From positions 1-41,719 of the forward strand of contig JAIXOJ010000126.1 in the NCBI GenBank assembly GCA_027486835.1: DNA of 41,719 bases, written 5' to 3'. A program made the position numbers and the translations under genes. Each line of letters starts with the position of its first letter. The first letter of the stretch is position 1. Shown here in pieces: positions 1 to 41,719 of the stretch. The notes beneath the pieces were generated by a model. The model saw only the letters and a list, made by a program, of their open reading frames with translations. It had not been told where the DNA came from and did no database searches. The stretch comes from Chitinophagaceae bacterium (GTDB taxonomy: Bacteria; Bacteroidota; Bacteroidia; Chitinophagales; Chitinophagaceae).

Positions 1-554
1 GTGTCAAAAGTCATTTCCGAGTGTCAAAAGTCATTTCCGAGTGTCAAAAGTCATTTCCGAGTGTCAAAAGTCATTTCCGAGTGCAAAATGCCATTTCCGA
101 GTGCAAAATGTCATTTTCGAGTGCAAAATGTCATTTCCCAGTGCAAAATGCCATTTCCCAGTGCTAAATGTCATTTTCGAGTGCAAAATGCCATTTCCGA
201 GTGTATAATGTCGTAGCCGAGTGTAAAATGTCGTCTTTCATGTGTAAAATGTCATCTTTCATGTGTAAAATGTCGTCTTTCATGTGTAAAATGTCATCTT
301 TCATGTGTAAAATGTCGTCTTTCATGTGCAAAATGTCATCTTTCATATGCAAAATGTCATCTTTCATGTGCAAAATGTCATCTTTCATGTGCAAAATGTC
401 ATCTTTCATGTGTAAAATGTCGTCTTTCATGTGCAAAATGTCATCTTTCATATGCAAAATGTTATCTTTCATATGCAAAATGTCATCTTTCATGTGTAAA
501 ATGTCATCTTTCAGGTGCAAAATGCCATTTCTGAGTGTAAAATGTCATTTTCTA
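1..554. repeat. Tandem repeat array, 20-bp then 21-bp units
   Basis: About 27 head-to-tail units. Positions 1-220 hold eleven 20-bp units of the form GTGYMAAARKYCATTTYCSA. Positions 221-514 hold fourteen 21-bp units of the form GTGTAAAATGTCATCTTTCAT. Positions 515-554 return to two 20-bp units. The 21-bp part is open in several frames and gives heptad peptides on both strands, which is a by-product of the period and not evidence of a gene. The array runs off the left edge, so its full length is unknown. There are no spacers, so it is not a CRISPR. Confidence 0.95.
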
Positions 555-681
555 GTCTAAAATCTTGTGTTTCATTACTTAAATCACTTTAGTTAGGGCT
601 GAAACAAGGTAATTAATCCTGTAGATGCCACCCTCAGAGCCACTGAGATTGTATTTATGCCCAATAAAAAGAAATAGGTTT

Positions 682-1149
682 TTACAGTTTACTAATGTCT
701 ATACTTCCATTCAACCATTCACCATCGAATTGAGCGGCATATTTGTTATAAAAATTAATGGCAGGTTCATTCCAATCCAATACTTGCCAGCATAAACGGT
801 GCATATTTTTTTGTTTGCACGTTTCAATGATTCCATCAAACAATAGTTTTCCAATGCCTTTACCACGCATTGGTTCGGTAACAATTAAATCTTCTAGGTA
901 GATGCTTTGTCCCTTCCAAGTGCTAAATCGGATATAATACAAGGCAAAGCCAACAATAACTGTATTGTCACCCACGGTATGTTCTGCCACCAAAGCCCAC
1001 CATATTGGATTGCTGCCAAAACCACTTTCGGTAAAATGTTCTAGGGTAATGGTGACTTCTTGTGGGGCTTTTTCATACAATGCCAACTCATGCACGAGTG
1101 TAAGCAATTGGGGGCAATCTTCTTTTCTTGCCTTTCTAATGTGAACCAT
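682..1149 (-). CDS. GNAT family N-acetyltransferase
   Basis: A 155-residue single-domain Gcn5-related acetyltransferase, predicted cytoplasmic. Acetyl-CoA binding motif A is visible as LEDLIVTEPMRGKGIGKLLF (about residues 85-104), with the R-G-x-G-x-G pyrophosphate loop, and motif B follows in WQVLDWNEPAINFYNKYAA. The W-N-x-x-A-I-x-F-Y pattern and overall length resemble the spermidine/spermine (diamine) acetyltransferase-like branch, but the acceptor substrate cannot be read from sequence. The start is the first ATG of the N-terminal VHIRKARKEDC strand, where GNAT domains usually begin. It stands alone, with a mobile element upstream at 1290-1381. Confidence 0.9.
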   Translation of the reverse strand: MVHIRKARKEDCPQLLTLVHELALYEKAPQEVTITLEHFTESGFGSNPIWWALVAEHTVGDNTVIVGFALYYIRFSTWKGQSIYLEDLIVTEPMRGKGIGKLLFDGIIETCKQKNMHRLCWQVLDWNEPAINFYNKYAAQFDGEWLNGSIDISKL

Positions 1150-1289
1150 ATTGAAAATAAAATTGAGAAAATGAACAGCCTTTTTGAGGGCTTTATTTCT
1201 GGACGATAAAAAAGTTTCTTTTTGGATTAGCCATGTTCCATTCAGTAATAGTTCATAGCCGCAAAATTATTTGCGAAGCAGTAAAAAAA

Positions 1290-1381
1290 GGGGGCATCAA
1301 GGTTTTTCGCAGTAATTAGTTAAACCTCACCCCAACCCCTCTCCAAAGGGGAGGGGCAAAACGAAAAACTTTTATGCACCC
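1290..1381. mobile_element. Miniature inverted-repeat element, copy 1 (degenerate left end)
   Basis: 92-bp non-coding element. Its right end reads CGAAAAACTTTTATGCACCC, identical to the end of the copy at 23300. Its left end (GGGGGCATCAAGGTTTTTCG) has drifted from the perfect GGGTGCATAAAAGTTTTTCG terminal inverted repeat. The core contains a complementary CCCCTCTCC/GGAGAGGGG-type hairpin. Relative to the copies at 23300 and 25890 it lies in the opposite orientation. Confidence 0.85.
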
Positions 1382-1393
1382 AAAAAAAGTGCT

Positions 1394-3907
1394 TTAAAAT
1401 TTCGCAACCAGTTTTACGTTCAGTAGCCTTGGCGTAAGTCGGTTGGGAATGGTGTAGGTATTGTTGCTATAATCTTTAATGAGCATATAGCTAATGGTAT
1501 TGGCTCGGTCAATAATATTAAAGACCTCTAAGCTTGCCCAAATACTTTGGAAAGCTTTAAAAGGGGAATGGCTGCGGAGGTTCTTTTTTTCACCATCCAC
1601 CAAAAGGGCGCTAAAGCCCATATCGAATCGGAGATAGCTTTGGATAGTCAAAGCGTTGCGATATTTTACGCTGTTGGGTATATTGTAGGGAAGATTACTA
1701 CCATAAATGGCACTCATGTAGAATTTCAGGTTTTTATTGTTACTCATGTAATCTTGAAAAAACATTCCGAACGTAAATAATCGATCGGTAGGGCGGCGCA
1801 TCCAGCCAACATCAACACGGTTGCTATCGGCCACTACTTGATCCCTAGTGCTGCCAGTGATTACTTCGCCAGCAGCGTTTTTGTATTGCTGGAAATAGAA
1901 ATTATCAATTTTCTCTTTGGTTTGCATCACACTAAAGCTAATCCAACTTTCCGCGTCCTTTACCAACTCGCCATATAGTCGGTTTTCAATACCCACAGCA
2001 TAGGCTTTAGCCCTGTTTTCGCCGAAATACCGAATTCGCACATTATCAATATCATAAGGCACTACATCCCACATGTTTTTATAGTAAGCCTCTGTAGTAA
2101 ATCGCGCTGGGCGGTTAAACATTTTAAAATTAATGTCTAAGCCACTACTAATTTGCCAACTCTTTTGTGCCAACAAGCTTTTGTTAATAGTGCCATCGTT
2201 CCTTCTAAGCTCTCGGTAAAAAGGCGGCTGTTGATAAATGCCCAGGGAGTTTTTAATGACTACATCTCTTTTCCAATTCCTAGGCTTCCAAGAAACGCCC
2301 AACCTTGGAGACACTAATACCTCCTTATTGAGTGTATTATAGTTATAGCGAACGCCCATTTGCAACACAAAATTGTTGCTGTCTTTTATCTGAAAATTGT
2401 CTTGAAAATAACCACTGAAACGAGTGGCATCAAATTCTGCTTTCCCTTTTGTAGCAGAAAAAAGGGTTAAGCTTCCCGTATTATGTGGGAGTGAATAGCC
2501 CGCACTATCGTTGTATTGCCATTCACTTAGTTTGTCATTAATGGTTTGATAATCAATGCTATTGCCCCATTGCAAGAAATGTTTGCCCTTATCAAGGCTG
2601 CCTTTATGGCTGGCATTCAATACTTGAATATTTAAGTTGTTGCGGCTATGGTTTTGGTAAACACCTGCACCTAAAGGATTTACGATTAGGCCATAGGATG
2701 CTTGGCTCTTGTCAAAATCTCTATCGCCAAATAAATAAGCTCCTGTGATGTCTAGGTTTTCTTGTTCTTTATCGGTAAAGCTGCTCAACATCCATTTTAA
2801 TTTCAAGTTTTTACGGGGTTGGTTGGTGGCAGATAAGCCAATAAAATTGGTGCTGTATTTATCTCTTTCTTGGCCTGAGAAATAGATGTCCAATCCTAAA
2901 TTTTGAGCGTACAAACTGGTATAAACCGAAGAAGTGAGCTTGCTTTCTTCTGGGAAAAGGGTAAACTTAGTGGCAGACACATTGGCCAACAATTCGAGCA
3001 GCCATTTTTCTTTGGCCTGCCAAGTAATAAGGGTTTGCAAATCGTAAGAAGAGGGGATATAATTGCCTTTTGTTTCTTGACTGCTTAATAGGTTTCTGTT
3101 ACTCCTATTTCTTGCCCCGATGAGGTAGGTTACTTTGTCCTTTGCTGCTACGCCTTCTAAATGCAGTCCTTGCTCTAACAGACTCACATACGCCGAGCCG
3201 CCTGCTTTTCTTGGTTTTTTATAAGTGATATCTAATACACTACTCAGTTTGTCGCCATACTTAGATTGAAAACCACCATTAAAAAACTTCACCCCTCCCG
3301 TCATTTCCGGATTAATAAAACTCAAACCTTCTTGTTGACCGCTTTTCACTAGATAGGGTCTAAACACTTCAAAGTCATTCACATAAATGAGGTTTTCATC
3401 GTAGCTCCCACCTCTTACTGAATAGTTAGAGGTCAATTCATTATTACTGCCTACAAATACTTTAATCAAACTTTCAATGCTACTAATGGGTGAAGGATTC
3501 AGCAAAGCCTTGGAGGCGTCAATGGCCACTTCGCCAGCATTACCCCTCTTAAATCGGTCGTCTTTTACCACCACATCTTTAAGCTGCTCAATGGATGTTT
3601 TCATCCTAATGACCACTCTTTCTTCTTTGCCAGCGGCAATTAAATAACTTTTCTGTACGCTACTATAACCAACAAAAGTGTACAGGAGAGCAACAGGTTG
3701 CCTATTGGGTACAAATTGAATTCGGAAAAACCCAGTAGAATCGGATATGGTCTGCCTTTGCTTGTTAAGCATTTGGACGGTTACACCAGTAATTGGCATA
3801 TCATTTTCATTGACAATTTTTCCAGATATATAAGCATATAATTGTGACATTCCGGTATATGGAATGAATACAACTAAGAGAACAATGGTAAGTAAACGCA
3901 TGAGCAA
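1394..3907 (-). CDS. TonB-dependent outer membrane receptor with carboxypeptidase-regulatory-like domain
   Basis: 837 residues. It has a signal peptide (about residues 1-22, hydrophobic core then GMSQ), then a carboxypeptidase-regulatory-like beta-sandwich (about 27-110; GKIVNENDMPITGVTVQML), then a plug (about 115-230, with the YSVRGGSYDENLIYVNDFEV plug motif) and a long beta-barrel. The C-terminus ends in the aromatic outer-membrane signature LLNVKLVAKF. This is the usual build of Bacteroidota energy-coupled outer-membrane transporters. No SusD partner is adjacent, so a glycan-uptake role is not supported, and the substrate is unknown. A miniature inverted-repeat element lies 12 bp beyond the stop codon. 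Confidence 0.9.
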   Translation of the reverse strand: MLMRLLTIVLLVVFIPYTGMSQLYAYISGKIVNENDMPITGVTVQMLNKQRQTISDSTGFFRIQFVPNRQPVALLYTFVGYSSVQKSYLIAAGKEERVVIRMKTSIEQLKDVVVKDDRFKRGNAGEVAIDASKALLNPSPISSIESLIKVFVGSNNELTSNYSVRGGSYDENLIYVNDFEVFRPYLVKSGQQEGLSFINPEMTGGVKFFNGGFQSKYGDKLSSVLDITYKKPRKAGGSAYVSLLEQGLHLEGVAAKDKVTYLIGARNRSNRNLLSSQETKGNYIPSSYDLQTLITWQAKEKWLLELLANVSATKFTLFPEESKLTSSVYTSLYAQNLGLDIYFSGQERDKYSTNFIGLSATNQPRKNLKLKWMLSSFTDKEQENLDITGAYLFGDRDFDKSQASYGLIVNPLGAGVYQNHSRNNLNIQVLNASHKGSLDKGKHFLQWGNSIDYQTINDKLSEWQYNDSAGYSLPHNTGSLTLFSATKGKAEFDATRFSGYFQDNFQIKDSNNFVLQMGVRYNYNTLNKEVLVSPRLGVSWKPRNWKRDVVIKNSLGIYQQPPFYRELRRNDGTINKSLLAQKSWQISSGLDINFKMFNRPARFTTEAYYKNMWDVVPYDIDNVRIRYFGENRAKAYAVGIENRLYGELVKDAESWISFSVMQTKEKIDNFYFQQYKNAAGEVITGSTRDQVVADSNRVDVGWMRRPTDRLFTFGMFFQDYMSNNKNLKFYMSAIYGSNLPYNIPNSVKYRNALTIQSYLRFDMGFSALLVDGEKKNLRSHSPFKAFQSIWASLEVFNIIDRANTISYMLIKDYSNNTYTIPNRLTPRLLNVKLVAKF

Positions 3908-4199
3908 ATGAAATTAGTTCAATCGGTGAAGATGTTGCAATTGTATAAAATGATTCTCACAAATGAAGTCTTCTGGATAATAAAATCGATGTGCCTGTTG
4001 CTTTTATCTCTAAACCACAGGATAAATAGTGAAGGTTTCCTTGCAATTGGGTAAGCATTTTATGTAAGAAACACACTTTGTCATTCAAATGAATGAGAAA
4101 TAGATACAAGTCGAATACAACTCAATGTTACCAAATTGTTACCAAAAAGTAGTGTTGCAAGCAAGAAGTGTTATTTTGTGACCTAAATTAGTCTAGTTT

Positions 4200-5354
4200 A
4201 TGAGGAAATTTTTTACATCTATCTTGTTTTTTATCTTTTTTGGCCTGTTAGCCAATGCACAAGTAAATCATGTGGTGATAAGCGCATTTTACGGCGGTGG
4301 CAGTAATTCTAATGCCTTGTACAAGTATGATTTTGTAGAATTGTTTAATCCAACTAATGCGCCAGTAACCTTTAACGAGTGGACAATCCAATATGCAAGC
4401 GCTGCAGGTACTGCTTGGCAAAAAAATAAATTCAGTGGTACTATTGGGGCAGGTAAGTACTATTTATTACAGTTGGCCACACAAGTAGCACCTCCAGCCA
4501 CACAAATTGGGGCTGATTTACCAACACCAGATTCAATCATTACGGTAAAGCCCATCAACTTTAGTGCGACCAATGGTAAAGTGGCGTTAGTAAGTGACAC
4601 TTTTAATTTGGTTGGTGCAACTGTAAGTTCTCCATCTATTATTGATTTACTCGGGTTTGGAACAGCTTCCGCTTTTGAAACCGCCGCAGCACCTGCCGCT
4701 GGAAACAGAAGGATATTGCTTCGAATTAATGGTGGATGCACAGACAATAACGACAATTCCAAAGATTTTGCCTTAGACTCTGTACTTGTTCCAAGAAATT
4801 CAGCCAGTCCAGCAAATACCTGTGTAGGCTTGCCCGTGAAATTGGTTTCATTTGCTGCTCAACAATCATATAATCAAGTTAACCTCTCTTGGAAAACGGC
4901 ATCCGAAATTAATTTCAGCCATTTTGAAATAGAAAAAAGCATCGATGGTATTCGCTATAATACACTTGGTTCAGTTCGTGCGTACAGGAACAACGAAGGT
5001 GGTGTTTATCAATTCGCAGATGTTGCTTACCAAAATAAAAACAGCTACTACAGGTTGAAACTGGTGGATAACAATGGTTCATTTAGTTATGGTAACACGC
5101 TTCAAGTAAAAAGTGCAACCAAGGACAGGCTTTACATCAATAGCACAAGTAGCACAGTAGTTGTTAATCATCCTTTATCAGCAAAGCCCGCATCAATTGC
5201 TATTGTAAGCTTTGATGGTAGAATTATTATGAAACAATCCATTGCAGTTGGATCTTCCCAAACAAAAATTAGTGCACAAAAACTAGGGGTAAACAATTGT
5301 ATTGTTGTCTATGAATCAGATGAAATAAAAATTGTGGAGAAGTTGATTAAATAA
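4200..5354 (+). CDS. Secreted lamin-tail-domain protein with T9SS-type C-terminus
   Basis: 384 residues with a clear signal peptide (RKFFTSILFFIFFGLLANAQ; cleavage expected after residue 20). Residues about 22-155 look like a lamin tail domain (LTD): VVISAFYGGG, then YDFVELFNPTNAPVTFNEWTIQY, a pattern common in secreted Bacteroidota proteins. Residues about 218-300 are the LPVKLVSF...VNLSWKTASEINFSHFEIEKS module that often precedes a type IX sorting domain. The C-terminal 70 residues resemble a divergent sorting domain, but the usual YPNP motif is not evident. No catalytic domain is visible, so a surface or adhesive role is only inference. A perfect 19-bp-stem hairpin follows at 5392-5436. 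Confidence 0.8.
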   Translation: MRKFFTSILFFIFFGLLANAQVNHVVISAFYGGGSNSNALYKYDFVELFNPTNAPVTFNEWTIQYASAAGTAWQKNKFSGTIGAGKYYLLQLATQVAPPATQIGADLPTPDSIITVKPINFSATNGKVALVSDTFNLVGATVSSPSIIDLLGFGTASAFETAAAPAAGNRRILLRINGGCTDNNDNSKDFALDSVLVPRNSASPANTCVGLPVKLVSFAAQQSYNQVNLSWKTASEINFSHFEIEKSIDGIRYNTLGSVRAYRNNEGGVYQFADVAYQNKNSYYRLKLVDNNGSFSYGNTLQVKSATKDRLYINSTSSTVVVNHPLSAKPASIAIVSFDGRIIMKQSIAVGSSQTKISAQKLGVNNCIVVYESDEIKIVEKLIK

Positions 5355-5391
5355 ACAATACATCGAGAATTGTAAGCAGGAGCCTTATTAC

Positions 5392-5436
5392 CATGATAGC
5401 AGATAAATTGAATTTTACAATTTATCTGCTATCATG
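5392..5436. terminator. Perfect 19-bp hairpin, possible terminator
   Basis: The arm CATGATAGCAGATAAATTG (5392-5410) is followed by a 7-base loop and its exact reverse complement (5418-5436). It sits 38 bp after the stop of the lamin-tail gene. There is no clear T-run after the stem, so a rho-independent terminator is possible but not typical. It could also be an mRNA 3'-end stabiliser or a protein-binding palindrome. Confidence 0.55.
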
Positions 5437-5575
5437 ATGTTACTTGTAAACATTTTCGCTTTTTTCTGCTTCAAATAGCACTGATGTGCACATGATTCCT
5501 GTTACTTTGCGTTGCTATATTTTGTTGTTTAAAGTTTTAAATTATTAACCCCTTAATTGTTTTGTTTAAAAAGTT

Positions 5576-7198
5576 ATGAAAAAGATTTTTACAATTTTTG
5601 CTTTGTCTTGTGGCATTTTTAGTGCAAAGGCTCAAACCAGTTTTACACCTGGTAACTTAGTTATTTACAGAGTTGGAACTGGTGGAACTGGTTCAACAGC
5701 ACTTAACAATCGTGCAACACGAGTTTATCTAGACGAAAGAAATCCAGCAACTGGTGCGCTGGTACGTACTATTGCCATTCCAGCAAATGATTCAGCTACA
5801 GCTGGTACTACCAATAAAGTTTTAACGGCAAGTGGTACTGCAACAAGTGATGGATTAATAACAAGATCTGCAGATGGTAGATATCTTGTGTATACAGGTT
5901 ATAATTCTTCAGTTGATACCAGTACATCTAGTGTGACAGCTGCTAGTTCAGTCACTATTAAAAGAATGGTTGGTACCATTGATGCTTTGGGAAATGTGAA
6001 TACAAGCCTAGCACTTTCTAATGTTGGTAGTGGAAACAATGTTAGGTCTGCTGTATCTGAAGATGGAACTAGTTTTTGGATTGGCGCTGGAAACGGTGGC
6101 ATCAAATATGCAAAGTTGGGTGATGATACTGCTATTAATATATTGACTGCCCCAGGCAATATACGTGGCCTTGAACTTTTTGGAAATCAAATCTATTTTT
6201 CATCATCAACAACTACAGGTGGAAGAAAAATTACCCTTGGCAGATTAGAGGGCGGTTTTACGAATAAGAGAAGCACATTCACAAGGGTTAATGGTGTTGA
6301 CACCACATATGTAACCAATAACACCACTGCTTCACCCTACCAGTTTACTATTTTGAAATTGAACGCTGGTTATGTTATGTACATCGCTGATAATGGTAAC
6401 GACACAATCCCTCGTAGTGGTATTCAAAAATATTCATTGGTAGATACTAGCTGGGTGTACAACGGCGCTATCAAGAAAACAACTGCTGTAGGAATTGTAG
6501 GCACTTCAGACGGAACTGGAATACAATTATTTGCCACAAGTGGAAATAGATTATTTAAAATAATAGACAATGGAGGTTACAATGCTCCACCGTCAGACAC
6601 TGCTGTCATTATTGCTAGATCAACTACCAATACAGCATTCAGAGGTATTGCTTTTGCGCCGGTAACTACTCCATTGGCAGTAGAACTTCGTTCTTTCACT
6701 GCTTCTTTAGTAAACAGCAATGTAAAACTAAATTGGGCCACTGCATCTGAAGTAAATGCAAAAAGCTTTGTGATTGAAAAAAGTTTAGATGCTAAAACAT
6801 TTGCTCCTTTGGCAACTTTGGAAGCTAAAAACATAGCTAGTAGTTACACCTATACCGACCTTAGTAAACTGGCTAATCAACAATACTATCGTTTGAAATT
6901 TGTAAATAACGATGGTCGTTTTACTTATAGCAATGTAGTAGCTATCAACGGCAAAAGTGCTACCCGTTTAGAAGTATATCCTAATCCTGTTACTAACACA
7001 GCTATATTGTCTCACCCTAAAGCAACTGAAGGTGCTGTATTGAAAATTACAACCATCGATGGAAAATTGATTTGCACTTTCAATGTTCAAGCTGGTGCTA
7101 TACAAACAAGTGTTGACGTTAGCTACTTGAAAAAAGCCAACTACTTTGTAACTTTTGAAAACAATGGTAGCAAAGCAGTAACGCAGTTTATCAAATAA
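5576..7198 (+). CDS. Secreted protein with T9SS C-terminal sorting domain
   Basis: 540 residues. Signal peptide: KKIFTIFALSCGIFSAKAQ. The N-terminal two thirds (about 22-360) contain repeated beta-strand segments (LVIYRVGTGG, YLVYTGYNS, ELFGNQIYFSSS, ILKLNAGYVMYIADNG) suggesting a beta-propeller, but no catalytic motif is recognisable. Residues about 365-460 are the PLAVELRSFTASL...NWATASEVNAKSFVIEKS module. The last ~75 residues are a type A T9SS sorting domain with LEVYPNPV and the terminal KAVTQFIK. It is therefore expected to cross the outer membrane by T9SS. A strong terminator follows. Confidence 0.85.
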   Translation: MKKIFTIFALSCGIFSAKAQTSFTPGNLVIYRVGTGGTGSTALNNRATRVYLDERNPATGALVRTIAIPANDSATAGTTNKVLTASGTATSDGLITRSADGRYLVYTGYNSSVDTSTSSVTAASSVTIKRMVGTIDALGNVNTSLALSNVGSGNNVRSAVSEDGTSFWIGAGNGGIKYAKLGDDTAINILTAPGNIRGLELFGNQIYFSSSTTTGGRKITLGRLEGGFTNKRSTFTRVNGVDTTYVTNNTTASPYQFTILKLNAGYVMYIADNGNDTIPRSGIQKYSLVDTSWVYNGAIKKTTAVGIVGTSDGTGIQLFATSGNRLFKIIDNGGYNAPPSDTAVIIARSTTNTAFRGIAFAPVTTPLAVELRSFTASLVNSNVKLNWATASEVNAKSFVIEKSLDAKTFAPLATLEAKNIASSYTYTDLSKLANQQYYRLKFVNNDGRFTYSNVVAINGKSATRLEVYPNPVTNTAILSHPKATEGAVLKITTIDGKLICTFNVQAGAIQTSVDVSYLKKANYFVTFENNGSKAVTQFIK

Positions 7199-7236
7199 TT
7201 GGATTGTCCATAAAGGCAATTGAATCTGTTAATAAT

Positions 7237-7274
7237 AAAAAAAGCAGTCTGACTAACTCAGACTGCTTTTTTTG
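7237..7274. terminator. Bidirectional rho-independent terminator
   Basis: The stem GCAGTCTGA/TCAGACTGC (7244-7252 with 7258-7266) has a 5-base CTAAC loop, an A-run on the left and a T-run on the right. It lies between the convergent genes ending at 7198 and 7333 and can serve both strands. Confidence 0.93.
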
Positions 7275-7332
7275 TTTTGTATGATTCTCAAGCTTTTAAA
7301 ATGACTGAGTAATTTTAAGATTGAACACTTCG

Positions 7333-9048
7333 CTAATTTCCCAAAAGAATTTTCTTTGTAGCTTTTTTACCCGCATTTGACTTAACCTCGACCCAATAAA
7401 TTCCTTTTATGTTGCTAGGAAGAACTACCGACTTTTTATTATCCATTCCTTTGAAACTTGACCTGAATAATATTTGCCCAGAACTATTGTATAACTGGAT
7501 ACCTGTTAATGGATGCTTTGACTCGATATTCAATAGGTGGTTATTAATAACCGTAGGATAAACTTTTATATCTGGGTCGCTCCCAGCTACAGTTAACTTA
7601 ACAACATTTGAATAATTTATCTCACCATTTGGTTGCACTATCTTTATTCGATAATATAATTCTCTATAAGCATTGTTGAAACGATGAATAAATGTGTACA
7701 CGTTTCCTATTTGATGAATGTCCAAATTATCAGATGGTTTGGTGAAAACCTCACCAAATTCGCTGTACTCTATAGAAACCTGAGTGGGGGTTGTTCCAGT
7801 AATTTTACAAACAAGTTGATGATAATCTCCGTAGTCCATCCCTCGAAGTATTGGGTTTGCTAGCGGAAGTGGCACACTCACTTTTACTGAATAAATGGTT
7901 CCATTCAATTTAGCTGCATACAACTCACGGTTATCGTCTTCTCCAAAAGTGCTAAATAAAGTTGGGCCACCTTTTTGCAAAGTGCCTACAAATTTACCAG
8001 TAGAATCTTCCTTTACAAGCCATGCATTTCCAGTAACAAAATCTGCACAGATATAATATCCGTACAAAGAAGGCCATGCCGAACCGCGATAAACAAAGCC
8101 TCCCGTTATGGATTTTCCTCCAACTGCTAAACTGTGGGAATAAGAAAATACGGGTGCGGCATAGTTATTTTTGGGCAGGCAACTAGCCAAGTTGTAGGCA
8201 GAATCACCTTCATAACAACGCCATCCGTAGTTTAATCCACTCATTTCTGCCAATGTGTTGGCATTAACTTCTTCGCATTTATCTTGCCCCACATCGGCAA
8301 TCCAAACTTTATTTGTAACACTATCAATAGACCACCGCCAAGGATTGCGCAACCCAAATGCGTAGATTTCCTTTAATACTGAGGTATCATTCACATAAGG
8401 ATTGGATGCTGGAATGCTATAGTAAGGACTAGTGTTTATACTATCTACATTGATGCGTAACATTTTCCCCAACAATGACTTTCTACTTTGGGCAAAATTG
8501 TTTGGATCTCCTCCGCTGCCCCCATCACCTGTTCCGAAATAAAGGAAACCATCAGGTCCAAACTGTAACTGACCCCCGTTGTGGTTGGCATAGGGTTTTG
8601 GAATTTTCATTAATACTACACCAGAATTGGGATCCGCCTTATTCGAATCGGCAGCAAATGTTCGATATCTAGCAACAGTAATGTCACCTGCCTTATTGGT
8701 GTAATAAAGAAAGAAATATCGGTTTTGTTTGTAATTTGGGTGAAATGCCAAACTTAAAAGTCCCCGCTCACCACTATAACTTATCGTATCGGCAATGTTT
8801 AAGAAAACTGCTGATTGTAAAACCCCTCCTTTGAGCATACGGATAATGCCGTTTTGTTGCACCACAAAAAGCCTACCCGAGCCATCCTTAGGGTTGGTTA
8901 TTTCTACTGTGTTCGCTAGACCAGATGTGATAATTGGTTGAAAACTTAAAATCGGTACTTGCGCTTTCAATACGCTTGTGAAAAGCAACATTATAATACA
9001 AAAAGTAACTATTTTGGTGTTTTGAACCGTACAATAGACATGTTTCAT
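7333..9048 (-). CDS. Secreted PQQ-dependent sugar dehydrogenase (glucose/sorbosone dehydrogenase family) with T9SS C-terminus
   Basis: 571 residues. An N-terminal hydrophobic signal segment ends near SVLKAQ (residue 30). Residues about 35-390 match the six-bladed propeller of soluble glucose/sorbosone dehydrogenases: the entry strand GLANTVEITNPKDGSGRLFV, the catalytic HNGG motif at 156-159 followed by GPDGFLYFGTGDGG, then AFGLRNPWRWSID and ADVGQ. In this family the HNGG histidine is the catalytic base and PQQ the cofactor. The C-terminus (about 490-571, IKVYPTVINN then KSNAGKKATKKILLGN) resembles a T9SS sorting domain, so an extracellular or surface location is expected. The true sugar substrate is unknown. 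Confidence 0.88.
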   Translation of the reverse strand: MKHVYCTVQNTKIVTFCIIMLLFTSVLKAQVPILSFQPIITSGLANTVEITNPKDGSGRLFVVQQNGIIRMLKGGVLQSAVFLNIADTISYSGERGLLSLAFHPNYKQNRYFFLYYTNKAGDITVARYRTFAADSNKADPNSGVVLMKIPKPYANHNGGQLQFGPDGFLYFGTGDGGSGGDPNNFAQSRKSLLGKMLRINVDSINTSPYYSIPASNPYVNDTSVLKEIYAFGLRNPWRWSIDSVTNKVWIADVGQDKCEEVNANTLAEMSGLNYGWRCYEGDSAYNLASCLPKNNYAAPVFSYSHSLAVGGKSITGGFVYRGSAWPSLYGYYICADFVTGNAWLVKEDSTGKFVGTLQKGGPTLFSTFGEDDNRELYAAKLNGTIYSVKVSVPLPLANPILRGMDYGDYHQLVCKITGTTPTQVSIEYSEFGEVFTKPSDNLDIHQIGNVYTFIHRFNNAYRELYYRIKIVQPNGEINYSNVVKLTVAGSDPDIKVYPTVINNHLLNIESKHPLTGIQLYNSSGQILFRSSFKGMDNKKSVVLPSNIKGIYWVEVKSNAGKKATKKILLGN

Positions 9049-9356
9049 GGTAAGCTAAGATTTATTTATTCGACTCAAAAATAGTTTTAAAGCTCATTTA
9101 GATATACAAAAGCTTTAAAACTGTATCAAGTATCCATAAATTGAATAAAGAGTGGTTTAAAGCAAGCGAAAAAACTTGTTCGAGACATTATTAATAATAA
9201 CACAGGAACACGTACGACAAAAGCTAACACATAGGTATTCTAAAAAAGCCATAACGAACATCCAATTTGGCTAAACAAAAAAAGTATTTTTTGAAACAAT
9301 AAATTTAGACAAGCCTAAAAATAAATTATCATTGCGGCAATAATAGTATTGTCAAT
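9049..9356. other. Divergent intergenic region
   Basis: 308 bp between two divergent genes, which must hold both promoters. It is very A+T rich. I find no exact TAnnTTTG promoter element and no convincing operator palindrome. Confidence 0.5.
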
Positions 9357-11804
9357 ATGAAACAACTCTTTTTTATTCTAGCATTATGTCACCTCTTTTC
9401 TGCAAATGCACAGCAAATAGAAATTAGGGGAAACATTAAAGATGCGGTTACTAAACAACCATTAGGTTATTGTACAATTACCCTTGATGGACATCGTTTT
9501 ATTGCAAATGATAAGGGGTATTTTTCTCTAAATATCGCTAAGAAGCAAGCAAAGAAAATAGTGATACAAGCTATAGGGTATCAAACAGACTCGGTTTTAA
9601 TAAGCAATTTCCAGTTTCCTGCTTCTATATACTTACAACCCGCCGTCATTGAACTGAATGATGTGGTAGTAACAGGTGTGACTAAGGCAACTTTAATAAG
9701 AGAAAATCCTGTTGCCATCAACCATGTTAGTGCTAAAACAATTGATAGAACCATCGCCCCAAATGTGATAGATGGCTTGGCCTGTCATGTTGCGGGCTTG
9801 CAAGTGGTGAAAACTGGCCCCAATATTTCTAAACCCTTTATTCGTGGCTTAGGGTATAATCGGGTGTTGACACTCTATGATGGACTTAGACAAGAGGGAC
9901 AACAATGGGGAGATGAACACGGCATTGAAGTGGATGCCTACAACATTGAAAATGCAGAAGTGATAAAAGGGCCAGCTAGCCTACAATTTGGTTCAGATGC
10001 AGTGGCTGGGGTAGTAAGTCTTTTTCCTACTTTGCCAAAGATGCAAGATGGTAAGATTCATGGCCGATGGTTAAGTGAATACCAAACTAACAATGGATTA
10101 ATAGGAAACGGATTTAGATTAGGTTGCCATAATGGGCATTGGTTTTGGACGGCTAATGGAGGATTTCGTTTGGCAAAAAACTACCGCAATGCAGTGGACG
10201 GTTGGGTATATAACACCAATTTTCGTGAAACCAACGTAGGTGCTACTTTAGGCTATAAATTTAAAAGAGGGACATCATCTTTGAATGTGACTTTATATAA
10301 TAATCTACAAGGAATCCCTGACGGCAGCCGAGATTCTGCTACTAGACAATTTACTTATCAGCGGGAGGAAGGACTACTTGATACCATCAACAAACGGCCT
10401 ATTGTGCCCTACCAATCGTTAAACACTTACCACCTTAGCCCGCTGCATCAACACATCCAACATTCTCGTATTTACTGGAAGCATCGCTGTGATTGGGGCA
10501 AAAGTGGGTTGGATGCGATGGTGGGTTGGCAGCAAAACACAAGGAGAGAATATAGCCATCCAACTGCACCCAAACAAGCAGCCTTATATGTACGTTTAAA
10601 TACAGTTAATTACCATTTGGCCTACCATTTTGCAACGGGCAATCAACTTGAATGGGCTACTGGCATCAATGGTATGTACCAGGATAATAAAAGCTTGCAT
10701 GCAACTGATTTTCCTATCCCTGATTTTCAATTGTTAGACGTAGGTGGGTATGTGTTTGGGAAATGGTCAAAGGATGCATTGACCGTTAGCGGTGGCATTC
10801 GCTTGGATACAAGAAAACTTTGGGGTTCCGATTTTTATGTACGAGAAAATGCTGCAACAGGATTTTCACAACAGGCTCATTGGCCAGACACTACAGGGGC
10901 AGTCTTACAGTTCCCTGCGTTAAAGCGATTGTTTCAGGGTATTTCTACTAGTATTGGCCTTACATATAGGTTCAATAATTATTTTAGCATAAAGGCGAAC
11001 TTGGCTAGGGGATATAGAAGCCCAAGCATCACCGAATTGGCAGCAAATGGGTTGGATCCTGGGGCACACATTGTCTATTTGGGCAATCGATCTTTCGAGC
11101 CAGAATTTAGTTGGCAACAAGATGTGGGATTTATTTGGCAGCACCCATCCATAGATGCAAGCATTGGCTTGTTTAACAATACGATTCAACACTATATTTA
11201 TCTTACGCAATTAGTAGATGCGGATGGGAATGCCCTTTCTGATGCGCAAGGCAATAAGACCTACCAATACCAGCAAGACAAAGCCCAGCTATATGGTGGC
11301 GAAGCAACCTTAGCAATACACCCTGAAAGTTGGAGCGGGCTGGAGATTAGACAACAAGTTTCGTTAGTCAATGGTAAAAACAAAAAATCAATCTACCAAT
11401 GGAAGGGCAATGGTGGAGAAAACTTGCCCCTGATGCCGCCGCTTAAATGGGTATCTAGTGTAGGAAAAGAAATAAAACTGAAAAACAAACATTGGAATGC
11501 CTGCCATGGAGGTATTGAAATGGAGTATTCAGCACCTCAAAATCGCTATTTAGCACTTAACAATACAGAAACAGCTATGTCATCTTATACCCTTTTTCAT
11601 GTGTCTGGAGGAATCAAATACCAATTAAAAAATGGTCAGTCCATTCAATTGGAGGCTCAAGTAAACAATATGTTTGATGCTGTTTATCAAAGCAACCTAA
11701 GCAGACTTAAATATTTTGAATACTATAGCAGCTCTCCAAATGGCAGACTGGGTATCTACAACATGGGAAGGAATGTTTCTGGAAGAATAATCGTTAGTTT
11801 TTGA
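9357..11804 (+). CDS. TonB-dependent outer membrane receptor (metal or small-molecule type)
   Basis: 815 residues. Signal peptide: KQLFFILALCHLFSANA. A carboxypeptidase-regulatory-like domain follows (about 20-100; IEIRGNIKDAVTKQPLGY), then a plug (about 115-230) with ISKPFIRGLGYNRVLTLYDG and GQQWGDEHGIEVDAYNIENA, followed by VIKGPASLQFGSDAVAGVV. The 22-strand barrel region ends in the terminal phenylalanine of GRIIVSF. The GQQWGDEHG-IEVD plug signature recalls TonB receptors assigned to metal (zinc or copper) uptake, an assignment made from memory of the family. No uptake operon partner is next to it. The barrel is rich in histidine and tyrosine, which is compatible with metal handling but not proof. 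Confidence 0.88.
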   Translation: MKQLFFILALCHLFSANAQQIEIRGNIKDAVTKQPLGYCTITLDGHRFIANDKGYFSLNIAKKQAKKIVIQAIGYQTDSVLISNFQFPASIYLQPAVIELNDVVVTGVTKATLIRENPVAINHVSAKTIDRTIAPNVIDGLACHVAGLQVVKTGPNISKPFIRGLGYNRVLTLYDGLRQEGQQWGDEHGIEVDAYNIENAEVIKGPASLQFGSDAVAGVVSLFPTLPKMQDGKIHGRWLSEYQTNNGLIGNGFRLGCHNGHWFWTANGGFRLAKNYRNAVDGWVYNTNFRETNVGATLGYKFKRGTSSLNVTLYNNLQGIPDGSRDSATRQFTYQREEGLLDTINKRPIVPYQSLNTYHLSPLHQHIQHSRIYWKHRCDWGKSGLDAMVGWQQNTRREYSHPTAPKQAALYVRLNTVNYHLAYHFATGNQLEWATGINGMYQDNKSLHATDFPIPDFQLLDVGGYVFGKWSKDALTVSGGIRLDTRKLWGSDFYVRENAATGFSQQAHWPDTTGAVLQFPALKRLFQGISTSIGLTYRFNNYFSIKANLARGYRSPSITELAANGLDPGAHIVYLGNRSFEPEFSWQQDVGFIWQHPSIDASIGLFNNTIQHYIYLTQLVDADGNALSDAQGNKTYQYQQDKAQLYGGEATLAIHPESWSGLEIRQQVSLVNGKNKKSIYQWKGNGGENLPLMPPLKWVSSVGKEIKLKNKHWNACHGGIEMEYSAPQNRYLALNNTETAMSSYTLFHVSGGIKYQLKNGQSIQLEAQVNNMFDAVYQSNLSRLKYFEYYSSSPNGRLGIYNMGRNVSGRIIVSF

Positions 11805-11841
11805 TAACTCATTGGGATAGGCTAACCCCCAATATAGCTAA

Positions 11842-12031
11842 TTTGACCTGACCGAGTTGTCGGTTAACGCCAAGTAGCCTACTTTGACTTGACCGAGGTG
11901 TCGGTTGACGCCAAGTAAGCTACTTTGACCTGACAAAGGTGTCGGTTAACGCCATGTAACCTGACTTGACCTGACAAAGGTGTCGGTTAACGCCAAGTAA
12001 GTTGCTTTGAACTGACTGAGGTGTCTGTCAG
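11842..12031. repeat. 41-bp tandem repeat, four full units plus a partial
   Basis: Units start at 11842, 11883, 11924 and 11965, and a 26-bp partial unit starts at 12006. The consensus begins TTTGACCTGACCGAGGTGTC and continues GGTTAACGCCAAGTAAGCTAC. Each unit contains the near-palindromic core TCGGTTAACGCC. It fills the gap between convergent genes. No open frame through it looks coding. The rest of the gap up to 12282 holds nothing recognisable. Confidence 0.93.
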
Positions 12032-12282
12032 AATAAATAAAGCACAAAAACCTAATAAATAAATGGTTTTGATTTTCATTTCTAAGTATCTGGCGGATTG
12101 TGCCTTTAGTAATTTCACGGAGTTGCACAGAGGCGGCACGGAGAACCATTGAGCTTGTAACTTGAGTGGAACAATATGTAGTGATTATATGACCGACAAC
12201 CACTTTTGCTGCATGGCAAATCAGAATAGGGAGCAAAAAACAGCTAATACCACTATTAAACATTAAATGGTATTTCACATAA

Positions 12283-14613
12283 CTATCCGTTCATTTCCAA
12301 TCTTGCCATTAGATAGCTGATGCTGGATTCGGCGCCTTGATTGAGGTTTACGTATTTGTCTTCCAAACCATCATAACACCCGCCTGTACACGGATTGTAA
12401 ATTATTTGGCGAAGCCTATTATTTCCTAAAAACCAACTGAAAGCGATGATCATTTTTTCTTGATAATCTGGCTGGTGAAACACTTGGTAAAAGCGTTTGA
12501 GGGCCAAAATAGAATAAGCTACATCTATGGGTTGTTCACCACCTTCGTGGCGAGTTGGTTGCTTGCCTTTGAACCACCAACCTTTATTAGAAATGACAGT
12601 TATTTGGTCGGGCTCAAATGTTTTTGACAACAAGAAATCGAAACTTTCTTTCGCCACTAACTTATAAGCAGGGTTGTTTGTGGCAACATAAGCGCACAAC
12701 ATAGCATCGGGCAGAATGGCATTCCCATAGGTTAAATAATCTTCAAACCAATGCCAATCGTTCGTTTTTTCGTGTCGATACATTTGTAAAAGTCTGTTAG
12801 CCAAAGTAATAAGTAAGCTGTCATTTTCTGGATTATTAGCGTAAAAGATGCCTTTAATTATAAACGCCATTGCACGGGTTGAGTGTATTTTCAGGGCATT
12901 TCCCAATGCTTCTTGAAATAGTTTTTTTGCTTCTTCAATTAGGGCTGTTGGCAATATTGATGCATGTGAGACCAAATAACCTAAAGCCCACATGGCGCGA
13001 CCATTACTGTCTTCTAAATTTTCTGCATAATTCTGCGCAGTAAATGTTTTCGCTTCATTTACATAATTTAAAAAACTACCACTGGGTTGGAAACAAAATT
13101 TAATAAATTGAAAGTATCGCTCAATGCAAGCTAAATCTACAGTTGAACCAGTCAATTGAAAGTGTTTGCAATAAGCAATCAATGCCCTTGCATTATCGTC
13201 GAGCGTGTAGCCCGATGCTAAATCGGGTTGGTTCAATTTTGAGAATTGTAAAATACCCCACTCTTTGGTCATGTTCTCTACATGGTTGAGGTTTAAGTCT
13301 GGCAGGTTGTATTTCAGGCGAATCACTCTATCTTCTAAATGGTGAAAGAGGTTTACGTGTGCTAAAGCCGTATTCTCCCAAGCAGTTGGAGCAATGCGAT
13401 GAAGTCCGTTAGCAGCCAATTGCAGCCGCCTTTGTTCATCCGCCAATAATCTATTAACGGCTACGGACAGTTCCTGCGAATTTTCAAAATTAAATATGAC
13501 GCCAGCCCCATCTTTTAATACCTCTTTTGCATGGGGAATGGGGGTAGAAACGATAGCACAGCCACAACTTATGGCATAAGAAAAAGTGCCACTCACCGCC
13601 TGATTCCGGTCTTTGGATGTGAATAAATAAATATCGGTCAATTGCAAATAAGCGAGCAGTTCTTTCAAAGGCAGATAGGCTTGAATAAACCGGATATTAT
13701 TGCCGAGTTGCAAGGTGTCAATTTTCGCTTTTAGCAGGTCTCGATAGGCTTCACCTTGTGTTTTTACAATGTTGGGGTGTGTTTTGCCGATAATTAAAAA
13801 AAGCACATCTGGATTTTTTTCTACAATGGCGGGGAGGGCATCTAATGTGGTTTCAATGCTTTTTCCCGAGCCCAATAACCCAAAAGTGGAGAGGATTTGC
13901 CTTCCTTCAAGGCGATACCTTTTTTTGAGGGCTTCTTTGTTTTCATGGGTTACCAAGTGGGTGCCGTGGGCAATAATTTCGATTTTTTCGGCGGGAATGA
14001 GGTAATCAACTGTCAATATTTCCGCTGAAGTGTGAGTCATAACAATAATGGTATCTACCATGGCTGCTATGGCTTGTACGGATGCCTTTAATGCCTCATT
14101 AGGGTGTGGCAAAATGGTATGGAAAGTGAGTACTATCGGCTTTTCTATGTTTGCCAACATGCGTAGGAAACTTTCGGACTGAGTACTAAACAACCCGAAT
14201 TCATGTTGAACAAAAACGATTTTAATCAGCGGATTTTTATTGATTTTAAACACCAATGACAGATAGGAGCTGTCTTGATTAGCATTGAGAATATACGCCG
14301 GTTTGTCTTCATACGCATAGTCATCATCGCTCAATTGAATAGCACATACTTTCATGGTCATAGCACCACTAAAACTCTTGGTAATCGCGGCTACCAAATC
14401 ATGAGAATAGGTGGCAATGCCACATTCGCGGGGTGGATAGGAGGTTATGCACAAGATTTCTGGCATCAATGGCAAATCGGCTACCTCAGGTTTGTTTATT
14501 TTCTTATTTAAACCGATGGTGTTATTTAGAACTAATAATGAGGGCGTGCGTAACCCATTTAAAGTTTCGAGCCTTGGTTGTAGGGTATTGGAAATAGTAA
14601 CTGTAGGTGGCAT
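12283..14613 (-). CDS. GT4 glycosyltransferase fused to a C-terminal alpha-helical (glycosidase-like) domain
   Basis: 776 residues, no signal peptide. Residues about 48-415 are a GT-B family 4 transferase: ILCITSYPPRECGIATYSHDL at the N-terminal domain, VLTFHTILPHP, IEIIAHGTHL, a nucleotide-sugar loop STFGLLGSGKSIETTL, and the acceptor/donor segment with DRNQAVSGTFSYAISCGCAIVSTPI in place of the usual E-x7-E. Residues about 440-776 are a helix-rich domain with YTLDDNARALIAYC, SNGRAMWALG and the terminal GAESSISYLMARLEM, resembling an alpha/alpha-toroid found fused or next to such transferases. It is followed on the same strand by a GH130 gene, suggesting mannose-containing glycan or glycoconjugate turnover. 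Donor and acceptor are not known. Confidence 0.85.
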   Translation of the reverse strand: MPPTVTISNTLQPRLETLNGLRTPSLLVLNNTIGLNKKINKPEVADLPLMPEILCITSYPPRECGIATYSHDLVAAITKSFSGAMTMKVCAIQLSDDDYAYEDKPAYILNANQDSSYLSLVFKINKNPLIKIVFVQHEFGLFSTQSESFLRMLANIEKPIVLTFHTILPHPNEALKASVQAIAAMVDTIIVMTHTSAEILTVDYLIPAEKIEIIAHGTHLVTHENKEALKKRYRLEGRQILSTFGLLGSGKSIETTLDALPAIVEKNPDVLFLIIGKTHPNIVKTQGEAYRDLLKAKIDTLQLGNNIRFIQAYLPLKELLAYLQLTDIYLFTSKDRNQAVSGTFSYAISCGCAIVSTPIPHAKEVLKDGAGVIFNFENSQELSVAVNRLLADEQRRLQLAANGLHRIAPTAWENTALAHVNLFHHLEDRVIRLKYNLPDLNLNHVENMTKEWGILQFSKLNQPDLASGYTLDDNARALIAYCKHFQLTGSTVDLACIERYFQFIKFCFQPSGSFLNYVNEAKTFTAQNYAENLEDSNGRAMWALGYLVSHASILPTALIEEAKKLFQEALGNALKIHSTRAMAFIIKGIFYANNPENDSLLITLANRLLQMYRHEKTNDWHWFEDYLTYGNAILPDAMLCAYVATNNPAYKLVAKESFDFLLSKTFEPDQITVISNKGWWFKGKQPTRHEGGEQPIDVAYSILALKRFYQVFHQPDYQEKMIIAFSWFLGNNRLRQIIYNPCTGGCYDGLEDKYVNLNQGAESSISYLMARLEMNG

Positions 14614-14830
14614 ATAAGTGGAAATTGATTAGTTAATAATGAAAAAAAGAGTTGTTGTAGGATGATTAGCAGCGCTTTTGAATGAAAAGGAAGCAAAAAG
14701 TTGCAACTCTTTTAGGACATTTAAAGACGGATAGATATTTGTAACTAAGTAATACTGGTATAATAAATTCAATATTTTAGTGTTAATACAATTTGAACTT
14801 ACTACCTATCACACATGACTTACAACTTGT

Positions 14831-15865
14831 TTAGGCGGGATTACACAATAATTCTGCTATTAAAGCTTGCTTACTCACACTAGCAACGGCAATACGTTCA
14901 TCAGCCGCTCCGTAATAAATGTAAATGGTGTCCCCTTCTTCTACAGCACCAGTGGGGAAGCATACATTGTTTACTTCACCCTTAAGTTCCCAACTTTTTT
15001 CAGGGAAAAAAAGTGGGTATGGTAGTCTTGCCAACTCTTTTTTGGGATTTTCCAAATCCAGCAGTGCCACGCAAGCGGAATAAACATACCCAGTTATGGT
15101 ATCATGAACCCCATGATATATCATCAACCAGCCCTCTCTGGTTTCAATTGGGGGGCAGCCCGTGCCAATGTAGCTGACCTCATGGTCGTACTTTGGCGAC
15201 AGAACAATACATTCATTAAATCGGAGAAAATATTGTTCCCAAAAGGCAGTGGTTAAATCTTCTAAACTTTTTATCGAAACAACTACCTGAATATCTGGTT
15301 TAATTCGGTGAAGGAAACATAGATTGCCATTGATACGTCTAGGAAAGAAAACGAGGTTTTTGTCCCACAAAAACACCTCCTGTCCGTGTTGCTCATGGTT
15401 TTTCTGGTATTCATTGTAGCGTATGTATTTCTCGTTCATCAATCCCTTAGCTTCAGCAAAGTGCTTAAACTCTTCATAAGTTATTTTGGGAATAATAATG
15501 CCTTTTTTCTCCCAATTAACCAAATCCGTGGAAGTGGCCAAAGCTCCTAAAGCATTCACTCCGTCATAAGCTGTATATGTAAGAAAATACAGCCCATCGA
15601 TAAGCACAATACGAGGATCTTCTAGCCCATGTTTTTCATAATCGGCTTGTGGAAATAGTATAGGGGTATCGTTTCGTAAGGCAATTGTCATTGGGTCACT
15701 TAGTTTACAATATCCAATGGTTGAATAATTGCCCTTAGCCACAGCACGGTAAAACATATGAATATCTGACCCCACTTTAATTACCCCTGGGTTTAATACG
15801 CCTTCTGCCTCAAAGCCAAAGGATGATTTACCCAATACAATTCCTTTTTTATCAACCTGAATCAT
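14831..15865 (-). CDS. GH130 family glycoside phosphorylase/hydrolase
   Basis: 344 residues, cytoplasmic, a five-bladed beta-propeller of glycoside hydrolase family 130 (beta-mannoside phosphorylases and related hydrolases). Signatures: LNPGVIKVGSDIHMFYRAV (about 25-43), the active-site motif GLEDPRIVLIDGLYFLTYTAYDG with E82-D83-P84-R85, FPRRINGNLCFLHRIKPDIQ, a C-terminal IYHGV and IYIYYGAADERIAVA. In phosphorylase members, phosphate-binding Arg/His residues occur around these last motifs, but hydrolases also belong to the family, so the mode of action is uncertain. It lies 218 bp from the GT4 fusion gene on the same strand and probably acts in the same glycan pathway. Confidence 0.9.
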   Translation of the reverse strand: MIQVDKKGIVLGKSSFGFEAEGVLNPGVIKVGSDIHMFYRAVAKGNYSTIGYCKLSDPMTIALRNDTPILFPQADYEKHGLEDPRIVLIDGLYFLTYTAYDGVNALGALATSTDLVNWEKKGIIIPKITYEEFKHFAEAKGLMNEKYIRYNEYQKNHEQHGQEVFLWDKNLVFFPRRINGNLCFLHRIKPDIQVVVSIKSLEDLTTAFWEQYFLRFNECIVLSPKYDHEVSYIGTGCPPIETREGWLMIYHGVHDTITGYVYSACVALLDLENPKKELARLPYPLFFPEKSWELKGEVNNVCFPTGAVEEGDTIYIYYGAADERIAVASVSKQALIAELLCNPA

Positions 15866-15930
15866 GGTTTTATTTTTATTAAGTGATTATCAAGCTGTAT
15901 CAAATGCTTAATTGGTAATTGTTGATTCCA

Positions 15931-16062
15931 TTAAGCATTTATCTTGTCGTCGCCTTTTAGTTTGTCTATTTTTTTCAAGTGCTTCTCTGCTTTTTTCTCT
16001 TTTACAGTTTTAGTGGGTAAACTTTTATCCGACTTCTTTTTACCTTCTTTTTGTTTAGACAT
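15931..16062 (-). CDS. 43-residue lysine-rich small protein
   Basis: The frame begins ATG at 16062 (MSKQKEGKKKSDKSLPTKTV) and ends TAA at 15931, giving 43 residues, of which about 17 are lysine. It is likely a helical, highly basic cytoplasmic peptide (KEKKAEKHLKKIDKLKGDDK). It lies between GH130 and the universal stress protein on the same strand, with about 60 bp either side, and keeps a proper start and stop. I do not know a named family. A nucleic-acid-binding or stress role is only suggested by composition and by the Usp and Dps neighbours. Confidence 0.6.
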   Translation of the reverse strand: MSKQKEGKKKSDKSLPTKTVKEKKAEKHLKKIDKLKGDDKINA

Positions 16063-16123
16063 GATATTTATTTTTTGGCGTTAATGAGTTATTAATCCTG
16101 TAGGAAGCATTTATCTGATTACC

Positions 16124-16600
16124 TTAGGAAGGTATAATATGCTTAGTAGGTATGATAAACAAAGGGATATTGGAAGCTTTTACCACATCGTGGGTTACAC
16201 TACCCATTAATATTTCTTCCATCCACTTGCGGCTATGGCTGCCAATTACTATTACATCCGCCGATTTATTGATGGCGGTCTCCACGATTTTGTCTGCGGT
16301 ATCGCCCTCAGCCACTAATGTTTCCACATTATCGCCACCTAAATGTTCCCGAACTTTATCTAAATAAACGTAGGTTTCTCTTCTAATAGTTTGAACTACT
16401 TCTGGATCCCAAAAATCGGTATTGATATACCCCCCAAAACCCATAATGGGGGAATAAATGGCGGAAGAATAATAGGCAGGGTTTACCACCACGTGTAGCA
16501 GTATCACTTTGGCGTTCATGTCTTTTCCTAAGTTATATCCAATTTCGGCTACAGTTTTTGCCGTAGGGTCATAGTCAATTGCAATTAGTATAGTTTTCAT
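16124..16600 (-). CDS. Universal stress protein (UspA family)
   Basis: 158 residues, one Usp domain with the alpha/beta fold. The N-terminal strand ILIAIDYDPTAKTVAEIGYNLG carries the nucleotide-contact aspartate. The C-terminal loop VIGSHSRKWMEEILMGSVTHDVV matches the ATP-binding Usp pattern G-2x-G-9x-G(S/T), except that the second glycine is serine. ATP binding is therefore plausible but not certain. An insertion after strand 2 (NPAYYSSAIYSPIMGFGGYI) is typical of Bacteroidota members. It lies between the lysine-rich small gene and dps on the same strand, fitting a stress-survival cluster. Confidence 0.92.
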   Translation of the reverse strand: MKTILIAIDYDPTAKTVAEIGYNLGKDMNAKVILLHVVVNPAYYSSAIYSPIMGFGGYINTDFWDPEVVQTIRRETYVYLDKVREHLGGDNVETLVAEGDTADKIVETAINKSADVIVIGSHSRKWMEEILMGSVTHDVVKASNIPLFIIPTKHIIPS

Positions 16601-16738
16601 AGGTATCAGGTTTTAAGGGATATTGGATACAGATTAGGGATTTGTGGTTGGTTATGATGTATGATTTGAACAATTATTTGGTCGACTTTAAAAGGCTATG
16701 CCAATGACTAACGTGGTTGCTTTGGTGTCAACACTTCC

Positions 16739-17209
16739 TCAAAGATGCGCACGTAATATCCAAGCCATTTTTTCGTGGGTTTCCATCAAACCTGTAAGAA
16801 AATCGGTAGTACCAAAATCGGTGTACTTTTCTCCAATTACAATAATCCTTTCTCGCAAATGGATAATAATTGCTTCGTGGTCAGCTAACAATTCTGTCAT
16901 AAATCCATTGCTATCATTTTTCTCGCCCCTTTCTTCAGTCAAGCTGGTTAGCTGCAACATGCTTTTGAGTGTTGCACTAGCGTAATGACCTATAAAGCGC
17001 ACACGCTCGGCTACATTATCTATAATAGCTTCTAGTTTGTGGTACTGGCTCTCCAAAAAAACGTGCTTTTCATGAAAATCTGCACCTTCTACATTCCAAT
17101 GTGCATTTCTGGTTTTTAGGTACAAGACGGTTTCGTCAGCTAAAATTTTGTTCAGTTCAATCGATACGGCCAATCGGCTAGCATCGGCAATTCCAATGTT
17201 GGTTTCCAT
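16739..17209 (-). CDS. dps: Dps-type ferritin, DNA starvation/oxidative stress protein
   Basis: 156 residues, the normal length. The shared-interface ferroxidase residues are all present with family spacing: H37 (in NAHWNVEG), H49, E53, D64 and E68 (in IIDNVAERVRFIG). The protein should assemble as a dodecamer, oxidise Fe(II) with hydrogen peroxide and store iron. The N-terminal tail is short and has few lysines, so DNA binding through it is doubtful. It is the first gene of the minus-strand run dps, usp, small basic peptide, GH130, GT4. No OxyR or PerR site could be recognised upstream. Confidence 0.93.
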   Translation of the reverse strand: METNIGIADASRLAVSIELNKILADETVLYLKTRNAHWNVEGADFHEKHVFLESQYHKLEAIIDNVAERVRFIGHYASATLKSMLQLTSLTEERGEKNDSNGFMTELLADHEAIIIHLRERIIVIGEKYTDFGTTDFLTGLMETHEKMAWILRAHL

Positions 17210-17530
17210 TTCTTTTATTGTTATTTATGTACGAATTGTCCAAAGCATGTTGCCTAAGTTAGGTCAACATCAAGTCATTTTTTTTAGAGCCTCTAGTATT
17301 TTGTACTTCAGGCTAAATCTAAAATCAGTATCAGTTTTCCTTTGATTTTGTTACTAATTCTTCTTCTGCAAAGGAGCAATTTTTTATGCACACGCCTATT
17401 ATATATCAACGATATTTTGTTACACCTTTCCCACAAAGCCAGCTTTAGGCGTACATAATCAACATTGGCAAGTGTAAAGACTACGCTTGAACAAAGTCCA
17501 TTGCCCAAAGCAAGTCTTTACATTTGCGCT

Positions 17531-18496
17531 ATGAAATTTGTAGATGTTACCAACGATATTGCGTTCCGGAAGATTTTTGGGGACAGCAGCAAGAAAAAAT
17601 CTTTGATTTCTTTTTTGAATGCAGTAATTGATTTACCCAAGAATGAGCAGATTTGGGATGTGGAAATTGCCAATCCATATCAATTAGGCAAACTAAGCGA
17701 TGCAAAAGCCACCATAGTGGACGTAAAAGCCAAGGACGAAAAGGGCAATGTTTTTATCGTAGAAATGCAAGTGGCCGAATTTGATTTTTTTCACAAACGA
17801 ATTTTATATTACACCTCGCAGAGCTATATAGCGCAAATAGAAAAAGGAGCTGGCTACAACAAGCTACAGCCGGTTTATTTTATTGGCATCCTTGAATTTG
17901 AGATTGGAGAAAATCCATCTTATTTCAATCGACATAAGGTACTTGATGTAGAAACGAAAGAACAAGTGATTCAAGATGTTGAGTTTAATTTTATTGAATT
18001 GCCCAAGTTTAAGAAAACCATACATGAGCTTACTACCAGCATTGATCAATGGACTTACTTCATTAAAAATGCAGAGAATCTCACCGTAGTACCTGATAAT
18101 GTGCAAGATGAAGGCTTGCAAGAAGCCTATTTTGTGGCCAATCAACAAAATTGGACCAAGGAAGAGCTAGAAGATTATGAACGGGCTTCCATAAAAGAGC
18201 GGGATGAAATTGGTAGGATAGAATTTGCCGAGCGAAAAGCTATGGAAAGAGGATTAGAAAAGGGTTTACAAAAAGGATTGGAAAAAGGATTGCAAGAGGG
18301 ATTGGAAAAGGGTTTGCAAGAAGGATTAGAAAAGGGATTGCAGGAGGGATTGGAAAAGGGATTAGAAAAGGGTTTGCAAGAAGGATTGCAAAAAGGCAAG
18401 CTAGATATTGCAAGGGCAGCAAAGAAAATGGGGCTATCAATGGCAGAAATTGTTGCACTTACGGGGGTCTCGGAAGCTGATATAAGTCCACTCTAG
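17531..18496 (+). CDS. Rpn-family recombination-promoting nuclease / PD-(D/E)XK transposase-like
   Basis: 321 residues from the ATG at 17531 (MKFVDVTNDIAFRKIFGDSS). An upstream ATG at 17465 would add 22 residues that do not fit the family. The nuclease core is at about 1-190: the DIAFRKIFG start, DVEIANPYQLGKLSDAKATIVDVKAKDEKG with the catalytic aspartate, then NVFIVEMQVAEFDFF providing the E-x-Q version of the PD-(D/E)XK motif, and RILYYTSQSYIAQIEKGAGY. Rpn proteins promote RecA-independent recombination, and a phage-defence link is reported for some. Residues about 238-288 are a run of GLEKGLQ/EG repeats, followed by a helical tail (KLDIARAAKKMGLSMAEIVALTGV) typical of the family. Confidence 0.88.
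   Translation: MKFVDVTNDIAFRKIFGDSSKKKSLISFLNAVIDLPKNEQIWDVEIANPYQLGKLSDAKATIVDVKAKDEKGNVFIVEMQVAEFDFFHKRILYYTSQSYIAQIEKGAGYNKLQPVYFIGILEFEIGENPSYFNRHKVLDVETKEQVIQDVEFNFIELPKFKKTIHELTTSIDQWTYFIKNAENLTVVPDNVQDEGLQEAYFVANQQNWTKEELEDYERASIKERDEIGRIEFAERKAMERGLEKGLQKGLEKGLQEGLEKGLQEGLEKGLQEGLEKGLEKGLQEGLQKGKLDIARAAKKMGLSMAEIVALTGVSEADISPL
18241..18396 (+). repeat. Coding 12-bp minisatellite in the nuclease gene
   Basis: About twelve 12-bp units alternating GGATTGGAAAAG- and GGTTTGCAAGAA-like words, encoding (G-L-x-K/E)n. The period is four residues in a helical linker before the C-terminal helix. The length is likely to vary between strains. Confidence 0.9.
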
Positions 18497-18653
18497 TTGC
18501 AACAATGCGTTTGGTGTTAATAAATAAGGATGATTGTTATGATTAACAATCGAAAATACTGCAATCGATTTGCTGCTTATTGCATTTTAGTATTCATTCT
18601 TGATAAACCCATAATAATTACGCAACAGTAAAACACCCCTTACTTAATTTTTC

Positions 18654-19739
18654 ATGTTACTACTCCAACATATTTCTTTGCTTCAATACCGCAATTATGC
18701 CCAGAAAGAAGTGCGCTTTTTTGGCAAAGTGGTTTGTATTTGTGGCAGCAATGGTAGTGGCAAAACCAATCTATTAGATGCTATCTATTATTTGGGTTTT
18801 ACCAAAAGTTACTTTTACAGAACAGATGCACAGAACGTGCAGCATGGCCTGCAGGGTATGCGACTTCAAGGAAATTTTTTGTTGAATAATGAACCACAGG
18901 AAGTAACCGCTATCATTCGTGAAAACCATAAAAAAGAGTTTGGTACTAATGGAGTGTGGTACAAAAAATTTAGTGAACACATTGGTTTGTTGCCTTGTGT
19001 GATGATTGCTCCTGACGACATCAATCTAATTGTGGGAGGTAGTGAAGAACGCAGAAAATTTATTGATACCATTCTTTCACAAATTGATTCCAGTTATCTG
19101 CACCAACTTATTGACTATAACAAAGTATTGCAACAGCGTAACAGCCTGCTAAAGCAAGCTGCTGATACCCAATTGCCTATCAATGAGGCGTTGTTGGGGG
19201 TGCTAGATGAACAACTCGTTCAATATGGCAATCTTATTTTTCAACTTAGGCATTCGTTTTTAGAGGCATTCATTCAACTTGCCTTACAATACTACCAGCG
19301 GATTGCTAACCAATCCGATCAAATTACCATCACTTATGAAAGTGACCTAAAAAAATCCAGTTTTGCATCGCTATTGTCGCAAGCCCGCCACAAAGACCAA
19401 ATATTACAACGTACCACCGTTGGTATTCATAAGGATGATTTATTGATAAAAATGGAGGACAGTGCTTTCAAAAATGAGGCATCGCAAGGACAAAGAAAAA
19501 GTTTGCTTTTTGCCTTAAAATTGGCAGAATGGCAAAGCCTGTATTTAAAAAAAGGGTTCTATCCATTATTATTACTCGACGATGTATTTGAAAAACTGGA
19601 TCAGCAAAGGATGCATAACCTGCTAGAATGGGTATGCACCCAACATTCTGCCCAAGTGTTCATCACCGATACGCACCCTGAACGATTGCACCAACAGCTT
19701 ACCCAACTTTCTGTGGACTATCAATTGATTCAAATTTAA
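18654..19739 (+). CDS. recF: DNA replication and repair protein RecF
   Basis: 361 residues, the usual length. It is an SMC-like ABC ATPase. Walker A is GSNGSGKT at residues 31-38 (LLDAIYYLGFTKS after it). The ABC signature is ASQGQRKSLLFALKLAEW, and Walker B with D-loop is LLLLDDVFEKLD. The start at LLLQHISLLQYRNY is canonical. RecF with RecO and RecR loads RecA on gapped DNA. It leads a probable replication/repair-linked group with the DUF721 gene, but a repeat-filled gap of over 600 bp separates them. Confidence 0.96.
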   Translation: MLLLQHISLLQYRNYAQKEVRFFGKVVCICGSNGSGKTNLLDAIYYLGFTKSYFYRTDAQNVQHGLQGMRLQGNFLLNNEPQEVTAIIRENHKKEFGTNGVWYKKFSEHIGLLPCVMIAPDDINLIVGGSEERRKFIDTILSQIDSSYLHQLIDYNKVLQQRNSLLKQAADTQLPINEALLGVLDEQLVQYGNLIFQLRHSFLEAFIQLALQYYQRIANQSDQITITYESDLKKSSFASLLSQARHKDQILQRTTVGIHKDDLLIKMEDSAFKNEASQGQRKSLLFALKLAEWQSLYLKKGFYPLLLLDDVFEKLDQQRMHNLLEWVCTQHSAQVFITDTHPERLHQQLTQLSVDYQLIQI

Positions 19740-20374
19740 CAATGGGTAAATGCCATTTTATAGTATCCATTAATCCATTAGATCAATCAATTAATTCAAT
19801 TGAAAAGAAGCATTATTTATTCATTTCATTGCCAATGGAAAAGCCAAACATGAGCAGCCAATATTGGAAAAAGAGAATACCCATGTGGGCACGAAGGAGG
19901 TGCTTCATTCAAAAACATAGATTCACCACCAATTATAGTTTTTTGGTAATTGCATTTTTGAAAATAAATTCAGTTTAGGCAAGGAAAGAAGTGTTTTTGC
20001 AAAAAATGAGCCTATGAAATTGAAAAAGTAGTGCTCTGGTTGTAACTGATAGCCCTGTATTTGTAACTGGTAGTGCTCTGGTTGTAACTGATAGCCTTGT
20101 ATTTGTAACTGATAATGCTCTGATTGTAACTAATAGTGCTCTATTTGTAACTAATAGTGCTCTGGCTATAACTGATAGCCCTGTATTTGTAACTGATGGT
20201 GTTCTGGTTGTAACTGATAGCCCTGTAATTGTAACTGATGGTGCTCTAGTTGTAACTGATACCACCCATTTTGCCAAAAACAGTGGTGCTTTCGGCGAAA
20301 ATGGTGTGGCCTTAATTCATGATGGTTTATTTCCTAAGTCGAATATTTTAGGCTTTCCCAATTATCTTTACCCG
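19740..20374. other. Gap between recF and DUF721 gene
   Basis: The 635 bp hold a 21-bp tandem repeat (20029-20259) and otherwise only weak open frames without recognisable protein character. No RNA gene or terminator is evident. Confidence 0.5.
20029..20259. repeat. 21-bp tandem repeat, eleven units
   Basis: Exactly 11 x 21 bp. Two unit types tend to alternate: TAGTGCTCTGGTTGTAACTGA and TAGCCCTGTATTTGTAACTGA, sharing the 3' half TTGTAACTGA. The plus strand carries stop codons in frame in every unit. The minus strand is open and would give S-V-T-x-R-A/G-L heptads, but there is no gene character beyond the repeat. It separates recF from the DUF721 gene. Confidence 0.94.
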
Positions 20375-20656
20375 ATGGGAGAATATAGTATGGGCGATGC
20401 CCTAAGGATGATGTTGAATAAAAGCAATTTACGCAACGGAATTAGAAAAGTACAGATTGAAGAAGTGTGGGAAACGGTGATGGGAAAAACAATTGCAAAA
20501 TATACAGAACGATTAAAAATCATTAATAGAACACTCTTTATAACTACCTATATGGGGCCTTTGAAGAATGAATTAATGTATCAAAAACCACAAATTATCC
20601 AACGGATAAATGAGGCTTTTGGCGAAACCGTAATCTCTGAAGTGATCGTAGAATAA
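20375..20656 (+). CDS. DUF721 (DciA-like) protein
   Basis: 93 residues from the ATG at 20375 (MGEYSMGDALRMMLNKSNLR). An ATG at 20306 would add 23 unrelated residues. The DUF721 pattern is visible: VQIEEVWETVMGKTIAKYTERLKI, then TLFITTYMGPLKNELMYQKPQI and INEAFGETVISEVIVE. DUF721 includes DciA, the ancestral loader of the replicative helicase DnaB, which fits its place after recF. Bacteroidota members are short and lack the longer DciA tail, so the loader role is inference. The stop overlaps the dtd start by one base (TAATG), indicating translational coupling. Confidence 0.85.
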   Translation: MGEYSMGDALRMMLNKSNLRNGIRKVQIEEVWETVMGKTIAKYTERLKIINRTLFITTYMGPLKNELMYQKPQIIQRINEAFGETVISEVIVE

Positions 20657-21108
20657 TGAGGGCAGTGATTCAAAGAGTTACCCAAGCATCCGTAGTTGTG
20701 GAGCATAATCTGGTAGGTAGCATAGCGCAGGGTTTGTTGGTATTATTGGGCATTGAAAATGAGGATGATGCCACAGATATTGTATGGCTTAGTAATAAAA
20801 TTTGCAACCTCCGCATTTTTAATGATGAAATGGGTTTGATGAATAAAAGTGTACTTGATGTATCGGGAGACATTTTGCTGATTAGCCAATTTACCCTTTT
20901 TGCAAGTACTAAAAAAGGTAATCGGCCTTCTTTTATCCGAGCAAGCAAGCCTGATACGGCTATTCCGCTGTACCAATCAATGATTCAACAGTTGGAAATA
21001 GATTTGCATAAACCAATTGCAACTGGCATTTTTGGAGCAGATATGAAAGTGTCGCTGCTGAACGACGGCCCAGTAACTATTACCATTGATACAAAAAATA
21101 AAGAATAA
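20656..21108 (+). CDS. dtd: D-aminoacyl-tRNA deacylase
   Basis: 150 residues, the normal length. It begins MRAVIQRVTQASVVV, the hallmark N-terminus. The two motifs that build the dimer-interface active site are SQFTLFASTKKGNRPSF and the C-terminal LLNDGPVTITIDT (cross-subunit Gly-cisPro type motif, here G-P in NDGPVT). The enzyme removes D-amino acids, and glycine mischarged on tRNA-Ala. The start overlaps the DUF721 stop, so the two are almost certainly one transcript with the MazG-like gene 15 bp downstream. Confidence 0.96.
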   Translation: MRAVIQRVTQASVVVEHNLVGSIAQGLLVLLGIENEDDATDIVWLSNKICNLRIFNDEMGLMNKSVLDVSGDILLISQFTLFASTKKGNRPSFIRASKPDTAIPLYQSMIQQLEIDLHKPIATGIFGADMKVSLLNDGPVTITIDTKNKE

Positions 21109-21123
21109 CCTTTTAACGATAGC

Positions 21124-21483
21124 ATGATGACCCTAGAGCAAGCCCAATTAAATATTGACCATTGGATTAAAACAGTAGGTGTACGCTATTTTAGCGAATT
21201 GACCAATTTAGGCATCTTGATGGAGGAAGTCGGAGAACTTTCCCGCTTGATGGTTCGGAAGTATGGCGAACAATCCTTTAAAGAATCTGATAAAAACAGA
21301 GAGCTAGCCGATGAAATGGCCGATGTGTTGTGGGTATTGATTTGTTTAGCTAACCAAACTGGCGTTAACCTCACTCAGGCTTTAGAGAAAAATTTTGAAA
21401 AGAAAAACATACGAGATGCGACTCGCCATTTAAACAATGAAAAACTACAACAAGCTGTTGAAGGCACTAATATCCAATCTTGA
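21124..21483 (+). CDS. MazG-like nucleotide pyrophosphohydrolase
   Basis: 119 residues. The all-alpha NTP-PPase metal-binding pattern is complete: GILMEEVGELSRLMVRKYGE (E-E-x-x-E) followed by ELADEMADVLWVLICLANQTG (E-x-x-D). Members hydrolyse nucleoside triphosphates to monophosphates and pyrophosphate, often as house-cleaning enzymes. It is a single-domain short form, not the two-domain MazG. Two ATGs are adjacent (21124 and 21127). It ends the DUF721-dtd unit. Confidence 0.9.
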   Translation: MMTLEQAQLNIDHWIKTVGVRYFSELTNLGILMEEVGELSRLMVRKYGEQSFKESDKNRELADEMADVLWVLICLANQTGVNLTQALEKNFEKKNIRDATRHLNNEKLQQAVEGTNIQS

Positions 21484-21605
21484 TTTTGGGGTGCGGTAAA
21501 GACTTTGCCTTCCTAAAAGTTTGTTTCATTGTACTGTTGAATGAAAAATCACAGCATACAACAGTTGTTTTTCATACCTAATACCTTGAACTTATTACTT
21601 AGTGC

Positions 21606-23162
21606 TCATTTGCCAACACTTGTTGGTAGTATCAATGGATCTGTGGGTAATAACCTGCAATGATGTAGTTGATACACTAAGAAATAACGCACCATTTGTC
21701 CGCCCACTTTTTGCGGGATGATACGGGGGGGCATTATCGATTGAAAATATTTTCCAAAGGTGGTTGTTACATCTAAGGGTTTGTTAGAAGGCACAATGCA
21801 ATAAGCATCATCGCCCAATTTTAGAGGTGGCATTTGTTTATTGAGCCAAGCAAATTTGTGCAAATCCACCAAACTACCCACCCCAATGATGGGCTGACCT
21901 GTAACCCTGCACACATAAAACAATTCATGTGCGGCTGGAAACCAATTGGTGACCAACAAGGGCGCATTGGGCTGCATTTGTCCATGTGAAATATCCTCTC
22001 GATACTGTTTTTGGAACTCCTTACCCATGTTTGCCCATCCACTGATATCCAATATTGGATTGGTTTCACCTAAATTATTACTATCAGTACTTCCAGCTTT
22101 TAGTGGTATCCAATGTGCGAATACTATCCCAGCAGCAAGTACCGCTATGGTGATGCCCATGGCTAATTTGTAAAAAAATGGATACAATGATGCCTTTCGA
22201 TTTACCCAATAAAAAGCAACAAAAAAATACAGCGGAATATAACCCGGCCCACTCCAATGTGGAAGCGATGTACTGAACAATGCCACCCCCCAAAAGAAAA
22301 CTATCATCGGCAAAGACATACAGTAAAGCCATGCCTGCAAGGGTGGTTTTGCCCCTACTTGTTTCTTGATCAAATAGATGATAGAAACCCATAGTAATAC
22401 AAAAAGCAGTGGATGTTGGTAAGCAATTTCACCCACCAATTCTTGCAGTAAATTATCCCAATCGGTAGTAAAACGATTGACCCTTTCTGACTGGAATTTG
22501 TAAGTAATAAACTGATTCTGTATGTTCCAAAAAAAAATGGGTGCAAAAAAACTGATTGACAGCAATCCACTGGCGTACAGCCGCGCATTCAATAACCATT
22601 TTGGGCGATTAAACAAAATAAACAAACCAAAACCTGCCCAGAGATACAGTCCATGTACTTTGCATAAACATGCCAAGCCAATGAGTACACCTAAGCGCAG
22701 CCAAAGCAGGGTGTTTTTTTCCTGTTTACGCACAATTATTTGACTCATGAGGTACAAGGATGCTGTCCAAAAGGGCATTTGTGGGCTGTCTGGAAGGATG
22801 AACATGCCTGCTATAAAACCAGAATAAATGGAAATATTGTAGGTCAAGGCAGCATACCAACCTAACTGTTCACTGCTGATGGTTTTGCCAATGAGAAAAA
22901 TATAATAGCTGCTAATGGCACAGCAGATAATGGCACCTAAGCGCAAGGACGTGTCATTTACCCAAAGTAGGTTGAAAGTGGTGAGTCGAATGAGCCAACC
23001 AACTATGGGGGGGTGGTCAAAATGATTGTAATCGGGCTGTAGGGCATAAGTATAATAATACACTTCATCATTACCCAATTCGATAAAACAAGATGCCACT
23101 ATTTTTATTAAAGCAGCAGCCAACAATAACCACCCTAACTGCTGCCGATAATTTTTTTCCAT
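21606..23162 (-). CDS. GT39-type integral membrane glycosyltransferase (ArnT/PMT-like)
   Basis: 518 residues from the ATG at 23162 (MEKNYRQQLGWLLLAAALIK). The frame extends upstream to 23288, but that part is not family-like. The catalytic loop after the first transmembrane helix is IELGNDEVYYYTYALQPDYNHFDHPPIVGWLI, with the D-E-x-Y-Y acidic pair that defines GT39/GT83 polyprenyl-phosphate-sugar transferases. At least ten hydrophobic helices follow, and then a soluble C-terminal part (about 370-518). It would transfer a sugar from a lipid carrier to a periplasmic acceptor. The acceptor is unknown. It is a lone gene, convergent with the MazG-like gene. Confidence 0.88.
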   Translation of the reverse strand: MEKNYRQQLGWLLLAAALIKIVASCFIELGNDEVYYYTYALQPDYNHFDHPPIVGWLIRLTTFNLLWVNDTSLRLGAIICCAISSYYIFLIGKTISSEQLGWYAALTYNISIYSGFIAGMFILPDSPQMPFWTASLYLMSQIIVRKQEKNTLLWLRLGVLIGLACLCKVHGLYLWAGFGLFILFNRPKWLLNARLYASGLLSISFFAPIFFWNIQNQFITYKFQSERVNRFTTDWDNLLQELVGEIAYQHPLLFVLLWVSIIYLIKKQVGAKPPLQAWLYCMSLPMIVFFWGVALFSTSLPHWSGPGYIPLYFFVAFYWVNRKASLYPFFYKLAMGITIAVLAAGIVFAHWIPLKAGSTDSNNLGETNPILDISGWANMGKEFQKQYREDISHGQMQPNAPLLVTNWFPAAHELFYVCRVTGQPIIGVGSLVDLHKFAWLNKQMPPLKLGDDAYCIVPSNKPLDVTTTFGKYFQSIMPPRIIPQKVGGQMVRYFLVYQLHHCRLLPTDPLILPTSVGK

Positions 23163-23299
23163 TAGCTGAGAAAATATGGCGGTAAAAATAGCGAGTATTA
23201 ATGGTGCTGTTTTAAACTTGGAACATACCCTTCTGTTGAATTTTACACAAACTATTGCATCCGCAATAATGGAGGATTTAAGTATCATCGCTTATTAAT

Positions 23300-23392
23300 G
23301 GGTGCATAAAAGTTTTTCGTTTTGCCCCTCGCCTTTCGGAGAGGGGTTGGGGTGAGGTTTTACTAATAACTGCGAAAAACTTTTATGCACCC
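23300..23392. mobile_element. Miniature inverted-repeat element, copy 2 (intact)
   Basis: 93 bp with perfect 20-bp terminal inverted repeats: GGGTGCATAAAAGTTTTTCG at the left and its exact complement CGAAAAACTTTTATGCACCC at the right. The core carries CTCGCCTTTCGGAGAG-type inner pairing and GGGGTTGGGGTGAGG. There is no coding capacity, so movement would need a transposase in trans. It sits directly upstream of the his promoter and leader. Confidence 0.92.
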
Positions 23393-23426
23393 ATAATTAA
23401 TTGTCCTCCTCAAACTGCTATCCCCT

Positions 23427-23434
23427 TACTTTTG
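23427..23434 (+). promoter_or_regulatory. Candidate -7 promoter element of the his unit
   Basis: TACTTTTG is an exact match to the Bacteroidota -7 consensus TAnnTTTG. A TTG at 23401-23403 could be a weak -33 element, although the 23-base spacing is long. Transcription would begin at about 23438-23441, i.e. at or just before the leader ATG at 23440, which would make the leader peptide mRNA leaderless or nearly so. Confidence 0.45.
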
Positions 23435-23439
23435 ACCGC

Positions 23440-23499
23440 ATGACTATCGTATGTACACATCATCACCATTGCCATTTTACCCATAATTGGGTACAATAG
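23440..23499 (+). CDS. hisL: his operon leader peptide
   Basis: 19-codon frame MTIVCTHHHHCHFTHNWVQ ending in TAG. Six of 19 residues are histidine, four of them consecutive, directly upstream of a terminator hairpin and hisG. This is the signature of ribosome-mediated histidine attenuation. When histidyl-tRNA is scarce, a ribosome stalls on the His codons (23458-23484) and the downstream terminator is not formed. It was found by reading the hisG upstream region. Confidence 0.9.
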   Translation: MTIVCTHHHHCHFTHNWVQ

Positions 23500-23582
23500 A
23501 AGTAATGCGCAGTGCTGTGATACACCAAATAGGATGAACAAAGCGGGCTTACTACTTCTAAGGAGTAAGCCCGCTTTTTTTA
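23497..23582 (+). promoter_or_regulatory. his attenuator: terminator with alternative antiterminator pairing
   Basis: Terminator stem AAGCGGGCTTACT (23541-23553) pairs with AGTAAGCCCGCTT (23564-23576), followed by a T-run. An 8-base antiterminator is available: TAGAAGTA (23497-23504, overlapping the leader stop codon) is the exact complement of TACTTCTA (23553-23560), which lies in the terminator loop and its base. A ribosome stalled on His codons leaves 23497-23504 free. A ribosome at the stop codon covers it and lets the terminator form. The terminator is certain by eye; the antiterminator is a model. Confidence 0.85.
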
Positions 23583-23644
23583 TTGTCAAAACTTCTTTAA
23601 TGCTTAATTTATTACTCACAGCTTATAATTCATAAATTATCAAC

Positions 23645-24532
23645 ATGAATCCTGTAAACAAAATACTGACATCGACCGATAAGTTGAAGATTGCCATACA
23701 AAAAAGTGGTCGATTAAATGAGGACAGCATGAAGCTGCTGAAAGAGTGTGGCATAGACATTAGCAGCGGTGTTAACCGATTGAAAACGGAAGCCAGCAAT
23801 TTTCCAATGGAAGTGTTTTTCTTGAGAGACGATGATATTCCCCAATATGTGGAAGATGGCGTAGCTGATATTGGAATTGTAGGAGAAAATGTAGTGTTTG
23901 AAAAAAACAAGAAAATAACCGTTGTAGAAAAACTAGGCTTTGGTAAATGCCGCTTGAGCATTGCCGTAGGCAGGAACGAACAATATGAGGATGTTCAATA
24001 TTTACAGGGCAAAAAAATTGCTACTTCTTATCCGGTAATCCTTCAAAATTTTCTAACAGACCAAGGCATTGAGGCCGACATCCACGAGATTAGTGGTAGT
24101 GTGGAAATTGCCCCCGGCATAGGATTGGCTCATGCCATTTGCGACTTGGTAAGCAGTGGTTCTACCTTGTTTATGAACGGATTAAGGGAGGTGCAAACCA
24201 TTTTAAAATCAGAAGCAGCCTTGGTAAAATATCCAAACATTGGTGTAGCGCAGCAGCAGCTATTGGAAAAGCTATTGTTCCGTATTCAAGCAGTAAAAAA
24301 GGCCAAGAACAATAAATATGTTTTGTTAAATGCGCCAAATCACAATTTGGATAAAATCATTGCCTTATTGCCCGGTATGAAAAGCCCTACCGTTTTGCCT
24401 CTAGCTACAGAAGGGTGGAGCAGTGTACACAGCGTATTGAACGAAACCGCTTTTTGGGACATCATCGAACAATTAAAAGCCTTAGGTGCTCAAGGCATTT
24501 TGGTAGTACCGATTGAAAAAATGATTATTTAA
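23645..24532 (+). CDS. hisG: ATP phosphoribosyltransferase, long form
   Basis: 295 residues. First enzyme of histidine synthesis: ATP plus PRPP to phosphoribosyl-ATP. The N-terminal lobe starts KLKIAIQKSGRLNEDSMKLLKECGI. VADIGIVGENVVFE and the PRPP-binding loop EISGSVEIAPGIGLAHAICDLVSSGSTL (E-x-x-G-S-x-E-x-A-P) are visible. The last ~75 residues (YVLLNAPNHNLDKIIALLPGMKSPTVLPL onwards) are the ACT-like regulatory domain of the long HisG, so feedback inhibition by histidine and hexamer formation without HisZ are expected. Transcription is controlled by the leader attenuator at 23440-23582. Confidence 0.97.
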   Translation: MNPVNKILTSTDKLKIAIQKSGRLNEDSMKLLKECGIDISSGVNRLKTEASNFPMEVFFLRDDDIPQYVEDGVADIGIVGENVVFEKNKKITVVEKLGFGKCRLSIAVGRNEQYEDVQYLQGKKIATSYPVILQNFLTDQGIEADIHEISGSVEIAPGIGLAHAICDLVSSGSTLFMNGLREVQTILKSEAALVKYPNIGVAQQQLLEKLLFRIQAVKKAKNNKYVLLNAPNHNLDKIIALLPGMKSPTVLPLATEGWSSVHSVLNETAFWDIIEQLKALGAQGILVVPIEKMII

Positions 24533-24599
24533 GTACTGTTGACACCAACTGTTCAGCCTAAATAGGTTACTCAACCATCCAAATTAATTACTCTCCATC

Positions 24600-25886
24600 A
24601 TGCTTGAAATAATTGACCGTAGTAATAATACCAGCTTAGCAGGCTTTTCTCTTCAACGTCCTGTTTTTGAACATAAGGCTTTAGAAGAAAAAGTGCGAGG
24701 CGTATTGCAGGACGTAAAAACCTATGGCGACCAAGCGGTAGAAAAATATACCCAATTGTTTGATGGTGTATCGCTTGCTGCAATTGCAGTATCGGACTCA
24801 GCAATTGCAAGTGCTGCTGATTTATTGCCCCAAGCTTTAAAAGAAGCTATTCATCAGGCGTCGGCCAACATCACCACGTTTCATCAAAAGCAATTACAAC
24901 CGGTGGAAGTGGTGGAAACCATGCCCGGCATCCAATGTTGGCGCAAATCTGTGGGTATTGAAAAAGTGGGTTTATATATTCCCGGAGGCTCTGCGCCGCT
25001 TTTTTCCACCATACTCATGCTCGGCATACCTGCTCAGATAGCGGGTTGCAAAAGGGTGGTTTTGTGTTCTCCACCTAATAAGGAAGGTAAGTTGCACCCT
25101 GCCATTCTATATGCTGCGCAGGTTGCGGGTATTAAAGAAGTGTACGCCGTTGGTGGCGTTCAAGCGATAGCAGCCATGGCCTACGGTACTGCCACCATAC
25201 CAAGGGTAGATAAGATTTTTGGGCCAGGCAATCAATATGTAACCTGTGCCAAGCAAATGATACAACAAGAAGGGGTTGCCATCGACATGCCAGCAGGCCC
25301 TAGTGAAGTTTGTGTTTTGGCAGACGATTCGGCCATTCCAGCCTTTGTAGCCGCTGATTTATTAAGTCAGGCAGAACATGGGGCCGACAGCCAAGTGGTT
25401 CTAGTCACTTGCCACCGACCGTTGATTGATGCTGTAATCAGCGAATTAGAAAAACAGTTAAGCGTTTTGCCACGAAAAGAATTGGCAGCACAGGCTTTAC
25501 ATAATAGTAAGGCTATTCTATTGCCCAACATGGAAATGGCGATCGAACTAGTGAACAATTACGCAGCGGAACATTTGATTATTGCTTGTAATAATGCAGC
25601 AGAGATTGGAGAACAAATCACCAATGCTGGTTCTGTTTTTTTAGGCCATTATTCCCCAGAGAGTGTGGGCGATTATGCCAGTGGCACCAATCATACCCTA
25701 CCCACTAATGGCTATGCCCGTGCATATAGTGGAGTAAGTGTAGATTCTTTTGTAAAAAAAATTACTTATCAAGCATTGACACCTGCTGGTTTAGCCCAGA
25801 TTGCGACCACTGTTGAGTTAATGGCAGAGGCCGAAGGTTTAGATGCACATGCTTACGCAGTGAAAGTGAGGCGAAATGGCGCATAA
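24600..25886 (+). CDS. hisD: Histidinol dehydrogenase
   Basis: 428 residues, full length. Catalyses the last two NAD-dependent oxidations from histidinol to histidine. Conserved segments: GLYIPGGSAPLFSTILMLGIPA, KIFGPGNQYVTCAKQ, AIDMPAGPSEVCVLADDSA, the zinc-binding Gln/His segment LLSQAEHGADSQVVLVT, and the C-terminal GDYASGTNHTLPTNGYARAYSG. It follows hisG by 67 bp in the same transcript. The cluster stops here: three bases after the stop codon begins a miniature inverted-repeat element, and no hisC, hisB or hisH follows in the window. Confidence 0.97.
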   Translation: MLEIIDRSNNTSLAGFSLQRPVFEHKALEEKVRGVLQDVKTYGDQAVEKYTQLFDGVSLAAIAVSDSAIASAADLLPQALKEAIHQASANITTFHQKQLQPVEVVETMPGIQCWRKSVGIEKVGLYIPGGSAPLFSTILMLGIPAQIAGCKRVVLCSPPNKEGKLHPAILYAAQVAGIKEVYAVGGVQAIAAMAYGTATIPRVDKIFGPGNQYVTCAKQMIQQEGVAIDMPAGPSEVCVLADDSAIPAFVAADLLSQAEHGADSQVVLVTCHRPLIDAVISELEKQLSVLPRKELAAQALHNSKAILLPNMEMAIELVNNYAAEHLIIACNNAAEIGEQITNAGSVFLGHYSPESVGDYASGTNHTLPTNGYARAYSGVSVDSFVKKITYQALTPAGLAQIATTVELMAEAEGLDAHAYAVKVRRNGA

Positions 25887-25889
25887 AGA

Positions 25890-25982
25890 GGGTGCATAAA
25901 AGTTTTTCGTTTAGCCCCTCGCCTTTCGGAGAGGGGTTGGGGTGAGGTTTAACTAACAACTGCGAAAAACTTTTGTGCACCC
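25890..25982. mobile_element. Miniature inverted-repeat element, copy 3
   Basis: 93 bp, same orientation and near-identical to the copy at 23300. Left end GGGTGCATAAAAGTTTTTCG; right end CGAAAAACTTTTGTGCACCC with one change in the repeat. It begins 3 bp after the hisD stop. Confidence 0.92.
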
Positions 25983-26350
25983 ATTGCCGCTTTGGGATTG
26001 CCTTGATCTAGGATTTTGAAAAACCTCTATTTTCATTTTACTCATCTAAACATCAAGTTATTCTAAAGGACTAACGTTCATTTAATACCCTTTTCCTCCA
26101 AAACACTCTCTTTTCATTCAAACAGTACCCCCTTAAATGAACGACACGGTAAAGAGATAAAGGAAAAGCACCCACTCAAATAGCTTCTTTTCCGTTGAAA
26201 ATCAATGGATTGTAGGCAATTGGGTCAAAAATAATCGCATCAATAAATTGTCCCCCCCTTTAAGGGGTTGTGGAGGGGAGGATTGACAGGCATTTTTGCT
26301 TCAGAAAGAAAAGAAAACCCTGTTTGAAAAGAATTTTAAAATTATTGATG
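25983..26350. other. Intergenic region before the anchor-A gene
   Basis: 368 bp. It contains a C/G-rich hairpin remnant at about 26249-26279 (CCCCTTTAAGGGG) resembling the core of the miniature elements. No gene, promoter consensus or terminator is recognisable. Confidence 0.5.
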
Positions 26351-29300
26351 ATGAAACAAATTTTTTTACTCGTAACAATCACCGTACTATCTCTTATTGG
26401 CTTACAAGCTCAAACCACTAGCAACCCCACAGAGTCTGCGCAATCTTTTGGTGTATTTGTAAAAGGAAATGCCGCTTTAAAAGGAAGCCAAGCAGAAGGG
26501 TCTGTGGCAATGGGCGGAAACCTTAGCTTAGTAAGCGGAAATTTCACTGTAGCTGCTAACAGTTCTGGCAGTTTCGCCGTAAGCGGTATCAACATTGGTT
26601 TATTAGTTGGTGGTAAAATAGATTATACGAATGGAGGTAAAATTTTGGTGAACAATGGATACCTCAAAATAGGTGATGGCACTGGCAGCACCGTTTGGTA
26701 CAAAGACAACAATAACAACACTGGTAGCAACCTACAAGTAAATGCAGGCAGTTTTAACTCAAGTAATGGTATTCAATTACAAAGAAGTGCTTCTGCTTTG
26801 GGAGTAAGTTCAACGGTTAATCCAGTTATACAAAGTGGGTTGATTGATTTCAATGCAGCTTTCACCAAGTTTACTGCTACTTCTACTTGCCTTAAAGGGT
26901 ACGCTTCTAAAATCAGCTTGACTGACCCTAATGGCAACGCAATTGCTACTACCAATTTGCCAAGCCAAGTAAAAGTGAATTTAGTTAATGGCACTAACGT
27001 GTTAAACATTACTGGTACTGATTTAAACAACGTAAGCAATTTTACTTTCAACAACCAACCAGACGCTAGTAAAGTATTGGTGATCAACGTAAATGCTGCT
27101 GGTTCTTACACTTGGAAAGTTTGGAATCAAGCAGGCATTGGAAATTCAAGCGCTCCATATATTATTTATAACTTTTACAACACAACAGCACTAACTATTG
27201 ACGGTAATGCCATTGAAGGAACTGTTTTTGCGCCCTATGCTACTATCAACAAAACAAGTTCAAGCAATATCGATGGGCAAGTGATTGGTCTTTCTCTTTC
27301 AATGTCAAGCGGTGGTGGTAGTATTAATAATTATCCTTTTAAAGCAACCTTAGCCACTTGTGCAACCTGCACCCCCACTAGCTCTACCACTTATGCTTCT
27401 ATCTGTTCAGGGAGTACCTATAGATTCACTAGGAGTATGATTTGTAGAACATCTGGCACTTACACTGCTACGCTTATAAACGCCGCTGGATGCGACAGCA
27501 TAGCTACTTTGATACTAACTGTAAACGATAAAACCTATTCTACCACCAATGCGGCTATCTGTCCAGGTGGGGGTTACACTTTCAATGGTACAACTTATAA
27601 AACAGCAGGTACATACACGGCTACTTTAAAAAATGCCGGTGGATGCGATAGTGTTGCTACGCTAATTCTTTCCATCAAATCAACCTCAGTTTCATCAACC
27701 TCAGCAACTATTTGCCAAAGCGGAAGCTATACTTTCAATGGTACAACTTATAGAACTCCTGGAACATACACAGCCATGCTAACTAATTCAGTAGGGTGCG
27801 ACAGTACAGCTTCTTTGGTATTGGCTTATTCTGCTAACGCTACCAATATGTGGACAGGCGCAGTTTCTAACAATTGGAGTACAGCTGGTAACTGGTGCAA
27901 TAATGTAGTACCAAGTATCACTAGCGATGTATTGATTTCAACCGATGCGCCTAACATGCCAAGCGTTGCTATTTCTACTGTAAAAAATCTTACCCTCGTA
28001 GCTGGTACCACTTTAAATGTTACAGGCCTAATGCAGATTGCTGGTAACATCCAAGTGATAGGCACCGCTGCCAATGGCATTATCAATGCCACCAATGGTG
28101 TTATTGAAATGAATGGTACTACCGCTCAAAAAATTCCTGCTGGTGTGTTTGTAAACAAAACTGTTCAAAACCTAACCATCAACAATGCAGCAGGCGTAAC
28201 CTTAGAAGATACGTTGAAAGTGACTGGTGCCCTTCTTCCTACTCAAGGTACATTAATTACTAATGACAAATTGGTGTTGAAATCATCTGCTACTGGTACT
28301 GCAAGAATAGCTGCTGGTACTGGAAATTATATTTCTGGAAACGTAACAGTTGAACGTTATATCACTCCCAAAGCAGCCCGTAAATATTCATTTGTTGGCG
28401 CAACTGCTCCACAATCTGTACGTAACGGCTGGCAAAATCAAATCTACATTACTGGTGCTGGTAACGGTGGTACACCTTGTGGTGCAGGTTCAGGTAATGG
28501 TGGTGCAAATGACAAATACAACAGCAATGGTTTTGATAAAACCGTAACCAACACACCAACAGTTTACACTTACAATGAATCTCCAGTTAATGGCACTCGC
28601 TGGGTAGCCATCAAAAGCACTTCTGATAGCTTAATTCCTGGTAAAGGATATAGAGTTAATATCCGTGGTGACAGAAACAGCAGCACTGCTTCTTGCAACG
28701 ATCAATTAAACTCTAACACTCCTACTTCTCCACAAGCAGTAACCTTGAGTACAACTGGTAAAGTAAATATGGGCGATGTAACCGTAGCTTTAAACAATCC
28801 TTCTGTTCACAAATACACATTGTTAGCCAATCCTTATCCAAGTCAAATTAGTTTTTCTGCTTTTCAAGCAACTAATAGCGGTATCATTAGTAACAAAGTA
28901 TGGTGCTTTAGTCCTTTCGGAAATGGCAACTATGCTACTTACTCTGTTGGCTTAATAGCCAATGCTGCACAAGGTTATGACAATACTAATAGTAATTATA
29001 TAGCCGTAGGACAAGCTTTTTTTGTAGAAGCTTCCACAAATGGTTCAGTAACATTTAAAGAAAATCATAAAATAGCTGGTAACATACCTAACACACAATT
29101 CTTTGGTACTGCCAACAATAAATTAATGAGAATCGGATTAAATTCTAACACTAACGCATTGCTTGATGAAGTAGTAGTAAGATTCAATGGATATGGTTCT
29201 ACTAGCTATTCTACAGATTGGGATGCAACATCATTCAGCGGTAGCGCACAATCATTGGCCATCATTAAAGGTGCTTATCGCTTAGCCATTGCTACCCGTC

Positions 29301-30085
29301 CTGACAATTTTCAAATTGATACCGTGCAATTGAGCGTTAAGAGCAGCACTGCTGGAAGTTTCCGCTTATCCATGAGCGATTTTGCAGGATTAAATACATT
29401 GTCTAGCATTACTTTAAGAGATAAATTCTTAGGCACCAGCATCAATGTGGACAGTGTTAGCACTTACGATTTTAGCGTAACCAGCGATTCCCTAAGTAAA
29501 GGCGATAATCGTTTTGAATTGGTTTTCAAAGCAGGTGGTACCACATTGCCAGTTCATTTTACCAACATCACCGCAGCTAAAAAAGAACAATCAGTAGCCG
29601 TTAAATGGGAAGTATCTAAAGAAATCAATGTAGCTGCTTACACAGTAGAAAGAAGCATTGATGGTGTTCGTTTTCTAACAATCGCCACTGTAAAAGCAAT
29701 CGGTTCTACAGGTTACACTGCACTTGACAACCAACCTTCTACAACTGCGAAAGCATACTACAGAATCAAAGCCAACGATCTAAATGGTGCTGCGACTTAT
29801 AGCCAAATGGTGGTTGTTAGCAACAATGCTAGCACAGAGGCAATAGAAGTAATTGCTTCTAGCAACGACATCATCAAATTAAATATTAGCTTGTCAGAAA
29901 CTAAAGATGTACAGTTTGTTTTAACCAGCATGAATGGTAAATCAATCGTACTAAAAAACATGAACTTATCAAAAGGCAATAACAGCTTAAGCCTATCATT
30001 ACCTACTTCTTTATCAGCAGGTATTTACAGCCTTAAAGCAATTGGAATGAATGGCGAAAACGTAAAAAAATTCATGGTCAAATAA
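26351..30085 (+). CDS. Large secreted choice-of-anchor-A protein with T9SS C-terminus
   Basis: About 1244 residues from the ATG at 26351 (another ATG is at 26348). Signal peptide: KQIFLLVTITVLSLIGLQAQ. Residues about 30-335 are a choice-of-anchor-A (collagen-binding-like) domain: FGVFVKGNAALKGSQAEGSV, AMGGNL, LVGGKIDYTNGG, YNFYNTTALTIDGNAIEGTVFAPYA, then IDGQVIG. Three degenerate ~48-residue repeats follow (about 345-490), each with C-x-G-x-Y-x-F and GTYTATL...AGCDS. A beta-solenoid-like stretch (about 495-650) comes next, then a large beta domain. The end holds the LPVHFTNI...VKWEVSKEINVAAYTVERS module and a T9SS-type sorting end (GENVKKFMVK). It is probably a cell-surface adhesin or matrix protein. 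Ligand unknown. Confidence 0.88.
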   Translation: MKQIFLLVTITVLSLIGLQAQTTSNPTESAQSFGVFVKGNAALKGSQAEGSVAMGGNLSLVSGNFTVAANSSGSFAVSGINIGLLVGGKIDYTNGGKILVNNGYLKIGDGTGSTVWYKDNNNNTGSNLQVNAGSFNSSNGIQLQRSASALGVSSTVNPVIQSGLIDFNAAFTKFTATSTCLKGYASKISLTDPNGNAIATTNLPSQVKVNLVNGTNVLNITGTDLNNVSNFTFNNQPDASKVLVINVNAAGSYTWKVWNQAGIGNSSAPYIIYNFYNTTALTIDGNAIEGTVFAPYATINKTSSSNIDGQVIGLSLSMSSGGGSINNYPFKATLATCATCTPTSSTTYASICSGSTYRFTRSMICRTSGTYTATLINAAGCDSIATLILTVNDKTYSTTNAAICPGGGYTFNGTTYKTAGTYTATLKNAGGCDSVATLILSIKSTSVSSTSATICQSGSYTFNGTTYRTPGTYTAMLTNSVGCDSTASLVLAYSANATNMWTGAVSNNWSTAGNWCNNVVPSITSDVLISTDAPNMPSVAISTVKNLTLVAGTTLNVTGLMQIAGNIQVIGTAANGIINATNGVIEMNGTTAQKIPAGVFVNKTVQNLTINNAAGVTLEDTLKVTGALLPTQGTLITNDKLVLKSSATGTARIAAGTGNYISGNVTVERYITPKAARKYSFVGATAPQSVRNGWQNQIYITGAGNGGTPCGAGSGNGGANDKYNSNGFDKTVTNTPTVYTYNESPVNGTRWVAIKSTSDSLIPGKGYRVNIRGDRNSSTASCNDQLNSNTPTSPQAVTLSTTGKVNMGDVTVALNNPSVHKYTLLANPYPSQISFSAFQATNSGIISNKVWCFSPFGNGNYATYSVGLIANAAQGYDNTNSNYIAVGQAFFVEASTNGSVTFKENHKIAGNIPNTQFFGTANNKLMRIGLNSNTNALLDEVVVRFNGYGSTSYSTDWDATSFSGSAQSLAIIKGAYRLAIATRPDNFQIDTVQLSVKSSTAGSFRLSMSDFAGLNTLSSITLRDKFLGTSINVDSVSTYDFSVTSDSLSKGDNRFELVFKAGGTTLPVHFTNITAAKKEQSVAVKWEVSKEINVAAYTVERSIDGVRFLTIATVKAIGSTGYTALDNQPSTTAKAYYRIKANDLNGAATYSQMVVVSNNASTEAIEVIASSNDIIKLNISLSETKDVQFVLTSMNGKSIVLKNMNLSKGNNSLSLSLPTSLSAGIYSLKAIGMNGENVKKFMVK

Positions 30086-30108
30086 TTTAAAACTGGTTTT
30101 TCTTTTCT

Positions 30109-30150
30109 ATAAAAAAGGTCTTTAGGAGCATGCTCTTAAAGACCTTTTTT
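30109..30150 (+). terminator. Rho-independent terminator
   Basis: Stem AAAAAAGGTCTTTA with TAAAGACCTTTTTT (about 30111-30150), closed by a GGAGCATGCTCT segment that is itself self-complementary. It lies 25 bp after the anchor-A gene stop. Confidence 0.93.
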
Positions 30151-30197
30151 GTTAATAGAAAGGGTATTATGTCTTTTGAAATAAACGAATAGCGTAA

Positions 30198-30512
30198 TTA
30201 TTGTCCTACGCTAATGTTCAAATTGGGCAGCTCTACTTGAAACTTAACTTTAGCTTTCAATGCGGTAAATACTTTCATCAATGTGTCAATAGAAACATTG
30301 CTCGCATTGCTTTCAAGTCTTGAAATCTGCGCCTTTTGTACGCCTATCAGTTTACCCAATTCTTCCTGAGTCAAATGGCGTTCTAGGCGTATCTGTTTGA
30401 TAGCTTGGCCAACTAACTCCAATTTTAATTCGTATTCGAATTTGTCTCTGTTCGGAGTTCCAATTTTGCCAAGAAGTTCATCTTGAACTTCTTCTAATGA
30501 ATATGTTTTCAT
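30198..30512 (-). CDS. XRE-family HTH regulator (HigA-like antitoxin type)
   Basis: 104 residues. The helix-turn-helix is at about 33-85: VGQAIKQIRLERHLTQEELGKLIGVQKAQISRLE with the turn LGKLIGVQKAQIS. The N-terminal arm (TYSLEEVQDELLGKIGTPNRDKFEYELKLE) is typical of HigA-like antitoxins, whose toxin gene normally sits just upstream on the same strand. Upstream here (30513-30662) there is no toxin-like frame, so it is either an orphan antitoxin or a stand-alone regulator. Confidence 0.82.
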   Translation of the reverse strand: MKTYSLEEVQDELLGKIGTPNRDKFEYELKLELVGQAIKQIRLERHLTQEELGKLIGVQKAQISRLESNASNVSIDTLMKVFTALKAKVKFQVELPNLNISVGQ

Positions 30513-30662
30513 TTATTTTCTTTACTTTCTTTTTAACAATAAATTGAACTAGGAAAAGCAATAACAAATCCCATTTGTCGCTTTCATTCTAACCCCTTAA
30601 TTGTTATTCCTTAAGCATCCTGAATCTCTGACTTTGTAAATAAAACCACACCTAATTTCCAA

Positions 30663-31685
30663 TTACTCCCCTTCTATATGATACAAATCGTGCAATAATT
30701 TGGATTTGCGTTTAAACAGCCGCACCATATTAGATGGTGATAGGATTTTCAACCCCTCACCAAAGCCGAGTAGTTCGCGATCTAGTTCAAAATTGGGGAT
30801 GACGTCTATAGAAAAAACAATTCCGTTTTTCTGCTCTTCCACCACTTGTTGGGATGGATGGATGGGCTTGGTTCTTATGTAGGGGGCTTGTATATGGTTG
30901 GCAAAGAAGACAATATGCGTAGGTGTTTCTGCAAAATTGCGCGTTACGCCTACTATATCTTTGAAATAAGTGTGTGGGTTAAAGTCTTTGTTAATGCGAT
31001 ATACTTCACTAGGTAGTGGTTCAATTTCTTGTATCCTATCTAATGCAAGCGTTCAAATAATTTTATCCATTTTTTTCATTCCTAATAGAAACCATCTGTT
31101 GCGGTATTCTTTTAAGAGGTATGGGTATATAATGATCTGTTCTGCAGACCTTGCTTTGAAGGATTGATAAGTGATCTGCACCGTAGTTTGACTAATAATC
31201 AGCTTATACAACTTGTCAAGCCACTGAATTCCTTTGAGTAGTTCGTTTTTTTCAAAATCAATTACCGAAGGTTGATGGTGCTGTTCGCTATAAATCTTGT
31301 CTTCTAGCTTGTTCACCATTTCCGTCATGTCGTTAAAATGGCTGAATCCTTTGAATTGTTGCAATAAGTGGGCTACTTCCTGCAATATGCTAAGATCCTG
31401 TGTGGTGAGGGGACTGTTCGCAATTGAATAGTCTGCATCTTCATAGCTATAATATTTTTTGTCAGTAACAATGATGGGTGCAGAATAACCAAGCTTGTCG
31501 CTACGCATGGCTTGTAAATCCATACGGATGGTGCGTAGGCTAATGGGTTTGTTGATGCCTTCGTATTCATACAAAGCATCAGCACAAGCATCCATCAAGC
31601 TTTCAATCGTCCATTTTTTTCGACGGTTTTGCAGGCATTTGTCAATAGTGCGGTAGCGTATTAGGGCATTACGGTTAACGGGCAT
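30663..31685 (-). pseudogene. WYL-domain transcriptional regulator interrupted by one in-frame TGA
   Basis: The N-terminal 210 codons (31685-31056) hold a winged HTH and most of a WYL domain (LLKEYRNRWFLLGMKKMDKII). TGA follows at 31055-31053, then the same frame stays open to 30663: TLALDRIQEIEPLPSEVYRI, NPHTYFKDIVGVTRNF and the WYL C-terminal part NFELDRELLGFGEGLKILSP. There is no frame change, so a single base substitution explains the break. Restoring CGA (Arg) gives I-R-T-L-A-L-D-R-I, the normal family sequence. The combined length of about 340 residues is normal for this family. It is divergent from rsr, so it is the likely regulator of the Ro/Y RNA locus. Real nonsense mutation, read-through and sequencing error cannot be separated here. 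Confidence 0.88.
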
Positions 31686-31787
31686 AATAAACCCTCACCC
31701 CCTTAAGTGGGGCATGAGATGCCGTAAAAATAAAGGTTCATTTGAAAAAATAAAACCGCCATTTCTATAAATAATTCTCCCTTAAAG

Positions 31788-31818
31788 GCACAGTGGAAAA
31801 AAATATTTTTCACTGTGC
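31788..31818. promoter_or_regulatory. Near-perfect palindrome in the WYL-rsr divergent promoter region
   Basis: GCACAGTG (31788-31795) and CACTGTGC (31811-31818) are exact complements, joined by an A-run and T-run that also pair. A related half-site GCACACTG occurs at about 31828-31835. The site lies between the divergent WYL regulator and rsr, 60 bp before the rsr start, so it is a candidate operator for the WYL protein. Confidence 0.6.
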
Positions 31819-31864
31819 AAAAAGACTGCACACTGGTGTTTCAGTTTTGTGTCATCAAAGAAAA

Positions 31865-31873
31865 AAGGAGGTG
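31865..31873 (+). promoter_or_regulatory. Strong Shine-Dalgarno of rsr
   Basis: AAGGAGGTG, with GGAGG at 31867-31871 and a 6-base spacer to the ATG at 31878. Such a complete anti-SD match is not seen before the other genes of this window and fixes the rsr start, ruling out the ATG at 31815. Confidence 0.85.
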
Positions 31874-31877
31874 TAAC

Positions 31878-33404
31878 ATGAAGTTTAATTTTTTTGCTAA
31901 GAAGAAAGAAGTAGTAGTTGAAACGGTAAATCATGCAGGGGAAAAGGCATTTGTGCTTACACCACAAATGGAATTGTACACGGCTGTTGCTACTGCAGGA
32001 TTAAACGATCAGTTTTATGAAAAAGAAGCGGACAAAATGGAGCGTATCAAAGGATTGATTGCCAAAAACAATCCTGCTTTCGTAGCTAAGTTGGCCATTT
32101 ATACTCGGGAACAAATGTATTTGCGTTCCATTCCTATTGTGATGACGGTAGAACTGGCCAAGGTGCATAAGGGTGATAGCACCATTAGCAAATTGGCCTA
32201 CAGGGTGGTGCAACGTGCTGATGAAATTCCTGAAATGCTTGCTTACTACACCCTAGCAAACGGGAGAAACGAGGTGAAACAATTGAACAAACTGAGCAAA
32301 CAATTGCAAAAAGGTTTGGCAGGTGCATTCAATAAGTTTGATGAGTATCAGTTTGCCAAATACAATCGGGAAGGTCAGGTTAAGTTGAAAGATGCTTTGT
32401 TTATAGTACACCCTAAAGCTAAGGATGAAACCCAGCAAGCGGTTTTTAATAAGATTGTAAAGGATGAATTGGAAACACCTTACACTTGGGAAGTGGAGCT
32501 TAGCGTGTTGGGACAAAAAGATTTTACCAACGAGGCACAAAAGAAAGCTGCTGTAAAGGCCAAGTGGGAGGAACTTATTTTTAGCAACAAGCTGGGCTAT
32601 ATGGCCACGCTTCGGAATCTTAGAAACATGCTGGAAGCGGATGTGAACTTTGCAGCTATTCAGAAAGTGTGCGACTATTTGTCCAACCCAAAAGCGGTTG
32701 CCAACAGCAAGCAGTTCCCTTTCCGTTTCTTGAGTGCTTACAGGGAGTTGAAGGAAGTGCAAAACGGTTTTGTACCTACGATATTAGAAGCTTTGGAAGA
32801 AGCTGTATTGCATAGTGCAGCCAATATTGCTGGTTACAAGGGTAACACAAGGGTGGTGGTGGCCGCGGATGTAAGCGGTAGTATGCACCATGCCGTAAGC
32901 CCGAAAAGCAAAATCATGTACTATGATATTGGTTTAATGCTGGCTATGTTACTCAAATCTCGTTGTGCAAATGTGATCACTGGTATGTTCGGCGACATCT
33001 GGAAACCAATAAACGTTCCCCAAAGAAATATACTTGCCAATGTGCAAGAATTTTATAGGAGGGAAGGTGAAGTTGGCTACAGCACCAATGGTTATTTGGT
33101 TATCCAAGATTTAATTACCCAAAAAAGGATAGTAGATAAAGTGATGTTGTTTACTGACTGTCAATTGTGGAACAGCAAAGGAGATGGCAGCAGTATAGAT
33201 ATGCTATGGAAAGCATACAAACGTATTTCACCAGGTGCTAAACTTTATTTGTTTGACCTCTCTGGTTACGGCACTACCCCATTGAATGTTCAAAGGGACG
33301 ACGTGTACTTGATTGCTGGATGGAGCGATAGAATATTCAATGTACTAGATTCCATAGAAAATGGTAGCAATGCCTTACAATTGATTGATGAAATTACTTT
33401 TTAA
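31878..33404 (+). CDS. rsr: TROVE-domain Ro60-like RNA-binding protein
   Basis: 508 residues. Residues about 28-310 are the TROVE module, an alpha-helical HEAT-like ring: AFVLTPQMELYTAVATAGLNDQFYE, FVAKLAIYTREQMYLRSIPIVMTVELAK, YRVVQRADEIPEMLAYYTL. Residues about 322-508 are a von Willebrand A-type domain with a complete MIDAS D331-x-S-G-S (VVVAADVSGSMHHAV) and LFTDCQLWN. This is the build of Ro60 and bacterial Rsr, doughnut-shaped proteins that bind Y RNAs on the outer face and misfolded or decaying RNA ends in the central hole, and which in bacteria cooperate with PNPase or other nucleases. Six Y-RNA-like genes follow directly downstream, which fits this job. No rtcB or rtcA lies nearby. 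Confidence 0.95.
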   Translation: MKFNFFAKKKEVVVETVNHAGEKAFVLTPQMELYTAVATAGLNDQFYEKEADKMERIKGLIAKNNPAFVAKLAIYTREQMYLRSIPIVMTVELAKVHKGDSTISKLAYRVVQRADEIPEMLAYYTLANGRNEVKQLNKLSKQLQKGLAGAFNKFDEYQFAKYNREGQVKLKDALFIVHPKAKDETQQAVFNKIVKDELETPYTWEVELSVLGQKDFTNEAQKKAAVKAKWEELIFSNKLGYMATLRNLRNMLEADVNFAAIQKVCDYLSNPKAVANSKQFPFRFLSAYRELKEVQNGFVPTILEALEEAVLHSAANIAGYKGNTRVVVAADVSGSMHHAVSPKSKIMYYDIGLMLAMLLKSRCANVITGMFGDIWKPINVPQRNILANVQEFYRREGEVGYSTNGYLVIQDLITQKRIVDKVMLFTDCQLWNSKGDGSSIDMLWKAYKRISPGAKLYLFDLSGYGTTPLNVQRDDVYLIAGWSDRIFNVLDSIENGSNALQLIDEITF

Positions 33405-33428
33405 GGCGCAACCATCATGTGTACTAAT

Positions 33429-33457
33429 AGCAGCCTTGCAGGGGCAAGGCTGCTTAT
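33429..33457 (+). terminator. Hairpin after rsr (terminator or processing stem)
   Basis: AGCAGCCTTGC pairs with GCAAGGCTGCT (11 bp, AGGGG-type loop region), 25 bp after the rsr stop. What follows is TATTTAAA and not a clean T-run, so partial read-through into the RNA array 14 bp further on is plausible. Confidence 0.7.
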
Positions 33458-33470
33458 TTAAACTAATTTG

Positions 33471-33619
33471 AAAATAGTAAGGATGTCGTTAGGATTGGGA
33501 TACATCGTCTCCTAAACGAGGGCTAGTGTTCCAAAGCAATTTGGAAAGAGGTGCAAATCCTCTGCTTGAAGGCCGCCCAATTACCCATTCCCAATCCGCC
33601 TGTTACTCCTGAAATTTTT
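33471..33619 (+). ncRNA. Y-RNA-like gene 1 of 6
   Basis: Outer pairing AAAAT/ATTTT and AGGA (33480-33483) with TCCT (33607-33610). Conserved loop 5' TGTCGTTA (33484-33491), 3' GCCTGTTAC (33598-33606). Helix 2 GGATTGGGA (33492-33500) with TCCCAATCC (33589-33597), 9 bp perfect. The insert differs from the others: a 4-bp stem with a 7-base CTCCTAA loop (33505-33519), a 7-bp hairpin with a GCAA tetraloop (33529-33546) and a T-arm-like hairpin AGAGG/CCTCT with a TGCAAAT loop (33547-33563). The acceptor mimic is vestigial (GCTTGAAGGC) and no D-arm is seen. It shares the scaffold, so it is probably a diverged Y RNA. Confidence 0.72.
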
Positions 33620-33622
33620 ACT

Positions 33623-33729
33623 GAAAGGTGTCGTACAAAAGGGATACTTCGGTGGCTAGTTGGTTCGAATCCAAAACCGCCAGTGGCGGTTAGACTCCCT
33701 TTTGGCTTCATTACCCTTTCTTTATTTTA
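33623..33729 (+). ncRNA. Y-RNA-like gene 2 of 6 (no D-arm)
   Basis: Helix 1 GAAAGG (33623-33628) with CCTTTC (33715-33720). Loop 5' TGTCGTA, 3' GCTTCATTAC. Helix 2 CAAAAGGGA (33636-33644) with TCCCTTTTG (33696-33704), 9 bp perfect. Then the conserved TACTTCG. The T-arm is TTGG-TTCGAAT-CCAA (33660-33674), followed at once by an acceptor-like hairpin AACCGCC/GGCGGTT with an AGT loop (33675-33691). Only AGAC separates that from helix 2, so the D-arm of the tRNA mimic is missing. A T-rich tail follows. Confidence 0.82.
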
Positions 33730-33883
33730 TGTGGAGGTGCCGTAGGACAGCGTTACTTCGGTTAAAGCACTTGCAAACCTGCAAGAGTCGCAGGTTCAAG
33801 TCCTGCTTACCCAAGCTTTTGATTGAGGTAATGGCTATGTTAATACAGTCGCTGTTCGCCCTATTGCCTCCCATTACTTTTTT
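33729..33883 (+). ncRNA. Y-RNA-like gene 3 of 6 (degenerate tRNA mimic plus extra hairpin)
   Basis: Helix 1 ATG-T-GGAGG (33729-33737) with CCTCC-CAT, one bulged base. Loop 5' TGCCGTA (33738-33744), 3' GCCCTATTGC. Helix 2 GGACAGCG (33745-33752) with CGCTGTTC (33850-33857), 8 bp perfect. Extra hairpin CTTGC/GCAAG (33770-33785). T-arm GCAGG-TTCAAGT-CCTGC (33790-33806), the best T-arm in the array apart from copies 5 and 6. Acceptor hairpin TTACC-CAA with TTG-A-GGTAA (33807-33831). D-arm-like GGCT/AGTC (33833-33850) without the usual GG in its loop. Ends in six T. Confidence 0.8.
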
Positions 33884-33884
33884 G

Positions 33885-33967
33885 TAAACTAGTGTGCCGT
33901 AGTGTAGTGTTACTTCGATTCTGTCACAATCCCAAACGTCACTATGCGTTTGTTGCCACGGGTTTAT
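33885..33967 (+). ncRNA. Y-RNA-like gene 4 of 6 (minimal, no tRNA mimic)
   Basis: About 83 nt. Helix 1 TAAACTAGTG (33885-33894) with CACGGGTTTA (33957-33966), one mismatch. Loop 5' TGCCGTA (33895-33901), 3' GTTTGTTGC (33948-33956). Helix 2 GTGTAGTG (33902-33909) with CACTATGC (33940-33947), 8 bp. Then TTACTTCG and a 30-base apical loop with no T-arm or D-arm. It is the only copy reduced to the Ro-binding scaffold. A competing local hairpin CAAACG/CGTTTG is possible. Confidence 0.75.
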
Positions 33968-33973
33968 GAATAT

Positions 33974-34119
33974 ACCAACAGGTGCCGTAGAAAATGGATA
34001 CTTCTAATTCCGACATTAGGTCGCTGGTTCAAATCCAGCCCTGCTGCAAAGGCAGTAGGTAGCTCAGCCCGGTAGAGCTAATGAAAAAGCACCTTTTTCG
34101 ATATTGCCCTGTTGGTTTT
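33974..34119 (+). ncRNA. Y-RNA-like gene 5 of 6 (YrlA-type, full permuted tRNA mimic)
   Basis: Helix 1 ACCAACAGG (33974-33982) with CCTGTTGGT (34108-34116), 9 bp perfect. Loop 5' TGCCGTA, 3' GATATTGC. Helix 2 GAAAATGG (33990-33997) with CCTTTTTC (34092-34099), one mismatch. Insert in permuted tRNA order: T-arm GCTGG-TTCAAAT-CCAGC (34023-34039), acceptor CCTGCTGC/GCAGTAGG, 8 bp closed by AAAG (34040-34059), then TA and D-arm GCTC-AGCCCGGTA-GAGC (34062-34078). This is the architecture of bacterial Y RNAs of the YrlA type, whose effector module mimics tRNA with the acceptor ends joined. There is no anticodon arm. Confidence 0.9.
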
Positions 34120-34142
34120 ATTATTTCTTTGGTTAAGAAAAC

Positions 34143-34285
34143 AAAGTTCCGAGTGCCGTAAATGAAAGTTACTTCGACTCTTAATCTGCAGGTAGTGGGT
34201 TCGATTCCCACTGGTACTAGTAATGGTACTATAGCTCACTGGTAGAGCTGCATGTTCTTTCATTGCTTGTTGCCTTGGGATTTTT
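34143..34285 (+). ncRNA. Y-RNA-like gene 6 of 6 (YrlA-type, full permuted tRNA mimic)
   Basis: Helix 1 AAAGTTCCGAG (34143-34153) with CTTGGGATTTT (34274-34284), 11 bp including G-U. Loop 5' TGCCGTA (34154-34160), 3' GCTTGTTGC (34265-34273). Helix 2 AATGAAAG (34161-34168) with CTTTCATT (34257-34264), perfect. Insert: T-arm GTGGG-TTCGATT-CCCAC (34195-34211), acceptor TGGTACTA twice (34212-34219 and 34224-34231), which pairs with itself around a GTAA (GNRA) tetraloop, then TA and D-arm GCTC-ACTGGTA-GAGC (34234-34248). Ends in a T-run, so helix 1 plus the T-run could also terminate transcription. Confidence 0.9.
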
Positions 34286-34435
34286 ATTGAATTACTGGAT
34301 AAAGCTTAGTTGCTTCTTTTCAATTGATGAGCAAGCAATAAGATTAAGTGGTTGTAGATTATACTGGTTTTCAAATCGCGAATCGGGAGATTTGCGGATA
34401 GGTTTGACTTAGTCTGGAGATTAAGCGGGGTACAA

Positions 34436-35149
34436 TTAATCGTCAGTTATTGTATAAACAATTGGAATTAACGTATATGCTCTACCTTTTGAATCCTTAA
34501 TTTGAATATCAGCAAGAGTAATAGTGCACCCTTTAATTACTTTCCTGAACACTCTTTGAATCAGATCATCAAAATAATTTGACTTTAATTCCCATATTAT
34601 GGGCTGGCAAGAATTACGCCAAGTAGGATCTGATATAACAATGATCATTTTAGTAATCTGATATGATTCAGATATATCAAATTTCTTTGCTTTTCTTAAT
34701 ATCCGCAAGGGAACAGTCCGTCGCTTACAGTCATCATGATATCTTCCATAGCCTTCTATATCTATCTCTGGTTGATTTTGTATTTTAGCAACCTTATCCC
34801 ACATGGGTTTGGGGATTACATAAAACTCCCTGTTATTCAAAAACTCTAAACCAGTGCCATTCTTCCTAAAAACCGAAACAGTAACTTTTCCAGGGTTTAA
34901 CCCACTGAATTTAAAATGACCATTTACTATCCCGCTATCTTCATTTTCGAGTTTGCCTTGTGTACTTTTATATACAAGTGTGCTCATCGGGTCTCGTGCT
35001 GCTGTTATGTGAAAACAATTTACGTGGTTAGCGTATAATGTTGACTCCTCATCTCTACCAATTTTAATCGTTTTATCAACTTCTACTGCTTGGGAATTCG
35101 CCTGAAGCGCTATTATTATCTGTAGGCAAGAAATAAGTAGATATTTCAT
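34436..35149 (-). CDS. Exported protein with GldM-like C-terminal domains
   Basis: 237 residues, signal peptide KYLLISCLQIIIALQANSQA. Residues about 25-115 look like an Ig-like/GldM third-type domain (IKIGRDEESTLYANHVNCFHI, FKFSGLNPGKVTVSVFRKNG, REFYVIPKP). Residues about 140-237 resemble the GldM C-terminal domain (TVPLRILRKAKKFDISESYQI ... IKGCTITLADIQIKDSKGRA). GldM itself is a long inner-membrane motor protein of gliding/T9SS with an N-terminal helix and coiled coil. These are absent, so this is a stand-alone paralogue with unknown role. The match is by pattern only. Confidence 0.6.
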   Translation of the reverse strand: MKYLLISCLQIIIALQANSQAVEVDKTIKIGRDEESTLYANHVNCFHITAARDPMSTLVYKSTQGKLENEDSGIVNGHFKFSGLNPGKVTVSVFRKNGTGLEFLNNREFYVIPKPMWDKVAKIQNQPEIDIEGYGRYHDDCKRRTVPLRILRKAKKFDISESYQITKMIIVISDPTWRNSCQPIIWELKSNYFDDLIQRVFRKVIKGCTITLADIQIKDSKGRAYTLIPIVYTITDD

Positions 35150-35215
35150 AAGTAAATGATTATTTCGGCTAACACCTTAATATCTGCAACATGCACTGAA
35201 TAAATGTTTGACCGA

Positions 35216-35518
35216 CTATTTTATGATTTCCTCTAGCTTGGACGGATCTTGGCGTCCATCCCAAACTGACAAAATATTGATTGAATTTTCCGTAAGCTCA
35301 TAAATCAATAGATAGTCTTTAACAATCTTAATTCTTATTGAAGCAACATCTGTTGCCCTTCCAATGTAAGGATGTTCTCTGAGTAGCTGAATAGCTTCTT
35401 TGAAAAGTTGATTCAACTTTCGACTATAACGGTTGGATTGATTGCGTTCCGACCAATACGCTAAAATTTCTTTTTTATCTTTTTGTGCACCTAAAGACCA
35501 AATTACTCGCTTAGCCAT
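35216..35518 (-). CDS. RelE/ParE-family toxin
   Basis: 100 residues with the family pattern: an N-terminal VIWSLGAQKDKKEILAYWSERN helix pair, HPYIGRATDVASIRIKIVKDYLLIYELTENSINILSVWDGRQDP strands, in the ParE/RelE order. ParE members poison gyrase and RelE members cut mRNA at the ribosome; which applies is unclear. Its start overlaps the end of the antitoxin gene by 16 bp, the normal antitoxin-first order, so the pair is one transcript. Confidence 0.9.
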   Translation of the reverse strand: MAKRVIWSLGAQKDKKEILAYWSERNQSNRYSRKLNQLFKEAIQLLREHPYIGRATDVASIRIKIVKDYLLIYELTENSINILSVWDGRQDPSKLEEIIK

Positions 35519-35739
35519 TCGTCGATTTCCTTATTAGATTCTTCATCGGTTAAATACGCTCCACGGTTTATTTGTTTCCTTCCTTCTTCAATGGCCATCT
35601 TTTGTTTATCATTTAGCATATAAACATCCGATTCTACAATTGCGGCTTCCAGAAGCCTTGATGCTTCCTCGAGTAGTTTATCGTCATTAGTTAACTGAAT
35701 TTTTTCAATTAGAAGTCTTCGTAATTCTATTGTTGACAT
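35503..35739 (-). CDS. Antitoxin of the RelE/ParE pair
   Basis: 78 residues, acidic. The helical N-terminal half (TIELRRLLIEKIQLTNDDKLLEEASRLL) and an unstructured C-terminal half (KMAIEEGRKQINRGAYLTDEE, ending EIDEWLSE) are typical of antitoxins that wrap a ParE/RelE toxin. It lies directly upstream of the toxin with a 16-bp overlap. A TGTTAGCAT word lies just before the start (about 35744-35752), shared with the DUF262 gene upstream region. Autoregulation is expected but no operator was identified. Confidence 0.85.
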   Translation of the reverse strand: MSTIELRRLLIEKIQLTNDDKLLEEASRLLEAAIVESDVYMLNDKQKMAIEEGRKQINRGAYLTDEESNKEIDEWLSE

Positions 35740-36029
35740 ATTGTTAGCATTTAGTCAAATTTAAGAAAGACAACCAATTCGTCCATTGTTAAAATGGTTG
35801 CTCTTCGTTTAGTTATTAACTATAAAACCTTGTTTTTCTTAGAGAATCGACATTCCTTAAGCCGATAACAGAAGTTGACAATGGCAATATTGCTTGTGTG
35901 TTATTCACTAGCTCATTTGATTGCTTCATAACAACTTTCCGATAACCCGTATATCCCAATCCTAGTTGTCTATTTAGAATAAACGCCCTTCTAAACAGAT
36001 TAAAAAGCGTTGGTAGTTAAGGACGTCCT

Positions 36030-36101
36030 AAGTAAATGGTATTTGGAAAACCCTATTATCTGTTCCGACAAAATGCCCTGCGGAACATTTTGTAAAGCGG
36101 A
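36030..36101. repeat. Interspersed ~72-bp repeat, copy A
   Basis: Shares with copies B and C the frame AAGTAAATGG-ATTTGGAAA, a CTGTTC word, an AAAATG/CATTTT pair and a terminal AGCGGA. Here TGTTCC/GGAACA and CAAAATG/CATTTTG pair in an interleaved order. Confidence 0.85.
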
Positions 36102-36194
36102 CGGTGTATTAAGCGAAGCCACACGCGGCACGCGTGCGGGAGCAGAGAGTTGATTTGACGTGCGCCAGCGGGGGGTGAATAAAAAGCACAGATT

Positions 36195-36267
36195 TAAGCA
36201 AATGGGATTTGGAAATCTCAATTGCCTGTTCAAACGAAATGCCTTTGAGAACATTTTGACCAGCGGA
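36195..36267. repeat. Interspersed ~72-bp repeat, copy B
   Basis: TAAGCAAATGGGATTTGGAA at the start and GACCAGCGGA at the end. Pairs TGTTC/GAACA and CGAAATG/CATTTTG (one G-U). It lies 12 bp beyond the stop of the lipoprotein gene. Confidence 0.88.
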
Positions 36268-36279
36268 TTTTTTCATATC

Positions 36280-36738
36280 CTATTCCCAATCGCACCAACA
36301 TCCAGATATTACGGGTAACTTACTTTTCACGAATTGGTTACCAGCAAATTCTATTAGTGTATCATTTACTCTATAAAAAACCTCGATATTCTTAAATCGC
36401 TCAACGAGTACACGTCCTCCTACTTTTACTTTCCCAATTTGATTACATATGTTATTAAAGGCATTTTCTTGATTAACATAAATAGTGTCCTTACTTAAAG
36501 TCAAAGAACCCGGATAAATTACTCCCCAGATTGAATCTTTGCTTTTAATAATCATTTCATTTTGACAAAATTTTACATCATCAAAAGCCTTTTCCCAATG
36601 AATCTTTTGCATAGTCCAATATTCATTACAAACAAAGGCTTTTGTTAATAATTGATTGTTTGGCTGATTATTGCATGAATCGAAAAGAAGCAGGAAAGAA
36701 AAACCTAGTATAATATTAGATGTATTTAATTGCTTCAT
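36280..36738 (-). CDS. Small putative lipoprotein
   Basis: 152 residues. The N-terminal hydrophobic stretch NIILGFSFLLLFDSC ends in a cysteine (C22) followed by an Asn/Gln-rich NNQPNNQL spacer, resembling a signal peptidase II site, although aspartate at -2 is unusual. The rest is a mixed alpha/beta region (FCQNEMIIKSKDSIWGVIYP, VRVNDTLIEFAGNQFVKSKL-like strands) ending GCWCDWE. I do not recognise the family. It is on the same strand as the orphan antitoxin upstream, 36 bp away, and may have replaced its toxin. Confidence 0.65.
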   Translation of the reverse strand: MKQLNTSNIILGFSFLLLFDSCNNQPNNQLLTKAFVCNEYWTMQKIHWEKAFDDVKFCQNEMIIKSKDSIWGVIYPGSLTLSKDTIYVNQENAFNNICNQIGKVKVGGRVLVERFKNIEVFYRVNDTLIEFAGNQFVKSKLPVISGCWCDWE

Positions 36739-36774
36739 GTAACAGATTTAGTGTTTCCTTGGATATTTCTTTTT

Positions 36775-37005
36775 TCATTTGAACATCTTTCTGCTCTGGC
36801 GGATTTCCTCAATGATTCCCTCAGCAGATTTACTCGATTCAAATGCACCAAAAGCTTTCTTGAATGATGATTCTTTTTTGGTTAAATCAGTTTTTATAGA
36901 AGCTGTTAACTTGCTTATGAGCTCAAGTTTATTGTTGGTACTTAAATTATCTAAAAGTCCAACATAGGCATCAATAATTGTGGTATTTATTTCAGTTGTT
37001 TTCAT
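36775..37005 (-). CDS. Antitoxin-like small protein without a partner
   Basis: 76 residues from the ATG at 37005 (MKTTEINTTIIDAYVGLLDN). The pattern of two helices (IIDAYVGLLDNLSTNNKLELISKLTASIKTD) and the tail FGAFESSKSAEGIIEEIRQSRKMF resembles antitoxins normally followed by an overlapping PIN-domain toxin. Downstream only a 20-codon frame (ATG at 36776, ending just before the lipoprotein start) is found, with no PIN motif. It therefore seems an orphan, and a few of the usual last residues after R-x-F may also be lost. Family match is by pattern only. Confidence 0.6.
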   Translation of the reverse strand: MKTTEINTTIIDAYVGLLDNLSTNNKLELISKLTASIKTDLTKKESSFKKAFGAFESSKSAEGIIEEIRQSRKMFK

Positions 37006-37287
37006 TGTGCAGAAATTTTGTGAAAGCACCAAATATGGTAATTTACGCTCAAACTATGTACTATACAGTTACTCTCGGCTCATAAAAGAAGTACACTCAT
37101 TGCAATAATGCTGCTATTTTATTTTTACACCAAAAAATTTTACGTCATTCCTTAACCCACTAAAATAAATCAGAATTATTGTGGAATCTTTGAAGAAATA
37201 TCAATCAGTTTAATGAAAAGCTAAGACCTAGATTAAAGGCACAAGCAATTTACTTTCGCCAGCGATGAAATAAGAAAGCATATATCT

Positions 37288-37360
37288 AAGTAAGTGGGAT
37301 TTGGAAACCCCTATTATCTGTTCAAACGAAATGCCCATTGGAACATTTCGGCCAGCGGGA
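37288..37360. repeat. Interspersed ~72-bp repeat, copy C
   Basis: AAGTAAGTGGGATTTGGAAA at the start and GGCCAGCGGGA at the end. Pairs TGTTC/GAACA and CGAAATG/CATTTCG; compared with copy A (CAAAATG/CATTTTG) this is a compensatory change. Confidence 0.88.
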
Positions 37361-37411
37361 AGCACTATTGCTGAATTTATTCCGTCTGCAAGCACTTTCC
37401 TAAAAACTTTT

Positions 37412-37427
37412 GTTGGCTGCTGTGCTA
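37412..37427 (+). repeat. 16-bp inverted repeat left of the DUF262 gene
   Basis: GTTGGCTGCTGTGCTA. Its inverted partner, with 15 of 16 bases matching, is at 39178-39193. Together they bracket the whole DUF262 gene. Confidence 0.75.
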
Positions 37428-37438
37428 TTCAATTACAG

Positions 37439-39136
37439 TCATTCCAACTTGAAACGATTAATGCAAAAGTCAACAATCATATTCCTTCTGTTGTCCACGT
37501 TTAGCTTATTAAAACTTCCTTTTTGAATTTCGCCTGCTAAATTTCTGGTGTTAGTATTTATAGATTTTAGATAACCGTCAACTTTATTTATTGGAGGTAG
37601 ATTTCCTAAGCCAATATTTAAACTCTTTTCTAAAAGACCAAGATTTCCTAACCGATTTTTTTCAAGCTCGTAGTCTTCAGCAAAACCATATGAACTTGTG
37701 TCAAAATTTGGTTCTTTACTAAAAACATGCTCTACCTGGAAATCTTTATACGTTTCTATATCAGGATTATCATTACTAAACTCTGAAAGAATATATTTTA
37801 CTGCTCCATTACCATATATCGCACCATCAAGATAAGTTCTAAAAACATGGTTGTTTACAAATTTCTCACTAAAGTTTATTAAGTGTTCTTTTATTTCCTC
37901 AACGTTTAAATCATTTTCTGATATAAATGAACTTAACCAGTACATATCTGCAATTGGATTAGTACCTCTTAACTTATAAACCCTTACCTCAATAGTTTCT
38001 AAAATTGGTAATAAGGCATCAAGTTTACCTTGCATGTAAAGTCTGACCAAAATAGGATAAAGCGTTGCTGTAAATTCCAAGTATCTAAATGGTTTTTGAA
38101 ATATTGACTTTGTTTCAATTTCTTTTACAAGGTTTGAATAACTAACGGCAAAACTTTCAAAGTCATATAAATACTCTATTATGAAACTTTCCAATTCACT
38201 TGGCTTTTCTTTGAGTTCCTCACATTTGAGCTTTAAATTATCAAATATTGTATCTGCACCGTCTCTATTATTCCAAGTTGAAGGAAAAAGTCTTCTTGAT
38301 GAATAATAATGCTGTGTAAAAATTGTATTTTCTTCAATTCTACCTAAAATTGATAACTTATCCCTATAAACTAAAAGGTCGTCATAAGAGTCAAATATTT
38401 TTTCAAAACTTTCATTAATCATGTCGTTTAATTCTTCGTTTAAGTGAAGAGTCGAATAAAGCATTAAAATACTTTTAGTTTTGTCTAATATTCTTAAGGG
38501 TAATCCTCTGTCGTTTATTATTGAAAACATTTTAACTGCTTGAGCTTGACTTTCAACATTGAATACTAAAACTTCAATACGGTCACGAATGAAAATTATT
38601 CTTTGTTCAACTTCTTGTTCTGTCAATGCATTAGCTAAAGCGACAAATAGCTTTTTTGCAGAAAACATAAATTTTTGACTTCTCTTGTTTATCTCTTCTA
38701 TTTCATTTTGCTTGCTTTCTTCTTGCTCTCCTTCAAACAAAAGTTTTTTTAAAAATTCTCCGTCTACTCCAAGAGGATGTAATTTTAAATTGTCTTTACT
38801 CCCAATAAAAGCTGATAGCAGCTTGCTTTTAACATCTTCATTTGTTAGTTTGTCTATTAAAACTTTAAGCAAAATGAATATTGTAGTTATTCGTTGTTGT
38901 CCATCAATTATTTCATAGAATGTATCTGTTGATAGTCCAACAGTTTTATTTTCTTTAAATGAAAGCGTTCCAACAAAATGATTCATGTCGTCTTTAATAC
39001 TTTCTTCAATGTCCTGCCAAAGTGCTTTTCTTTCCGTGTCTGTCCAACTATATTTTCTTTGATATGTTGGAATGGTAAACCTATTTCCATTAAAAATTGA
39101 ACCAATTTTCTCTGTTTGACTTTTTGTAATTGACAT
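37439..39136 (-). CDS. DUF262/DUF1524 protein, GmrSD-like restriction nuclease
   Basis: 565 residues. The DUF262 N-terminal domain has IPTYQRKYSW at 22-31 and DGQQRITT at 78-85, the ParB-like nucleotide-binding signatures of GmrS. The middle is helical. The C-terminal DUF1524 part has an HNH-type pattern, FQVEHVFSK (E469-H470) and N498 in RLGNLGLL. GmrSD-type enzymes are nucleotide-dependent type IV restriction systems against modified phage DNA, and single-polypeptide fusions like this are common in defence islands. It is flanked by 16-bp inverted repeats and lies next to an unknown 303-residue gene on the same strand. Confidence 0.87.
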   Translation of the reverse strand: MSITKSQTEKIGSIFNGNRFTIPTYQRKYSWTDTERKALWQDIEESIKDDMNHFVGTLSFKENKTVGLSTDTFYEIIDGQQRITTIFILLKVLIDKLTNEDVKSKLLSAFIGSKDNLKLHPLGVDGEFLKKLLFEGEQEESKQNEIEEINKRSQKFMFSAKKLFVALANALTEQEVEQRIIFIRDRIEVLVFNVESQAQAVKMFSIINDRGLPLRILDKTKSILMLYSTLHLNEELNDMINESFEKIFDSYDDLLVYRDKLSILGRIEENTIFTQHYYSSRRLFPSTWNNRDGADTIFDNLKLKCEELKEKPSELESFIIEYLYDFESFAVSYSNLVKEIETKSIFQKPFRYLEFTATLYPILVRLYMQGKLDALLPILETIEVRVYKLRGTNPIADMYWLSSFISENDLNVEEIKEHLINFSEKFVNNHVFRTYLDGAIYGNGAVKYILSEFSNDNPDIETYKDFQVEHVFSKEPNFDTSSYGFAEDYELEKNRLGNLGLLEKSLNIGLGNLPPINKVDGYLKSINTNTRNLAGEIQKGSFNKLNVDNRRNMIVDFCINRFKLE

Positions 39137-39177
39137 AATTTAATTTTATATTTTTTTGATTTATAAATGCTGTTTGT

Positions 39178-39193
39178 TAGCATAGCAGCCAAC
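39178..39193 (-). repeat. 16-bp inverted repeat right of the DUF262 gene
   Basis: Reads TAGCATAGCAGCCAAC on the plus strand, the inverted partner of 37412-37427 with one mismatch. Confidence 0.75.
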
Positions 39194-39195
39194 GA

Positions 39196-39385
39196 ACAAG
39201 GCTTGGCGATGGTGGGGCTTTGAGTTGGGTTACGCTGGGCTGTCGAACGTTGAATGGTGATAATAAAGTTGAATTTAAATAACTGCTGTTCGGTTGAGTT
39301 CTGTCGAGCTGGAACCGAAGAAGAATAAAGTTTCCAAAGTTGAAATACGAGTTTTGTCGCCCCCCACTATTGCCAAACCTCTTGT
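39196..39385. repeat. Imperfect long inverted repeat between DUF262 gene and its neighbour
   Basis: The arm ACAAGGCTTGGCGATGGTGG... (39196-39217) is matched in inverted form by 39362-39385 (ending TGCCAAACCTCTTGT), with about 18 of 22 bases pairing and one or two gaps. About 145 bp lie between. The right arm ends on the stop codon of the gene at 39385-40296. The layout recalls the terminal recombination site of a gene cassette. Confidence 0.65.
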
Positions 39386-40296
39386 TACGCAACGTTGTTC
39401 TCTTCAAGCAGTTTGTCATTTAGGGATTTATGAAATTCGTAAGTTTCTGTAACCATTTGTTTATAGATTTTTGAAAAGGTTGCGTCTGGTCGAAGTTTTA
39501 AATTTTTCAGAACATTGTCGTAATGTGATTGCATTTCTCTATGGTCAGCCCAAAGTCGCAGATCATACAAATAATAAAGAGGAGCAATAATGTTGTCTTC
39601 TACTTTTAAAATGTTCTTGATAAATTTCTCTAAGAGTTTTAGTCCTTTATTTCCTTTTTCAATAACAACTCCATTATCAGTTAATACTTTTTTTAATCCA
39701 TCCACATTTAAGTCTTCAATAAGTTCTTCATTCCAATAACTTAGGAATCGTTTTATGTCGTCTTCAGAATTAAACACAATTCTTTTGAATTTACTGCATA
39801 AGCCGATGATGTCTGATACTTCGCGTTCGGTTGTTTTATATAAACTAAAACCAGATAGTTCCGTGGTCAGTTTGCTTAATTTTGTTTTGAATAATATGAG
39901 TTCGACTTCTCTTATTGGGTCTGTAAACTCAGCATTGATTTGTGCTTCATAAAATTCAGATTTGATATTTCCATCAGAATCAATATTGTTCGATTCTAAA
40001 TATTGAATTTCTTTTGGGTCAAGTTTATTGATGTCGCCAAGCCAAGCGATTACTTTGCTGTTAGGGTTTATTCCAAAAGGGAAATCGGAGTCAAACTCAT
40101 AATTTGGGTCTTCGGGGCAATTAATTGTTCCGTAAGTTTCGCTACAAAATTCACACATATATCTTGGGTCGTAAAAATACCTGACTAAAACGTGTATGTC
40201 AAAAAATACTGGTGTCAAGAAAGGTGTTCCTTTTTCCCAAGGTCTTGAAAGTCCGGGAATATTTTTAGTGTCGTTTATGTTGAATTTAAATGCCAT
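39385..40296 (-). CDS. Protein of unknown function next to the DUF262 nuclease
   Basis: 303 residues from the ATG at 40296 (MAFKFNINDTKNIPGLSRPW). An in-frame ATG at 40392 would add 32 residues of doubtful character. It contains a possible zinc-binding cluster C48-x-x-C51-x8-C60 (YMCEFCSETYGTINCP). The remainder is acidic and helical (EVELILFKTKLSKLTTELSG, KRFLSYWNEELIEDLNVDGL, KLRPDATFSKIYKQMVTETY). I do not recognise the family. Same strand, codon style and low GC as the DUF262 gene, so it may be either a second cassette or a partner protein. Confidence 0.75.
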   Translation of the reverse strand: MAFKFNINDTKNIPGLSRPWEKGTPFLTPVFFDIHVLVRYFYDPRYMCEFCSETYGTINCPEDPNYEFDSDFPFGINPNSKVIAWLGDINKLDPKEIQYLESNNIDSDGNIKSEFYEAQINAEFTDPIREVELILFKTKLSKLTTELSGFSLYKTTEREVSDIIGLCSKFKRIVFNSEDDIKRFLSYWNEELIEDLNVDGLKKVLTDNGVVIEKGNKGLKLLEKFIKNILKVEDNIIAPLYYLYDLRLWADHREMQSHYDNVLKNLKLRPDATFSKIYKQMVTETYEFHKSLNDKLLEENNVA

Positions 40297-40824
40297 AGTT
40301 ATTGTTTGTTGTTGTCGTCTTACAATGTTGCATAACTCATAAATATACGAAGTCCTAAAGATTTCTAAACTTTCGCAATTTTCGCAAACCATTCAAAATC
40401 AGAAGGAGCTTACAAATAATAGACGCAAGTATATTCACTATAATATTCTACTTCGCAAATGCGAAAATAGGGAAATCCATATAAAGGATTATCATTTTAC
40501 CCCACACCTTTGTGTATATTTTAAATCAACCATTCAACTTCAAACCAAGCCAAACGATGTGATTTTAATTACATCAACAAACACAGCAGCTTCATTTTCA
40601 ACGAAAAAAACACCAAAATTGGCATGATGATTTCATCTACTTGTGTTTTTTGCATCTCTAAGTTGTCCGATACCTACAAATAAGTGAGTAGAAACGGCCT
40701 TTTCTTTTCCCGATGCTAAAAAATGTTGTGATTTAAGCGAGAAAAAGTAAAAAACATGGTTGCAAATATTTTTTTGATTAGAATCAAATCATTCCCATAT
40801 TTTTGACTTCCAGATACGATTCAC
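40297..40824. other. Non-coding gap
   Basis: 528 bp, strongly A+T rich. No coding frame, RNA gene or repeat is recognised. It separates the accessory island from the right-hand part of the window. Confidence 0.5.
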
Positions 40825-40953
40825 CTAAAAACTGTTTAGTATGTTCCTACTTATTCCCTCGCTGGCAAGCCTGAATAAAAAGCCTATAACCAGCAAAAAA
40901 ATGCCTAGCACTCGGGTAAAGAGCAATACCCCAAATGTGCTTCCTAGTTTCAT
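40825..40953 (-). pseudogene. C-terminal fragment resembling a MarC-family membrane protein
   Basis: The frame gives MKLGSTFGVLLFTRVLGIFL then a second hydrophobic half and a short tail (about 42 residues). The L-G-x-x-G-x-x-x-x-T-R-x-x-G pattern followed by a hydrophobic helix resembles the last helix of MarC proteins, which are about 200 residues long. The rest of the protein is absent: upstream the frame runs into unrelated sequence and 41-bp repeats. It is most likely a remnant. Confidence 0.4.
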
Positions 40954-41021
40954 TAACTTTTTTGAATTCTTCACACTCGTTCTTGCACTCAGCCGACTGC
41001 GGCAGTTAGCAGGCTGAAATT

Positions 41022-41154
41022 TGATTTTTATTGCCATTCCTTAACGGCGCAGCTATAAAAATCAATTTTTACTACCATTCCTTAACGGCGCAGCTATAAA
41101 AATCAATTTTTACTGCCATTCCTTAACGGCGCAGCTATAAAAATCAATTTTTAC
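41022..41154. repeat. 41-bp tandem repeat with internal inverted repeats, three units
   Basis: The word CCATTCCTTAACGGCGCAGC starts at 41034, 41075 and 41116. Each unit is bounded by TGATTTTTAT and ATAAAAATCA-type words (exact inverted complements at 41022-41031 and 41055-41064), so each unit can form a hairpin. It lies upstream of the gene at 41302. Confidence 0.9.
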
Positions 41155-41301
41155 CGGCATGCCACATGTAGGTTACTCTTTAAAGCTATTAATGGATCCT
41201 GAATATCAAAAAATTATCACAAATAGGTAGCTATAAGCAATGCTAACTATTTTAATGTAAAATCTAGCCTTACTCATTTTTAACAATTTAATCATTTTAT
41301 C

Positions 41302-41719
41302 ATGAAAAAGAATCGATTTGAACAATTTTTTTCTAACCTTTTTGATTCAAAAAAAATCATCAACAGCCGCTTGCAAATTTTTACCCGCTTTGTAATTGAA
41401 GCATTGATTTTGAACAACGAAGGGGACATTTTTAAGGACGTTATTGCCAGATTAAAAGCCGCTTATACGGTGTATTTTGGCAATTATGAAACCAAAAACC
41501 TCAATATTGCCCAAAGAATGGGTGCCACCAAAAGCTTGAATGACGTTACAGCTCTTTTTGCCGACTCGGTGCGTGCTAAGTATAATTTGATTGCCTCTGC
41601 TTATCCCGAAGGCAGTAAAGAATACATTGAGTTTTTCCCTTCTGGTCTTTCGGAATTTAGTAAATTAACTAGGGGCAATGTGTTAGTGGTGAGTAATAGA
41701 ATTGCCACCTGTGCTAAAA
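41302..41719 (+). CDS. Protein of unknown function, cut by the window edge
   Basis: An open frame from the ATG at 41302 (MKKNRFEQFFSNLFDSKKII) runs 139 codons to the edge without a stop. The N-terminal part looks soluble and helical (LQIFTRFVIEALILNNEGDI, VTALFADSVRAKYNLIASAY). No signal peptide, no motif I recognise. Codon use matches the neighbouring core genes, so it is probably real. Confidence 0.7.
   Translation, partial: MKKNRFEQFFSNLFDSKKIINSRLQIFTRFVIEALILNNEGDIFKDVIARLKAAYTVYFGNYETKNLNIAQRMGATKSLNDVTALFADSVRAKYNLIASAYPEGSKEYIEFFPSGLSEFSKLTRGNVLVVSNRIATCAK

Follow-up and report, generated by a model that had tools for sequence, protein, structure and literature searches.

Results

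A Ro60-type gene and the array behind it

The analysed stretch of DNA (41,719 bases, called the window here) contains an rsr gene, a regulator gene upstream of it and an array of small structured units downstream of it (Table 1). The rsr product has the TROVE and vWA domains of Ro60/Rsr proteins: the Pfam model TROVE was matched with 99.1 bits (cut-off 23) and vWA_Ro60 with 26.8 bits, 0.9 bit below its cut-off of 27.7. A profile built from 16 relatives matched the PDB entries 9l5y, 9kop, 1yvp (Ro60), 9nen (Ro60) and 2nvo (Rsr), aligning with the C-terminal half of 1yvp and 2nvo and with almost the whole of 9kop. This gene is the single rsr match in its own genome (6.4 Mb, 219 contigs). The distribution of rsr is patchy: 31 of 394 genomes of the family were positive, its own genome counted, and rsr was absent from all 12 other genomes of the genus that were searched.

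For the divergent WYL gene, a tblastn match in one frame spans residues 39-374 of a relative, and the open reading frame in the window stops at 31053. A WYL match was found in 41 of the 111 records searched (some represent one locus twice), and in 39 of these 41 the gene is divergent and lies at most 1.5 kb upstream of rsr. The distance from the rsr stop codon to unit 1 is 75 nt, and the hairpin between them is terminator-like or processing-like. Comparable hairpins were seen by eye 3' of rsr in the related loci L064 and L067. The initial annotation of this DNA had overlooked the hairpin as well as the tRNA-like heads, the most informative part of the array.

Table 1. Features of the rsr locus (positions in the window)
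Feature	Position	Strand	Basis
WYL-domain regulator gene, divergent from rsr, frame interrupted near 31053	30678..31685	-	Pfam WYL, 28.1 bits
rsr, Ro60-type protein (TROVE + vWA, 508 aa)	31878..33404	+	Pfam, profile search
11-bp hairpin with a T-rich stretch behind it, in the gap from rsr to array	33429..33454	+	read from sequence, folded
Y unit 1, class A head	33480..33610	+	class A alignment, descriptor
Y unit 2, class M head: tRNA T arm, then closed acceptor-like hairpin	33623..33720	+	descriptor, model R1
Y unit 3, class B head (33760-33849): probable permuted tRNA, D loop opened	33733..33871	+	alignment A3, pair counts
Y unit 4, class S: foot and 23-nt loop, without tRNA part	33892..33959	+	descriptor, model R1
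Y unit 5, class D head: YrlA-type, very probably permuted tRNA, anticodon loop opened	33974..34116	+	Rfam, R1, ARAGORN
Y unit 6, class D head: YrlA-type, very probably permuted tRNA, anticodon loop opened	34143..34284	+	Rfam, ARAGORN, pair counts on A4

The units share a foot, for which a descriptor was written (outer helix, TGYCGT(T)A, 8-9 nt, WYACTTY, a partner of 8-9 nt, RC, outer helix), in which the R of RC pairs with the Y of TGYCG. In its relaxed form it returned six head-to-tail units at 33480-34284, all on the rsr strand, in agreement with the initial annotation, no further unit on either strand of the whole window, and none in 500 dinucleotide shuffles of 33405-34300. The units are 68-143 nt long with spacers of 12-26 nt, whereas 83-155 nt and 4-26 nt had been reported before, because the outer helix was cut at a different place.

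The common foot covaries among relatives

The foot consists of an outer helix with a bulged T, a Y-R pair in the loop, an 8-bp helix 2 and an ACTTC motif. The core of unit 1 is TGTCGTTA with ATACATC, one mismatch. All helix-2 pairs quoted in the initial annotation are present; helix 2 is fully paired (8/8) in units 1, 2, 3, 4 and 6 and has 7/8 pairs in unit 5, and every 5' arm pairs best inside its own unit. With units 5 and 6 the arm of unit 1 can likewise form 8 pairs, 5 being Watson-Crick, and thus the six units alone, which had been taken as strong evidence of covariation, are a modest proof.

A broader test on relatives gave strong evidence. The descriptor was applied to 111 regions downstream of rsr (482,159 bases), 31 from genomes of the family and 80 from named loci; the latter are the best 80 of at least 579 confirmed relatives, so that the census is limited to nearest relatives. 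It found 434 units, and none either in copies of the same bases shuffled in 200-blocks or on the opposite strand. Removal of six duplicates (L093, L094, L095, L097, L100, L122) left 105 non-redundant loci. As the descriptor itself requires pairing, covariation was tested without it: of 262 5' cores from these loci chosen by sequence only, 154 had an 8/8 helix-2 partner within reach, compared with a mean of 33.7 (maximum 48) when arms were swapped between loci in 20 rounds. Partners with at least seven Watson-Crick pairs numbered 175 (swapped mean 27.75, maximum 40), and those with Watson-Crick pairs throughout 56 (mean 2.5, maximum 5). The loop TGYCG/TTRC, also noted in the initial annotation, holds a further covarying pair: among 151 units chosen by core and helix 2, TGCCG occurs with TTGC 60 times and with TTAC three times, TGTCG occurs with TTAC 49 times and with TTGC nine times, and the remaining 30 have a different letter or no TTNC at this position. 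Covariation of the foot was seen in tests that make no prior assumption of the pairs under test.

A covariance model from the six units had been proposed in the initial annotation. The model used here (R1) was built from 22 headless class S units and searched on 46 of 110 relative loci, the loci of its training rows among them, and on the window. In the 46 loci it gave 169 matches at E <=0.1, training rows included, all on the rsr strand by eye. With default filters only units 4 (52.7 bits, itself in the training set), 2 (51.4 bits) and 5 (40.4 bits) were recovered in the window; with filters off the best matches were units 4, 2 and part of unit 5. A filters-off match on the other strand (10492-10574, 14.1 bits, E 0.03) was taken as chance. 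R1 does not replace the descriptor where heads are long.

The array lies near an rsr gene, and the 5' and 3' ends of its units meet in a stem with a conserved internal loop, as in bacterial Y RNAs. With a TROVE domain above cut-off in the neighbouring protein and a covarying foot, we have little doubt that the units are bacterial Y RNAs, a known kind of RNA, as had been proposed.

The heads: classes and pairing

The heads on this foot differ. Rules written after the heads had been read divided the 412 units of the 105 loci into classes D (155), S (86), A (51), M (34), B (12) and R (6), with 68 outside the classes (t 41, x 27). In class D, represented by units 5 and 6, T arm, closed acceptor and D arm follow in this order, which is the order of YrlA. 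The head of unit 6 opens with a Lys(CTT)-like anticodon-loop heptamer. The class B head of unit 3 contains, in this order, the 3' half of the D arm, the anticodon arm, the T arm, the acceptor and the 5' half of the D arm. Class M (unit 2) combines a T arm with a closed hairpin, and class S (unit 4) has a loop of about 20 nt. Class A consists of a hairpin and a T-arm-like hairpin, GAGGTGCAAATCCTC; in unit 1 these are TTCCAAA/TTTGGAA and the T-arm-like AGAGGTGCAAATCCTCT. The class A alignment A5 (12 of 51 units) mixes at least two subtypes.

Pairing is kept through change in the heads of classes B and D, as in the foot; it should be noted that the pair counts use rows chosen by the descriptor and structures predicted on those very alignments. 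In the class D alignment A4 (21 of 155 units), 96.1% of cells are paired, both partners have changed at 26 of 33 pairs, and the covariation score is 0.647, compared with 0.209 after shuffling and at most 0.175 after sliding. Each of its five helices has 89.9-100% of cells paired, and in the acceptor-like helix both partners have changed at all six pairs. The class B alignment A3 (7 of 12 units) has changes on both sides at 20 of 36 pairs and a score of 0.475 (0.254 shuffled, at most 0.164 slid). In these seven sequences both sides changed at 5/5 pairs of the acceptor and at only 1/4 pairs of the D stem, which weakens the description of class B as opened in the D loop.

Probable permuted tRNAs

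A permuted head is predicted to read as a tRNA when closed to a circle, and not in linear form. Circularised heads of 40-130 nt from the nearest relatives (class D, 154 of 155) were submitted to ARAGORN on the sense strand. At the default threshold, 80 of 154 circular class D heads were called as tRNA, and none in linear, shuffled (mean of 5) or reversed form; the same three controls were zero for class B (2 of 12 circular) and for the t units (7 of 40), and circular heads of classes A, M and x gave no call. At the lowered threshold ps80, the circular, linear, shuffled and reversed calls were 145, 2, 6.8 and 5 for class D (154 heads), 9, 0, 0.4 and 1 for class B (12), 33, 0, 2 and 2 for t (40), 9, 0, 0 and 0 for class M (28) and 4, 0, 0.2 and 0 for x (25). 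In class A, 17 of 51 were called in circular form, 10 of them across the joint, compared with 8 linear, 0.6 shuffled and 1 reversed. All circular calls in B, D, M, t and x span the joint. Without a circular call at default were 74 of the 154 class D heads, at ps80 nine. Among the window units, unit 5 read as Leu aag and unit 6 as Lys ctt at default and unit 3 as a tRNA at ps80 only; units 1 and 4 gave no call at either threshold. A ps80 call in short form for unit 2 was left uncounted. A permuted tRNA topology is thus highly probable for units 5 and 6 and probable for unit 3.

Ordinary tRNA genes the heads are not: their parts do not follow in linear order, and RF00005 had no match at its gathering score in the window (best 27.2 of 29 bits). 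The sole linear ARAGORN call on the window, a tRNA-Arg at 33730-33814, was discarded because it crosses the foot of unit 3. The Rfam YrlA model (RF02553) scored 41.8 bits on unit 5 (E 1.4e-7) and 37.5 bits on unit 6 (E 2.4e-6), both below its gathering score of 69, at which it matched neither the window nor any of the 16 relatives tested; the Rfam searches covered 16 of the 31 family regions and 6 of the 80 named loci. We did not accept the YrlA score alone as proof, as a similar score, 36.6 bits, was obtained where two ordinary tRNA genes adjoin in tandem in L136 (3129-3195). In a tandem tRNA pair the parts already follow each other as in the permuted heads, which may have arisen by this simple route, via such junctions. 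By a loose anticodon-loop pattern, written post hoc, 41 of 155 class D heads begin like an anticodon loop, compared with 4.35 when the first 16 bases were shuffled, and 114 lie outside the pattern. The anticodon-like triplets vary (CAT, ATT, GTT, ACG, TTT, TCC, CCA and others), which suggests that different tRNAs were captured.

Unit number and order in related loci

The 412 units are distributed over 99 of the 105 non-redundant loci. No unit was found in six loci, one in 8, two in 10, three in 19, four in 24, five in 16, six in 8, seven in 9 and eight in 5, and thus six or more are present in 22 of 105 nearest-relative loci. The descriptor counts too few (L064 has eight cores, seven of them with ACTTC at the right distance, and four were counted). 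The earlier view that six is unusually many is therefore not supported: what stands out is the range of heads on one foot, and the unit number is not exceptional.

Close relatives retain much of the head set and its order. In 12 close loci, the window included, with rsr 64-73% identical to that of the window, 51 of 57 ordered class pairs agree with the order A, M, B, S, D and six disagree; none of 10,000 within-locus shuffles reached 51 in this post hoc test. As the order was taken from some of the tested loci, which are related, this is support and no independent test. The window reads AMBSDD, L065 ABSDD, L068 ABSD, L066 and L069 BSD, L064 tSDD, L067 SD and L062 AxttD; L061 (BDMSt), L063 (DBD), L092 (BABSD) and L096 (DB) depart from the order. 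In more distant loci the head classes change.

23S rRNA pieces and tRNA genes

In 10 of the 80 named loci (best 80 of at least 579), 23S rRNA sequence lies in the array region (L101, L104, L116, L117, L139, L142, L144, L153, L160, L162); nine are titled Chryseobacterium, and L101 is a metagenome-assembled genome under another name. In seven of them it was parsed as a unit head, of class R in L101, L116, L117, L139, L144 and L160 and of class x in L153. The piece in L116 is identical at 32/32 bases to positions 1912-1943 of a 2,906-nt 23S annotation in one E. coli genome; we take the usual numbering to be about 2 lower, and the piece to be the helices H69-H71. The L117 unit matched the 23S rRNA of E. 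coli genomes by blastn, and had no LSU match in Rfam. In alignment A6 (six sequences) the head start folds as an H69-like hairpin, the 5' strand of which is the ACTTCG motif of the foot. A search of the heads against E. coli 23S (E 0.05) gave 22 rows. Seven of these come from the H69-H71 units; the remaining 15, all with E >=0.002 and one of them from window unit 6, were taken as chance, because shuffled heads gave eight rows (best 5.6e-4). Against 16S and 5S a single 20-nt row (window unit 5, E 4e-4; none shuffled) was likewise taken as chance. For the window array itself, blastn against E. coli genomes gave nothing but 23-nt tRNA matches (E about 3) among the matches listed, and a 24-base 23S pattern had no match in its own assembly.

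Transfer RNA genes accompany several rsr loci. In 6 of the 31 family regions, five or more tRNAs called by ARAGORN on the rsr strand lie between or behind the Y units, and Rfam scores of the family-region calls are mostly 41-71 bits. One such call in L065 sits within a Y unit. At least three ARAGORN tRNAs lie within 5 kb of rsr in 17 of the 80 named loci (best 80 of at least 579), on the rsr strand with one exception. Among viral sequences of IMG/VR, 80 stretches (some near-identical) carry rsr; one or more units occur in 20 of these, and seven or more tRNAs in 14.

Discussion

The array resembles known Ro systems and extends them. With YrlA of Salmonella and other bacteria, the window units share the Ro-binding stem; unlike YrlA loci, the window has five head types in one array, and the Rfam YrlA model had no match to the module of unit 1, the unit 2 minihelix or the head of unit 3, probably opened in the D loop. 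The Salmonella RNA repair operon rsr-yrlBA-rtcBA likewise combines rsr with more than one Y RNA (PMC7790460), but the upstream gene in the window is a divergent WYL gene and not RtcR. In Deinococcus radiodurans an Rsr-type protein and an adjacent Y RNA are also found, and form RYPER with PNPase; however, the window has six units, for which a PNPase partner is a prediction from RYPER. In circularly permuted tRNA genes the parts of the tRNA are likewise in permuted order, but the permuted form in the window lies inside a Y RNA, and resealing into a tRNA is not expected. The titles and abstract openings that were searched, a set outside of which the core Y RNA papers lay, contained no account of D-loop-opened heads, 23S heads or such arrays, and "permuted tRNA" and "Y RNA" nowhere occurred together in the literature searched.

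Published work describes binding of the lower Y RNA stem by Rsr, and roles of the RNA as gate and tether, as in the D. radiodurans system, would be expected (PMC8394870, PMC4726728); DusA and TruB act on YrlA, the tRNA-like part of which binds PNPase (PMC8394870). One foot, different heads and a single rsr match support the anatomy of an adapter family for one Ro protein, as the initial annotation had suggested; a function as adapters is proposed. The favoured reading, which we hold to be likely, is that the six are Y RNAs for the neighbouring Rsr, and that differing heads on one foot would therefore give mixed Ro particles, in which one protein has different partners; the chances that the heads differ in function are about even. 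The spacers make a polycistronic precursor plausible, and the six units would be cut from this single transcript. Rsr would bind the foot of each, and the tRNA-like elbows might serve as docking sites for proteins with an affinity for tRNA elbows or structured RNA, candidates being PNPase, as in RYPER, and tRNA-modifying enzymes, as for YrlA; the headless unit 4 would do no more than gate the RNA-binding surface of Rsr.

One could suppose instead that six Y RNAs perform one identical job, for reasons of dosage or redundancy, and that the heads differ through drift or repeated accidental capture of tRNAs. The variation of head classes in more distant loci and the differing triplets in class D, which suggest repeated replacement, fit this; however, it is unlikely in view of the largely kept classes and order in the 12 close loci and of the head helices of classes B and D, which stay paired despite changes on both sides. 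It is less probable still that the heads act as decoys or inhibitors of tRNA-cutting nucleases and are just stabilised by Rsr, an idea that has been raised for YrlA (PMC7790460) and that accords with the anticodon-loop-like starts of some class D heads and with the tRNA arrays beside rsr in the 17 named loci. Permutation opens the loop, so that the anticodon is not presented in a closed loop, most class D heads miss the pattern, and class S units have no tRNA part at all.

Two further readings would deny that the units are functional RNAs of their own. A 3' untranslated structure that protects or punctuates the rsr message would explain the short spacers, the shared strand and the TTTT just past the outer helix in 140 of 412 units (34%, compared with 12.7% at random places within units), but it is very improbable given the terminator-like hairpin that separates rsr from the array and the units that lie upstream of rsr in L106, L119 and 19 of the 20 unit-holding viral stretches. 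TTTT behind the outer helix could equally mark the ends of separate RNAs. A decayed tRNA cluster with helices formed by chance, to which the T and D arms of several units and the tRNA-Arg call might point, is hardly credible: the call extends over the foot of unit 3, the foot covaries, and neither shuffled sequences nor the other strand contained units.

The favoured reading of one foot with functionally diverse heads can be taken further, tentatively and with rather more doubt than confidence, to a serial capture of structural RNAs by the Ro adapters of Bacteroidota. Transfer RNAs opened at the anticodon loop, the D loop or the acceptor/T junction would have been acquired, probably through tandem tRNA gene junctions in arrays beside rsr, and the 23S piece of the H69-H71 region would have been gained likewise, mostly in Chryseobacterium. 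If this is true, each locus keeps an ordered set of mimics with which one Ro protein meets different RNA-handling enzymes. The role of bacterial Y RNA heads past PNPase tethering is a question for which the array could serve as a natural mutant series, with differently cut tRNA mimics and a headless form on one foot, and an rRNA piece in relatives. It would also be a model for the gain of RNA domains, here the capture of tRNAs by permutation. Anti-Ro60 patient sera pulled down Ro60 ribonucleoproteins with Y RNAs of B. thetaiotaomicron, and a link with lupus autoimmunity has been reported for those of a commensal Bacteroides (PMC11277228), which gives the RNA content of these particles a broader relevance.

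In addition, the array points to a link of Ro proteins with tRNA arrays. Relatives of the rsr product occur in 95 of the 50,697 records of a phage collection.

Distribution and gene neighbourhood of rsr

The rsr locus is patchy: 31 of the 394 genomes of the window's family have the gene, the window's own included, and a search of 12 further members of its genus gave no match. Among 111 records searched for a WYL regulator gene, which include some loci twice, 39 of the 41 with a WYL match have this gene divergent from rsr and at a distance of at most 1.5 kb. The window has the same arrangement, and the reading frame of its WYL gene is broken near 31053.

Arrays of tRNA genes in the same orientation as rsr adjoin the Y RNAs or are interspersed with them, as in the family relatives L064-L069 and, among others, in loci L092, L093, L106, L114, L119, L136, L142 and L158. 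At least three tRNA genes (ARAGORN) lie within 5 kb in 17 of the 80 named loci, the best-scoring of at least 579 relatives; the recurring types are His, Asn, Asp, Gln, Lys, Glu, Phe, Trp, Pro, Arg(acg) and Met, and the listed calls of those 17 loci include no Ala tRNA. Five viral stretches from IMG/VR (L178, L179, L191, L230, L250) also carry rsr, together with many Y-type units (eight in L178) or large tRNA arrays of 14-24 ARAGORN calls.

Heads of the Y RNA units in relatives

In six relative loci, the head of a Y unit opens with 23S rRNA sequence from the H69-H71 region. Another head of about 71-80 nt, unassigned by the class rules (class x) and without tRNA arms, recurs across Chryseobacterium loci (L104, L111, L116, L117, L135, L139, L140, L142, L144, L148, L151, L160) and contains CTGAATAACAGTAAGGA or close variants.

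Coordinates of features in the window and in relative rsr loci
Feature	Location	Strand	Remark
WYL regulator gene	window 30678-31685	-	divergent from rsr
ParE-type toxin gene	window 35216-35518	-	Pfam 48.1 bits
Y unit, 23S-type head (H69-H71 region)	L117:9522-9749		
Same	L116:8603-8834		
Same	L101:8004-8232		
Same	L139:8542-8773		
Same	L144:8665-8893		
Same	L160:8012-8237		

Elsewhere in the window, at 164-560, the ORF list points to a short tandem repeat with a long ORF open on both strands.
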